Of a stretch of 53,002 nucleotides of DNA, positions 1-53,002 are shown piece by piece. Under the pieces are notes generated by a model. It made no database searches. It was not told the origin of the DNA and worked only from the letters and a program-made list of their open reading frames with translations. The DNA is from Acidobacteriota bacterium (lineage in GTDB: Bacteria > Acidobacteriota > B3-B38 > Guanabaribacteriales > JAGGZT01): NCBI GenBank assembly GCA_021161905.1, contig JAGGZT010000066.1, positions 1 through 53,002 on the forward strand, given 5' to 3'. Both the position numbers and the translations under genes were made by a program. How positions within the stretch are numbered: position 1 is the stretch's first letter; each line of letters begins with the position of its first letter.

Positions 1-74
1 ACAAGAGATATAATATAATCACTCAAAGGGATAAAATTAAGGCTAATCCAATCTAATTAAAAGAAGTATTCAAA

Positions 75-863
75 GTGAAAAAAGTATTGATTTTAGGAAT
101 TGGAGTAGGTATTTCAGTTATCTATTTGCTTATGCTTTCTGTTTCTCTGAAGCCTGCGCCACCTTCCGGAACTCAATATTACTGTGTGATTACCTATATT
201 CTTCGCAACTATAGCAGAAGTATGAACACTTATGCAACCTATAACGGCGAAGAATTTGGCCCTACAAATCGTGAGTGCGGACCAAATATTCCGCCCCATT
301 CACCTATTTGGACAAACTTTGCGGTAGATTCTAATTTGGGTAATTGCATCTCAGGACCTTATCAATTTTGGGGTTGGGTTAATCTTTGGGAGCCTGCCGA
401 AGGATGGAATTGTTGTCATAAAAAGACGATACAGTATCAAGGACAACCTTATAACTACTTCAATAACCCTACCTCAGGACCTAACCCTTTCTCTCGTCAA
501 GTAAGCGACAATTCTCCAGCTTATACCCGTGGTGGATATTGTACATATGCCAGTGGAGAAATCTGGGCATGGCTACATCCAAGCAGAGTTCCTCAAGGTT
601 GCACGAATATAGTTTTTACCATCTCTGGCAACTTTATGGATATTTATGATGACGATTTCCCATTCAGATGGGAGCACATTCAAAGGCTGAACTACCCACC
701 AATTAGTGTTACATTAACCGAGGGTCAATGGACCATTAAAAATCTCAAGGATGGCCCTTCAGCATGGTTGAATCCTGCTGAGCCTGTTGTATTGAATGCT
801 AAGATAGGGTTGAAAGCTACTGTGGAATTGAGAATTGTCGAAGAAGGACATCCTTCGCCATAA
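75..863 (+). CDS. Hypothetical secreted cysteine-containing protein
   Basis: I do not recognise this family. The GTG-started protein (262 aa) opens with two lysines and a hydrophobic stretch to about residue 25, then Pro-rich sequence, so it is probably exported or anchored by its N-terminus. The rest is rich in aromatic residues, Pro, Asn and Gly, with seven cysteines (one Cys-Cys pair), which suggests an extracytoplasmic disulfide-bonded domain. The tail resembles a beta-sandwich edge. It lies 35 bp ahead of another secreted-protein gene on the same strand, so the two may be cotranscribed. The block is AT-richer by eye than the hydrogenase region. Sequence before base 75 is too short to define a promoter. 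Confidence 0.6.
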   Translation: MKKVLILGIGVGISVIYLLMLSVSLKPAPPSGTQYYCVITYILRNYSRSMNTYATYNGEEFGPTNRECGPNIPPHSPIWTNFAVDSNLGNCISGPYQFWGWVNLWEPAEGWNCCHKKTIQYQGQPYNYFNNPTSGPNPFSRQVSDNSPAYTRGGYCTYASGEIWAWLHPSRVPQGCTNIVFTISGNFMDIYDDDFPFRWEHIQRLNYPPISVTLTEGQWTIKNLKDGPSAWLNPAEPVVLNAKIGLKATVELRIVEEGHPSP

Positions 864-898
864 TCTAAAAACATTTTGGCGGATAAGGGATGGTTAAC

Positions 899-1823
899 AT
901 GATGAAAGTAGAATCAAAATGTATGCTTGTTTTGGCTTTTGCGATTGTACTTTCCACCGCTCTCTTTTCTACGCCAGTCGGTGAGAAGAAGATAGTCTGG
1001 GGTTTTGTAAAGGATAAGGTTAGCCAGAAGTCGATAAAGGGCGCTAAAGTATCTATAATAAAGGGCAGTACCTTCGTTGAAGAAGGAAAGGAAAAACCAC
1101 CAGTAACCACCGTTACCAAAGATAGCGGTGATTTTTATCTTGAGTACGATTACGATGACGCTATCTTGGTGGTTGATGCCGAAGGGTATGCTATTACGAG
1201 GAGGGCGTTAGTTTTTAATAAAGGGGAAGTTTTTAAATACAAAGAGATTGAGCTCTCTCCAGCTTCGACCGTAAGGGGTAGGATAATAGATAAAGATGCT
1301 AAAGCCCCGGTTATAAGGAGCTAAGGTTATAGTGGCGTTGATTTCCCCCTGTGAGGTGGAGTTGAAGACGATATTGACAGATATCGATGGTTTATATGAG
1401 GCAAGGAGGTTACCCGGGGGGAAGAAGTATGTGGTAGTTATGGCTCAGGGTTACAATATGGCAACCAAGGAATTTGAGTTGGAATGTGGCGAGGTTAGAA
1501 CAGGGATTGATTTTGAATTGATAAAGGCGGGTAGTATTTCTGGCTATGTAGTTGATGATAATGGGGATCCGGTAAAGGGGGCTCGTGTAGAGATTGTTTA
1601 TAAGGAGCCACTTCCTCCTTCTCCACTTAAATTCGATTTTTGGCACACTGGAACCATACAGACGCTGGATAAAGGATTTTTCTATGTGGGAAACATTCAG
1701 TCAAGAACGCATTTTGTACTCAAGGTGAGCCATAATGAGCATAAAACATTCGTCTCTCCACTCTTTAGTCTTAATCCTGGAGAGGAGGTAAAGGGGTTAA
1801 GGGTTGTATTGGAGGCTAAATAA
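899..1823 (+). pseudogene. Frameshifted secreted protein with carboxypeptidase-regulatory-like (beta-sandwich) repeats
   Basis: Two reading frames make one protein. The first part has a signal peptide and two Gly-x-Val/Ile-x-Asp repeats typical of carboxypeptidase-regulatory-like domains, and stops at 1322-1324. The homologous sequence continues in another frame from about base 1313 (G-A-K-V-I-V), through a third repeat, to 1823. Reading ATA then GGA by skipping one base near 1312 restores one continuous protein; a 2-bp loss restoring V-I-K-G-A-K is equally possible. ATG at 899 is preferred because AGGGA sits 8 bp upstream; ATG 890 has no spaced ribosome site. The last codon overlaps the next ATG (TAATG). 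It could be a real inactivation, an assembly error, or less likely a recoding site. Confidence 0.7.
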
Positions 1824-2506
1824 TGGGCTCTAGATTAAAGGGGCTGAGGCTTATCACTATCCTCCTTTCCCTTCTTTTGTTTGATGCCTTTACAGCTTTT
1901 GCAAAGGAAAAAGACCGGTTGAAACGGTTTGAGATCTCATTCTCTGGTGGTGCTTCTTATGCTACTTCCCGCACTGTATTCTTACTCGGAACCAGCTTTT
2001 CTTATTACCTTACTGATAAACTTGCTTTTTCTTTTGATCTTGGTGTAGCTTACCATATCCCTTATTTGGATTTCGCTGAGTTATTAAAAGTTCCCACGGG
2101 ATATTCTGTCGCTATAACTGTTTATAGCCAATACCGGATATTTTCTTCTCTTGGCGCCGAGTACTCTTTTGATATCTCTCCAGAATTTAAGCCCTTTATT
2201 ACCATTGGCGTAGGATGGTGCAGGGATTGTTTGAATTTTCACCTTGGAGCTTCCAAGTTGCAAGAAAACGGGACAGGATGGGAGGAGATTAATAGTATTC
2301 CCTTTTCACTTAATAAGGCGATAGTCTGTTCCGAAGGGGGAAACTGTAAGTATCGTAAGAGCGGATTTCCTCTTCTCCTTATCGGTGCTGGATTTAGACA
2401 TCCCCTTGGAAGTAAAACTTCGTTTAAGGTAATGGCCCGAGCGTTGAATCCCGGGGGCGAATTTTCCACCTATCAACTCGTCATTAGTTGGGGTATTAGA
2501 TTTTAA
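1823..2506 (+). CDS. Small outer-membrane beta-barrel protein
   Basis: The protein (227 aa) has a basic N-terminus, a hydrophobic core to about residue 26 and an Ala-Phe-Ala signal-peptidase-like site. The mature part alternates polar and aromatic residues in strands and ends in Trp-Gly-Ile-Arg-Phe, the terminal Phe expected for insertion by the BAM complex. The size suits an eight-stranded barrel. One loop region has three cysteines (about residues 133-172), perhaps forming a disulfide. The start overlaps the stop of the frameshifted gene upstream (TAATG), so translation may be coupled. The function is unknown; the surrounding genes suggest a surface-protein operon. Confidence 0.65.
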   Translation: MGSRLKGLRLITILLSLLLFDAFTAFAKEKDRLKRFEISFSGGASYATSRTVFLLGTSFSYYLTDKLAFSFDLGVAYHIPYLDFAELLKVPTGYSVAITVYSQYRIFSSLGAEYSFDISPEFKPFITIGVGWCRDCLNFHLGASKLQENGTGWEEINSIPFSLNKAIVCSEGGNCKYRKSGFPLLLIGAGFRHPLGSKTSFKVMARALNPGGEFSTYQLVISWGIRF

Positions 2507-2520
2507 TAAGAGGTGCTTAA

Positions 2521-3216
2521 ATGAAAGAACAAAGCAGGTTATTAAGCAGGAGGTTGACCTCCTGCTCGTTAGGTGGTGTCTTAATAGTTTTTCTTTTTTC
2601 TTCGTCCTTGGCTTTTTCCTTTGATAAAGGAAGGAAGAACGAGGTAACCGCTTCTTTTGGACTGTTTTACGATGCGAGTTTAACCTTAAAACTTTTTACT
2701 CCCCAGGAAACGCGTCCTTCCTTCAGCGTCGGTTTTGAACGGAGGTTATCCAAACGCTATTCCATAGCGGTTTCGTTTATCTATGCTATTCCTTCGAGAT
2801 GGCTTGACTATTTTGAAAATTCAATCGAAGCAAGTGAGAAGTTTTATTATGAGCTTGGGGGCTCTCGCGATTCTACTAAAATTTTGGAAGAGAGGAGCGC
2901 TTTTATTCTTGATGTTGGGTTTTATACCTACTTTAAATCCAGAAATAAGGGTGAGCTCTTTCTCTATTTTGGTAGTGGTATGATGCGGGTTATAGAACGT
3001 TACAGGTTTATCGATCACAAAGCTTCTCTCGATGAAAGGTTTTCCTTTTCAAAGCAGATTGGTACCGTTATAGATTTAGGCTTTGGCTATAAATATGAAT
3101 TGGACGAGCGGTGTTCCGTGCGAGCAGAATGGCGGATGCATTCTTTTATTGCCCCTTTTGTAGGTGGTGACCCGTGGTATGATAATTTCTTTATCGGCTT
3201 AAGTTATCGGTTTTAG
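2521..3216 (+). CDS. Small outer-membrane beta-barrel protein with hairpin in its signal-peptide region
   Basis: The protein (231 aa) has a long basic N-region, a hydrophobic stretch near residues 18-32 and an Ala-Phe-Ser cleavage-like site, followed by barrel-like strands. It ends in Gly-Leu-Ser-Tyr-Arg-Phe, a classic outer-membrane protein terminus. An AGAGGTG ribosome site lies 6 bp before the ATG, and no in-frame ATG or GTG occurs between the hairpin and the signal peptide, so start 2521 is kept. Codons 9-16 contain a perfect 10-bp inverted repeat (2545-2566). It follows the barrel gene at 1823 by 14 bp and is likely in the same operon. The function is unknown. Confidence 0.65.
   Translation: MKEQSRLLSRRLTSCSLGGVLIVFLFSSSLAFSFDKGRKNEVTASFGLFYDASLTLKLFTPQETRPSFSVGFERRLSKRYSIAVSFIYAIPSRWLDYFENSIEASEKFYYELGGSRDSTKILEERSAFILDVGFYTYFKSRNKGELFLYFGSGMMRVIERYRFIDHKASLDERFSFSKQIGTVIDLGFGYKYELDERCSVRAEWRMHSFIAPFVGGDPWYDNFFIGLSYRF
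2545..2566 (+). repeat. Perfect inverted repeat inside the start of an outer-membrane protein gene
   Basis: AGCAGGAGGT at 2545-2554 and ACCTCCTGCT at 2557-2566 are exact reverse complements separated by TG. In mRNA this makes a strong hairpin 24 bases after the start codon. It carries its own GGAGG, so it could hide or mimic a ribosome site. No T-run follows directly, so it is not a normal terminator. Confidence 0.6.
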
Positions 3217-3381
3217 AAGGTTGTAAAGTATAATCTTTCTCTAAAAAGGATGAATTTATTCTGTTAACAGTGAAGAATATTCCTTAAATTTACACCTCGC
3301 CTATTGCTTCCTTTGAAATGCCGTGAGTTGAGCCAGGGGAGAAAGGATGGTAGTCTCTCTTCTAGTAAGAAGGGTTAAAAG

Positions 3382-4260
3382 GTGAGCAAACGGTTTACGG
3401 AGATAAAAAGGGTTCTTATTCTCATCCTTCTCCTCAACCTGGGTGTTTCTCTGGCTAAGCTCATCTACGGGTTCAGGAACGACATCTTGAGTATGGCTGC
3501 TGATGGTTTTCATTCTCTACTCGATGCCTCTTCCAATGTGATCGGGCTCATCGGGGTGACCTTGGCAGCTAAGCCTCCTGATAGCACCCATCCCTATGGA
3601 CACAGGAAGTTTGAGACCTTCTCCGCTCTCGCCATTGCTTTTCTTATGGTGTTTGCCGGTTATGCAGTTTTAAGGGAGGCAGCTTCTCGATTTTTTAACC
3701 ACCATCATGATCCCTCGGTTAGCTTAACAGGCTTCCTCGTTATGATAGTCACTTTAGTTATAAATTTCTTCGTCGCTCACTATGAACTTAAAAAAGGAAG
3801 AGAGTTAAAGAGTGAACTTCTAATAGCCGACTCCTATCATACCCGGAGTGATATCTATGCTTCCTTCGCGGTTATTGCCTCCCTCATTTCGGTCAAGCTT
3901 GGCTTCCCTCTGCTTGATGAGATTGTGGCTTTGTTCATCGTATTTCTCATAGGTAGAGCGGCTTTCAGCATAGTGCGAGAAGGAATTGATGTGCTATCCG
4001 ATTCTTCTCGGATCGACCCCCAGGAGATTAGAAAGGTAGTGAACTCTACTCCTGGCGTTCTCTCCTGTCACCGAGTAAGAACGAGGGGGACCGCTGATTG
4101 CATTCAATTGGACCTTCACCTCGAGCTTGAAGGGGATTTAAATCTTGAAAGGGTGCATAGGATATCCCACCAAGTAGAGGAGAGGCTCCGGAGGCATTTC
4201 CCCGCTTTAAAGGATGTGGTGATACATCCCGAGCCCCCTCATGACGAGGCTGAGATCTGA
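3382..4260 (+). CDS. Cation diffusion facilitator (zinc/iron efflux, FieF/YiiP type)
   Basis: This 292-aa inner-membrane proton-coupled exporter of divalent metals has the usual six membrane segments in its first 200 residues and a cytoplasmic ferredoxin-like domain after about residue 210. The metal site is complete: His44 and Asp48 in segment 2 (H-S-L-L-D) and His153 and Asp157 in segment 5. The His-Asp-His-Asp set, rather than the Asp-Asp-His-Asp of E. coli YiiP, is associated in this family with preference for zinc over cadmium. The GTG start has AGAAGGG 7 bp upstream. A His-rich loop (N-H-H-H-D) lies near residue 107. Its stop codon abuts that of the convergent flavin reductase with no spacer. 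Confidence 0.9.
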   Translation: MSKRFTEIKRVLILILLLNLGVSLAKLIYGFRNDILSMAADGFHSLLDASSNVIGLIGVTLAAKPPDSTHPYGHRKFETFSALAIAFLMVFAGYAVLREAASRFFNHHHDPSVSLTGFLVMIVTLVINFFVAHYELKKGRELKSELLIADSYHTRSDIYASFAVIASLISVKLGFPLLDEIVALFIVFLIGRAAFSIVREGIDVLSDSSRIDPQEIRKVVNSTPGVLSCHRVRTRGTADCIQLDLHLELEGDLNLERVHRISHQVEERLRRHFPALKDVVIHPEPPHDEAEI

Positions 4261-4752
4261 TCACGGATAATCGGCGATATATTTGCCGAGGGTGTAATAC
4301 TTCCTATGGAAGTATACCAAGGGCTGTTTCTTCTCGTTCACCTCAACTCTCACTACCTCCCCGAAGAAGGCGGTATGATCTCCTATCGGTTCGTGGGAGA
4401 TCATTCGGCACTCAAGAACAGCACGAGCCCCCACGATGATTGGTGCCTTCACCTTTATCCCATCCGCGGTTTCGAAGATATCCATCGTCATCTTATCCTG
4501 ATCATGCCCGGAGATGGTTCCCGCTTTGGAGGCAAGCTTCTGTTGGTCATCAGCCAGGAGGCTGATGGTGAATTCATTTGCCTCAAGAAGAAGGTTGTGG
4601 GTAAATCGCTTGGGTGAGATGGCTACCATCACGATTGGAGGATCGAAAGAAACAGGGCTCATCCAGGCAACGGTCATTAGGTTTGAACGATCACCAGAGG
4701 TAACCCCTAATATCCCTACTGCGTCTACAAATTGTTTAAAATATTCCTTCAT
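4261..4752 (-). CDS. Flavin reductase / flavoredoxin-like FMN-binding protein
   Basis: The 163-aa protein matches the flavin-reductase-like split-barrel family (flavoredoxin and DIM6/NTAB relatives). The N-terminal signature is visible: a T-S-G-D-R-x-N-x-M-T-V-A-W segment followed by P-P-x-V-M-V-A-I-S and T-H-x-L-L. Such proteins bind FMN and pass electrons or reduce free flavin in the cytoplasm; the true substrate cannot be told from sequence. The ATG has AGGAG 7 bp upstream. It converges with the metal exporter gene and its stop codon directly touches the other stop (TGATCA), leaving no room for a terminator. Confidence 0.85.
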   Translation of the reverse strand: MKEYFKQFVDAVGILGVTSGDRSNLMTVAWMSPVSFDPPIVMVAISPKRFTHNLLLEANEFTISLLADDQQKLASKAGTISGHDQDKMTMDIFETADGIKVKAPIIVGARAVLECRMISHEPIGDHTAFFGEVVRVEVNEKKQPLVYFHRKYYTLGKYIADYP

Positions 4753-4854
4753 TTTGCCACTCCTGGTAGCTTTTTTTGTTCTTTTAGCCTATTTTACGGT
4801 AGAAGTTTGTGGCTTTGGCTCCTTCTTTAGGCTTCTTTTATTTTATCATATTTA

Positions 4855-4882
4855 TTGGAAAAATGAAGGGATTTGTTAAAAT
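4855..4882 (+). promoter_or_regulatory. Putative sigma-70 promoter of the macrodomain-nucleotidyltransferase pair
   Basis: TTGGAA at 4855-4860 and TAAAAT at 4877-4882 are 16 bp apart, giving a start near 4889 and about 30 bases of leader before the ATG at 4919. Both boxes deviate from consensus. Confidence 0.4.
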
Positions 4883-4918
4883 ATTTTTCCCCTTAGTTTA
4901 AAAATTATGGAGGAAACG

Positions 4919-5458
4919 ATGAGAAAGAGGTTTGGAAGGATAGAGGTAGAGGTGATCAAAGGTGATATCACAGAGGTCAAGGCGGATGCCATCGTCAATG
5001 CGGCGAACAATCATCTGTTTATGGGTGCTGGAGTGGCAGGAGCGATCAAGAGAAAGGGGGGGAGGGTGATAGAGAAAGAGGCAGTAGCTCAGGGTCCTAT
5101 CCCGATTGGGGAGGCGGTGGTGACCACGGCGGGAGACCTTCCCGCAAAGTGGGTCATCCACGCTGCGGGTATGGGGACGGATTTCAAAACCGATGCGGAT
5201 AAGATATCGGCGAGTACCCGAAATAGCCTCCTTAGAGCCGAGGAGAAGAAGCTTACTTCAGTCGCCTTCCCTGCCATCGGTACTGGTGTTGGTGGCTTTC
5301 CTATGGATGAGTGCGCTCGAGTGATGCTTCGCCAGGTGTCGGAACACGGCGAGAGGGACGGTTCGGTTAAGAAGGTTATCTTCGTCCTCTATGATGAGCC
5401 GAGCTACCGCACCTTTCTCAGGGTATTTGAGGAAGAGTTCTCTGGAGAGGGCTCGTGA
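4919..5458 (+). CDS. Macrodomain protein (ADP-ribose binding / possible deacetylase)
   Basis: A single macrodomain of 179 aa. The ligand-binding motifs are present: G-D-I-T (15-18), N-A-A-N (27-30) and G-A-G-V-A-G-A-I (36-43), plus P-A-I-G-T-G near residue 120. Members bind ADP-ribose and often hydrolyse O-acetyl-ADP-ribose or ADP-ribosyl-protein bonds. ATG 4919 is preferred over the in-frame ATG 4907: GGAGG at 4909-4913 overlaps the first ATG but is ideally placed (5 bp) for the second. The stop overlaps the GTG of the next gene (GTGA), so the two are translationally coupled. Confidence 0.9.
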   Translation: MRKRFGRIEVEVIKGDITEVKADAIVNAANNHLFMGAGVAGAIKRKGGRVIEKEAVAQGPIPIGEAVVTTAGDLPAKWVIHAAGMGTDFKTDADKISASTRNSLLRAEEKKLTSVAFPAIGTGVGGFPMDECARVMLRQVSEHGERDGSVKKVIFVLYDEPSYRTFLRVFEEEFSGEGS

Positions 5459-6498
5459 AGGGGATGATCTTGGCTGCGGGAAAGGGGCTTCGTCTCCGCC
5501 CGTTAACCCTGATGAAACCCAAGCCCGCCCTTCCCTTAGCCAGCATCCCTTTGATTCGCTATAGCCTTTCCTTTCTCTCCCGAAACGGGGTTTCCCAGGT
5601 GATGGTAAACCTGCATCACCTTCCGGAGGGAGTGAGGGAGGCGGTTGCTGGCGTTGATAGCCTTGAGGTTCATTTCTCTTTCGAAGATCAATTGCTGGGA
5701 ACTGGGGGGGCACTCAAGAAGGTCGCCTCCTTTTTCGATGAGGGGACCTTTATCCTGATGAACGGGGATATCCTTGTCGATCTTGATATGAAGGAGGTTA
5801 TTGAAGCACACAAAAAGAGAAAAGCCAAGGCGACGATGGTGCTCATTCCTCCGCCTCGGGACCATCGCTATAGCTTGGTCGAGATATCGGAAGATGGGTT
5901 TGTTCGTCGATTCCACCGGGGAGAAGGGAATAGGCGAAGGTCCTTTGTCTTTTCCGGAATCCATATCCTCGAGCCGGAGCTTCTTTCGCTTCTCCCCGAT
6001 GGTCCTTCGGAGATAATTCCTTCCTTGTACCTTCCTCTCATCGAGCGAAAGGAGAGGGTTTTAGGTTATGTGTTGAACTGCTTTTGGCAGGAGATAGGAA
6101 CCGCTAAACTTTTTCTCGATGCGAACCTTAAGTTGATTAGGTCGAAACTTCCTCCCTACATCAAGGAAATGGTGGATGAGGTGAACGAATTGTGGAAAGG
6201 AGGAGAACTCATTAAAGAACGAGAAGTTTATATCCCGCCCTCGGTAACGGTGGAAGGGGGAGCAGTGGTAGGGGGAGAAAGTATAATCGAGGAAGATGTT
6301 TTTCTTTCCAGGGTGGTGATAGGACGGGGAGTTCAGATAGGTGCCTCATCCTTTCTTGTTAACTCCGTTGTTTTTGATGGTTCAGTCATTCCTCCTGGGA
6401 CAAAACTGAAGGATAAGGTTATCTTCCCTCCTCTTCCCCAGTCTTGCTCATACAAAGAAGTGGAGGAAGGGGAAGGTTTCTTTTCATCGCCTCTTTGA
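5455..6498 (+). CDS. Sugar-phosphate nucleotidyltransferase with C-terminal left-handed beta-helix
   Basis: The 347-aa enzyme is of the mannose-1-phosphate guanylyltransferase/glucose-1-phosphate thymidylyltransferase class. It starts with the nucleotide-binding signature L-A-A-G-K-G-L-R-L-R-P-L-T (residues 5-17) then K-P-K-P-A-L-P, and has the metal/substrate Asp in N-G-D-I-L-V-D near residue 106. From about residue 265 it shows hexapeptide-like repeats (V-x-x-G-A-V-V-G-G, I-G-x-G-V-Q-I-G), a left-handed beta-helix. The likely role is making an activated sugar for envelope polysaccharide; the exact sugar and nucleotide cannot be assigned. It is coupled to the macrodomain gene by a 4-bp overlap, a pairing that hints at nucleotide-sugar or ADP-ribose metabolism. 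Confidence 0.85.
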   Translation: MKGMILAAGKGLRLRPLTLMKPKPALPLASIPLIRYSLSFLSRNGVSQVMVNLHHLPEGVREAVAGVDSLEVHFSFEDQLLGTGGALKKVASFFDEGTFILMNGDILVDLDMKEVIEAHKKRKAKATMVLIPPPRDHRYSLVEISEDGFVRRFHRGEGNRRRSFVFSGIHILEPELLSLLPDGPSEIIPSLYLPLIERKERVLGYVLNCFWQEIGTAKLFLDANLKLIRSKLPPYIKEMVDEVNELWKGGELIKEREVYIPPSVTVEGGAVVGGESIIEEDVFLSRVVIGRGVQIGASSFLVNSVVFDGSVIPPGTKLKDKVIFPPLPQSCSYKEVEEGEGFFSSPL

Positions 6499-6521
6499 TT
6501 GCGGTGTCAAGAACGGGATAA

Positions 6522-6562
6522 AAAAAACAAGAGGCATCAGCGATGCCCCTTGTTTAATTTTA
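6522..6562. terminator. Bidirectional rho-independent terminator
   Basis: AAACAAG plus GGCATC pairs with GATGCC plus CTTGTTT around an AGC loop, with one A-C mismatch. There are A-runs on the left (T-run for the minus strand) and TTTAATTTT on the right. It serves the nucleotidyltransferase (plus) and the TPR gene (minus). Confidence 0.85.
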
Positions 6563-6571
6563 CCCAGTTTT

Positions 6572-7684
6572 CTACTTCTCGCCTATCATACTCTTCAGAT
6601 TATCTATCTTCTGCTGTATCTGTTTTACGGTTGGTGAATTGGGGTTGAGGTCTATGTATTTCTGATAGTATTCTATAGATTTTTTAGCAGCTTCCTTGTC
6701 CTTTGATTTTGCGAACTTGTTACTATAAGCATCCCCAAGGGCGATGAAAGCGACGGAGGAATTCTTCTTGTCTGGATTGAGGGTGAGGTATTTCTCAAAA
6801 TAGGTTATGGCGTTGTCCCAATCCTTAAGTTGGAAATAGGAAGAAGCAAGTTCTCTAACTGCATTAGCGTAATCCGGCTTCAGCTCCATCGCCTTCTTGA
6901 ATTTTTCTGCCGCCTTATCGTAGATTTTGTTATTGTAGTAAGTAGCGCCGATATAATAGTAGAGTTGGGGATTGTTTGCTTGCATCTCTGCTGCTTTATT
7001 GAAATATTCTTCCGCCTTATCCTTGTCCCCCAGTTTTAGGGATACCTCTCCCATTATGAAGTAATCCTGATAGGTTATGTTCTTCGGCTTTAAGGAGAGA
7101 AACTTACCGTATGCCTCGTTTGATTCCTTCCACTGTTTTTTCAAATAATAACCTCTCCCGAGGAGGACATACGCCCCAGGATTGTTTGGCACCAATTGGA
7201 TGTATTGGTTGAGCTTAGCGATAGCGTTATCGACATCCCTATTCCGGAATGCCTGGATCGCCTGTTCGAATAACTGCTTGGCATTGACCTTTTCCGCTTT
7301 CTTTAGAACAAAGTTTAAGGTATAGCGTCTTCGCCTTAGTTGTCCCTGGGCATCCATTCCCCCACCATAGATGCGGAGGTTCTGTGCCATTTGAGTCACA
7401 TATCCTTTTTTGGAGCAAGAGATATTGTAAATCCCGGGGTCGAGGTTTAACCGGCTGTAGTTCCCCTTCTTGTCGCTTTTGGCTTGAAAGGTTACACCGT
7501 TATTTTTGTTTACGAAGGAAATTATCGCCCCAGGGATAGGTTTCCCTTTCTCATCGGTTACCTTACCGTGAATCGAAATCCCCGTTTCCTGGGTTTTTGC
7601 TGTGGTAGCGGTCCCGAGGATGAAACCGAAGAGAAAGATAAGAGTGACGCCAAAAAGTAGCTTCCTCGAAATCTTTTTACCCAT
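6572..7684 (-). CDS. Secreted protein with carboxypeptidase-regulatory domain and TPR repeats
   Basis: The 370-aa protein starts with a basic region and a hydrophobic signal segment to about residue 26. A carboxypeptidase-regulatory-like beta-sandwich follows (G-K-V-T-D-E-K-G-K-P-I-P-G-A, about 40-100), then five to six tetratricopeptide repeats with the A-x-x-x-L/Y-x-x-G-x pattern up to the end. Such proteins usually act as scaffolds in the periplasm or at the outer membrane; no enzyme motif is visible. Start 7684 is chosen over an in-frame ATG at 7702 because GGAGGAG lies just upstream of 7684 and overlaps the first ATG. A decayed paralogue lies immediately upstream on the same strand. Confidence 0.8.
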   Translation of the reverse strand: MGKKISRKLLFGVTLIFLFGFILGTATTAKTQETGISIHGKVTDEKGKPIPGAIISFVNKNNGVTFQAKSDKKGNYSRLNLDPGIYNISCSKKGYVTQMAQNLRIYGGGMDAQGQLRRRRYTLNFVLKKAEKVNAKQLFEQAIQAFRNRDVDNAIAKLNQYIQLVPNNPGAYVLLGRGYYLKKQWKESNEAYGKFLSLKPKNITYQDYFIMGEVSLKLGDKDKAEEYFNKAAEMQANNPQLYYYIGATYYNNKIYDKAAEKFKKAMELKPDYANAVRELASSYFQLKDWDNAITYFEKYLTLNPDKKNSSVAFIALGDAYSNKFAKSKDKEAAKKSIEYYQKYIDLNPNSPTVKQIQQKIDNLKSMIGEK

Positions 7685-7730
7685 AATTATACACTCCTCC
7701 ATTCATAAGTTTACCTCGCCAAACACCATT

Positions 7731-7759
7731 ATGTTACCCCTCTTTTTTGAAGAAAGCAA
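7731..7759 (-). promoter_or_regulatory. Putative promoter of the secreted TPR gene
   Basis: On the minus strand TTGCTT (7754-7759) and TAACAT (7731-7736) are 17 bp apart, giving a leader of about 40 bases to the start at 7684. The match is moderate. Confidence 0.4.
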
Positions 7760-7819
7760 CCACTTATTGACCAAAAAGTAAAGGTGTGCTCCCAACCGGA
7801 ATAGGCTAAGATGAAAGAG

Positions 7820-7841
7820 AAAAAATCCCCCTCTCAGGGGA
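7820..7841 (-). terminator. Rho-independent terminator downstream of the decayed TPR gene
   Basis: On the minus strand TCCCC pairs with GGGGA around a 6-base loop and is followed by TTTTTT. It separates the decayed copy from the intact TPR gene and its promoter. Confidence 0.65.
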
Positions 7842-7896
7842 AACTCCTCTCCTCCACAGGGAATATCCTTTCCCCCCGGTTTTTTCTAATTGATTC

Positions 7897-8876
7897 CTAC
7901 TTCTCTTTCTGGGGTGTAAGGTATTTCTCAAGTCCTTCAAGCTTCTTTTTTATCTCCGCCGCATTTATGGAGTTTTGATTGAGTTCGATATATTTCTGAT
8001 AGTACTCAACTGCCTTTTCTGCTTCCATCCTGTCCTTAGATCTAAGGAACTTGTTATAATGAGCTTCCCCTAAGCCAAGCAATGCCATGGTGGAATTTGG
8101 GTGAGTTTTGAAGTATTTCTCAAAGTAAAGGATGGTGTTGTCCCAATCCCGTAACTGGAGGTAAGAGGAGGCGAGTCCCAAAAGCGCTTCAGGGTAGTTT
8201 GGTTTTATGGCAAGTGCCCTTTTGAAGCTTTCCACTGCTCTATTGTAGATCCTGCTGTTGTAGTAAGTGGCGCCGATGTAATAGCAAAATTGGGGATCGT
8301 TTGGCTTTGTTTCTACCGCTTTATTGAAGTATTCTTCCGCCCTATCTTTATACCCCAATTTAAGGGACACCTCTCCCATCACGAAGTAATCCTAGTAGGT
8401 TACATTTTTTGGTTTTAGGAAGAAGTATCTCTCATACGCTTTATTAGCTTTATCCCATTGTTTTTTTAATGTAGTACCCTCTCCCGAGGAGGAGATAAGC
8501 GCCTGGGTTATTCGGCACCAGTTGTTTGTATTGATTGAGTTTGGTAATAGCATCGTTAATATCGCCGTTTCGAAAACTCTGTACCGCCTTTTCGAGCAAC
8601 CTGCTGGGCTCAACTCCTTCCGCTTTTCTCAAAGTGAAATTTACCTGGTAATTTCTTCTCCTTATCTCGGTATAACTCTTAAACCCTCCTTGTGGGGCAT
8701 CATAGATCGAGCCATCACAGGCATGACGAGAATTGTCGATGAGCTTTACCCCTTGTTCGGCAAGTGGTGTGAAGTTCTCTCTTATCTCGGTGATATATCC
8801 CCTTTTGGAACAATATATATCATAAACGCCGGGTTCAAGGTTCATCAGATGGTATCTTCCCTTTGGATATTTTTTC
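7897..8876 (-). pseudogene. Decayed paralogue of the secreted carboxypeptidase-regulatory/TPR protein
   Basis: The translation can be aligned along its length with the intact neighbour at 6572-7684 (for example P-N-N-P-G-A-Y-L-L-L-G-R-G-Y-Y, M-G-E-V-S-L-K-L-G). Three lesions are visible. There is no signal peptide; homology starts at N-L-E-P-G, corresponding to about residue 75 of the intact protein. A run of seven A (minus strand; T at 8461-8467) replaces a run of six, shifting frame. A CAG codon has become TAG near 8393 (T-Y-stop-D-Y). Beyond the lesions the TPR part reads cleanly to 7897. Compared with its neighbour it has a longer insert near residues 25-45. The few point lesions suggest recent inactivation, or a sequencing error for the homopolymer. 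Confidence 0.8.
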
Positions 8877-9008
8877 TTTAACTCTCTCCACTTCCTATAC
8901 CCTCCTTAGGCTTAGAAGGTTCCTTTGATTTGTATTTTATCTCTTATTAGTGAATAGTTAACCCCTTCTTCCCCTTAAGTGAACCGTAAAGAAGGGGGAT
9001 ATTTTGGG

Positions 9009-9037
9009 TTGACAGGGGGAGCTAACTCTGATATATT
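9009..9037 (+). promoter_or_regulatory. Near-consensus sigma-70 promoter upstream of the hydrogenase operon
   Basis: TTGACA at 9009-9014 and TATATT at 9032-9037 with exactly 17 bp between. The predicted start is near 9044. It reads towards the hydrogenase genes through the hairpin region and terminator at 9165. Confidence 0.65.
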
Positions 9038-9086
9038 ATTGCGTTTGTTAAATTGAAATTGATGAAAAGGTTCATTGAGGAGAGAG

Positions 9087-9155
9087 ATGTTTCTTCGCCC
9101 TAAGGAACGAGGAAGACCAATGTTGATACCGTCTTCCTCCTCGTTTCTCGAGTAG
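9087..9155 (+). CDS. Possible 22-aa small protein or leader peptide
   Basis: The ATG at 9087 follows GAGGAG by 4 bp and reads M-F-L-R-P-K-E-R-G-R-P-M-L-I-P-S-S-S-S-F-L-E to TAG at 9153-9155, ten bases before the terminator stem. Placement between promoter and terminator makes it more credible than a random short frame. The run of four Ser could be a leader-peptide signal, but Ser control of hydrogenase would be odd. It overlaps both hairpins, so translation would melt them. No homologue is known to me. Confidence 0.3.
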   Translation: MFLRPKERGRPMLIPSSSSFLE

Positions 9156-9164
9156 GATGTAAGG

Positions 9165-9191
9165 CCCAAGGAATTTTTCTCCTTGGGTTTT
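9165..9191 (+). terminator. Rho-independent terminator between the promoter at 9009 and the hydrogenase operon
   Basis: CCCAAGGA (9165-9172) pairs with TCCTTGGG (9180-9187) around a 7-base loop and is followed by TTTTATTATG. It has the form of an intrinsic terminator in the plus direction. Confidence 0.75.
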
Positions 9192-9313
9192 ATTATGTTT
9201 ATAAGAAGCCTTACAGAGAAAGCTGGCTCTTATAGGTTAGGTTGAAGGGGGGTAGAAAGAGTAATTAGACAAAACAAAGCGACAATAGTTGACAACCTAA
9301 ACGGAGAGGAGAA

Positions 9314-10339
9314 ATGGAGAAGGTTATCGCGAAAAAAGATTGGCTTTCTTTCCTCGCCCACATAGGGAAGAAGCGGACATTGATCGGTCCGGTTAGTAAG
9401 GGAAACGATTTCGTCTTCGCCAAGGTCGATGATCCGGCGAAGATCACCCTTCCCTATGTTCCCACCACACTTCCTCCGCAGAAGGCCCTTGTTCCGCAGA
9501 AAGAGGCTTTGCTCAAATTCGAGTTGGGGAAGGAGCATAAGGTATTTGCTGAGGTAGAGGCAGAGCCACAGGTTCTGGTGGGGGTTCATCCTTGCGATAT
9601 AAACGCTCTTTGGGTTATCGACCAGGCGTTCACCAAGGAGTATGTGGATTACAACTACCTCAAGCGGAAGGAGCTGACCACGATAATCGGGCTCAACTGC
9701 AACGAACCTTGTGATGATAAGAGCTTCTGCTACGATATGGGGAGTCTCAAGGCGGAGGAAAATTACGACATAATGCTTACCGACATTGGAGATAGCTATT
9801 TTATGGAGGTAGCTACTCCTAAGGGTGAGGAGCTTATTTCTGGCTTTTCCGGTGTAAAAGATCCAACCACTGCCGAGAAGGAGAGGCTTTCTGAAGTAGA
9901 GGAGGAAAAGAAGAAGAAGTTTAACTATCGGCTCAAGGTGAAGCGGGAAGAGATCCCCAGGCTCCTCGAACGTTCTTATTACAGCCTGATTTGGGACGCG
10001 CTCGGTGATAGATGCCTCGGCTGTGGTACTTGTACCCTTGTTTGCCCCACCTGTTATTGCTTCAACATCGAGGATAAGCTCGACATCACCTTGAAGACTG
10101 GCGAGAGGATAAGGGTTTGGGATTCCTGTCAGCTTGAGAGCTTTGCCAAGGTGGCTACTGGGGAAAACTTCCGGGAGAGCCGAGCAGCGAGACAGCGCCA
10201 TCGCGTTTTCCGAAAGGGGAAGTATTTAGTAGAGAGATTCGGCAAATTTGGTTGCGTCGGCTGTGGGCGCTGCGTTCGTCAGTGTGTGGTAAACATCGAT
10301 ATCCGGGACATATTCAACCAACTGAAAGGAGTCAAATAA
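9314..10339 (+). CDS. hydB: Group 3b [NiFe] hydrogenase beta subunit, 4Fe-4S protein
   Basis: This 341-aa cytoplasmic electron-transfer subunit matches the sulfhydrogenase beta family. Near residues 233-247 there is a ferredoxin-type cluster motif (C-L-G-C-G-T-C-T-L-V-C-P) with extra cysteines after it, and near 312-322 a second motif (C-V-G-C-G-R-C-V-R-Q-C). The N-terminal half contains V-G-V-H-P-C-D-I-N-A-L, typical of the family. It relays electrons between the flavin subunit and the small subunit. The ATG has GGAGAGGAG upstream. The TAA overlaps the ATG of the next gene. It is the first gene of a run that continues to hypE without a gap above 15 bp. Confidence 0.93.
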   Translation: MEKVIAKKDWLSFLAHIGKKRTLIGPVSKGNDFVFAKVDDPAKITLPYVPTTLPPQKALVPQKEALLKFELGKEHKVFAEVEAEPQVLVGVHPCDINALWVIDQAFTKEYVDYNYLKRKELTTIIGLNCNEPCDDKSFCYDMGSLKAEENYDIMLTDIGDSYFMEVATPKGEELISGFSGVKDPTTAEKERLSEVEEEKKKKFNYRLKVKREEIPRLLERSYYSLIWDALGDRCLGCGTCTLVCPTCYCFNIEDKLDITLKTGERIRVWDSCQLESFAKVATGENFRESRAARQRHRVFRKGKYLVERFGKFGCVGCGRCVRQCVVNIDIRDIFNQLKGVK

Positions 10340-11178
10340 TGGAGGCAAGGGATATCGCCACCAGATCCCTGTATATTCCCCAACCGGCGGAGATAATAAA
10401 CACTAAAGAGCTTACCGAGTTCGAGAAGCTCTTTGAGATAAGGTTTATCGATGGTCATGAACTTGGCCACAAACCGGGACAATTTGTTCAAGTTTCCATC
10501 CTTGGGATAGGGGAGGCGCCGATCTCGATTACCTCCTCCCCTACCAAGAAAGGGAGCTTTGAGCTTTGTGTCCGCCGGGTGGGAAATGTAACCTCTGCAC
10601 TTCATCGTCTTGATAAGGGGAATATCATTGGGATTCGGGGACCGTTCGGCAATGGGGTGGATGTGGACAAGTTCAAAGGCAAAGAGGTTCTTATAGTGGC
10701 TGGTGGTCTCGGGTTGGCACCGGTTCGTTCCTTCATCAATTACATTCTCGACAGAAGGGAGGAGTTCGGTCCCGTTCATATCCTCTACGGCACCAAGAGG
10801 CCTAAGGAGATCCTCTTTCGGGATGAGGTTGAAGCCTGGGAGAAAAGAGACGATATCGATTTCAAGATCACCGTCGACTGTGGCGATGAGACTTGGCGCG
10901 GTTGTGTCGGAGTGGTGACGGTTCTCTTTAATGACCTTAAGATAGATCCCGAGAACTGTATGGCTATCACCTGTGGTCCTCCGGTTATGTACAAGTTCGT
11001 GGTGAAAGAGATGCTCAAAGAGGGGATCCCCAAGGAACAGATATATCTCTCCCTTGAGAGGAGGATGAAGTGTGGTATGGGTGTTTGTGGTCATTGTCAG
11101 ATCAACAACCGCTATGTCTGTATTGAGGGACCGGTCTTTAATTACGCTGAAATTCAAGGCTTGGAGGAAGCACTATGA
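10339..11178 (+). CDS. hydG: Group 3b [NiFe] hydrogenase gamma subunit, FAD/NAD(P)-binding reductase
   Basis: The 279-aa flavoprotein belongs to the ferredoxin-NADP reductase/dihydroorotate dehydrogenase electron-transfer family. It has the FAD motif near residues 70-110 (P-I-S-I-T-S-S-P), a nucleotide-binding G-G-L-G-L-A-P-V-R-S, and a C-terminal [2Fe-2S] motif (C-G-M-G-V-C-G-H-C, then Y-V-C). It exchanges electrons with NAD(P)H. Start 10339 (TAATG overlap with the beta gene) is chosen; a longer in-frame opening to 10252 would lie wholly within the upstream gene. It ends in an ATGA overlap with the delta gene. NADP rather than NAD use is family knowledge, not proven here. The symbol follows the archaeal sulfhydrogenase scheme and is not the [FeFe] maturase HydG. 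Confidence 0.93.
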   Translation: MEARDIATRSLYIPQPAEIINTKELTEFEKLFEIRFIDGHELGHKPGQFVQVSILGIGEAPISITSSPTKKGSFELCVRRVGNVTSALHRLDKGNIIGIRGPFGNGVDVDKFKGKEVLIVAGGLGLAPVRSFINYILDRREEFGPVHILYGTKRPKEILFRDEVEAWEKRDDIDFKITVDCGDETWRGCVGVVTVLFNDLKIDPENCMAITCGPPVMYKFVVKEMLKEGIPKEQIYLSLERRMKCGMGVCGHCQINNRYVCIEGPVFNYAEIQGLEEAL

Positions 11179-11927
11179 AACCGAAGGTTGCCTTTTTCAG
11201 CTTCACCAGCTGCGAGGGCTGTCAGCTTCAGGTGTTGAACCTTGAGGATGAGATATTGGACCTGGTAGGTCAGGTTGAAATAACCCAATTCCGGGAGGCG
11301 ATGGACAAGATATCGGACGAGTACGATATCGCCTTCGTCGAGGGGTCCGTCTCTCAGGAATCGGAGATAGAGCGGCTCAAGAAAATAAGGGAGAAGGCGA
11401 AATATGTGGTTGCCTTGGGAGCCTGTGCTGTTCTTGGCTGTGTCAATGCCCTCCGCAACCGGCTGAGCCGTGATGAGGCTCACAAGCTGGTTTACAACAA
11501 AGAGGCTAAAGGAGACCCGGAATTTCCGGTAAGGCCCATAGATGAAGTGGTTAAGGTAGATTACAGAGTCTATGGTTGCCCTATCGATAAGGGGGAGTTT
11601 CTTGAGGTGATTGCTTCTCTTCTTATAGGGAAGAAGCCGAACATACCCGATTATCCCGTCTGTGTGGAATGCAAGCTGAAGGAGAATGAATGTCTCATTT
11701 TGAATGGGAAGTGGTGTCTTGGTCCTATCACCAGAGCGGGTTGCGGAGCCATCTGCCCGAGCAACGGCAATAGCTGTGAGGGTTGCCGTGGTTTCCTTCC
11801 CGAAGCCAACATCGCTTCACTCGTTGAGGAGCTTACTGAGCGCGGATTCTCGCCGGAAGAGATAAGGGCAAAAATGGAGTTATTCAACTATTTTCAATTA
11901 GAGGCGAAAAATGGCAGAAAATATTAA
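11175..11927 (+). CDS. hydD: Group 3b [NiFe] hydrogenase small (delta) subunit
   Basis: The 250-aa small subunit has the proximal-cluster signature at the very N-terminus (S-C-E-G-C-Q-L-Q), A-L-G-A-C-A-V-L-G-C and Y-G-C-P-I-D. It then has an added cysteine-rich C-terminal part (C-V-E-C, C-x-x-N, C-G-A-I-C-P, C-E-G-C) that can hold further [4Fe-4S] clusters, as in archaeal sulfhydrogenase delta subunits. No Tat signal is present, so the complex stays in the cytoplasm. The gene overlaps hydG by 4 bp and hydA by 17 bp. The family wires electrons from the NiFe site to the beta and gamma subunits. Confidence 0.93.
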   Translation: MKPKVAFFSFTSCEGCQLQVLNLEDEILDLVGQVEITQFREAMDKISDEYDIAFVEGSVSQESEIERLKKIREKAKYVVALGACAVLGCVNALRNRLSRDEAHKLVYNKEAKGDPEFPVRPIDEVVKVDYRVYGCPIDKGEFLEVIASLLIGKKPNIPDYPVCVECKLKENECLILNGKWCLGPITRAGCGAICPSNGNSCEGCRGFLPEANIASLVEELTERGFSPEEIRAKMELFNYFQLEAKNGRKY

Positions 11928-13209
11928 TATAAATGTCCATCATATCACCAGGGTTGAAGGGCACGGAAACATCGTGGTAAATGTCCGCGAGGGTAAGATC
12001 GAGGAATTGAAGTTGGAGATAACGGAATCTCCGCGGTTCTTCGAGGCTTTCCTTCGTGGGCGGCATATAAGCGAGGCTCCCCATATTACCTCCCGTATTT
12101 GCGGTATCTGTGGGGTAGGGCATACCCTCGCTTCAATTGAGGCAGCGGAAGCAGCGGTTGGAATCACCCCGAGTGAGCAGACAGTCCTTTTGAGAAAGCT
12201 TTTGAACCATGGGGAGACCATCCAGAGCCATGTCCTTCACTTCTACTTCCTCGCTGCACCAGACCTCTTTAAGGCAGGGAGTGTCTTTCCTCTCGCTTCC
12301 TCTCACCCCGATGTGGTACATCGTGCCCTGAGAATGAAGAAGCTGGCGAATGATCTTTGTATCGTGACTGGAGGGAGACAGGTCCATCCCATCTCAGCGG
12401 TAATTGGTGGGTTTACTCGTATCCCTACCGAGGCTGAGCTTAAGGATATGAGGGAGCGGTTGGTGGAGGCTCGGGCTGATGTCGATGCCACGGTAGACCT
12501 CTTTGCTGCCAATCCCTTCCCCGAATTCGAGCGGGAGACGGAATTCCTTGCCCTTCGTTCCGATGACGAGTACGCCTTCCTCTACGGGAAGATCGTCTCC
12601 ACCGATGGGGTTGAGGTGGATGTGCCCGAATATAAGAAGGCGGTCAAGGAAAAGGTGGTTGATCACTCTACCGCGAAGCATGCTTCCTCGAGTCGGGATT
12701 CCTATATGGTGGGAGCACTTGCTCGGGTGAGCAACAATTACGACAAGCTTCATCCGCGGGCGAAAGAGGCGGCGGAGAAGCTGGGGTTGAAACTTCCTTG
12801 CTACAATCCGTTTATGAATAACGCAGCGCAGGTGGTAGAGGTGGCTCACTGCGTGGAGGATTCGATAAGGATAATCGATGAACTTCTCTCCCGCGGGCTT
12901 AAGGATGAAAAGCCAATCCCGATAGAGGAGGGGAAGCCGGGGCAGGGTGTAGGTGCGGTTGAAGTACCTCGGGGTACCCTTTATCACGATTACACGGTGG
13001 ATGAGAAGGGGTATCTCACCGACATCAACTGCATCATCCCCACCGCTCAGAACCTGGCGAACATCGAGGCTGATATGTACAAGATGGTTCCTGAGGTGCT
13101 TGATAAATCGGAAGAGGAGATCACCTTCCTTCTCGAGATGCTCGTTCGCGCTTACGATCCCTGCATCTCCTGCTCCGCCCATATCCTCACGGTGAAGTTC
13201 GTAAAGTAG
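11911..13209 (+). CDS. hydA: Group 3b [NiFe] hydrogenase large (alpha, catalytic) subunit
   Basis: The 432-aa NiFe-site subunit carries both metal motifs: R-I-C-G-I-C-G-V-G-H with Cys64 and Cys67, and D-P-C-I-S-C-S-A-H with Cys418 and Cys421. An eight-residue tail after His424 (I-L-T-V-K-F-V-K) is the expected target of the endopeptidase encoded just downstream. The arrangement beta-gamma-delta-alpha and the motif variants match bidirectional NAD(P)-linked group 3b enzymes, which produce or consume H2 and, in some archaea, reduce sulfur. The physiological direction cannot be read from sequence. The ATG lies inside the end of the delta gene. Confidence 0.95.
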   Translation: MAENININVHHITRVEGHGNIVVNVREGKIEELKLEITESPRFFEAFLRGRHISEAPHITSRICGICGVGHTLASIEAAEAAVGITPSEQTVLLRKLLNHGETIQSHVLHFYFLAAPDLFKAGSVFPLASSHPDVVHRALRMKKLANDLCIVTGGRQVHPISAVIGGFTRIPTEAELKDMRERLVEARADVDATVDLFAANPFPEFERETEFLALRSDDEYAFLYGKIVSTDGVEVDVPEYKKAVKEKVVDHSTAKHASSSRDSYMVGALARVSNNYDKLHPRAKEAAEKLGLKLPCYNPFMNNAAQVVEVAHCVEDSIRIIDELLSRGLKDEKPIPIEEGKPGQGVGAVEVPRGTLYHDYTVDEKGYLTDINCIIPTAQNLANIEADMYKMVPEVLDKSEEEITFLLEMLVRAYDPCISCSAHILTVKFVK

Positions 13210-13217
13210 TTCGATTG

Positions 13218-13712
13218 ATGGATGAGGAAAAGACGGTAGTCGTCGGAGTAGGAAACCTTTTATGGCGTGACGAAGGTGTTGGGGTTTATATCCTTTCGGA
13301 GCTTGAGAGAAGGTATGAATTTCCTCCTCAAGTAGAGCTGGTTGATGGTGGTACTGGGGGCTTGGTTTGGCTCCCCTTTGTTCTCGAAGCAGAGCGGTTG
13401 ATCATAATTGATTGTGCCGATTTCGGGGGTACCCCGGGGGAGATGAGGAGGTTTTCCTTCGAGGATATCTCCCCCGGGGTTTCCTTCTCCTCAACCCATG
13501 GGATGAAGGTACCCGAGGTTCTGGAGGTTGCCCGCTCCCTTGGTTCTTTGCCCAAAACGATCATCTTCGGCATTCAGCCTAAGGATTGGCAGGAAGCGGG
13601 AGATGAGCTTTCTCCTGAGCTCTCAGAGCGTATCCCCCATTATGTAAGCTCTGTTATAGCTGAGCTTCGCTCGTATGGGATAGAGGCTAAGGAGAAGGGT
13701 GAAAAGGGTTAG
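13218..13712 (+). CDS. Hydrogenase maturation endopeptidase (HyaD/HybD/FrhD type)
   Basis: The 164-aa nickel-dependent peptidase trims the C-terminal tail of the large subunit after nickel insertion. Typical features are V-G-V-G-N-L-L-W-R-D-E-G-V-G-V at the N-terminus (Asp/Glu nickel ligand), I-I-D-C-A-D-F-G and S-T-H-G-M-K (His ligand). It starts 8 bp after hydA; ATG 13218 is preferred to the adjoining TTG 13215, although neither has a clear ribosome site, so coupling to hydA translation is likely. It is followed after 3 bp by hypB. Its presence agrees with the cleavable tail on the alpha subunit. Confidence 0.9.
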   Translation: MDEEKTVVVGVGNLLWRDEGVGVYILSELERRYEFPPQVELVDGGTGGLVWLPFVLEAERLIIIDCADFGGTPGEMRRFSFEDISPGVSFSSTHGMKVPEVLEVARSLGSLPKTIIFGIQPKDWQEAGDELSPELSERIPHYVSSVIAELRSYGIEAKEKGEKG

Positions 13713-13715
13713 ACG

Positions 13716-14378
13716 ATGGAAAAGGAGATAAGGATAGAGCGGAAGGTTTTCTCAAAGAACGAGGAGATAGCTGAGGAAAACCGCCGTTTATTTAAGAAGC
13801 ACGGGCTTCTCGTTATCAATATGGTAAGCTCACCTGGCTCAGGAAAGACGAGCCTGATCGAGCAGATACTTTCCCGCCTTAAGGATCGGGTGAAGGTTGG
13901 GGTTATCGCTGGCGATGTCCACACCGATCGGGATGCGAAAAGGGCAGCCGCTTTCGGTGTTCCGGTGACGAAGATAGAGACCGGCGGTTCCTGCCATCTG
14001 GACGCGAAGAGGGTGAAGGAGGCTCTTTCCGATATCGATCTTGCTCAAATCGAACTCCTTATCATTGAGAATGTGGGGAACCTCGTTTGCCCCGCGGGCT
14101 ACGACCTTGGTGAGGACTTCAAGCTGGTGGTGATGAGCGTTACCGAGGGGGATGATAAACCGCTCAAGTACCCCGCTATGTTTCGTGCTTCCAAGGTATT
14201 GGTCATCAACAAGGTTGATCTTCTCCCTCACACCAATTTCGATATCGAACTCGCCAGGAAATACGCTTTGGGGATAAATCCAGAACTCGCGATATTCGAG
14301 ACCTCCTGCACTAATGGCGATGGAATAGAGGAGTTTATTACCTTTCTTTCGGAGAAGGTGAAAGAGCTTCCTCAATGA
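13716..14378 (+). CDS. hypB: Hydrogenase nickel-insertion GTPase HypB
   Basis: The 220-aa GTPase of the SIMIBI class has a P-loop S-S-P-G-S-G-K-T-S (38-46), switch region A-G-D-V-H-T-D-R-D-A, N-V-G-N-L-V-C-P-A and base-recognition N-K-V-D. Its C-terminal half contains the conserved Cys in V-C-P and E-T-S-C. It lacks both the N-terminal C-x-x-C-G-C nickel site of E. coli HypB and the His-rich stretch of rhizobial forms, so nickel storage here is not by HypB. With HypA it would load nickel into the Fe(CN)2CO precursor, but no hypA is in the window. It overlaps hypF by ATGA. Confidence 0.95.
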   Translation: MEKEIRIERKVFSKNEEIAEENRRLFKKHGLLVINMVSSPGSGKTSLIEQILSRLKDRVKVGVIAGDVHTDRDAKRAAAFGVPVTKIETGGSCHLDAKRVKEALSDIDLAQIELLIIENVGNLVCPAGYDLGEDFKLVVMSVTEGDDKPLKYPAMFRASKVLVINKVDLLPHTNFDIELARKYALGINPELAIFETSCTNGDGIEEFITFLSEKVKELPQ

Positions 14379-16651
14379 GGAAAAGAGCGAGGATAGAGCT
14401 TTCCGGCGTCGTTCAAGGGGTGGGTTTTCGTCCTTTCATCTACCGCTTGGCGAAGGAATACTCCCTTGACGGTTTTGTAGCCAATACCACTCGTGGTGTG
14501 GAGATAGAGGTGGAAGGGGAGGAAGGCTTGCTCTCTCTTTTTATAAATGATATAAAGACTAAAAAGCCACCCCTTGCTTCCATCGAGCGGATGGAGATAA
14601 CCTTCCTTCCACCAAATTCTTATCGCAGGTTTGAAATAAAGGAAAGTAGAAGGGAAGAGGAGCGGACTATCCTCCTTCCACCCGATATCGCTATCTGTGA
14701 TGACTGCCTTCGGGAGCTCTTTTCTCCGGAGGATAGGCGTTACCGTTATCCCTTCATAAACTGCACCAATTGCGGTCCGCGATATACCATCGTTAAAGAC
14801 CTCCCCTACGATCGAGAGCGGACGGTGATGTCCTGCTTCAAGATGTGCCCGGACTGCTCCTCGGAGTATCATAATCCCGAGGATAGGAGGTTTCATGCCC
14901 AACCCAATGCCTGTGAGAGATGTGGTCCCAAGGTCTTTTTGGTGGATAGAGACGGTGATGAGCTTCCTGGAGATCCCATCGCTCTTACATCCTCCCTCCT
15001 CAAGCAGGGGGCGATCTTGGCGATAAAAGGGCTCGGAGGGTTTCATTTAGCGGTCGATGCGGTAAATGATGAGGCGGTTCTTAAGCTCAGAGATAGGAAA
15101 AAACGTCCGGCAAAACCATTTGCGGTTATGTCCTTCGGGCTTCCCGAGGTAAAGCGTTACGCCTTGGTCTCCACGAAGGAAGAAGCCCTCCTTACTTCGC
15201 CTGAGAGACCTATTGTCCTTCTCAGGAAGAGGAAGGAGAGGGTGCTTTCGGAGCTGGTGGCACCTGATACCGCCCTGATTGGGGCGATGCTTCCCTATAC
15301 CCCACTTCATTATCTTATCCTTTCTTACGGTTTTATCGCTTTGGTGATGACCTCGGGGAATATCTCCGAGGAACCGATTGTGAAGGACAATGAGGAAGCA
15401 CTCTCTCGCCTCGGTGATATTGCCGATTATTTCCTCCTTCACGATCGAGATATTGCCCGCCGGGCTGACGACTCCGTGGTTCGAGTAATGGATGACGCTC
15501 CAATTATTATCCGTCGTTCCCGGGGTTATGTTCCGAAACCGATCGAACTCCCTGTCGCTAACGGAAACATATTGGCTGTCGGGGGAGAGATGAAAAATAC
15601 CATATGTCTTACCCGAGGGAACATCGCCTTCTTGAGCCAGCATATAGGGGAGCTTGAAAGCCCGAGGACGATCGACTTTTTCACCGCTGCCGTCAAAGAC
15701 TTAGAGCGACTTTTTGGGATAGAGCCGGAAGCGGTTGCTTATGATCTCCATCCGGGATACCGATCGACCGAGTTCGCCCTGAACCTCGATGGGCTTGAGA
15801 AAATCGGGGTACAGCATCATCACGCTCACATCGCCTCGGTAATGGCGGAGCATCGGATAGAGGACCCGGTCCTCGGCTTGGCTTTGGATGGCACGGGCTA
15901 CGGCAGTGATGGAAGGATTTGGGGCGGTGAACTTCTCCTCGTTGACTATGACAACTTCAGGAGGTTGGGGCACTTTCGTTATTTTCCCCTGCCAGGCGGA
16001 GAAAGGGCGATAAAGGAGCCTTACCGCACTGGATTGAGCCTTCTTTACGCCGTTTTCGGGAGAGACCTCTCCTCTCTTCCCCTGAAGATAATCCGGGAAA
16101 GAGAGGGGAATGAACTGGACCTCATCATCGAGATGATGGAAAAAGGGGTGAATGCTCCCCTGACCTCGAGTTGTGGCAGGCTTTTTGATGGAGTGGTAGC
16201 TATCATTGGTCTTAAGGATAGGGTAAGCTATGAAGCGCAGGCGGCGGTTCGTCTGGAGATGATAACAAGTCTGGAGGAGGGGGAAGGTTATCCTTTTGAG
16301 ATAGCTGAAGAAGGAGATGAGCTCATCTTCGAGATCAATCCGATAATTGAGGGGGTGGCTTCCGATGCTATTTCCGGGGTTTCTCCCGCGAGGATCGGGG
16401 GAAGGTTCCATAAGACGCTGATTTCGCTTTTTACTAAAGCACTCTCCTTGGCGCGGGACAAAACGGGGGTGAATCGGGTGGCGCTTTCCGGTGGCGTGTT
16501 TCAAAATGGGATAATTACCCGCGAGCTTCACCGAGCTCTCTCCGGGTTGGGATTTGAGGTGTATCTCAATCGATTGGTGCCGCCGAATGACGGCGGTATC
16601 TCCTTAGGTCAGGCGGTGGTAGCCGCTGCAAGGAGGAAGCGATGTGTTTAG
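14375..16651 (+). CDS. hypF: Carbamoyltransferase HypF
   Basis: The full-length 758-aa enzyme makes the cyanide precursor of the NiFe site from carbamoyl phosphate. Domains in order are: acylphosphatase-like (G-V-V-Q-G-V-G-F-R-P-F, about 7-90), two zinc fingers of C-x2-C-x18-C-x2-C type (about 109-185), YrdC-like ATP-binding domain (about 200-385), and a Kae1/TobZ-like domain with H-H-H-A-H near 488 and G-L-A-L-D-G-T-G-Y-G-S-D-G. It transfers the carbamoyl group to the C-terminal Cys of HypE as thiocarbamate. It overlaps hypB by 4 bp and hypC by 10 bp. Confidence 0.96.
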   Translation: MRKRARIELSGVVQGVGFRPFIYRLAKEYSLDGFVANTTRGVEIEVEGEEGLLSLFINDIKTKKPPLASIERMEITFLPPNSYRRFEIKESRREEERTILLPPDIAICDDCLRELFSPEDRRYRYPFINCTNCGPRYTIVKDLPYDRERTVMSCFKMCPDCSSEYHNPEDRRFHAQPNACERCGPKVFLVDRDGDELPGDPIALTSSLLKQGAILAIKGLGGFHLAVDAVNDEAVLKLRDRKKRPAKPFAVMSFGLPEVKRYALVSTKEEALLTSPERPIVLLRKRKERVLSELVAPDTALIGAMLPYTPLHYLILSYGFIALVMTSGNISEEPIVKDNEEALSRLGDIADYFLLHDRDIARRADDSVVRVMDDAPIIIRRSRGYVPKPIELPVANGNILAVGGEMKNTICLTRGNIAFLSQHIGELESPRTIDFFTAAVKDLERLFGIEPEAVAYDLHPGYRSTEFALNLDGLEKIGVQHHHAHIASVMAEHRIEDPVLGLALDGTGYGSDGRIWGGELLLVDYDNFRRLGHFRYFPLPGGERAIKEPYRTGLSLLYAVFGRDLSSLPLKIIREREGNELDLIIEMMEKGVNAPLTSSCGRLFDGVVAIIGLKDRVSYEAQAAVRLEMITSLEEGEGYPFEIAEEGDELIFEINPIIEGVASDAISGVSPARIGGRFHKTLISLFTKALSLARDKTGVNRVALSGGVFQNGIITRELHRALSGLGFEVYLNRLVPPNDGGISLGQAVVAAARRKRCV

Positions 16652-16854
16652 GGATACCGATGTTGGTGGTTGAGCGAGAGGGAGATTTCGGCACTTGTGA
16701 GGTATCCAAGGTAAAAAGGAAGGTTAACTTTGCCCTTCTCCCTGAGGCAGTAGCAGGTGATTGGGTCATTGTCCACGCTGGCTTCGCCATCGAAAGGGTG
16801 AACGAGAAGGAAGCAGAGGAGACGCTTAAGCTTCTTTCAGAGCTTGGACGATGA
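16642..16854 (+). CDS. hypC: Hydrogenase assembly chaperone HypC
   Basis: The 70-aa chaperone of the HypC/HybG family begins M-C-L-G-I-P-M. The Cys at position 2, exposed after Met removal, holds the iron centre together with HypD and later contacts the large subunit. A-x-x-G-D-W-V-I-V-H-A-G-F-A is conserved near the C-terminus. Its strong AAGGAGG ribosome site lies inside the end of hypF, and its stop overlaps the hypD start (ATGA). Confidence 0.95.
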   Translation: MCLGIPMLVVEREGDFGTCEVSKVKRKVNFALLPEAVAGDWVIVHAGFAIERVNEKEAEETLKLLSELGR

Positions 16855-17945
16855 AGTTCATCGATGAATTCCGGGATAAGTCTCTTTCCTTGAAACTCGC
16901 TTCCGAGATAGAACGATTGATGGAGGGTGTTTCCCCCCTCTCCTTTATGGAGGTCTGTGGCACTCACACGATGGCGATATTCCGAAACGGGATAAAAGCA
17001 CTCCTTCCGGAGGCTATCAAGCTCGTCTCTGGTCCTGGGTGTCCTGTCTGTGTCACTCCTACCTCCTATATCGATTACGCCATCGCCTTATCCCGGCTTC
17101 CTCAAGTAGTCATCACCACCTTTGGGGATATGGTGCGGGTACCCGGAAGCGATAGAAGCCTCGATGAGGAAAAGGGGGAGGGGGCTCAGGTTAAGGTGGT
17201 CTATTCACCGCTCGATGCGGTGGAATTCGCCGAGAAGAATGAGGGGAAGGAGGTTGTTTTTCTTGGGGTAGGGTTTGAGACCACTGCTCCTACCGTCGCT
17301 GCCTCCATTATCGAGGCGAAAAGAAGGGGACTTCCCAATTTCAGCGTTCTTTCAGCACATAAGCTGATGCCGCCAGCTATGAGAGCACTCGTTGCCTCAG
17401 GGGAGATCGGACTCGATGGCTTCATCCTCCCCGCCCATGTCACCACCATTATCGGCCTTCGTCCTTACCGCTTCCTTGCTGATGAATTCGGGCTTTCGGC
17501 AGTGGTTGCCGGATTTGAACCGATAGACATCCTTGAAGGTATATTGATGCTCGTAAGACAGAGAATAGAGGGGAGAGCGGATATAGAGAACCAGTATCGC
17601 CGGGTGGTTCGACCGGAGGGAAACAAGAGGGCGCAGGAGTTGATCGCCGAGGTATTTACGCCCACCGATGCGGAATGGCGAGGCCTTGGGGTTGTTCCCC
17701 AAAGTGGGCTTAAGATCAAGGAAAAATACGCCCAATTCGACGCTGAGAGGCGTTTTAAAATAGAACTTCCTCCGGTTAAAGATAACCCTGCCTGCCGTTG
17801 TGGGGAGGTGATAAAGGGGTTGATTCCTCCCCTCGATTGCCCCCTTTATCAGAAGGTTTGTACCCCGGAGCATCCAATAGGTCCTTGTATGGTCTCATCC
17901 GAAGGAACCTGTGCTGCCTACTATAAGTATGGAGGCTTTGAGTGA
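16851..17945 (+). CDS. hypD: Hydrogenase iron-cofactor assembly protein HypD
   Basis: The 364-aa [4Fe-4S] protein is the scaffold where Fe(CN)2CO is built with HypC and HypE. Conserved motifs are C-G-T-H-T (36-40), G-P-G-C-P-V-C-V-T-P (61-70, Cys64 and Cys67), and a C-terminal cysteine set (C-R-C-G, D-C-P-L-Y, V-C-T-P, G-P-C-M-V-S) for the iron-sulfur cluster. The length is normal. Overlaps with both neighbours are 4 bp. Confidence 0.96.
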   Translation: MKFIDEFRDKSLSLKLASEIERLMEGVSPLSFMEVCGTHTMAIFRNGIKALLPEAIKLVSGPGCPVCVTPTSYIDYAIALSRLPQVVITTFGDMVRVPGSDRSLDEEKGEGAQVKVVYSPLDAVEFAEKNEGKEVVFLGVGFETTAPTVAASIIEAKRRGLPNFSVLSAHKLMPPAMRALVASGEIGLDGFILPAHVTTIIGLRPYRFLADEFGLSAVVAGFEPIDILEGILMLVRQRIEGRADIENQYRRVVRPEGNKRAQELIAEVFTPTDAEWRGLGVVPQSGLKIKEKYAQFDAERRFKIELPPVKDNPACRCGEVIKGLIPPLDCPLYQKVCTPEHPIGPCMVSSEGTCAAYYKYGGFE

Positions 17946-18952
17946 AACGGGATAGGGTCGTTCTGGGACACGGAAGCGGGGGAAAGCTGACCTCGGAGTT
18001 GATAAGGGAGATATTTCTCCCTCGATTTAGAAATCCCATCCTTTCCTCTCTCTCCGATTCCGCCGTCTTCTCTCATAAAGACATCCGCTTTGCCTTCACC
18101 ACCGATTCTTATGTCGTCGATCCCATATTCTTCCCCGGAGGAGATATCGGACGGCTGGCTATCTACGGTACGGTCAATGACCTGGCGATGAGTGGGGCTC
18201 AGCCGGTTTTCCTTTCCGCTGGTTTCATCCTCGAGGAGGGTTTTCTCATCAGCGATCTTGAGCGGATAGCTGATTCTATGGCGGAGGCAGCTTCTGAATG
18301 CGGAATTTCTTTGATCGCTGGTGATACCAAGGTGGTGCCCAAAGGAAAGGGCGATAAGGTCTTCATCAACACCTCTGGAATAGGGATTGTCCCCCAAGGG
18401 GTGGATATCTCCCCAACCAAGGTTAAGCCGGGGGATGTGATTATTATAAACGGAGGGATAGGGGAACACGGCATCGCGGTTATCGCAGCGAGGGAAGAAC
18501 TTTCCCTTTCTTCCGAGATAGAAAGTGATCTTGCTCCCCTTCATCGCCTCGTCTCCCGGATGCTTTCGGAAACGAAGAGGATAAACGCCCTCCGCGACCT
18601 TACCCGAGGGGGGCTCGGAACTGCTTTAGCGGAGATCGCTCGTCAGGCGAAAGTGGGAATGGTCGTTGAGGAGGAGAAAATCCCGGTAAGAGATGAGGTC
18701 AAGGGCGCTTGCGAGCTTCTTGGTTTCGATCCCCTTTATGTGGCGAACGAAGGGAAATTGATAGCCTTCTGCCCTGAGGAAGAAGCGGAAGGATTGATCA
18801 CTGCAATGAGGAAAGACCCAAAAGGAAGGGATGCAGTAATAATAGGGAAGGTCGTTTCGGAACATCCGGGAAGGGTGATATTGAGGACGAGGGTTGGTGG
18901 GGAACGTCTGGTTGATCTTCTTCCCGGAGAGCAACTCCCCCGGATCTGTTAG
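17942..18952 (+). CDS. hypE: Hydrogenase maturation protein HypE
   Basis: The 336-aa member of the PurM/AIR-synthase-like family dehydrates the thiocarbamate on its own C-terminal Cys to a thiocyanate. The N-terminus has G-H-G-S-G-G, there is G-D-T-K-V-V near residue 128, and the protein ends in P-R-I-C, the essential terminal Cys. The start is GTG, overlapping the hypD stop (GTGA). It is the last gene of the hydrogenase operon and overlaps the convergent recN stop by three bases. Confidence 0.96.
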   Translation: MKRDRVVLGHGSGGKLTSELIREIFLPRFRNPILSSLSDSAVFSHKDIRFAFTTDSYVVDPIFFPGGDIGRLAIYGTVNDLAMSGAQPVFLSAGFILEEGFLISDLERIADSMAEAASECGISLIAGDTKVVPKGKGDKVFINTSGIGIVPQGVDISPTKVKPGDVIIINGGIGEHGIAVIAAREELSLSSEIESDLAPLHRLVSRMLSETKRINALRDLTRGGLGTALAEIARQAKVGMVVEEEKIPVRDEVKGACELLGFDPLYVANEGKLIAFCPEEEAEGLITAMRKDPKGRDAVIIGKVVSEHPGRVILRTRVGGERLVDLLPGEQLPRIC

Positions 18953-20646
18953 CTTTCTTTCGTCCCCTTTATCAACTCTTCGGCGTGTTTTCTTGTGGTT
19001 TCGGTTATCCTTTCCCCTCCGAGCATACGGGCTATCTCGCCCACCCTTTCTTCTGGAGAAAGCGGTTTGATCCAGGTCTTTGTTCTACCCCCCTCCACCG
19101 ATTTTTCCACCAAGAAGTGGGCATCAGCAAAGGCGGCGATCTGAGGAAGGTGGGTGATGCAGATTATCTGATGCGCCCGAGCAAGCCTTTTTAACTTTCT
19201 TCCTACTACCTCAGCCACTCTTCCGCCGATACCAATGTCTATTTCGTCGAATATCAGGGTCTTATAGGTCTCCTCTGCTGAGGCTGCCGATTTGATGGCA
19301 AGCATAAGTCGGGAAAGCTCACCGCCCGATGCTATCCTGGCAAGCGGTTTTAGCTCCTCCCCCGGGTTAGGGGAGATGAGGAACTCCACCTCATCGATCC
19401 CCCTGATGGGAGGAGCAAACTCCTCTGTCTCCGGCGAGAAGTAAGGGGGGGAGATGCTCTTTCTCTTTGCCCTGAACTCTGCCTTCTCCATTGCTAAGAG
19501 GGAGAGCTCCTCCATCACCCTTTTTTCGAGCTCGAGAGCATCTTTTCCCCTCTTTTCGGAAAGCCTTTTCGCGAGTTCAAGGTATTCGGAGTATTTCTTT
19601 TCTATCTCCGCGATGAGTTCCTTTTTCCGTTCCTCGTTCATCGTTATCTTCTCGAGGTCCCTCTTCGCCTTTTCCTTGAAGGCGAGCACCTCCTCGATGG
19701 TATTCCCGTACTTCCTCTTCAGTCGGTTTATATCGAGGAGCCTTTCCTCGATCTCGGATAACCTCTCCTCGTCGAAGGTTATCCGAGAAAGATAACTGGC
19801 GAGCTCGGAGGAGAGGTCTTCGATCTTATACCGGGCATCCTCCACTTCCTTTGCGTGTTGTCTCAGGCTTTCATCGATTCCCGCGAGTTCGTCTATATTT
19901 CGCTCAAGCTGACTCAGGAGGCTTATTAAGTTCGGTTCGCTCTCGGAAAGGATACCAAGGGAGGAGGCGGTCAGCTGATGTAGTCGTTCTGCATTCTGAA
20001 GAAGTTTGCGTTCGGCGGAGAGCTCTTCTTCCTCTCCCGGTTTCAGGTGAGCCTCCTCTATCTCCCTTACCTGGAAAGAAAGGAGGTCGATCTTCTGCAT
20101 TTTTTCCCGCTCATCCATCCTTAGCGAACGGAGCTCTTCAAAAAGTTCCCTTAGCTCCCTTGCCAAGGATGAGACCTTTTCCCTCAAGGAGTGGTTTCTC
20201 CCGAAGTAATCGAGAAGTTCCAAATGGTTGTTCGGATAGAGGAGCTCCTGATGCTGGTGCTGTCCGTGGATATCGATCAGTTTTTCTCCGAGCGCCTTCA
20301 GGCTCCTTATTGGGACGAGCACCCCGTTTATGAAGGCTCGGCTCTTTCCTTCACCAACCACCCGCCTTATTATCAGCTCCCCTTCGTAGTCGATATCCAG
20401 CTCCTTCAGCCTTTCCTCAATGAAGCCGTCCTCCCCGGGTTCGAATATCCCCTCAACCGATGCTTCTTTCTCACCGCTTCTTATCAATTCGGGGGAGGAT
20501 TTCTCCCCCAAAAGGAGGTTTACCCCATCGATGATGATCGATTTACCTGCTCCTGTCTCGCCGGTAAGCAGGTTTAACCCCGGGGAAAACTCTACCTCCA
20601 GCTCCTCTATGATAGCTAAGTTTTTTATTTTTAGATACTTAAGCAT
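18949..20646 (-). CDS. recN: DNA repair ATPase RecN
   Basis: The 565-aa SMC-like protein has a Walker A motif G-E-T-G-A-G-K-S near the N-terminus, long coiled-coil arms (about 150-375), then the ABC signature A-S-G-G-E-L-S-R and a Walker B I-F-D-E-I-D. RecN binds DNA ends and bridges sister chromosomes during double-strand-break repair. ATG 20646 gives the standard M-L-K-Y-L-K-I-K-N-L start; a GTG three codons earlier also opens the frame. The gene overlaps the end of threonine synthase by 8 bp. The neighbouring helicase-nuclease operon starts about 1.2 kb away, giving a loose repair cluster. Confidence 0.95.
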   Translation of the reverse strand: MLKYLKIKNLAIIEELEVEFSPGLNLLTGETGAGKSIIIDGVNLLLGEKSSPELIRSGEKEASVEGIFEPGEDGFIEERLKELDIDYEGELIIRRVVGEGKSRAFINGVLVPIRSLKALGEKLIDIHGQHQHQELLYPNNHLELLDYFGRNHSLREKVSSLARELRELFEELRSLRMDEREKMQKIDLLSFQVREIEEAHLKPGEEEELSAERKLLQNAERLHQLTASSLGILSESEPNLISLLSQLERNIDELAGIDESLRQHAKEVEDARYKIEDLSSELASYLSRITFDEERLSEIEERLLDINRLKRKYGNTIEEVLAFKEKAKRDLEKITMNEERKKELIAEIEKKYSEYLELAKRLSEKRGKDALELEKRVMEELSLLAMEKAEFRAKRKSISPPYFSPETEEFAPPIRGIDEVEFLISPNPGEELKPLARIASGGELSRLMLAIKSAASAEETYKTLIFDEIDIGIGGRVAEVVGRKLKRLARAHQIICITHLPQIAAFADAHFLVEKSVEGGRTKTWIKPLSPEERVGEIARMLGGERITETTRKHAEELIKGTKES

Positions 20647-21733
20647 CGAAGCCACCCTTTAATCCAGAGCCGGTAATAGCGATCACTACCCTCCCCGATG
20701 GAAGAAGCCCCAGCTCCTTGAAGCGCCAATACCCAGCAAGGGAAACGCAAGAAGTAGGCTCAACAGCTATCCCCAGGGAGAAGAGTTCCTCCTCTGCCTT
20801 CTTTATTTCGTCGTCGCTAACCGTTATCACCTCGCCCTTGCTTTGTTTAATCGCTTCAATGATTTCGGCCAAACGTACGGGTTCCTTTATCATTATTCCC
20901 TCGGCGAGCCCCTTTTCATTGCCTGGGAGGATGGGTTTTCCCTTTAATTTCTCGTATATCGGAGCACAGGCGGTAGATTGCACGGCAAATAGCCGGGGTA
21001 ATTTATCGATGATGCCCGATGAGAGGAGTTCCGAGAACCCAATATAGGCGCCCAAAAGGAGGGTGCCATTTCCTACCGGGATTACGATGCCGGCTGGTAC
21101 CCCCTTCAGCTGTTCCCAGATTTCGTAGGCAAATGTCTTCGTCCCCTGGAAGAAATAGGGGTTATAATAATGGCTTGCGTAGTAGCTTTTTCCCGCCTCG
21201 GTGAAGGCTGCCTTCGCCGCCTCAGCCCTCCCGCCGGGGACAAGGATGAGCTCTGCCCCAAATTTCCTTATGAGCTTTAATTTCCCTTTCGAGGTGGATT
21301 CTGGAACGAATATCCGCGCTCTGATCCCCGCTCTGGCAGAATAAGCGGCGATGGCAGAGCCAGCATTTCCCGATGAATCCTCAACGAGTTCCGATACCCC
21401 AAGCTCCCGCGCCCTGGTTATCAATACCGCTGCCCCCCTATCCTTGAACGAACCGGTGGGGGAAAGCGATTCGAGCTTTAAGAAAACCTCTTTCTCGCCA
21501 TCGGCGGTGTAGGGGATAAGCGGGGTCATTCCCTCTCCAAGACTTATCATCTCATCCCCCGTAAGGGGGAGAAAATGGCGATAGCGGAAGATGGAAAGAT
21601 CGTCCTCAACTATCCTCCCCGGGCTAAATTTCCCCTCCATAGCCAAGGAAAGAAGTCCACCACAGGAGCAAAGAAAACCAGTGAAGTTTTGGGGAAGCTC
21701 TCTCCCACAGTGATTGCAGGTTAGCTTGAACAT
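20639..21733 (-). CDS. thrC: Threonine synthase-like PLP enzyme with zinc-ribbon N-terminus
   Basis: The 364-aa fold-type II PLP enzyme has the threonine synthase motif P-T-G-S-F-K-D-R-G with Lys97 as Schiff-base lysine, D-S-S-G-N-A-G-S-A-I-A-A-Y-S and a G-N-G-T phosphate loop. The first 25 residues carry four cysteines (6, 9, 22, 24), a zinc-ribbon-like extension found in the short archaeal-type ThrC class. It converts O-phosphohomoserine to threonine. A possible extended -10 promoter lies about 30 bp upstream. The gene is followed without gap by recN. Another PLP lyase activity cannot be fully excluded. Confidence 0.88.
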   Translation of the reverse strand: MFKLTCNHCGRELPQNFTGFLCSCGGLLSLAMEGKFSPGRIVEDDLSIFRYRHFLPLTGDEMISLGEGMTPLIPYTADGEKEVFLKLESLSPTGSFKDRGAAVLITRARELGVSELVEDSSGNAGSAIAAYSARAGIRARIFVPESTSKGKLKLIRKFGAELILVPGGRAEAAKAAFTEAGKSYYASHYYNPYFFQGTKTFAYEIWEQLKGVPAGIVIPVGNGTLLLGAYIGFSELLSSGIIDKLPRLFAVQSTACAPIYEKLKGKPILPGNEKGLAEGIMIKEPVRLAEIIEAIKQSKGEVITVSDDEIKKAEEELFSLGIAVEPTSCVSLAGYWRFKELGLLPSGRVVIAITGSGLKGGFDA

Positions 21734-21767
21734 TTAGTATCCTCAGGTTTAAGAAGGACCGGGGAAA

Positions 21768-21776
21768 ATTATAGCA
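21768..21776 (-). promoter_or_regulatory. Possible extended -10 promoter of thrC-recN
   Basis: On the minus strand TGCTATAAT is an extended -10 element. No good -35 box lies 17 bp upstream. The predicted start is about 27 bases before the thrC ATG. Confidence 0.35.
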
Positions 21777-21851
21777 TAAAGTTAGCCAGCCGAGGAAGCA
21801 ACACCCCTTTATTTTTTGAGGTGGTATGGTCTATCATCTTGGTAGAAGCGA

Positions 21852-24800
21852 ATGGAGGAAAAGGTGGAAGAGCTAAATATCGATTTTTCCACCCCACTTT
21901 TGGTCCTGGGTGGTGCGGGGACCGGTAAGAGCCATCTCTTCTTAAATACGATTGAACGGCTCATCTTCAAGGAGAAGGTTCCTCCTGAAAGGATACTCGC
22001 CCTTACCTTTTCTTCAAATACTGCCTCGCGATTGAGGAGAAAGATAGAAGAAAGGATCACCCCCGGCTACCGGGAGCTCAATATAACCACCTTTACCTCG
22101 CTTGCTGCTCGTATCCTGCGGGAGAACTGGGAGAGGGGAGGGGTCCCCTTCGATTTCGAGGTGCTCTCCGGCTTCAGGGAGAGGGTGTTGATGCGGGAAC
22201 TCCTTTCCCGAGAGCGGAATAATCTTCGATCTCCCCTCTTTAAAAAAGGGGCAGATCTTCCCGGTTTTGCTGAAGAGATTCTCAACCTCTTCGGTTTTTT
22301 GTGGAGCAGCTTGGCGGGAGGAAGGGAGCTTAAAAATGCGATTAATTCTATTCCTCGTTCTGATCTCAAAGAAAGGCTATCCGATATCCTTTTTCTCCTT
22401 TGCCGATTCGAGGAGGAACTTGCGAAGGTAAAAGGTCTCACCTATCGTCAGCTGGTATTTAAGGCAGTGGAGCTTCTTTGCCGGGATGAGGAGGTTCGAC
22501 GCCATTATCAGGAGAAATTTCACTTCCTACTGGTTGACGAGTTTCAGGATACCGACCGAGCCCAGCTCGAACTCCTCTTTCTCCTTGCCGGTGAGCATAG
22601 GAGGATCGTCGCCTTTGGCGATCCCGATGGCATCATCTTCCGTTTTCGGGGCAGTGACCCGAGGAATATTGCCTCGAGGTTTGAGGAGAAATTCCCTGGA
22701 GCAAAGAGACTGGTTCTTACAAAGAACTATCGTCTGTTCCCCAAGTTGACCGAGCTGATAGGGAGGCTTGGTTTTACCTCTCCGGAGGCGGTGGCTTCGG
22801 AAGGAAGGGTTGCTGTCTCCATAGAACCCACCCGGGTGGATGAGGCTTTCTTCGTCGCTCGGGCGATAAAGAAGCTAACCCTCGAGGGAAAGCTTTGGGG
22901 AGAAGGTGATGGGGAACGGTTCAATTATCAGGATGTCGCTATCCTCCTTAGAGACCTGAAGGATGATCTTGCTCCCTTTGAGGAGGCGCTATCCTATTTC
23001 GACATCCCCTATCAGGTGGTGGGCTATTCCGATTTTTTCCTTTCCCCGGAGGTTAGGTTCGTTATCTCTTACCTCAAAGCCCTTGCTGGGGATGAAGGAG
23101 AATTCCGGAAGGTTCTCGCTTCCCCGGTCTATTCGCTTGACAGGCTTTTTTTGATCAGCCTCATAGAGGAAGGGGAAGGGAAGGGATATTCCCTTTTCCC
23201 CTTGATGGAGCTTCTCCTTAAAAGGTTGAGCCTCGATTATCCTGAAGATTTCCCTGGCTGGGGGGAGGCAAATATCCCCCGTTTTCGCCCCAAGCTAATG
23301 GCGGAGATGGCGGATGATAGGGTGTTTGGGTTCTTTTCCCGCCTTTTTCCCATCCTTTCCCAGTTTTTCTCCTTGAGGAAGGAGATAGATCAATCTTCGC
23401 TTCCCCTCATCTTGAGGAAGATTATAAGAGGAAGTGGCATCGTTCGCTTTGTAAGAGAGAAGGGAAGAGAGGAAGAGGCGCTCATCCATCTCGGTTCGCT
23501 TCTCTCATTGGTCGATGAGTATGGCTTCCTTTTCTCAGCGATCCATCATCACCCTCCGGATTTTTCCCTGTTCGTTTCTCAGCTTCCGGAGCTCCTCACC
23601 GTTTATGGAGAGGGGATCATCGAGGAAGAAGAGGAGGAGGCTCCCAAGGTCAAGATTATGAGCATTCATCAAGCAAAGGGACGAGAATTTGAAGTGGTCT
23701 TTATCCCCCGACTGACTGAGGGAAACTTCCCCAAGAAAGGAGGAGGAAGGACCATTTTTACTCGGGAGGAACTTCTCAGGCTCGTGGCATCAATTCCTGA
23801 GTTTTATCATCCTTTGTTAGCCTCACGGACCGAGGAGATCGCTGATGAGAAAAGGCTTTTCCTGGTAGCCGTCACCCGGGCAAAAAAGAGACTCTTTCTG
23901 AGCTATCCCCAAACAGTAGAGCGAGCACCTGCTCGTCCCTCTCGTTTCTTGCGGGCAGTGGTGAGTGAAGGTATAGAAGAAGAGGCGGTGAGGAGATTTG
24001 GTATGTCGTTCTTCAACGGGATAAGTGCTCGGAGTTTGGTAGAGACTGGAGCTCCGGAGGATATTCTTTCCCATCCTGACCTTGAGGGTTTTCTCAAATT
24101 GAGGAAGCTTTCCTCCTCGCCAAGATTGCTTTTAAAGCTCGAAGAGTTGAGGAAGAGGTTTCCCGGAAAGTATATTCCTGATAGCAACTATTTTGAGGAA
24201 GGAGAAGTTCTTTTAGGAAGAAAGCGGAAGAGGGAACTTCTCCTTGAACCTTCCGAGATCGTTTTCACCCCAAGGCTTATCTCCGACTTCGTCGTTTGTC
24301 CGAGGAGGGCTTTTTTCTCTTCTATCTTGAACCTCCATACTCCGAGAAGAGCGAAGTTTAATTGGCGCAGGTTAATAAGGGAAGCGCTCCTCATTATAAA
24401 TCAGCCACACCGACGAAGGATTTATCTCTCGGAGAAGAGCAGGGATAAAGCGCTGGATGAGCTTTTTCCCGGCTTGTTCAACGAATCACTCCCTCTCATC
24501 CGTAGTGGGGAGAAGTGGCGCTTCATTTGGGGGAGTAAGGAGGTTGAAAGGGCGGTTAAGGCATATGTCAGCGAGATCCTGCCCGCCGATAGAGATTATC
24601 AGGTGATCGCTTCTGGCGAGGAGATTTCTTTCTCCTTTTTTGATTTTTCTTTCCGCATTGGGCTCGATCTTTTGAAGATTCACCCCGAGAAAGCGCCGAT
24701 CCTGGAGGTGTTTGAATTTGGGAAGGATAAGAAGACGAAGACTACAGTGGCGATAAACAAGGTATGGGATATGACCCAGCCGAGGAGGGAGTTAGATCTA

Positions 24801-25151
24801 TCACCCCTTCTTTTCTACCTTGCTGCCAAATCCCGGCTAAAGGAAGAGGGAATAGAGGAGGAGCCGGCCATTTTATACCGCTTTCTAAGGGGGAAGGGGG
24901 AAGAAGAATATTCCTTTCCTCAAGCTATTATAGCTCCTGATCCTTTAACAGAGAGGGAGAAAGAGGAGTGGACAAAAGGAGGAGATTTCCATTTTATAAC
25001 GCCCAGCGATTGGGTGATGGCAGAAGAAGCTCTTCGCGAGATCTGCGAGCGGGTAGTTAGAGGTGATTTTCCTCCTGAGCCGGTTGAAGGTTCATCCCAT
25101 TCCTGCTTGGGTTATTTCGGTTGTCCCTATGAGAAGATGTGTTGGGAATGA
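21852..25151 (+). CDS. UvrD/AdnA-like helicase with degenerate RecB-type nuclease and Fe-S cysteines
   Basis: The 1099-aa SF1 helicase has a Walker A G-G-A-G-T-G-K-S near residue 20, motif II D-E-F-Q-D-T, motif III G-D-P-D-G-I-I-F-R-F-R-G (canonical Gln replaced), motif IV K-N-Y-R, motif V S-I-H-Q-A-K-G and motif VI V-A-V-T-R-A-K-K. The C-terminal RecB-like domain keeps Cys816, Cys1085, Cys1091 and Cys1097 for an iron-sulfur cluster. Its nuclease residues look damaged: no motif I His, E-V-F-E-F-G-K instead of D-Y-K, and no Gln before the final Tyr. A GTG at 21864 has GGAGG 5 bp upstream and may be the true start. It is followed after 3 bp by a second helicase gene. Confidence 0.88.
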   Translation: MEEKVEELNIDFSTPLLVLGGAGTGKSHLFLNTIERLIFKEKVPPERILALTFSSNTASRLRRKIEERITPGYRELNITTFTSLAARILRENWERGGVPFDFEVLSGFRERVLMRELLSRERNNLRSPLFKKGADLPGFAEEILNLFGFLWSSLAGGRELKNAINSIPRSDLKERLSDILFLLCRFEEELAKVKGLTYRQLVFKAVELLCRDEEVRRHYQEKFHFLLVDEFQDTDRAQLELLFLLAGEHRRIVAFGDPDGIIFRFRGSDPRNIASRFEEKFPGAKRLVLTKNYRLFPKLTELIGRLGFTSPEAVASEGRVAVSIEPTRVDEAFFVARAIKKLTLEGKLWGEGDGERFNYQDVAILLRDLKDDLAPFEEALSYFDIPYQVVGYSDFFLSPEVRFVISYLKALAGDEGEFRKVLASPVYSLDRLFLISLIEEGEGKGYSLFPLMELLLKRLSLDYPEDFPGWGEANIPRFRPKLMAEMADDRVFGFFSRLFPILSQFFSLRKEIDQSSLPLILRKIIRGSGIVRFVREKGREEEALIHLGSLLSLVDEYGFLFSAIHHHPPDFSLFVSQLPELLTVYGEGIIEEEEEEAPKVKIMSIHQAKGREFEVVFIPRLTEGNFPKKGGGRTIFTREELLRLVASIPEFYHPLLASRTEEIADEKRLFLVAVTRAKKRLFLSYPQTVERAPARPSRFLRAVVSEGIEEEAVRRFGMSFFNGISARSLVETGAPEDILSHPDLEGFLKLRKLSSSPRLLLKLEELRKRFPGKYIPDSNYFEEGEVLLGRKRKRELLLEPSEIVFTPRLISDFVVCPRRAFFSSILNLHTPRRAKFNWRRLIREALLIINQPHRRRIYLSEKSRDKALDELFPGLFNESLPLIRSGEKWRFIWGSKEVERAVKAYVSEILPADRDYQVIASGEEISFSFFDFSFRIGLDLLKIHPEKAPILEVFEFGKDKKTKTTVAINKVWDMTQPRRELDLSPLLFYLAAKSRLKEEGIEEEPAILYRFLRGKGEEEYSFPQAIIAPDPLTEREKEEWTKGGDFHFITPSDWVMAEEALREICERVVRGDFPPEPVEGSSHSCLGYFGCPYEKMCWE

Positions 25152-25175
25152 ATTGTGGGGATTAAGGGGTTAAAG

Positions 25176-28175
25176 ATGGAAATAGAAGGTCCGGATGAGA
25201 GCCAAAAGGAGGCTATCTTCGCCTCTCCGTCCCTGGCGCTCAAGATAGTAGCAGGTCCGGGCACGGGTAAGACCTTTACTTTGGTCGAGCGCTTTCTCGC
25301 CCTTACCAAATATTTTCCTCCAGAGAGGATCCTCGTCCTCACCTTCACCAACAAGGCGGCAGAGGAGATGGCGAGGAGACTCGAAAGAAAAAACATCCCT
25401 CCGGAGAAGGTTTTTTCCTTCACCTTTCATTCCTTTGCGGTTCATATCCTCAGGGATTACCCCCTTCAAGCAGGGCTCGCGCCGGGATTCAGGGTATTGG
25501 AGGAAGCAGAGGGAGAGCTTCTTCTTTCCAAGGTATTCGCCAAATTCAAGGATGAAAGGGCGGAGGAGATAGTGGAATTGTTTTCTCTCCTCGGGGAAGA
25601 GGCGAGGTTGGTCCTCAATGAGTTTCCCCGTATTCTCAAGAGGATAAGGCTTCATCTTCTCTCTCCGAAGGAGTTCGAACAGCGTTATTTTTCCCCTTTA
25701 TCCCGCCGTGCTTCTTTCGAAAAGAAGGTTGAGAATAAGGTGGTGGGTCTTGTTGCCTCGTTCTTCCGCCGGTATGAGGAGGAGCTGGAGAAGAACCACC
25801 TGCTTGACTTTTCCGGACTTCTCACCAAACTCTACCGACTTCTTTCCCATCAGGATATTAAAAGGGAGATATCCTCCCGCTTTTCCTACATTATGGTCGA
25901 TGAGTTTCAGGACACGAACATCGCTCAATTCAGGATCGTAGAGCGTCTCTCCTCTGCCAGTCTTTCCAATGTGACCGTGGTTGGAGATCATAACCAGAGC
26001 ATTTACGGCTTTCGCGACGCCGATCCGGGAAACCTTACTACGAGATTTCCCGTGGAGGCTCGTAAGGTAATGTTGGGGATAAATTATCGGTCGTATCAAC
26101 CGATAATTGACTTGGCGTCGAAGGTTATTGAGAAAGAGATCAAAGAAACTCCTCCTCAGCTCAGAGCCAAAAATAGGGGAGGAAAGCTTTACCCGTTAGG
26201 CGTCTACTTAGCCAAAGATAGGGAGGAGGAAGCGGAATTTATCGCCCGAAAAATAAAGGAGCTTATCGGAAAACCCCTCTCCTCACCCAACAAACGCCTT
26301 GGGAAAAAGCCGGGGGATCCAATAAGCTTCGGCGACTTTGCCATCCTCCTCAGGGCAATGAAGCCGAGGAAAAGGATCATCCCTTACGAAGAGGCACTTC
26401 TTAGATATGATATCCCCTTTACCCTGGGCGGAGGCGGGGGGTTTCTCCAGTCGGACGAGGTATCGCTTCTCATCTCTCTACTTAAGCTCATCGAAACCCC
26501 CGAGGATGAGTTATCTTTCTTCTCCCTCCTCACCCATCCTGTGGTTGATCTTCCAGATAAGGCTCTCTTGAAGCTTAGATTCCTTCGGGAGTTCTCTCCG
26601 GAGACATCTCTTTTTCCCGACATCCTCAAAGATGAGCGGATGTTCTCCCTTCTTAACGACGAGGAGCTTGATCGGCTCAAACGACTTCGTCTTTTTCTCC
26701 TCGAGATGGAGAAGGAGAAGCCGTTCCTTTCCATATCGTCCTTGGTTTCTTGGGTGATAGAGAGAAGTGGTTTTCTGAAATATTTGAGGCAGGGAGGAGG
26801 ATTAAGAGATCGTCTCAGGCAGGAGAATGTGAGGCGTTTTCATCGGTTTGCTAAGGAGTTCGAAGAGCGGAATATCTTTCCCTCTCTTTCCGATTTCATC
26901 GATTATGTGGAGACGATAAGGGAGATGGGTCTTGATGAGGGAGAGCTTGAGGAAAGGGAGGAGGATGCGGTTTCGATCCTCACCGTTCATAAGGCTAAGG
27001 GGCTTGAGTTTCCCATCGTATTTGTTAGTGACTTTTCTACCCCTTCTTCTAAAGAGTTTCGACATAAACCGCTATATTTCGATGAGGAATATGGGGTGGT
27101 GGTTCGGGGGAAGAACAAGGATAAGTTCAAGAAGTTCAAAGAGTTTGATGAAAAGAAGGAGCCGAAGTCGAAGGAGTTAAAAGAGGAGTGGAGGATAAGA
27201 TATGTCGCCTTCACCCGGGCAGAGGAATTGCTTATAATCACTACCAACGCCGAAGATAAGCTTCAAGGCTTTCTTCAGGAGTGGTTTGAAAGGGAAAAGG
27301 ACAAGGTGCTTCTTTCTATGCCGCCCAAGCCGGCGATACCTTTACCTCCTTCTCCTTCTTCTCTTACCAAAGATGAAGAGAGGAGGCTCATTGAAAGGCT
27401 TGAGCTTCTCTTTCCCCCTCATTCCGTTGAGGTGAAAGGTGATCAGCCTATCCGGTTGAGCTTTACCTCTCTTTCTACCTATCTCGCCTGTCCCCGGAGG
27501 TATTATCTCAGCTATGTAGCCCGCCTTCCCGAGGAGAGAAAGGAGGAGAAGCTGGGGTTGCTTCTGGGCTCGTTGGTTCATCGCGCTTTATTCGAATATC
27601 ATCGGGGGAGGAGGGACTCGCTTTTCTCCCTTTTTAAGAAGGAAGTCAAGGTGGCGCTCGGGAAGAGAAAGGGGGAGAAGAAGCTCCTTGCTATGGGGCG
27701 AAGGCTTCTTAAGAACTACTTGGTTCATCCTGTCTCTCGTGATAATCCCTTCCTTCTTGAGCAGGCTTTTACCCTGCATCTCGCAGATGATGATGGGGAT
27801 GTCTTCTTCTCCGGGGTCCTCGATCGGGTGGACCTTAAGGATGGAAAGGCGTTTCTCATAGATTATAAGACCGATGCTAAGGTCGATAAGGAGCTTTTAG
27901 ATAGATACCGGCTTCAGCTTTTCCTCTACCTGCTCGCTATGTGGAGGGGAGCTCTGGGGAAGGAATTCTCTTCACCCGAGGGGGCAGGTTGCTTTTTCCT
28001 TTCTTCGGGGGAGCTGGTGAGCTTTCCTTTTACGGAGAAGGAGGTTTTGTCGGTAGAAGAACTTATTCTTTCTACCGCTCGGAGAATAAGAAAGGGAGAA
28101 TTTCCAGAAAGAACGGGAGTTCATTGCGATAGCTGTCCTTATCGTTGGCTTGATCTCTGTGTTTTGGAGGGATGA
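25176..28175 (+). CDS. UvrD/AdnB-like helicase with intact RecB-type Fe-S nuclease domain
   Basis: The 999-aa SF1 helicase-nuclease has A-G-P-G-T-G-K-T, D-E-F-Q-D-T, V-G-D-H-N-Q-S-I-Y-G-F-R, N-Y-R, T-V-H-K-A-K-G-L-E-F and Y-V-A-F-T-R-A-E-E. The nuclease domain is complete: G-S-L-V-H, G-V-L-D-R-V-D, I-D-Y-K-T and Q-L-F-L-Y. Cysteines 772, 984, 987 and 995 bracket it as an AddB/AdnB-type iron-sulfur staple. ATG 25176 (AAGGGG 6 bp upstream) is preferred; GTG 25155 is in frame. It probably pairs with the upstream helicase to resect DNA double-strand ends. It overlaps the next gene by a few bases. Confidence 0.9.
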   Translation: MEIEGPDESQKEAIFASPSLALKIVAGPGTGKTFTLVERFLALTKYFPPERILVLTFTNKAAEEMARRLERKNIPPEKVFSFTFHSFAVHILRDYPLQAGLAPGFRVLEEAEGELLLSKVFAKFKDERAEEIVELFSLLGEEARLVLNEFPRILKRIRLHLLSPKEFEQRYFSPLSRRASFEKKVENKVVGLVASFFRRYEEELEKNHLLDFSGLLTKLYRLLSHQDIKREISSRFSYIMVDEFQDTNIAQFRIVERLSSASLSNVTVVGDHNQSIYGFRDADPGNLTTRFPVEARKVMLGINYRSYQPIIDLASKVIEKEIKETPPQLRAKNRGGKLYPLGVYLAKDREEEAEFIARKIKELIGKPLSSPNKRLGKKPGDPISFGDFAILLRAMKPRKRIIPYEEALLRYDIPFTLGGGGGFLQSDEVSLLISLLKLIETPEDELSFFSLLTHPVVDLPDKALLKLRFLREFSPETSLFPDILKDERMFSLLNDEELDRLKRLRLFLLEMEKEKPFLSISSLVSWVIERSGFLKYLRQGGGLRDRLRQENVRRFHRFAKEFEERNIFPSLSDFIDYVETIREMGLDEGELEEREEDAVSILTVHKAKGLEFPIVFVSDFSTPSSKEFRHKPLYFDEEYGVVVRGKNKDKFKKFKEFDEKKEPKSKELKEEWRIRYVAFTRAEELLIITTNAEDKLQGFLQEWFEREKDKVLLSMPPKPAIPLPPSPSSLTKDEERRLIERLELLFPPHSVEVKGDQPIRLSFTSLSTYLACPRRYYLSYVARLPEERKEEKLGLLLGSLVHRALFEYHRGRRDSLFSLFKKEVKVALGKRKGEKKLLAMGRRLLKNYLVHPVSRDNPFLLEQAFTLHLADDDGDVFFSGVLDRVDLKDGKAFLIDYKTDAKVDKELLDRYRLQLFLYLLAMWRGALGKEFSSPEGAGCFFLSSGELVSFPFTEKEVLSVEELILSTARRIRKGEFPERTGVHCDSCPYRWLDLCVLEG

Positions 28176-28177
28176 GG

Positions 28178-29173
28178 ATGGAAGATAATGCGGTGATGGT
28201 TGAAGCAACTGGATCTCCTTTGGAAAGAGAAAAAGGGATCTGGCTTAAGGTGAGAGCTGATTTTGGAGAAGGTGAACTTATCCTTTCTCCTCGCTGGCGT
28301 GAATCGGCGGTCGTGATAAGGGAAGGGGTGAAACTTCTTCTTCTTTACCCCCGAAAAGATGGTTCTACCTTATTCCTTGATGGGGAGGGTCTTTTGGTTC
28401 TTGAGCCGGGATATCTGGTAGAGCCAACCAGGATTTCCTCTTTCGCCATCTGTCCTCTTCTTCCTCGTCTTGAGGATCAATTCTCCTCTCCCCTTACCTA
28501 TCATCAGGTATTGGGAAGGCTCGTTCATCTTCTGTTTAGCAAGGTTGTTCTTAGTAAAAAGAGGATAGACATTGTTCAGGAGGCGCGGAAGATCATCGTG
28601 AAGGAAAAGAGGGGAATGACTCAGCTTCCCCGCCTTCCCTCGGATGAAGGGCTCCTCCTCGATATCCTTGATACTATAGAGCCGATCATCCCCTGGGTCT
28701 CCGAAATGAAGGTTAAGTATGCTCGTTTGAAGAGAGGGGTGGAGTTTAGCCTTTCTTCATCGAGGCTGGGGATTAAAGGGAGGATAGACGCCATTTTCTT
28801 AGATGAGGCCCGGAAGAAAGCGGTGGTAATGGAGCTCAAAAGCGGAGGCGCCAAGGGTTTCTCCTCTTATGAGGAGCATCGGATACAACTCCTCTCATAC
28901 CTTCTGCTTGTACAGGAGGAGATGTTCCAAGGTCAGGGTGAACTTGAGGGTTTCGTCCTTTATTGCGGTGAGAGGGAGATCTTTCCCGAACGCCGGGTGA
29001 TACTGAGTAGAGAGAGGGCTTCCGAGATAATGAACCTCAGAAATAGGTTCGTTGCCAGCCGTCTATCCCTTTACCGTCCAGAGGCTCATCTTCGTTGGCA
29101 TCGCTGTTTTAAATGTTCTTATCTTGCTTATTGTGAGATTGGGGAAAGGAGATTGGGTGGGATCAAAAGGTGA
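28178..29173 (+). CDS. Stand-alone PD-(D/E)XK nuclease with Fe-S cysteines, Cas4/Dna2-like
   Basis: The protein has 331 aa. After an N-terminal 80-residue region of unknown fold come a lone Cys in F-A-I-C-P, then G-R-L-V-H (motif I), K-G-R-I-D-A-I (motif II), V-M-E-L-K-S-G (motif III) and H-R-I-Q-L-L-S-Y (QxxxY). The C-terminal C-F-K-C-S-Y-L-A-Y-C completes a four-Cys iron-sulfur site. This is the layout of Cas4, Dna2 and AddB nuclease modules. It is translationally coupled to the helicase upstream and not linked to the cas genes 18 kb away, so a DNA-repair role is more likely than spacer capture. ATG 28178 is 6 bp after GGAGGG; ATG 28172 is also possible. Confidence 0.8.
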   Translation: MEDNAVMVEATGSPLEREKGIWLKVRADFGEGELILSPRWRESAVVIREGVKLLLLYPRKDGSTLFLDGEGLLVLEPGYLVEPTRISSFAICPLLPRLEDQFSSPLTYHQVLGRLVHLLFSKVVLSKKRIDIVQEARKIIVKEKRGMTQLPRLPSDEGLLLDILDTIEPIIPWVSEMKVKYARLKRGVEFSLSSSRLGIKGRIDAIFLDEARKKAVVMELKSGGAKGFSSYEEHRIQLLSYLLLVQEEMFQGQGELEGFVLYCGEREIFPERRVILSRERASEIMNLRNRFVASRLSLYRPEAHLRWHRCFKCSYLAYCEIGERRLGGIKR

Positions 29174-29183
29174 GGATCAGTCC

Positions 29184-30320
29184 TTATCCTCCTTCATATT
29201 GGAACCTTATGGCGATTTCCTTCCACACCATTACCCGCTTTCCCTTTTTGATCGCAGGAGTAAAATGCCATCTCTTCACCGCCTTTAGTGCTTCTTTCTC
29301 GAAACCATAGCCCGGATGGGAGAGGCGAACGACCTTTGCCTTTAAAACCTCTCCATCCTCTGATATGAGAACTCGTAGGTAGACCGTATCATTGAGCTTT
29401 TTATCCGCCGCTTTTGATGGATAGTTGGGGGCGGGCGTTCTTATCGGTTTTGGGGGGATTACATCCTTGGTTAGCCTTACCAGATCGCCCTCTTCCACCC
29501 TTTCCATTTTTGCTTTGAGGGCTTTAAGTTGTGCTCTGAGCATTTTTAGCTCTTTCTCCTGCTTTCTTACCTTGGCTTCGGCTTTCTCCGCTCGAGCAGA
29601 AAGTCTCTTTGCGTCTTTAAGGATCGCCGCTACCGCCTCTTCATCCTCTTTGCTTTTCCTCTGGAAGATCTCTTCCCTTCGTTTGAGTTCGGCGGTGATT
29701 TCGTTTACCTTGTTCTCCGCTTTCTTGAGATCGGTAAGAAGCGAGTTTATCCTTTTTTCCTTAATAGATATTTCTTTCTTTAAATTGAGTATCTCCTCTT
29801 CCTGTGAGGAGAGCTCCGACCTTAACTGGGAGACTTCAGCCAGTAGGTTTTTCTTTTCCTTTTGATAATTTTCTCTCTCCCTTTCAAGAGAGGCTATCTT
29901 CTTTTCCCTTTCCTTGAGTTGGTTTCTTAATGAGAGTACTATTCCCCTTAGTTCTACGATGTTGTTGCTTAGGGCAGAGCTTTCTTCCTTCTTTTTAATG
30001 AGGGATGCTCTCAACTCATTTGCCTGGGCAAGATTGGCTTTTAAAACCTCTATCTCTTTATTTGCTTTTGTAAGCTCCTTTTTGAGCGCTTCTTCCCCAG
30101 GGAGGGGAAGGTAATTCCTGCCCGGGAAGGTGGGGATCATAACCGCTGCAATAAAAAGGAGGGAAAGAGAAAGGAGAAGGGTAAGGATTATAATAACTCC
30201 TTTCCCGCCGGTTGATTTTTTTTCTTCCTCCTCCTCTTCTTCAATCCAATCCTCGATCGGGTGATATCTATCTATGGGGAACTCATTTTTTGGATTTTTC
30301 CCCTCTTCTTCCATCTCCAT
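29184..30320 (-). CDS. TonB-like protein with long coiled coil
   Basis: The 378-aa protein has an acidic N-terminus with a seven-Glu run, one membrane segment (about 42-64), a long charged coiled coil (about 75-280), and a TonB C-terminal domain (P-A-P-N-Y-P-S-K-A to the end, with V-L-I-S-E-D-G-E-V and W-H-F-T-P-A). TonB-type domains deliver inner-membrane energy to outer-membrane receptors or act as periplasmic linkers. The usual Pro-rich spacer is replaced by coiled coil. No exbB or exbD is in view. It converges with the nuclease gene, leaving 10 bp. Confidence 0.85.
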   Translation of the reverse strand: MEMEEEGKNPKNEFPIDRYHPIEDWIEEEEEEEKKSTGGKGVIIILTLLLSLSLLFIAAVMIPTFPGRNYLPLPGEEALKKELTKANKEIEVLKANLAQANELRASLIKKKEESSALSNNIVELRGIVLSLRNQLKEREKKIASLERERENYQKEKKNLLAEVSQLRSELSSQEEEILNLKKEISIKEKRINSLLTDLKKAENKVNEITAELKRREEIFQRKSKEDEEAVAAILKDAKRLSARAEKAEAKVRKQEKELKMLRAQLKALKAKMERVEEGDLVRLTKDVIPPKPIRTPAPNYPSKAADKKLNDTVYLRVLISEDGEVLKAKVVRLSHPGYGFEKEALKAVKRWHFTPAIKKGKRVMVWKEIAIRFQYEGG

Positions 30321-30374
30321 TTCACCCCCTGACTATGCAATAATAATATCATCAAGGAAGGAGGCTGACAAGCA

Positions 30375-31169
30375 GTGGAAGAAAGAGAGAGTTGGAGAAG
30401 GAGACTTTTTATCCATCTACCTTATCCCCATCTCTTGAAGCACTGGGATGAGGTAGAGAGGGAAGACTTTAACCTAGAAATCTGTTTCTTCCCCGAAGAT
30501 TTGGGGTTACTTAGGGAGGAAGAGGCAAGAAGAAGACTTATAACCCTTCTTTCCTCCCGTCGTTTCACCGTCCATGCCCCCTACGAGGGGATATTCCCTG
30601 CCTCTAACGACCCTGGGGAGAGGAAGAGGGCGTTTGAAATATTCCGCCTACTTCTGGAGAGGATAGCTGATCTCCGTCCCGAGGTGATCGTCTTCCACCC
30701 TTACTATCGGAGAGGCGGAGAGGGGCTTGCCCTCGACGAATGGTTGAAGAGAAGCGAAGAGTTCTGGGGGAGGATGGCGACGGAGGTGGCGGAGTGTGGA
30801 GCGAGGATCGCTTTAGAGAACATTTATGAGGAGGAGCCAGAGCCACTTCGTCTTCTTCTTGACCGTCTTCCCGAAGAGGAGGTAGGCTTATGTTTCGATA
30901 CCGGGCATTTCAACGCCTTTTCTCGTGCATCGCTTTCTCAGTGGATCAACGCTTTTGGCAAAAGGATATTTGAGCTTCACCTCCACGATAATCACGGAGC
31001 CTCGGATGAGCACTTGGGGATAGGAAGGGGAACCTTTCCCTTTGATGAGTTGTTCCTCCTTTTAAAGGAGAACGCCTCCTCTCCCTTCCTTACCATCGAG
31101 GGGAAAGATGAGGAGGCGATCAGACAAAGCCTTGAATTTCTTTCGCGGAAGAGGCAAATTCTCCCTTAG
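30375..31169 (+). CDS. Sugar-phosphate isomerase/epimerase-like TIM-barrel protein
   Basis: The 264-aa protein of the xylose-isomerase-like/AP-endonuclease-2 superfamily has metal-ligand segments A-L-E-N-I-Y-E (Glu), F-D-T-G-H (Asp, His), L-H-L-H-D-N (His) and L-T-I-E-G-K (Glu), spaced as in this fold. Substrate assignment is not possible; an endonuclease IV role is less likely because the full Nfo signatures are missing. The GTG start has AAGGAGG 10 bp upstream. Its stop overlaps the stop of the convergent transglycosylase gene. Confidence 0.75.
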   Translation: MEERESWRRRLFIHLPYPHLLKHWDEVEREDFNLEICFFPEDLGLLREEEARRRLITLLSSRRFTVHAPYEGIFPASNDPGERKRAFEIFRLLLERIADLRPEVIVFHPYYRRGGEGLALDEWLKRSEEFWGRMATEVAECGARIALENIYEEEPEPLRLLLDRLPEEEVGLCFDTGHFNAFSRASLSQWINAFGKRIFELHLHDNHGASDEHLGIGRGTFPFDELFLLLKENASSPFLTIEGKDEEAIRQSLEFLSRKRQILP

Positions 31170-31810
31170 TTATTCATAAGCTCCTGATAGTTCCTTTTCA
31201 CCCGTTCCGAATATTTTTTCGGCAGGCGGTAAAGACCTTGGGTTTCCAGGGTGCCTGGTCCCATATTATAAGCGGTGAGCACCGCTTCGAGGTTTTTATA
31301 CTGTTTCATCAGCTCCTTGAGGTAATAAGAGCCGATAAGCACATTTATCACGGGATCAAAGAGAGAATCCTTTTCCGAAAGATTTAGCTTTAACTCTTTA
31401 GCCACATGGAGCCCAGTAGCGGGAATGACCTGCATCAAGCCGATCGCTCCCTTGTTAGATATAGCGTCTATCTTGAAGGCGCTTTCGGTCTCGATTACCG
31501 CAAGAATTAGCTTGGGATCTATTTGATAACGCTCGCTTGCCTCGGCAATGGACGAGGCGATGACGCCTTTCTTTTCCGGAGGGATGTAGGGATAACAACG
31601 GTCGAGGACATCGCGGATGCTCATCGCCACCTCGAGAGTCCTCACTTTTTTTGTGAGTTCCTCTATTTTTCTATCTTTAAATAGTAGCGCTTCGCTTTCC
31701 TTTTTTGGCTGAGTTTCGGGTATCTTTTTCGCATTGAATATATGGTCAAAGTTGAAGTTTATCAGAATGAGGAGCAGGATCAAGAAGGCCCCTTTTATTA
31801 TCTTATCCAT
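31166..31810 (-). CDS. Membrane-anchored lytic transglycosylase (SLT domain)
   Basis: The 214-aa protein has an uncleaved-looking hydrophobic N-terminus (about 7-20), a short coiled region, then an SLT/lysozyme-like domain: A-V-I-E-T-E-S-A-F with catalytic Glu109, G-A-I-G-L-M-Q-V-I-P and A-Y-N-M-G-P-G. It cleaves peptidoglycan glycan strands to 1,6-anhydro products in the periplasm. A near-consensus minus-strand promoter lies about 55-80 bp upstream. Confidence 0.9.
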   Translation of the reverse strand: MDKIIKGAFLILLLILINFNFDHIFNAKKIPETQPKKESEALLFKDRKIEELTKKVRTLEVAMSIRDVLDRCYPYIPPEKKGVIASSIAEASERYQIDPKLILAVIETESAFKIDAISNKGAIGLMQVIPATGLHVAKELKLNLSEKDSLFDPVINVLIGSYYLKELMKQYKNLEAVLTAYNMGPGTLETQGLYRLPKKYSERVKRNYQELMNN

Positions 31811-31863
31811 TGTTCTACCCTCAGTTCTCCTTTGTTTCTCCGGAGTTTACCCTCTGACTATAA

Positions 31864-31892
31864 TTTATAATCAATATATTGGGTAATGTCAA
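31864..31892 (-). promoter_or_regulatory. Sigma-70 promoter of the lytic transglycosylase gene
   Basis: On the minus strand TTGACA (31887-31892) and TATAAA (31864-31869) are separated by 17 bp. The predicted start is about 45-50 bases before the ATG. Confidence 0.65.
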
Positions 31893-32035
31893 GAATAAAA
31901 TGCAATATATAGAGCTTTTTCCCAAAAACCTTCAACCTCCTTTTTAACATCCATAAAGCACCTAATCATAGTCAAGGAAGGAGGGGAATATTTGTGAGCT
32001 TGATTACATTTTTGGTAAATAAAGGGGCATTTTTC

Positions 32036-32064
32036 TTGACAGCAGGCTAACGAAACGATATGAT
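32036..32064 (+). promoter_or_regulatory. Sigma-70 promoter of the OmpA-family gene
   Basis: TTGACA (32036-32041) and TATGAT (32059-32064) are 17 bp apart. The predicted start near 32071 gives a 44-base leader with an AAGGAGG ribosome site. Confidence 0.7.
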
Positions 32065-32114
32065 TTTGAAAAATGGGGGGAGAAATTAAATTTGATCTTG
32101 AGTAAGGAGGAGAT

Positions 32115-33680
32115 ATGAACAGAAAAATTGTTTCTTTGGTGGTTTTACTTCTCCTCTTCACTTCTTTTCTTCTTGTAGCTTTGCCGCAGGAGAAGAAGAA
32201 AGAGACGAAGTCCAATGAATACCTCCTTTTTGACCTCAACACTGCGCGGGTGTTAGAGAAGGGGAAATTTTATTTCTCTCTTTTCTACAACAACTTCGAT
32301 AGGGAGAAGACCGACTTCGATTGTAATACAGTTAACATCAGCTTCGGCTATGGTATTAGCGATCGCCTTCAGTTGATAGGTACTTTTACCCCCTGGACCC
32401 AGGTTGATTTCGATATGCCGATCTCCTCTCCAGTGGGTCCTAATAGCCATCCACTCTGGCAGAACACGATAGAGGAGGGGGTTGGTGATTTAACCGTGGG
32501 AGCTATTTATAATCTCATCGCTGAAAAGGAAGGGAAGCCAGCTCTTTCGCTTGGTGGTTTGGTAAAGATCCCTATTGCTAATGAGGAAAAGGGCTTGGGG
32601 AGTGGCGCAGTCGATTTTGAGGCAGCGGTGTACCTTACTAAAGAACTGAACGAGATGGTCGACCTAAGTGGTAAGGTGGGTTTCGCCTATATCGGCACCC
32701 CCAGTGCGATATCCGACTTAGGGTTAGGGAAACTCAGCCACGAACTTCGCTACGCTGTTGGTGTAAAACTTCCTACGAAGAAGAGCCTCCGCGCTATAGC
32801 GGAGCTTGCCGGGGTTTACTATCTGAATGACAGTGATTTTCCCCAGGAAGCACCGCTTGATCTTACGGTAGGTATCGAGTATAAGCTTTCCTCGGGACTG
32901 CGTTTCGCTCTTGGAGTTAGGAGGAACCTTACCTTTGAAACCCAGATAGGTGAACACTATACCCGTCCCGACGGTGGTATATTTATGATTTCCTACATTC
33001 CAGAGAGAAAAGCGCCACCTCCACCTCCGCCGAAGCCGGTTATTCCACCTGCTCCGGTTAAGCCGGTTAACCATCCTCCTAAGGTGAAAGTAAATGCTAT
33101 TCCTGCTCAGGTGGAGGAGGGTGATGTTTCGATGGTTACTGCTCTTGCCTCCGATCCTGATAATGATCCCCTCACCTATCACTGGAGTGCTACCGGTGGT
33201 AAAATAGAGGGAGAAGGGAAGAAGGTGAAATGGATCGCTCCCTTACCTGGAGTTGGCGAGTATAAGGTAACCTGCCGGGTTGAGGATGGCAAAGGTGGCA
33301 CTGGGGAAGATTCCGCGACCATTAAGGTGATAGCCAAGAAGTTTGGGTTTGTCGATGTTTACTTCGAGTTTGATAAGTACGAGCTCACCGAAGCAGCCAA
33401 GAACGCCCTTGACAAGGCAGCAGAGATCCTGAAGAAATATCCTACCTTGAAGGTAGAGATCGAAGGACATTGCTGTTATATTGGCACTGAGGAGTACAAT
33501 ATGGCTCTTGGTGAGCATCGCGCTCAGGCGATAAAGAAGTATTTGGTTGAGGTTAAAGGTATATCCTCTAATAGGATTACCACCGTGAGTTACGGGGAAA
33601 CAAGACCAGCCTTTGATAACTCGAAGGAGGAGACAAGAAGGTTCAACCGTAGGGGACACTTCCGAGTGGTTATTTATTAA
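32115..33680 (+). CDS. OmpA-family outer-membrane protein with barrel, Ig/PKD-like and peptidoglycan-binding domains
   Basis: The 521-aa protein has a signal peptide to about residue 25, then a transporter-like beta-barrel of about 270 residues. A Pro-rich linker with a run of six Pro follows, then a PKD/cadherin-like domain (D-P-D-N-D-P-L-T-Y-H-W, about 320-400). The C-terminal OmpA domain has F-E-F-D-K-Y-E-L, I-E-G-H-C-C-Y-I-G-T, N-x-x-L-G-E-H-R-A and a final N-R-R-G-H-F-R-V. Two adjacent Cys replace the usual Thr-Asp after G-H. It links the outer membrane to peptidoglycan. It has its own near-consensus promoter and a strong terminator, so is probably monocistronic and highly expressed. Confidence 0.9.
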   Translation: MNRKIVSLVVLLLLFTSFLLVALPQEKKKETKSNEYLLFDLNTARVLEKGKFYFSLFYNNFDREKTDFDCNTVNISFGYGISDRLQLIGTFTPWTQVDFDMPISSPVGPNSHPLWQNTIEEGVGDLTVGAIYNLIAEKEGKPALSLGGLVKIPIANEEKGLGSGAVDFEAAVYLTKELNEMVDLSGKVGFAYIGTPSAISDLGLGKLSHELRYAVGVKLPTKKSLRAIAELAGVYYLNDSDFPQEAPLDLTVGIEYKLSSGLRFALGVRRNLTFETQIGEHYTRPDGGIFMISYIPERKAPPPPPPKPVIPPAPVKPVNHPPKVKVNAIPAQVEEGDVSMVTALASDPDNDPLTYHWSATGGKIEGEGKKVKWIAPLPGVGEYKVTCRVEDGKGGTGEDSATIKVIAKKFGFVDVYFEFDKYELTEAAKNALDKAAEILKKYPTLKVEIEGHCCYIGTEEYNMALGEHRAQAIKKYLVEVKGISSNRITTVSYGETRPAFDNSKEETRRFNRRGHFRVVIY

Positions 33681-33700
33681 ATTAAGAGAAAGAATATTTT

Positions 33701-33735
33701 AAGGAGGGGGTAAATTCCCCTCCTTATTTTTTATT
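33701..33735 (+). terminator. Rho-independent terminator of the OmpA-family gene
   Basis: AAGGAGGGG (33701-33709) pairs with CCCCTCCTT (33717-33725) around a 7-base loop, then ATTTTTTATT. The stem ends one base past the stop of the convergent DUF192 gene. Confidence 0.85.
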
Positions 33736-34194
33736 GGGTAAGAAAATTATTTCTACTCTATCGCCTCGTTTGAGTTTTTCCCTTTCGGCGAAGCCAGCGG
33801 GTACTTCTATTACATAGAGGGCTTTTGAATATGGTTGATAGGTGGGACAGGGTTCTCTCTTACAGGGGGGTACGCGGGAGGCGATATATACGATCCTCTT
33901 TTCTTCGCTGAGCCAGATGATATCAATGGGAAATTTCATATTCTTCATCCAGAAGGAGTAGAAATCTGGCTCCTCGAAAATAAATAACATCCCTTCGTTC
34001 TCACCCAGTCTATCCCGGAACATTAACCCCCGGGCGCGTTCTTCCTCTGTTTTTGCTATCTCCGCCGTTACCACTCTTCCATTTGGAAAGATCAGTTTGG
34101 CATAAGATTTCTTTTGGGGAGAGCTTACTGCTAGGGCTAAAATAGAGCAAATGATGGCTACAGTTAATGATAAAGCCTTTTTTGAGCTGATCAT
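33724..34194 (-). CDS. DUF192 family exported protein
   Basis: The 156-aa protein has an N-terminal signal segment (about 7-24) and the DUF192 hallmarks A-K-T-E-E-E-R-A-R-G-L-M-F-R, M-L-F-I-F-E, F-W-M-K-N-M-K-F-P-I-D-I-I-W-L and V-I-E-V-P-A-G. The biochemical function of the family is not established. Two cysteines lie in P-P-C-K-R-E-P-C-P. The start overlaps the stop of the TPR lipoprotein gene (ATGA), so both are one operon driven from 35022. Confidence 0.88.
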   Translation of the reverse strand: MISSKKALSLTVAIICSILALAVSSPQKKSYAKLIFPNGRVVTAEIAKTEEERARGLMFRDRLGENEGMLFIFEEPDFYSFWMKNMKFPIDIIWLSEEKRIVYIASRVPPCKREPCPTYQPYSKALYVIEVPAGFAEREKLKRGDRVEIIFLPNKK

Positions 34195-34964
34195 TCCTCC
34201 TCCTCCGCAGAGCGATGTTTCCTAATAAAGCTTTTTATGCGGGGATCGTCCTTTACCTTTTGGAACTCCTCTTCTTGCTCGATCCTATCCCAATCCTTAA
34301 AACCTGCCTTATCCGCCTTCTTCAAGTATTCTATCGTTTTTTCCAGATTACCGGAAGCAGCGTATATCTTAGCGTAGAGGAAGTAGGCCTCAGGTGTGTT
34401 AAGGCTGGCGGAGGAAAACCGGGTGACGAAGGCTTTGTTCCTGGTAAGAAACTCAGGGTCAAGTTCAATCCCCTTCGAGAGGTAGGTAGCTGCCTCTTTC
34501 ACTCTTCCTTGGGCGATAAGAAGGGTTCCCAAACTGTAATAGGGGGCGACCAGTCTTGGAGAAATAGCTAAGGATTTTTTGAACATCTCCTCCGCTTTAT
34601 CCAGCTTTCGGGTTATGAAATAGAGGCTTCCTAAATTGTTAAAAGCCTCGGCATAGGATGGGGTTATTTTTATTGCTTTCTCAAACTGTTCTTTAGCTAG
34701 ATCGTAATCCTTTCGCTGGAAATAAGCGATTCCCAAGAGATTATGAGCTTTTGCTGAATTCGGCTTTAGGGCTATCGCTTTATTGAATTGAATTATCGCC
34801 TTTCCGTAGTCCTTATGTCTTAAGAACCAGTTTCCTTGCCTTAGATAAAAATTGAAGTCCTTCAGCGGAGGGTTTACCGAGACGGGTGGAGACGGTGCTT
34901 TATGGGTAGCACAGGCAGAAAGGAGGAGAATTAATCCTATTCCGAAAAGGGTATTTTTGAGCAT
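34191..34964 (-). CDS. TPR-repeat lipoprotein
   Basis: The 257-aa protein has a lipoprotein signal with lipobox L-L-S-A-C (Cys18), then five or so tetratricopeptide repeats from about residue 38 (for example A-x-x-x-L-G-x-x-Y/L-F). It should be anchored to a membrane facing the periplasm, like PilW/Pilotin-type or BamD-type scaffolds, but no specific partner can be named. The AAGGAGG ribosome site is 6 bp from the ATG, and a near-consensus promoter lies upstream. Confidence 0.85.
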   Translation of the reverse strand: MLKNTLFGIGLILLLSACATHKAPSPPVSVNPPLKDFNFYLRQGNWFLRHKDYGKAIIQFNKAIALKPNSAKAHNLLGIAYFQRKDYDLAKEQFEKAIKITPSYAEAFNNLGSLYFITRKLDKAEEMFKKSLAISPRLVAPYYSLGTLLIAQGRVKEAATYLSKGIELDPEFLTRNKAFVTRFSSASLNTPEAYFLYAKIYAASGNLEKTIEYLKKADKAGFKDWDRIEQEEEFQKVKDDPRIKSFIRKHRSAEEEE

Positions 34965-34993
34965 TTTCTTCCTCCTTGGTTGTTATATTAAGG

Positions 34994-35022
34994 TATATAC
35001 CAGAGGGTGATTTTTGTGTCAA
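34994..35022 (-). promoter_or_regulatory. Sigma-70 promoter of the TPR lipoprotein-DUF192 operon
   Basis: On the minus strand TTGACA (35017-35022) and TATATA (34994-34999) are 17 bp apart. It stands back to back with the gap promoter; the two -35 boxes are 20 bp apart. Confidence 0.7.
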
Positions 35023-35042
35023 TATTTAGCTCGTTATCGAAA

Positions 35043-35071
35043 TTGACTCCGATGGTAATCTAAGCTATATT
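35043..35071 (+). promoter_or_regulatory. Sigma-70 promoter of gap-pgk-tpi
   Basis: TTGACT (35043-35048) and TATATT (35066-35071) are 17 bp apart, giving a start near 35078 and a short leader with AAGGAGG before the ATG at 35104. Confidence 0.65.
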
Positions 35072-35091
35072 AAAGAAACATTGATGAGTGA

Positions 35092-36107
<1,016 letters not shown>

Positions 36108-36108
<1 letters not shown>

Positions 36109-37295
36109 TGATGGGGTTCAGCAAGTTGACCATCAGGGATATTGAGATCAAAGAAAAGCCCGTTTTCATCCGGGTTGATTTCAATGTTTCAGTGGAAGGA
36201 GGAGAGGTGGTCGACGATTCTCGGATCGTCTCTTCCCTTCCTACCATCAAATATGCTTTACGGCATAAAGCGAGGATTATCCTCGCTTCTCATATGGGGA
36301 GGCCCAAGGGGAAGGTTGTTCCTGAACTCTCCCTTGCCCCAGCGGGGAAGAGGCTTTCGGAGCTGTTAAGCCTTCCGGTTAGGATGGTGTCCAATTGTGT
36401 AGGAGAGGAGGTGAAACAGGAGGTCTCCCTTCTTGAACCAGGGGAGGTACTTCTCTTGGAGAACCTTCGGTTTCATCCGGGGGAGACGGCTAACGATCCC
36501 GATTTTGCCCGGGAGCTTGCCTCCTGTTCCGATATCTACATAAACGATGCATTTGGCGCTGCTCATAGAGCCCATGCCTCCACCGTGGGGATAGTGAACT
36601 ATGTAAAGAGGGCGGTGGCGGGTTTCCTTCTCGAGAAGGAGGTTCTTACCTTAGGGAAGGTACTGGAACACCCCGAGCGTCCCTTCATCGCTATCCTCGG
36701 AGGCGCCAAGGTTTCCACCAAGATCGATGTTATCTTGAACCTCATCAATAAGGTGGATGCCCTTCTCATAGGTGGGGGTATGGCTTTTACCTTCATCAAG
36801 GCAGAAGGCGGCTCTGTCGGTTCCTCTCTTCTTGAGGAGGACAAGCTTGAGGTAGCGGTAGAGGCGGTTAAACGGGCAAAAGAGAAGGGGATTAAGCTCC
36901 TCCTTCCCCTTGACGCTGTGGCGATGAAGGGGGAAGAGGTAAAGGTGTTCGACGCCTTTGCCATCGAAGAGGGGTATTCCGGGTTTGATATCGGTCCCGC
37001 TACCATCTCCCTTTTTGGTAAGATTATCTCAGAAGCGAAGACTATCCTCTGGAATGGTCCCTTGGGCAAGTTCGAGGATGAGCGCTTTTCCCGAGGGACG
37101 AGGGAGATAGCGAGGCTGGTGGCGAAGGCTCCCCTTTCGGTAGTTGGAGGGGGAGATACGGTTTCCGCCGTTAAGAAGGCAGGAGTGGAGGATAAGATAA
37201 GTCATATATCTACCGGAGGTGGTGCTTCACTTGAGTTCCTCGCAGGGAAGAAGCTCCCCGCAATCGAGGTTCTAAATGATAAGGAGGGAAGATGA
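36108..37295 (+). CDS. pgk: Phosphoglycerate kinase
   Basis: The 395-aa enzyme has the substrate loop R-V-D-F-N-V-S-V, H-M-G-R-P-K-G, L-E-N-L-R-F-H-P-G-E, G-G-A-K-V-S-T-K and the ATP loop G-G-G-D-T-V-S-A-V. It converts 1,3-bisphosphoglycerate plus ADP to 3-phosphoglycerate plus ATP. ATG 36108 overlaps the gap stop; the next codon is also ATG (36111), equally usable with the AGGGG ribosome site. It overlaps the tpi start region. Confidence 0.96.
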
Positions 37296-38059
37296 TGAGA
37301 AAGCCCCTTATTGTTGCTAACTGGAAGATGAATAAGACGGTTGCTGAGGCGGAAAGTTTTATCGCCCAATTTCTCTCTCTTCTCCCTTCGGAATTAAAGG
37401 ATATCGAGGTGGCGATCGCTCCTCCTTTTACTGCGCTTCATCCCCTTGCCAAACGGCTTGAAGGGTCTGGGATAAAGCTGGCGGCACAGAATGTATTCTA
37501 CGAGGAGAAGGGGGCTTTTACCGGAGAGATCTCTCCCAAGATGCTCGCGGAGCTTGGTTGTAGCTATGTAATCGTGGGTCATTCTGAGCGTAGGCGTTAT
37601 TTCGGAGAAACAGATGAGATGGTTAATCGGAAGGTGAGGGCGGCTCTTTCTTGTTCCCTTACCCCCATCATCTGCATCGGGGAGACACTTGAGGAGCGGG
37701 AGAATGAGAAGACGATGGAGGTGGTTGGTAGCGGATTGTCGGAGGCACTTAAAGGAGTGGAGCTGGAGGATCCCCTTTCCGTGGTTATTGCTTACGAACC
37801 CATCTGGGCTATAGGAACGGGCCATACCGCTACTCCAGACCAGGCTAACGAGGTTCACGAGTTTATAAGAAAGAAGCTGATGGAGGGGTTCGGCGAAAAG
37901 ATTGGCGAGGGCATAAGGATCATCTATGGAGGAAGCGTTAACGCGGTCAATGTCTCTAATCTCTTCAAGGAAAGGGAGATCGATGGTGCCTTAGTGGGAG
38001 GTGCCAGCCTCAAGCCCGATTCTTTTGCCACTATTATCCGCCTCTCGCCGAAGGAGTGA
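37295..38059 (+). CDS. tpiA: Triosephosphate isomerase
   Basis: The 254-aa TIM barrel has V-A-N-W-K-M-N (Lys), V-G-H-S-E-R-R (electrophile His) and A-Y-E-P-I-W-A-I-G-T-G (base Glu), plus I-Y-G-G-S-V-N. ATG 37295 gives the usual M-R-K-P-L-I start and is 7 bp after AAGGAGG; the ATG one codon earlier (37292) is possible. It is the last glycolytic gene of the operon. No hairpin terminator separates it from secG, which has its own promoter. Confidence 0.96.
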   Translation: MRKPLIVANWKMNKTVAEAESFIAQFLSLLPSELKDIEVAIAPPFTALHPLAKRLEGSGIKLAAQNVFYEEKGAFTGEISPKMLAELGCSYVIVGHSERRRYFGETDEMVNRKVRAALSCSLTPIICIGETLEERENEKTMEVVGSGLSEALKGVELEDPLSVVIAYEPIWAIGTGHTATPDQANEVHEFIRKKLMEGFGEKIGEGIRIIYGGSVNAVNVSNLFKEREIDGALVGGASLKPDSFATIIRLSPKE

Positions 38060-38067
38060 ATTAAGGG

Positions 38068-38095
38068 TTGACTAAGCAGAAAGAAGGATTATAAT
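38068..38095 (+). promoter_or_regulatory. Sigma-70 promoter of secG and possibly tRNA-Leu
   Basis: TTGACT (38068-38073) and a perfect TATAAT (38090-38095) are 16 bp apart. The predicted start near 38102 leaves only about 13 bases before the secG ATG. Confidence 0.6.
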
Positions 38096-38114
38096 GAAAA
38101 TCTGAGGGCAGACA

Positions 38115-38423
38115 ATGTATGGGTTAGTGGTGGCACTTCATATTTTGGTTTGTGTTATCTTGATCTTGGTAGTCCTTCTCCAGCGAGGCGAGGCAGCCGA
38201 TTTGGCAGGAGCTTTTGGTGGAGGGGGTAGCCAGACCGCCTTTGGTCCCCGGGGCGCTGCCACCTTCCTTTCAAAGCTCACCACAGTGGCGGCGATCATA
38301 TTTATGCTTACCTCCCTTGGATTGGCTATATTAGCCAGTAAACCTAAGTCAGCTATAGGAAAGGGAGCAAAGGCGCCAGTTACTGCGCCGGAGAAGAGCA
38401 GAACGAAACTGCCAAAGAAGTAA
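38115..38423 (+). CDS. secG: Preprotein translocase subunit SecG
   Basis: The 102-aa protein has two membrane segments (about 3-20 and 54-72) around the conserved [18 protein letters not shown] cytoplasmic loop, and a basic tail. It assists SecYE in export. A hairpin (AAACCTC/GAGGTTT, 38424-38442) follows but has no T-run, so transcription may continue into tRNA-Leu. Confidence 0.93.
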
Positions 38424-38452
38424 AAACCTCATTAAGAGGTTTGGTATTAATA

Positions 38453-38540
38453 GCCGAGGTGGTGGAACAGGTAGACACGCTGCTTTGAGGGGGCAGTGGG
38501 AGAAATTCCCGTGGGGGTTCGAGTCCCCCCCTCGGCACCA
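38453..38540 (+). tRNA. tRNA-Leu (anticodon GAG)
   Basis: An 88-base class II tRNA. The acceptor stem is GCCGAGG/CCTCGGC with encoded CCA, there is a D-arm with GGTAGACAC, anticodon stem CTGCT/GGCAG around loop TTGAGGG (anticodon GAG, G at 37), a long variable arm (GGGAGAAATTCCC) and T-arm GGGGGTTCGAGTCCCCC. It reads CUC and CUU Leu codons. A T6 run follows CCA immediately and may act with the acceptor stem as an end signal. It probably shares the secG promoter. Confidence 0.95.
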
Positions 38541-38575
38541 TTTTTTATTTTTGCCTTTTGAGGTAAAGGGAGGTG

Positions 38576-40663
38576 CTACTCCTTTTGAAGGGTGAGGGAG
38601 AGGAATGTGGTTTCAAATTTGGTAATAGTCACCCTCTTAGTTTCGATGACATAGCCAGGAAGAAGTACTTTTACCGTGTGTTCTCCAATAGGCACTTTCA
38701 TTAGCCTGAGAGGTGTTTTTCCTACCCTTTCGCCGTCTAATATTACCTCTGCCCCTTGAGGAAATGAATTTATCACCAGGGTCCCGAAGAGAGGAAACTC
38801 GTGATGTACTCGTTTTCTATCCCCAGGTTTGATGGTTAAGATTTCCTCATAGGGTTGGTAATCCTCCATTGTTAATCTTATCCTATGGGTTCCCGGGGTG
38901 AGGTTTATATCCCTCGGTGGAGGCACTCTTCCTATCTCTTTTCCGTCGATCGTAACCAGTGCGTAGGGAACGGCGGTGATTCTAACCCAGCCTTGCCCGG
39001 AGGTAAGTTCCCTCAATCTTCGACGGGCGTAGGGTGCCCTGGGACTTAGGGGAAATCTCTTTAAGAACTCCTGCCAAGCCTTTGGGGTATCTACCTTTTT
39101 AGCTAAATAAAAGGCACGCTCCTGAAGAGGGAGACGGCGTAGCATCGCCCTTTCTTTCGGGGAAAGTAGCTCGAAAGCCCTCCTTACTTCTAAGTCTCCT
39201 TTTTCTCTGGTTTGTAGAGGTCTTTCCAGGGGGGAGACGGGCTTTACTCCCTCTCTTTTTGCGGAGGGCTTATTATAGGGAAGCGGAGGCTTCCTTTTCC
39301 CTTTGGGAGCTGGGGTGATATTTGGTCTTTTGTTTTCTTTCCGAGGAGGAGCTATCTCTTCTTTTATTTCCTTCTTAAAGGAAGAAGAGGGGAGATGAGT
39401 TTCTCCTTTTTCCTTAGTTGTTAGGGAAGCCATAGGCTTTCCTTCGTTTTCCCCTTTTGTCGTCCCTTTAGGTTTAGCAAGTGAACCCTCTTTTTTCGCC
39501 GCCAATTGAGAGGATTTTCCTCGAGTTTTTTGAAGTAAGGGGAACTTTCCTGAGGCTGCCAGATAGGCTAAGGAGCCAGCTATAATTAGCCCTAAGCTTA
39601 TGAGGATGAGCCTCTTTTTAGAAGAATGTTTTCTCAGCGGTTCAGTAGGGATTTGGGGAATTATTTCAGCGGTTACAGTCTTGGTAAGTTCAGCCCTTTC
39701 TTTCCTTACTGGATGGGTGATTTTCCCCTCCGAGGTTAGAGCAGTGATGAGGTCATCTGCAGTTTGGAACCTGGCATCCGGATCCTTTGCGAGAAGATGA
39801 AGGATTATCCTCTCCAGCCATTCGGGCAGATCCTTATTCATCTTTCGCGGTGGGTCCGGTGTCTCATGGACATGCTGATACATTATTGAGGTAATATCCA
39901 CCCCTTCGAAGGGGACCCTACCTGTAACCATCTCATACATCACTATACCAAGGGAGTAAAGGTCGCTTCGCTTATCGATGGGCTTTCCCCTTGCCTGTTC
40001 CGGACTCATATAATGAGGAGTGCCGAGGGAGACCCCGGTTCTCGTGGCGAGAGTGGTTCCGTAGGCCGCTTTTGCTATCCCGAAATCAGTTACCTTAATC
40101 CTTCCCTCCTGGTCGAGAAGGATGTTCTCCGGTTTGATATCCCGATGGATAATTCCCCTTTTATGGGCATAGGATAAAGCGGAAGCGATATCCTTGGTTA
40201 TCCTTATCGCCTCGCTGGTGGGAATGGGTCCCGTCCTTTTTATGTAATCCGCCAAGGTCTCACCGTCAATATAGCTCATAGCGAAATAGGTGAGGCCATC
40301 CGCCTCTCCTACTTCGTAGATGGAGATGATATTAGGGTGATCGAGCTTTGCCGCTATCTTCGCTTCATGATGGAACCGCCTCAAGAACTCGATATCGTAG
40401 GCGAATTCAGGAGGGAGAACCTTTATCGCCACCAACCGGTCGAGCTTTAGGTCGCGAGCCTTGAACACGATTGCCATTCCCCCTCTTCCCAGCTCAGATA
40501 TGACCTCGTACTTCCCTTTGAGGGCGTTCTTCACCAAAGAGAAGGTGTCTTTGCCCAAAACCTGGGTAGGGGGAGGCGTCTCCTTTTCTTTTAGGGGATG
40601 ACCACAATTGATACAGAACTTGGCGTCATCCCGGTTATACGCCCCACATTGTTGACAATACAT
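38576..40663 (-). CDS. Membrane Ser/Thr protein kinase with zinc ribbon and PEGA repeats
   Basis: The protein has 695 aa. Its N-terminal zinc ribbon (Cys3, Cys6, Cys17, Cys20) is followed by a Hanks-type kinase domain (about 52-315): G-R-G-G-M-A glycine loop, Lys81, H-R-D-I-K-P-E-N with Asp175, D-F-G Asp193 and M-S-P-E-Q-A-R-G. Then come one membrane segment (about 348-366), a low-complexity Lys/Pro/Glu-rich stretch (about 380-500) and two PEGA domains (about 555-690) outside the membrane. It should sense envelope state and phosphorylate cytoplasmic targets. It lies 15 bp after the PP2C phosphatase in an operon with the FHA protein, its likely opponent and reader. Confidence 0.93.
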
Positions 40664-40677
40664 TCCTTTCTCCTCAG

Positions 40678-41469
40678 CTATTTCCTTGAGTTAATTTTTC
40701 CCCCACCAAGCCCATTCACCCTCACCACCAACGCAGTGATGTTATCCGTCCCCCCCTTCTTCTTCGCTTTCTCCACCAATATCTCTGAGATAGTTTGGAG
40801 GTCTTTCTTTCTCTTGAGGATTTTCTCTATCTCTCTTTCCTCGAGCAAGCCCCATAACCCGTCGGTGCAAAGGAGAAAAGTATCCCCTTCTTTTAAATCT
40901 CCATAATAGAAATCCGGTTTTACCCTCTCTTCTACCCCAAGGCATCTGGTGATTATATGGACACGTTCATCGTCTTTAGCCTCTTTTTCCGTTATCATCC
41001 CTTTATCTATCAGCTCCTGTATCTGGGAGTGGTCTTTGGTAAGCCTGGTAAGGGTTCCTCCTCGGAAGAGGTATGCTCGACTGTCTCCTATTTGGGCGAT
41101 GTAATATTTCAATCTTCGCAGGAGGAGGAGAGTGATGGTGGAACCCATCCCCTTCACCTTGGGATCTTTTTTGCCCACCTTTCTTATCTCTCGATTTGTC
41201 CAGTTCAATATCCGTTGGATACGAAGGAGGATATCCCTAGGGCTGTTTCCAACCAGTTCCTTTATTAGGGCTTCTTTTATCAGATTGCAGGCGAGAAAAC
41301 TAGCTACTTCTCCCCCTAAGTGGCCCCCCATCCCATCAGCTACTGCGAAGATCCCGTTTTCTACATTGATTATGAAATCGTCCTCATTGTTTTTTCTTAA
41401 AAGTCCGATATCGGTTTTTACCCCTACCTCTATCGTCATAGCCTTCTCTTTAGCCAAACTCCCTCTCAT
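40678..41469 (-). CDS. PP2C-family Ser/Thr protein phosphatase
   Basis: The 263-aa metal-dependent phosphatase has N-N-E-D, V-A-D-G-M-G-G-H-x-G-G-E, I-G-D-S-R-A-Y, H-S, L-C-T-D-G-L-W and G-G-T-D-N-I-T-A-L-V. It should dephosphorylate targets of the adjacent kinase. ATG 41469 lies one base after the FHA gene stop, favouring coupled translation; an inner ATG at 41439 (M-T-I-E-V-G-V-K-T-D) gives the usual PP2C start and is equally plausible. Confidence 0.93.
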   Translation of the reverse strand: MRGSLAKEKAMTIEVGVKTDIGLLRKNNEDDFIINVENGIFAVADGMGGHLGGEVASFLACNLIKEALIKELVGNSPRDILLRIQRILNWTNREIRKVGKKDPKVKGMGSTITLLLLRRLKYYIAQIGDSRAYLFRGGTLTRLTKDHSQIQELIDKGMITEKEAKDDERVHIITRCLGVEERVKPDFYYGDLKEGDTFLLCTDGLWGLLEEREIEKILKRKKDLQTISEILVEKAKKKGGTDNITALVVRVNGLGGGKINSRK

Positions 41470-41470
41470 T

Positions 41471-42643
41471 CTATAGGTGAGAAAGGAGAATAAACATAAG
41501 GATTGAAGCGATCGTTAAAAACAGAGAAAACAGCCCCCATCTTCCAAAAAGTTTTTTCCCCTTCTTCTTTCCGATAGATCTGAATGCCAGCTTCACCCTC
41601 CCCAATTCGATCTTTGCTCGCTTAGGAAGAGGCATCCTTTTCACCAATCTCCCATTGAGCAGGGTTCCGTTAGTGCTTGCCAAATCCTCTATATAGAAGA
41701 CGCCGTCCTTCTCTTCTATAAGTGAATGGGTTATGGATACTGAAGGGTCAGGAAGGGGGATATCACATTTGGGTGATCTCCCAAGGATCACCCTCTTCTG
41801 GTCGATTGAGTAGCGTTTTCCCTTTAATGGTCCATTTTTTATCGTAATTATCGCTTTCCCCCTTTTCTCTCGAATCTCGGTTATTCTTCGTCTCTCTCTT
41901 ATTAAGGTGTGGCGGGGGAAAGGGTTAAAAAAACTGAAGGGAAAGATGTCGAAAGAGATCCTTTCTCCCCCTTTAAGCTCCGCTATCTTTACCCTTCTCC
42001 CGTTTAGAAAGGTACCGTTGTCGCTATCAAGGTCTATTAGGATGAACTTCTCACCCCTCTTTCTTATCTCCGCATGATGTGCTGAGACGGTTGGCTCTGG
42101 GATGATGATGTCGTTCTCCTCATTTCTTCCTATTCTTATGGTGCTTTTGTCCAACGCGTATCTTTCCCCGCTTTTCTCGTCAATGAGGTAGATCTTTCCC
42201 CTCTCTCTTCTCGGCACCGTTTTTGGAGTAAGCCTTTCTCCTTCCACTTTAAGCTCTGCCTCCTCTATTTGGATCAGATCCCCGCAAGAGAGGATATGTA
42301 CCTCCGCCTTTTTCCCATTGACCAGGGTTCCATTGGTACTTTTTAGGTCTATAAGGAGAAATTTATCCCCCTTTTTTCTTATCTCGGCGTGTTCTTTAGA
42401 GGCTCCTTCTTCGGAAAGGATTATGTCACAATTTCGAGAGCGTCCTATTAGGATTCTCTCTCTATCTTCGGGAAAGATAAATTCCTTTCCGTAAAAACTC
42501 CCCTTTTTCCCTTTTAACCTCAAGCTTCCCGGAGACAAATCTACTCTTTCCCCGAAAGTAAAAAACCTTAATCTTCTTAATTTTAGCTTAGATCCCTTCC
42601 AAAAGTCAAGAATCAGGTTAGGGAGTCTAAAGGTGTGTATCAT
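41471..42643 (-). CDS. Triple FHA-domain protein with C-terminal membrane anchor
   Basis: The 390-aa protein has three forkhead-associated domains (about 60-125, 165-235 and 278-350), each with G-R-x-x-x-C/N-D-I, S-x-x-H and S-T/D-N-G-T. These read phosphothreonine peptides. The last 22 residues form a hydrophobic tail anchor. It is first gene of an FHA-phosphatase-kinase operon and probably gathers phosphorylated partners of the kinase at the membrane. No ribosome site precedes the ATG, so the start is uncertain. Confidence 0.9.
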   Translation of the reverse strand: MIHTFRLPNLILDFWKGSKLKLRRLRFFTFGERVDLSPGSLRLKGKKGSFYGKEFIFPEDRERILIGRSRNCDIILSEEGASKEHAEIRKKGDKFLLIDLKSTNGTLVNGKKAEVHILSCGDLIQIEEAELKVEGERLTPKTVPRRERGKIYLIDEKSGERYALDKSTIRIGRNEENDIIIPEPTVSAHHAEIRKRGEKFILIDLDSDNGTFLNGRRVKIAELKGGERISFDIFPFSFFNPFPRHTLIRERRRITEIREKRGKAIITIKNGPLKGKRYSIDQKRVILGRSPKCDIPLPDPSVSITHSLIEEKDGVFYIEDLASTNGTLLNGRLVKRMPLPKRAKIELGRVKLAFRSIGKKKGKKLFGRWGLFSLFLTIASILMFILLSHL

Positions 42644-42715
42644 TGTTTTATTATTTATCTTCGCTTTTTAAGGGGTATTCGATAAAATTAAATTTGAGCA
42701 ACAAGGAGAAGTAAG

Positions 42716-44416
42716 ATGGGAAGGAAGGTAAGCCGTCGAGAGTTTATCAAGGAAGGGGGGAGACTTGGAGCTGGGTTTTACCTCTTTTCGAATTTCCCCT
42801 TCTTTGGTGCAAGTGATGAGCCAATCTACGATATCCTCATTGTAAATGGCACGGTGGTCGATGGAATACAGGATAAAACCTATCAGGCGGATATTGCCAT
42901 CGCTCAGGAGAGGATCGTCGCTGTTGGTAACTTGAGGGGGAGGAAGGCAAAGTTGGTTATCAATGCCCAGGGTAAGATAGTCTCTCCGGGCTTTATCGAT
43001 ATTCACTCCCATTCCGATATGGCGCATATAGTAAACCCGGAAGCCCATTCCAAGGTGAGGCAGGGGATAACAACCGAGTTGGTGGGCAATTGCGGGAGCT
43101 CAATCTTCCCAAGGAAACCACTGACCGACGAAGAGAAAAGAAGGATGGAGGAAAGATACGGAGTGGTGGTGGAGGTGACCGATCTTGCTCAATATCGAAA
43201 GCTATTGAAAAGCCAGGGGATATCAGTGAATAATGCCACTTTGATCGGGCAAGGTACTCTGAGGGAGTATGTGATGGGTATGCGTCCCGATCCTCCTACC
43301 GAGAAGGAGCTCTCCCTGATGAAGGAGGAGGTGGAGAAGGCGATGAGGGAGGGAGCGTTTGGCATCTCTACCGGGCTCGAATATACCCCAAGCGGATTTG
43401 CCCGTATAGATGAGTTGATCGCCCTTGCTGAAAGCGCTGCTGGTTATGGTGGGATCTATGCCACCCATATGAGAAGCGAGGATCGGCGATTGATCGAGGC
43501 GGTGAAGGAAGCGATCACCATCTCCCACCGTTCCGGAGCGAGCTTGGAGATATCCCACTTGAAAGCGGTGGGGCGGGATAATTACTGGAAGTTGGATAAA
43601 GTGCTCGAGATAATCCATCGAGCTTCTCAGGTTGGGATACCAGTGAATGCTGATCGGTATCCTTATACCGCTTATAGCACCGGTCTTACTATAAACTTTC
43701 CCCAATGGGCGTTTGAAGGTGGGCTGGAGGAGTTCATAAAAAGGTTAAAGAATAGAGCTACTCGGGAGAGGATGCGGAAGGAGGCGGAGGCGAAGGTGAA
43801 GGCTGGCAACGGTTGGGATAGCTTGATGATAGTTGACGTGCAAAATGAAGATAATAAATACCTGATAGGAAAGAGGCTGGGAAAAGCGGCTAAGGAGAAG
43901 GGGGTTGATCCCTACGAGTTCGCCTGTGATCTTCTCATTTCGGAAGAGGGGGATGTAGCTATTGTCGGTTTCGGGATGAGCGAGAAGAATACGGAGAAGG
44001 TCCTTGCCGATCCTTTAGTGATGCTCTGTACCGATGGTTCCGCCTTAGCTACCACCGGTTCCTTAAGCCGAGGGATGCCTCATCCCCGAAATTTTGGTTC
44101 TTTCCCCCGGTTTCTCAAGCGTTATGTGCGGGAGAAAAAACTGGTCTCCCTTCCTACCGCTATAAAGAAGATGGCAGCGATGCCGGCAGCAAAAATGGAT
44201 CTTATGGATAGAGGAAGAATTGAGAAAGGGTGTTACGCCGATATCGTCATATTCGACCTCGATCGCATCGATGACCGGGCGACTTATACTGACCCTAAGA
44301 GATATCCAGTGGGAATAGATTATGTCATCGTAAACGGAGTAATAGTGATTAAGAAGGGCGAGCATACCGGAGCGAGGCCGGGGAAGGTCTTAAACGGTCC
44401 CGCTATTAAAGGATAG
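42716..44416 (+). CDS. Tat-exported N-acyl-D-amino-acid deacylase family amidohydrolase
   Basis: The 566-aa protein begins with a twin-arginine signal (S-R-R-E-F-I-K), then the D-aminoacylase fold of the amidohydrolase superfamily: V-N-G-T-V-V-D-G, G-F-I-D-I-H-S-H-S-D with metal His97 and His99, A-T-H-M-R, L-E-I-S-H-L-K and a final D-I-V-I-F-D segment. It would be folded in the cytoplasm and exported to release D-amino acids from N-acyl or peptide-like substrates, possibly from peptidoglycan or detritus. AAGGAG precedes the ATG. It is followed 70 bp on by the DUF5916 gene. Confidence 0.88.
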   Translation: MGRKVSRREFIKEGGRLGAGFYLFSNFPFFGASDEPIYDILIVNGTVVDGIQDKTYQADIAIAQERIVAVGNLRGRKAKLVINAQGKIVSPGFIDIHSHSDMAHIVNPEAHSKVRQGITTELVGNCGSSIFPRKPLTDEEKRRMEERYGVVVEVTDLAQYRKLLKSQGISVNNATLIGQGTLREYVMGMRPDPPTEKELSLMKEEVEKAMREGAFGISTGLEYTPSGFARIDELIALAESAAGYGGIYATHMRSEDRRLIEAVKEAITISHRSGASLEISHLKAVGRDNYWKLDKVLEIIHRASQVGIPVNADRYPYTAYSTGLTINFPQWAFEGGLEEFIKRLKNRATRERMRKEAEAKVKAGNGWDSLMIVDVQNEDNKYLIGKRLGKAAKEKGVDPYEFACDLLISEEGDVAIVGFGMSEKNTEKVLADPLVMLCTDGSALATTGSLSRGMPHPRNFGSFPRFLKRYVREKKLVSLPTAIKKMAAMPAAKMDLMDRGRIEKGCYADIVIFDLDRIDDRATYTDPKRYPVGIDYVIVNGVIVIKKGEHTGARPGKVLNGPAIKG

Positions 44417-44486
44417 TAGTCTTTTTGACGGATCAGAGAGTCTAAAAAAAGGGGGATATTTTGTCCTTTAACGGAGGAGAACGAAA

Positions 44487-46652
44487 ATGCGTAAGTTGTT
44501 TTTACTGCTCTTCATTATATTTGCTCTAGTTGTATATCCTCTGATGGCGAGCGAGGAAAAGGGTGATAACCCTGCTCCGGCAATTACCGCGGTAAAGATA
44601 GAGAGGAACATCAAGGTAGACGGTTATCTAACGGAAAAGGAATGGGAGAAAGCAAGGGAATTCTCTCACTTTATTCAACGGGAGCCTAAAGAGTACGCTC
44701 CTCCCACCGAGAAGACGGTTGTTAAGGTATTGTATAACCGAAATTTTCTTTACTTTGGGATCATTTGCTACGATTCCGAGCCGAATAAGATCGTAGCGGT
44801 GAATATGCAGCGTGATGGGGATCTTCATTCCGATGATAGGATTACCATATTGCTCGACACATTTCACGACAAGAGAAACGCCTATATTTTTCAGATAAAC
44901 CCAGTTGGAGCGAGGGTCGATGGACTGGTAACCAACAATGCAGAGCATTTCAGTAGGGATTGGGACGGTATCTGGTACGGGAGGGCTCACATAACCAAGT
45001 ATGGTTGGGTAGCGGAGATAGCCATTCCCTTTAAGACCCTTTCTTTTAATCCTCATATATCCACTTGGGGGTTAAATATAAATAGATACATAAGGAGAAA
45101 GCAGGAAGAGGACCGGTTTGCCAGCCCCAGTTTTGATACCTACTTCACTTCAGTGGCGAGGGCGGGAGAGTTGAGGGGGCTTCAAGGTATTGTTCAAGGG
45201 CTTGGTCTCGATGTTCGTCCCTACTTCCTCATTGGGAATAAGAGAGAAGAGGATTCAGGTTATGCCAACACCTTGGACAAGAACGCCGGGGTGGATGTCT
45301 TCTATAATTTAGCAGCTAATCTCAAATCCTGCACCACGATAAACACCGACTTCGCTGAAACCGAGGTGGATACGAGACAGATCAACCTTACCCGGTTTCC
45401 CCTCTTCTTTCCAGAAAAGAGGGCTTTTTTCCTCGAGGGTTCGGGTGTTTTTGAGTTTGGCAATTTGAGGCGCGATCTCATCCCCTTTTTCTCCCGGCGG
45501 ATCGGTCTTACCGAAGGGGGTGAGCAGATCCCAATAGCGGGTGGCGAGAAGTTGACGGGAAGGGTAGGGGATTATAACATCGGTCTCCTCGCTATAAGGA
45601 CCAAAAGAAAAGGAGACATCGACCCGAAGACCTTCTTGGTAACCCGGGTGAGTAAGAATATATTTGGGGAATCGCTTATAGGTTTTATCTATACCCAGGG
45701 CAATCCAACCGAACCGGTGAGCAACCGTGTGTTCGGTGTCGATTTCAAGTATGGCACCTCTCATTTCCGGGGGAATAAGAACTTGATTATAAGCGGATAC
45801 TTCCTTAGGAGTTTTACTGAGGGGATGTCAGGGAACCAGCATTCATATGGATTTATGGTTGACTACCCCAATGACCTCTGGGACATCAACATTGGGGCGA
45901 AAGAGATAGGAGATGAGTTCAACCCAGCCCTCGGCTTCGTTCCCCGGATTGGGATAAGGAGATATCATTCCTATGTTTCCTATCGTCCTCGCCCTCGTGC
46001 TTGGGGCATCAGGCAGTTCTTTTTCCAATTCAGGTATCGTGCTGATTACGATCTTTCCGGTAGGCTTCTTACCCGGAGTATATTTACCGCCCCGATAAAT
46101 CTGCGGACCGAGTCTGGGGAGCATCTCGAGTTTAATGTAATGCCTCAATATGAATATCTTGATGCTCCTTTCGAGATCCACGAGGGGATAGTGATTCCGG
46201 TTGGGGAGTACTCTTTCCGTCGCTACCGGGTGGAGGTGAATACGGCGGACAATCGTCCCATCGTGTTCGATTTCAAGATCCTTTGGGGTGGGTTTTTCTC
46301 GGGCACAAGGACTGAGCTTGAGACTGGCCTCACCTTCAAGCCCAACCCTCACCTTTATGTCTCGGTGACCCTCAATCAGAATAATGTGGACCTGAAGGAA
46401 GGTTCCTTCGTAACCAGGATCATCCGAACGAGAGTAAATTACAGCTTCAATCCCAATGTCTCCTGGACGAATTACATCCAGTATGACAATATCACCAAGG
46501 AACTGGGGATAAATTCTCGTTTCCGCTACATTTTCCACGACGGAAACGAGTTCTTCCTTGTGTTCAACCAGGGATGGCAGGGCGAATTCAGCCGCTACCT
46601 CCCGGTTTACCAGAAGGGAACCTTCAAGTTTAACTACACCTTCCGCTTCTAA
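44487..46652 (+). CDS. DUF5916 outer-membrane protein with CBM9-like domain
   Basis: The 721-aa protein has a signal peptide to about residue 22. A family-9 carbohydrate-binding-like domain follows (about 32-220; D-G-Y-L-T-E-K-E-W, L-Y-F-G-I-I-C-Y-D, D-D-R-I-T-I-L-L-D-T-F). The DUF5916 barrel to the C-terminus ends in F-N-Y-T-F-R-F. F-F-P-E-K-R-A-F-F-L-E-G is the family hallmark. The role is unproven; members are suspected in polymer or peptide uptake, and the D-aminoacylase neighbour fits breakdown of exported substrates. A strong terminator follows. Confidence 0.9.
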   Translation: MRKLFLLLFIIFALVVYPLMASEEKGDNPAPAITAVKIERNIKVDGYLTEKEWEKAREFSHFIQREPKEYAPPTEKTVVKVLYNRNFLYFGIICYDSEPNKIVAVNMQRDGDLHSDDRITILLDTFHDKRNAYIFQINPVGARVDGLVTNNAEHFSRDWDGIWYGRAHITKYGWVAEIAIPFKTLSFNPHISTWGLNINRYIRRKQEEDRFASPSFDTYFTSVARAGELRGLQGIVQGLGLDVRPYFLIGNKREEDSGYANTLDKNAGVDVFYNLAANLKSCTTINTDFAETEVDTRQINLTRFPLFFPEKRAFFLEGSGVFEFGNLRRDLIPFFSRRIGLTEGGEQIPIAGGEKLTGRVGDYNIGLLAIRTKRKGDIDPKTFLVTRVSKNIFGESLIGFIYTQGNPTEPVSNRVFGVDFKYGTSHFRGNKNLIISGYFLRSFTEGMSGNQHSYGFMVDYPNDLWDINIGAKEIGDEFNPALGFVPRIGIRRYHSYVSYRPRPRAWGIRQFFFQFRYRADYDLSGRLLTRSIFTAPINLRTESGEHLEFNVMPQYEYLDAPFEIHEGIVIPVGEYSFRRYRVEVNTADNRPIVFDFKILWGGFFSGTRTELETGLTFKPNPHLYVSVTLNQNNVDLKEGSFVTRIIRTRVNYSFNPNVSWTNYIQYDNITKELGINSRFRYIFHDGNEFFLVFNQGWQGEFSRYLPVYQKGTFKFNYTFRF

Positions 46653-46682
46653 TATTGGACTTTTGTGTGGCTAAGTTTTTAC

Positions 46683-46720
46683 AAGAAACCCCTTGACAAA
46701 AGGGGTTTCTTATTTTTATT
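46683..46720 (+). terminator. Strong rho-independent terminator after the DUF5916 gene
   Basis: AAGAAACCCCTT (46683-46694) pairs perfectly with AAGGGGTTTCTT (46700-46711) around GACAA, followed by ATTTTTATT. Its loop contributes to a TTGACA box discussed as a possible cas promoter. Confidence 0.9.
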
Positions 46721-46722
46721 AA
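46693..46722 (+). promoter_or_regulatory. Possible cas operon promoter overlapping the terminator
   Basis: TTGACA at 46693-46698 (stem end plus loop of the terminator) is followed after 18 bp by TATTAA (46717-46722), or after 17 bp by TTATTA. The predicted start near 46729 gives a leader of about 58 bases. It could be chance. Confidence 0.3.
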
Positions 46723-46786
46723 TAAAACGACTTCCCTTTAAAAGTAGCTTCCCCGAAGGAAGAAAAGAGAGTGAGGGAGTATTTTG

Positions 46787-48370
46787 ATGAATATAAAGTC
46801 CCTTTCCTTTTCCCTTTCTCCAAGATATGTAAAACAAAAAGGTTCGCTCCGTCCTTTCCAAGAGGAGACGATAAAGGCAATAAAAGAATCGCAAGAAAGG
46901 CTTATATTTGTTGAAGCACCAGTAGGCTCAGGGAAAAGTCATATTTTCCCCACTTTGTTGAACGATCCCTTTTTTGAACGAAGACCGCTCATATTTACTT
47001 ATCCCACCAAGATCCTGATGGAGGCTCAAATTGGCTCAATGAAGCGAGGCACACCAAATCTCTCAATTTATCCACCTGATGATTTTTCTCCTCAGGGGAT
47101 AAATCTTTTTTTCTATTCTTCTTCCTCTTTGGTAAGAATTCTCAAAGAGCAGGGGTTGAATTCCCAAATAAATAGGGGTGAGCTCCTTAATAATTTATTT
47201 AGGAACCTTGGTCTTTACGGCAAGCGTTCAGCGATCGTTACTTCTCCCGATGTTTTATTTCTTATGGTCAATAAAGAGGCCTACCGAGGCTCGAAGAGGT
47301 TGCAGAACTTACTTCAGGGGGCGTTCGTTTTCTTCGATGAGTTCCATCTTTATGCCAATCTTGGCCATTTCTATGAATTGCTGGAAGCGCTTCTTGATGG
47401 TATTGCAAGTAAGGTGGTTTTTCTTTCCGCAACCCCCTATGTGAGGGGAGAGGTGGAGAAATTAATCTCTAAATATGGAGCGGTTGATATTCCGTTCGAT
47501 AGTTCTCGGGGAGATAAGAGGGATGTAATCTTCAACTATCCCCTTGAGGTGAAGGTTTGCGCCTATAAATACACAAAAAGAGAGGATACACTTTCCCTTC
47601 TCAGGGAGCTTATTCCCAAGCTGGCGAAGCCATTAGCGATAATTTTTGATTCTGTGTTCCGGTTGAGACATCTTGAGCGAAGGATACGGAAGGAATTTGG
47701 GCAGTCGTTTGATATCGTTGAATGGAGTGGCATAAAGAAGGATAAAGCTCCGCTCACTGAAAGAACGGTGGTTCTCGGCACCTCAGCAATAGAGGTAGGC
47801 ATCGATATGGATTTTAAAACCCTTATCACGGAGGTTTCCTATTGGACTTCGGCCATTCAAAGGATTGGAAGGGTGGGTAGGAAATCGGAGGGGAAGGTGA
47901 TCATCTTAACTAATCGCGATTTCATCCCTTATGTTGATGAGAAGAATAGTTTGAGTCGGGATGAATTTGAGAAGGAGATTTTAATGAAGGTACTGCGTGA
48001 TCCAGTTGGGATCCGGGTGGCAGGTGAGATGTTCCGTGGAGATAGCTATAACTTCATACTCATTGATAAAGATACAGGGGAGGCATTCCCCTATTCTCAA
48101 TCCATTTTTGCTATGTACGAGGTTGAGAATGTTATTGATGATTGGAAGATTATGCCTTACTCAGAGAAGGTAAAGACATTGAGAAACTGCGGTATTCGTA
48201 ATCGAGAGAAACTTGAGGAGTTGTTACTTTACGATAAACTTTTCCCTTTCTGGGGTGTAGTTGAAGGACGACTAGGAGATTATTACTATCGCGTTACCAC
48301 TTCTTATGACCCTGAGACAGAGGAACTCATAGTTTCGGGGAAAGAAGAATTTATCTTTTATGGAGGATAA
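46787..48370 (+). CDS. cas3: Type I-D CRISPR helicase Cas3 (Cas3' form without HD domain)
   Basis: The 527-aa SF2 helicase has Walker A A-P-V-G-S-G-K-S (44-51), a DEAD-like box D-E-F-H (184-187), S-A-T (214-216), T-S-A-I-E-V-G-I-D-M and motif VI Q-R-I-G-R-V-G-R. No HD nuclease domain is present at either end; the HD is on the next gene, as in type I-D. It should unwind target DNA after recruitment by the effector complex. ATG 46787 follows GGGAG by about 7 bp; TTG 46784 is in frame. The gene is short for a Cas3. Confidence 0.88.
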   Translation: MNIKSLSFSLSPRYVKQKGSLRPFQEETIKAIKESQERLIFVEAPVGSGKSHIFPTLLNDPFFERRPLIFTYPTKILMEAQIGSMKRGTPNLSIYPPDDFSPQGINLFFYSSSSLVRILKEQGLNSQINRGELLNNLFRNLGLYGKRSAIVTSPDVLFLMVNKEAYRGSKRLQNLLQGAFVFFDEFHLYANLGHFYELLEALLDGIASKVVFLSATPYVRGEVEKLISKYGAVDIPFDSSRGDKRDVIFNYPLEVKVCAYKYTKREDTLSLLRELIPKLAKPLAIIFDSVFRLRHLERRIRKEFGQSFDIVEWSGIKKDKAPLTERTVVLGTSAIEVGIDMDFKTLITEVSYWTSAIQRIGRVGRKSEGKVIILTNRDFIPYVDEKNSLSRDEFEKEILMKVLRDPVGIRVAGEMFRGDSYNFILIDKDTGEAFPYSQSIFAMYEVENVIDDWKIMPYSEKVKTLRNCGIRNREKLEELLLYDKLFPFWGVVEGRLGDYYYRVTTSYDPETEELIVSGKEEFIFYGG

Positions 48371-48373
48371 TCA

Positions 48374-50935
48374 ATGGTGCAATTTTCAGAGATAAAGGAA
48401 ATTTTAGAGCCCCAGCTTGGCTATCTGGCTAAATCAAATGGGGAGCAACTTCTCTCACATCACTATACCGTGTGGAGTGTTCTTTCCAAGATAGCTAAAT
48501 TCATTCCCTCGTTGGATGAACGGGAGAGGTATTTACTTGAACTTTCAGCATTGCTCCATGATGTGGGTAAGATGAGCGAGGAAAACCAACAGAAACTGAG
48601 AAAGGGTTTCGAGGAGCCGGGATCTTTTAAGATAGTCCATAAGATGACTCAAGAAGAACTCAATAAATACTTCGAGAAAGTTGAGCTATTGAAAAGGCTT
48701 AGCGAGGAAGAAAGGAAGTTTATCTACGATGTTATTCTGACGCATCATAGTGTTTCCCGGGATGATCTTAGGGATATTTCCACCCCCTCGGCTGGGATCT
48801 TTACCGAACTCTTGCGTTATGCTGACCATTTGGGCTCGATGGAGCGAGTAAATCCAAACACAATAGCTCGAGTTAGAGAAGCTTTGCGTGGTTTTCTTGA
48901 TATTACCTATTTTCAGATTTCCCGTTTCCCCTCACCAACCACCTATTTATTTTTGGAAGAGGGAATAAAGGCTTATCGAGAAAAAGGATGGGACCTTCTT
49001 CTCGTTTTCGATAACGCTGCTGTTTTCATCGGCGAGAAAGGACTGGGTTTTCCTAATAGGGAAGATGTGGTGTGGGTGATCGAAGATGTTTTCTTCAATA
49101 GTTCTTTAAAGTTTCAGTCGGTCTATAATGTTTTCACTAAATGTGTTCTTGGGGGGCTTTCTTGTACCCTGCCCGCCAAATTTATGGAAGCCAATAAGGA
49201 TAGAATCGTCAGTAATTTGGGAAATGTTACCAAGAAAGGAGGACAATTTTTTAGATTATTGCAGGATCTCTATGCACTTGACGAAAGAGAATACAAAACC
49301 ATAAAGAATAGACTACCTTTTTGCGATCTTATCCAGGCACTTTGTGGTTCTTCCGGTCACCCCCGAGCAAAAGGATTATGGAAGAACCTTTTTAAGGAAG
49401 AGCCACCGGACAGCTTCAACGAGAATGCTTTGACTTCATTGCTTTCTAAAATTTCCCCATCAGATATCATTCCTGACGAATATCTATCAGAGCTTCCCGG
49501 TGATAGGAGGAAGAAACTTGATCGTTTCACGCCTGAAGAGCTTTTTCAACTTCTTTACCATATTGCTCGGAGGAGGGAGGAAAAGGTTGGAGATTATTCA
49601 GATATCACTCGATATGTAGAAACCATAATGGCTTTAGAGGAAAAGGCGAATTTTAGGGAGTTGGCTAAAGATATTTTCGATCGGTATAAAAGCTATAAAA
49701 GAACAAAGACTGCTACTAAAGGAGCCTGTGAGCGTTGTGGTTGCCCCGTGGCTTCGGAAGCACGGCCTGTTTTGGGCTACGGGCGAGGGGAAGGGTATGG
49801 CTTTTCCCAGATAAAGGCAGACCCAAGTTCTTCTCAAGCTACTTGCCTCTTCTGTGCTTACGACAATATGGTAGCTAAAGGGGAAGGAAAAGGGGGTAGC
49901 CAGAAGGTATTAGTTCGTGTAGAAACAAAGGTTCCTGAACTATGGAAGCATTATAGAGAGCTCGATAGATTAATTAAGGCTATAAGCCAGGGGGTAAGAT
50001 ATCCTCATTCTATAGTAAAGATTGAAGAAAAAGAGGAGCTTCGTCATTTGCCTTTTGGTAAAAGATTGCGTATCCCCCTCTCTCGAAAGGAATACGAGGA
50101 GGAATATAGACAGATTTTCCGAAGTGAGCACGGGGTTTTGTTTAGTATAGGAAATGTTGGGCGGAAGGAAGGAGTTAAGAACCTCCGAGCGAAGTATGAA
50201 CCCCTCTATCATGCACTGAACCTACTTGGTTTTACCACCAGTATAGGACTGAAGGAGCAGATAGGGTTATTTGGCGAATCAGTAGTTACTACCACCGAGG
50301 CATACTACAATTCGTTAGCGGTGATACTCCTTGCCCGAGCAGTTAAGAAAGGAAATGAGAGTAAGTTCCTCTTCGCAAAGGAATTGATAGAGAAGTCTCC
50401 CAGTGTGGCTCTCCGTTGCGCTTCCGAAGAAGATAAGAAGGGGGCAAGCTTACTTAATAAAGATCAGCTTATGAGGTTTTATCAGTTTCTGTATAAAGGT
50501 AATATCAAGGTTTTTGAAGTAAATAGGGAGGTATATTCAATGAGAAATCTTTTAAAAGATGCTGCGTTCTTCGCAGATAAAGAAAAAGGAATACCCCATT
50601 TCTGTATAGAGCCGGAGAATAGGGGTGATTTTTGGGGGAAGTTGACTCGGCATTCAGCGACGAAGCCGATAGCTCAGGCGCTTGATGAGATAATGATGGG
50701 AAGGGAGTTTGATTTTGCAATGGAGCGATTTCTACGCAACATCGCTACTAAGATCCCCAAAGAGGAGCAAGATGAGCTTAAGAAATTTGTGGCTAAAACT
50801 AAAGAGGTATTAAGTAAGTACCATCAATTGAGACAGGAGGATATATCCAAGTTTATAAGAGCAAGAAATGCTTTGACTTCTGCTATCTATGTTTTCACCC
50901 GCTATTCAAATTTGAAGGAGGTTATAAATGAATAA
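48374..50935 (+). CDS. cas10d: Type I-D large subunit Cas10d (Csc3) with HD nuclease domain
   Basis: The 853-aa protein starts with an HD domain: His29/His30, L-L-H-D-V-G-K (His62-Asp63), T-H-H-S (His124-His125) and Asp151. A zinc finger follows with Cys452/Cys455 and Cys491/Cys494 (C-E-R-C and C-L-F-C). The palm-like part has no G-G-D-D, so cyclic-oligonucleotide synthesis is not expected. In type I-D the HD domain nicks target DNA while Cas3 unwinds it. GGAGG precedes the ATG, 3 bp after cas3. Its last 8 bases overlap csc2. Confidence 0.9.
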   Translation: MVQFSEIKEILEPQLGYLAKSNGEQLLSHHYTVWSVLSKIAKFIPSLDERERYLLELSALLHDVGKMSEENQQKLRKGFEEPGSFKIVHKMTQEELNKYFEKVELLKRLSEEERKFIYDVILTHHSVSRDDLRDISTPSAGIFTELLRYADHLGSMERVNPNTIARVREALRGFLDITYFQISRFPSPTTYLFLEEGIKAYREKGWDLLLVFDNAAVFIGEKGLGFPNREDVVWVIEDVFFNSSLKFQSVYNVFTKCVLGGLSCTLPAKFMEANKDRIVSNLGNVTKKGGQFFRLLQDLYALDEREYKTIKNRLPFCDLIQALCGSSGHPRAKGLWKNLFKEEPPDSFNENALTSLLSKISPSDIIPDEYLSELPGDRRKKLDRFTPEELFQLLYHIARRREEKVGDYSDITRYVETIMALEEKANFRELAKDIFDRYKSYKRTKTATKGACERCGCPVASEARPVLGYGRGEGYGFSQIKADPSSSQATCLFCAYDNMVAKGEGKGGSQKVLVRVETKVPELWKHYRELDRLIKAISQGVRYPHSIVKIEEKEELRHLPFGKRLRIPLSRKEYEEEYRQIFRSEHGVLFSIGNVGRKEGVKNLRAKYEPLYHALNLLGFTTSIGLKEQIGLFGESVVTTTEAYYNSLAVILLARAVKKGNESKFLFAKELIEKSPSVALRCASEEDKKGASLLNKDQLMRFYQFLYKGNIKVFEVNREVYSMRNLLKDAAFFADKEKGIPHFCIEPENRGDFWGKLTRHSATKPIAQALDEIMMGREFDFAMERFLRNIATKIPKEEQDELKKFVAKTKEVLSKYHQLRQEDISKFIRARNALTSAIYVFTRYSNLKEVINE

Positions 50936-51728
50936 GATGGACTTCTTAAAGGAAGTTAGTGCACTTCCTAAGGGTGTTTACCTTCAGTTGGTTACCAAGC
51001 TTACTTTACTCGATGAGACGATTATCCGTAGTAACGATCCCGAGGAGGTACTCACCTTCCGGTATCAGAAGTTGGGCAACAGGTTCATAATACCTTGGAG
51101 AAAGATCAAGGGGAAGCTACGCCGAATGACTTTAGAGAAACAGCGCTCTCTTGGGATAAGTCCTGACTGTCATCTGAAAGATGATCTTTGTATGAGATGC
51201 CCCAGTTGTTTTATCTTTGGCGGTACTGGTGAAACGAGTAGCGCTAAGGTGGCATATAACATATTAGGCAGAATACTCGGTGAGACCTTTATCTCAACGA
51301 CAGAGGTCGGAGAGGTGGAGCCCTATACCCAGAATGCGGTCGATGAGCTAACCCATACCACGGGACAGGCTTTGATGAATATCGTTACCGTCCCGCCAGA
51401 AACCGAATTTTATGGGGTGATTACTGTCAAGGATCCGACTAAAGAGATGGCATCAGTGGTGATAGATAACCTAAAACGGCTTACCAGGATTGGGGCGAGA
51501 AGTGTAGAATGGGGAAGGGCTACTCTCGAGATCTTGGGGTATAAACTTACCGATCGAGAGGACCTTAGCGCCTATTTCATTGTTAATGATAATGGTGACC
51601 TCCTTTCTGAGCTGGAGAAGGTAGATTCGCTTTCCCTCCCTGAGGTTGAAAGCTCTTACAGAATATTAGATGAGCAGGTTGCTACTATTGTTGAAAGCAT
51701 CAATAAAAAAGCGACTAAAAGGAAATGA
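50928..51728 (+). CDS. csc2: Type I-D backbone subunit Csc2 (Cas7)
   Basis: The 266-aa protein carries the Csc2 pattern: L-P-K-G-x-Y near the start, a basic loop (K-G-K-L-R-R), the cysteine-rich C-M-R-C-P-S-C-F-I-F-G, and T-T-E-V-G-E-V-E-P then T-G-Q-A-L. Csc2 forms the helical filament on the crRNA spacer in the Cascade-like complex. It seems shorter than the cyanobacterial and archaeal Csc2 proteins I know of. AAGGAGG precedes the ATG inside the end of cas10d; the stop overlaps csc1 (ATGA). Confidence 0.88.
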   Translation: MNKMDFLKEVSALPKGVYLQLVTKLTLLDETIIRSNDPEEVLTFRYQKLGNRFIIPWRKIKGKLRRMTLEKQRSLGISPDCHLKDDLCMRCPSCFIFGGTGETSSAKVAYNILGRILGETFISTTEVGEVEPYTQNAVDELTHTTGQALMNIVTVPPETEFYGVITVKDPTKEMASVVIDNLKRLTRIGARSVEWGRATLEILGYKLTDREDLSAYFIVNDNGDLLSELEKVDSLSLPEVESSYRILDEQVATIVESINKKATKRK

Positions 51729-52465
51729 AGATCTATAAATACACCATAACATTGCTTGATTCCCTCTTCTATTCTCGGGAGGGTTTAGGAAGTGCTTTCT
51801 CGCCTCCTTATCTCCATGCCACAGCGGTTAACTGTGCGGTAAATTATGCTCTTTCACTTAATCCCGAGCTCCAACCGTATGTTATTTCCGAAGCAAATGG
51901 TGGCAGAAATACACCTCGATATAAGAATTCGCTCGTTAATGATGCTTTCTACTTTACCCCAGCTCGGCTAAAAGGGGTATTAAGGTATCAACCTCAGACA
52001 GTAAAAGGTGATCAGGATGGTTTTTTAATAACCGGCTATGGTAGCAGTGGAGGAAAGGCAGAGGTACTTAAAGCTTATCAGATATTCGAGATACCTCCTG
52101 AAGCAGTGTTCGAAGGTTATCTCTTCCTGAGGCAGGATGATCTTGTTCTCCCCCAGCTTATTCGTTTAGGGAGCTTTCGGGGAAAAGCGAGGCTTGAGGT
52201 GGCTACAGTTTTTATCAAGGAAGTAGAAGAGGAACTAGTCCTTGTTGAGCATCCTGTAGATCCTCTTGTTTCCGAGGTTGAACGGGGGGTTATGGTGAAT
52301 CTTTTCCCTTACCCTGTGGTAGAAAGTGCTAGCTGTCCCTTTGCGGTTAGAGTGATAGAGGAGGGGGAGAAATTTCCTAAGTTTGTTACGCCTCCGGATG
52401 AATTTAAGAAATATTTCGGAAGAAGGGAGGAAAAAGGACATCCTAAAAGAGGGATGATTGTGTGA
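51725..52465 (+). CDS. csc1: Type I-D subunit Csc1 (Cas5)
   Basis: The 246-aa protein has an N-terminal RAMP-like strand (Y-K-Y-T-I-T-L-L-D-S-L-F-Y) and the Csc1 feature R-L-G-S-F-R-G-K-A-R-L-E-V in its middle. It should cap the 5' handle of the crRNA as the Cas5 subunit. Gene order cas3-cas10d-csc2-csc1-cas6 matches type I-D loci. The stop shares its last base with the cas6 start (TGATG). Confidence 0.88.
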   Translation: MKIYKYTITLLDSLFYSREGLGSAFSPPYLHATAVNCAVNYALSLNPELQPYVISEANGGRNTPRYKNSLVNDAFYFTPARLKGVLRYQPQTVKGDQDGFLITGYGSSGGKAEVLKAYQIFEIPPEAVFEGYLFLRQDDLVLPQLIRLGSFRGKARLEVATVFIKEVEEELVLVEHPVDPLVSEVERGVMVNLFPYPVVESASCPFAVRVIEEGEKFPKFVTPPDEFKKYFGRREEKGHPKRGMIV

Positions 52466-53002
52466 TGAAGGTAAGATTCGCTCTCCTCAGGTTCGGGGTG
52501 GGGAGGGAGGTGAAGGTTTCTGCTGCCAAGCTGAGGGGATACATCGTCTCCCGGTTTCCCGATGAGGTTCTCCTACACCAACATTTAGGGGGGCGGTTTA
52601 TCTACTCTTATCCCAAGGTCCAATATAAGATCATAGGTGGGGTTCCTTTCATTGTGGGGCTCGAGGAGGGTGCAGAGCTTCTCCCCCGTATTGCTTCCGA
52701 GGTGAAGGAGTTGGTTCTCGGTACCGAGGTTTTTCCCCTATTGGGGAAGGAGATTGTTGAAGAGGAGGTTGAACTTAAGGAGGCAAATCCTCCGCTTCGT
52801 TATCGTTTCTTCACCCCTTGGCTCGCCCTGAATGAGGAAAACTACGAGAAGTATCTCAAGCTATCGCCTAAAGAGCGCCGGAGAGAGCTTTCCCGGATCC
52901 TTGTGGGCAATCTCATCACGATGGCTAAAGGGCTTGAGTATGTGGTCCTTTTTGATGTTTGGGCAAAGGTGTTCGTTCATCCAGTCCCAACATCGTTTAA
53001 GC
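52465..53002 (+). CDS. cas6: Cas6 family crRNA-processing endoribonuclease (partial, cut by window end)
   Basis: 179 codons are open from ATG 52465 to the window edge with no stop. The start M-K-V-R-F-A-L-L-R-F looks like the first beta strand of a RAMP fold. An F-F-T-P-W-L-A-L-N segment follows, then a run of basic residues (R-R-R-E-L-S-R-I-L-V-G-N) near residue 145. These features and the position after csc1 fit Cas6, which cuts the repeat RNA. It resembles the Cas6 type with an N-terminal extra domain rather than the shortest forms. The catalytic residues cannot be judged from the fragment. Confidence 0.75.
   Translation, partial: MKVRFALLRFGVGREVKVSAAKLRGYIVSRFPDEVLLHQHLGGRFIYSYPKVQYKIIGGVPFIVGLEEGAELLPRIASEVKELVLGTEVFPLLGKEIVEEEVELKEANPPLRYRFFTPWLALNEENYEKYLKLSPKERRRELSRILVGNLITMAKGLEYVVLFDVWAKVFVHPVPTSFK

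Follow-up and report, generated by a model that had tools for sequence, protein, structure and literature searches.

Between a divergent minus-strand gene and the hydrogenase operon of an Acidobacteriota bacterium lies a short candidate leader unit, in which a promoter, a Shine-Dalgarno site, a small reading frame and an intrinsic terminator follow one another ahead of the first hydrogenase gene, hydB. Which role does such a unit play? A sequence-only reading of the 53,002-nucleotide stretch of DNA analysed here (the window) had offered two answers: an attenuated leader, in which translation or a ligand decides read-through into the hydrogenase genes, or an independent small RNA or micro-protein. 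We consider that the unit may be a translation-coupled transcription attenuator of the hydrogenase operon, a proposal to which we give about an even chance.

A compact transcription unit ahead of the hydrogenase genes

The promoter, the ribosome site, the 22-codon frame and the terminator described in the sequence-only reading were all found in their places, and the hydrogenase operon downstream was confirmed from hydB to hypE (Table 1).

Table 1. Coordinates of the leader unit and the hydrogenase operon in the window
Feature	Position	Strand	Details
Sigma-70-type promoter, TTGACA-17-TATATT with TG extension	9009..9037	+	TTGACA 9009-9014, TATATT 9032-9037
Shine-Dalgarno site of the short frame, GAGGAG	9077..9082	+	
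22-codon frame, MFLRPKERGRPMLIPSSSSFLE	9087..9155	+	ATG 9087, stop TAG 9153-9155; putative translation
Hairpin inside the frame	9109..9139	+	9 pairs, 13-nt loop; extendable to 9103-9148
Intrinsic terminator, -18.6 kcal/mol	9159..9193	+	core stem 9165-9172/9180-9187, 7-nt loop, T-rich tail
Gap between terminator and hydB	9194..9313	+	hydB Shine-Dalgarno site at 9303-9311
Operon hydB, hydG, hydD, hydA, maturation protease, hypB, hypF, hypC, hypD, hypE	9314..18952	+	

The leader promoter matches the consensus at 11 of 12 positions, carries the TG extension in addition and predicts a transcription start at about 9041-9045. Its weight-matrix score of 15.95, from a matrix of approximate E. coli base frequencies, exceeds that of every other gene start which was checked in the window. 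Shuffling of the 453-bp intergenic region produced an 11/12 promoter in 0.3% of cases, and in none of 2000 shuffles did one arise together with the TG extension. When the 150 nt were shuffled, a Shine-Dalgarno site followed by an ATG frame of at least 20 codons arose in 0.27% of cases, rising to 1.8% if every start codon was allowed, so that this combination exceeds chance. The full terminator stem comprises 14 pairs, and the fold z-score of 9044-9196 is -3.64. These shuffle and fold statistics are all post hoc tests, and for this reason a scan for uniqueness within the genome is the stronger result. In 309 kb of the genome (the window and 13 further stretches), scanned on both strands with fixed thresholds, the leader unit is the sole non-coding promoter-terminator pair within 220 nt, the thresholds having been picked with the unit already known. 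The reversed-sequence control returned zero pairs. Pattern search of the genome found no further copies of the in-frame hairpin or the terminator; short partial DNA matches occur elsewhere in the genome, and the one inspected (L041) lacks a hairpin resembling a terminator. No match to the unit came from plasmid, phage or viral collections. Judged by its sequence, the leader unit appears to be a distinct and unusual short transcription unit.

The operon, which starts 121 bp downstream of the leader unit, is complete with its ten genes and encodes a sulfhydrogenase-type [NiFe] hydrogenase. Among solved structures, its large subunit is nearest to sulfhydrogenase 1 alpha. NCBIfam sulfhydrogenase models rank first for three subunits (alpha, beta and delta) and are among the leading matches for gamma, all scoring below the equivalog cut-offs; 'group 3b' is therefore a fair rather than a formal label. 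The operon had been read as having no convincing promoter of its own, and the present analysis agrees: sigma-70 scores in 9192-9313 reach at most 5.83, which does not exceed what shuffling gives (mean 6.31), and the TTGACA at 9289 has no -10 box at the correct distance. This absence is weak evidence, since in the genome sample 24 of 52 divergent first genes also have no recognisable sigma-70 promoter and 28 have one. Right after the terminator, at 9198-9236, lies an imperfect dyad, TATAAGAAGCC-N14-GGCTCTTATA, which might form a third hairpin or serve as an operator.

On the other side of the unit, an inverted repeat (CCCCTTCTT/AAGAAGGGG, 8962-8997) is found directly upstream of the promoter, followed by ATATTTT. 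The divergent gene at 8845-7897 (-) is TPR/carboxypeptidase-regulatory-like and a paralogue of 7702-6572 (-). Two lesions interrupt it, a frame change close to seven consecutive A at about 8466 and an in-frame stop, and it is either a pseudogene or the result of an assembly error.

Ribosome position and terminator formation

Twin adjacent hairpins had been described as overlapping the frame. The hairpin at 9109-9139 holds with a pairing probability of about 0.77, whereas the pair as such depends on the fold, as the neighbouring helices rearrange. The terminator has a pairing probability of 0.99, and forbidding it costs 18.8 kcal/mol. Folding revealed neither a competing antiterminator nor an upstream partner for the 5' arm of the terminator. 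The stop codon of the frame lies 3 nt from the extended terminator stem and 9 nt from the core stem. When a ribosome with an assumed footprint of -13/+16 (30 nt) was placed codon by codon on the frame, the calculated terminator probability changed only at the end: it was 0.99 for all earlier positions, 0.11 with the ribosome on the last sense codon and 0.00 with it on the stop codon. A ribosome that gets as far as the stop would therefore block termination, and the serine run within the frame could not act in the manner of trp leaders.

These calculations fit a mechanism of which we infer transcription, translation, read-through and signal. RNA polymerase would start near 9044 and by default stop at the terminator, at 9193. 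A ribosome trailing close behind the polymerase would translate the 22-codon leader up to its stop codon, where the footprint would cover the 5' arm of the terminator and keep it from forming; the polymerase would then read on into hydB-hypE. The in-frame hairpin is a possible RNA polymerase pause hairpin and may let the ribosome catch up. Translation initiation, peptide release and ribosome supply are candidates for the signal.

The components of a pyrBI/pil1-type attenuator, namely promoter, Shine-Dalgarno site, short frame and terminator, are all present on the same strand upstream of the operon, and the leader stop is near enough for a ribosome of the assumed footprint to block the stem. 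In E. coli, translation up to a stop codon a few bp ahead of a terminator represses that terminator almost completely, and termination fell from ~90% to <10% when a stop was moved from 28 to 5 bp away (PMC4824070). In pil1 of Streptococcus gallolyticus, leader peptides whose end falls close to a terminator or inside it raise downstream transcription, the effect serving there as a means of regulation (PMC3894217). In species with runaway transcription, the polymerase outpaces the ribosome (PMC13323073), and the occlusion effect should be weak or absent there. Runaway-transcription species have purine-rich genes; the mean coding purine fraction of the genome studied here is 0.526, a value uncalibrated against the published classes.

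In favour of an attenuator, the ordinary genes sampled in this genome mostly have at least 14 nt between stop codon and terminator, which puts the spacing of the leader at the short end. Several observations speak against an attenuator. A few ordinary genes also have their terminator 2-7 nt past the stop. Moreover, the calculated fold mostly hides the leader Shine-Dalgarno site (~5% unpaired). Finally, searches of relatives gave neither a related unit nor the peptide, and the in-phylum hydB homologues are without the unit.

Relatives and rival explanations

HydB has a match in 102 of 396 genomes of the phylum, the nearest besides the window's own being 44% identical; within the order, hydB is absent from all three other genomes searched. 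The unit does not regularly accompany hydB: none of 34 homologue loci (29 in the phylum, 5 elsewhere) carries it, a result which, with the nearest homologue at 44% identity, says little on near relatives. Searches of relatives by DNA, by a single-sequence covariance model and by peptide found nothing convincing outside this genome, and a search of 20 relatives gave no convincing homologue of the 22-codon peptide. On the genomes searched, the leader unit is therefore probably specific to this lineage. Several homologue loci carry a near-consensus promoter 58-112 bp before hydB. L014, L020 and L024 have a perfect TTGACA-16-TATAAT promoter 93-112 bp upstream of the hydB homologue, with no strong terminator between. 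Terminators upstream of hydB at three of the closest homologue loci (L010, L011 and L019) were considered as a conserved attenuator and rejected, as they lie just past the stop of a gene which, from reading its sequence, we take to be ComEA-like.

Translation-coupled attenuation, held at roughly even probability, is preferred to a second reading, an independent gene for a small RNA or micro-protein, which we regard as possible and rather less probable. According to the latter, a gene of about 150 nt would be fully ended at the terminator, and the operon would have its own promoter, not sigma-70-like. The unit is indeed complete from promoter to terminator, its fold is stable, and 46% of divergent first genes are without a recognisable sigma-70 promoter. 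A small RNA could use the terminator loop and 3' arm (UUUCUCCU) to pair with Shine-Dalgarno sequences; positions 9176-9183 match the hydB Shine-Dalgarno region, 9307-9314, perfectly over 8 nt (duplex -12.8 kcal/mol). However, anti-Shine-Dalgarno matches come easily by chance in pyrimidine-rich loops, and there is no copy of the unit in relatives or elsewhere in the genome. In addition, translation of the frame by a coupled ribosome would in any case be expected to let the polymerase continue into hydB.

The unit could also be a remnant with no present role, left when a deletion brought together the promoter, the start and the terminator of an earlier gene. The broken state of the adjoining minus-strand gene and the restriction of the unit to this genome are in line with such an origin, but every signal is close to consensus, intact and suitably spaced, and we consider a remnant improbable. 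Least probable is an attenuator of the classical kind or a riboswitch, in which terminator and antiterminator would exclude each other in response to serine or a ligand: four consecutive Ser codons (9132-9143) in a short frame ahead of a terminator suggest it, but with the best fold lacking the terminator 18.8 kcal/mol worse there is no antiterminator, a ribosome at any Ser codon leaves the terminator at 0.99, Rfam gave sub-threshold scores and no family match, and amino-acid attenuators place the terminator >20 bp beyond the stop of the leader (PMC4824070). Since no competing fold exists and the Ser positions are neutral, trp-type serine sensing is unlikely, and both it and the riboswitch model were rejected by folding. 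Of the attenuation first proposed, translation-controlled read-through may thus still operate by direct occlusion at the stop codon, and the switch by ligand or codon is not supported.

Comparison with known attenuators

Most likely, the leader unit is a translation-coupled attenuator of a known type in a new place. The leader is shorter than that of pyrBI in E. coli. It would share with pyrBI the repression of a terminator at the end of the leader peptide by a ribosome close behind RNA polymerase (PMC4824070); it differs in having no link to the pyrimidine pathway and no recognised U-rich pause tract. With pil1 of S. gallolyticus it has in common a promoter, a short leader frame (here putatively translated) and a terminator before an operon, and also, here by calculation, the geometry in which a ribosome at a stop codon close to or inside the terminator can keep it from acting (PMC3894217). 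The GCAGA repeats and phase variation of pil1 are absent from the leader unit, and host bacterium and operon differ, the operon here being one for a hydrogenase. Attenuators of the trp/his type likewise combine a short leader frame with repeated codons, an in-frame hairpin and a terminator before the operon. They have an antiterminator, however, whereas the present unit has none, its terminator is too near the stop, and its codon run is unrelated to the operon product.

The open-access literature searched held nothing specific on an attenuator of a hydrogenase operon. We tentatively suggest that the leader peptide might make transcription of this [NiFe] hydrogenase operon of sulfhydrogenase type depend on the state of translation, hydrogen metabolism being switched on when ribosomes trail the polymerase closely; of this wider role we are more doubtful than confident. 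If attenuation holds true, the operon of a redox enzyme would join the few known systems in which a ribosome on the leader's stop codon exerts control by occluding a terminator, and the unit would be a small system for testing transcription-translation coupling in a lineage so far poorly sampled.
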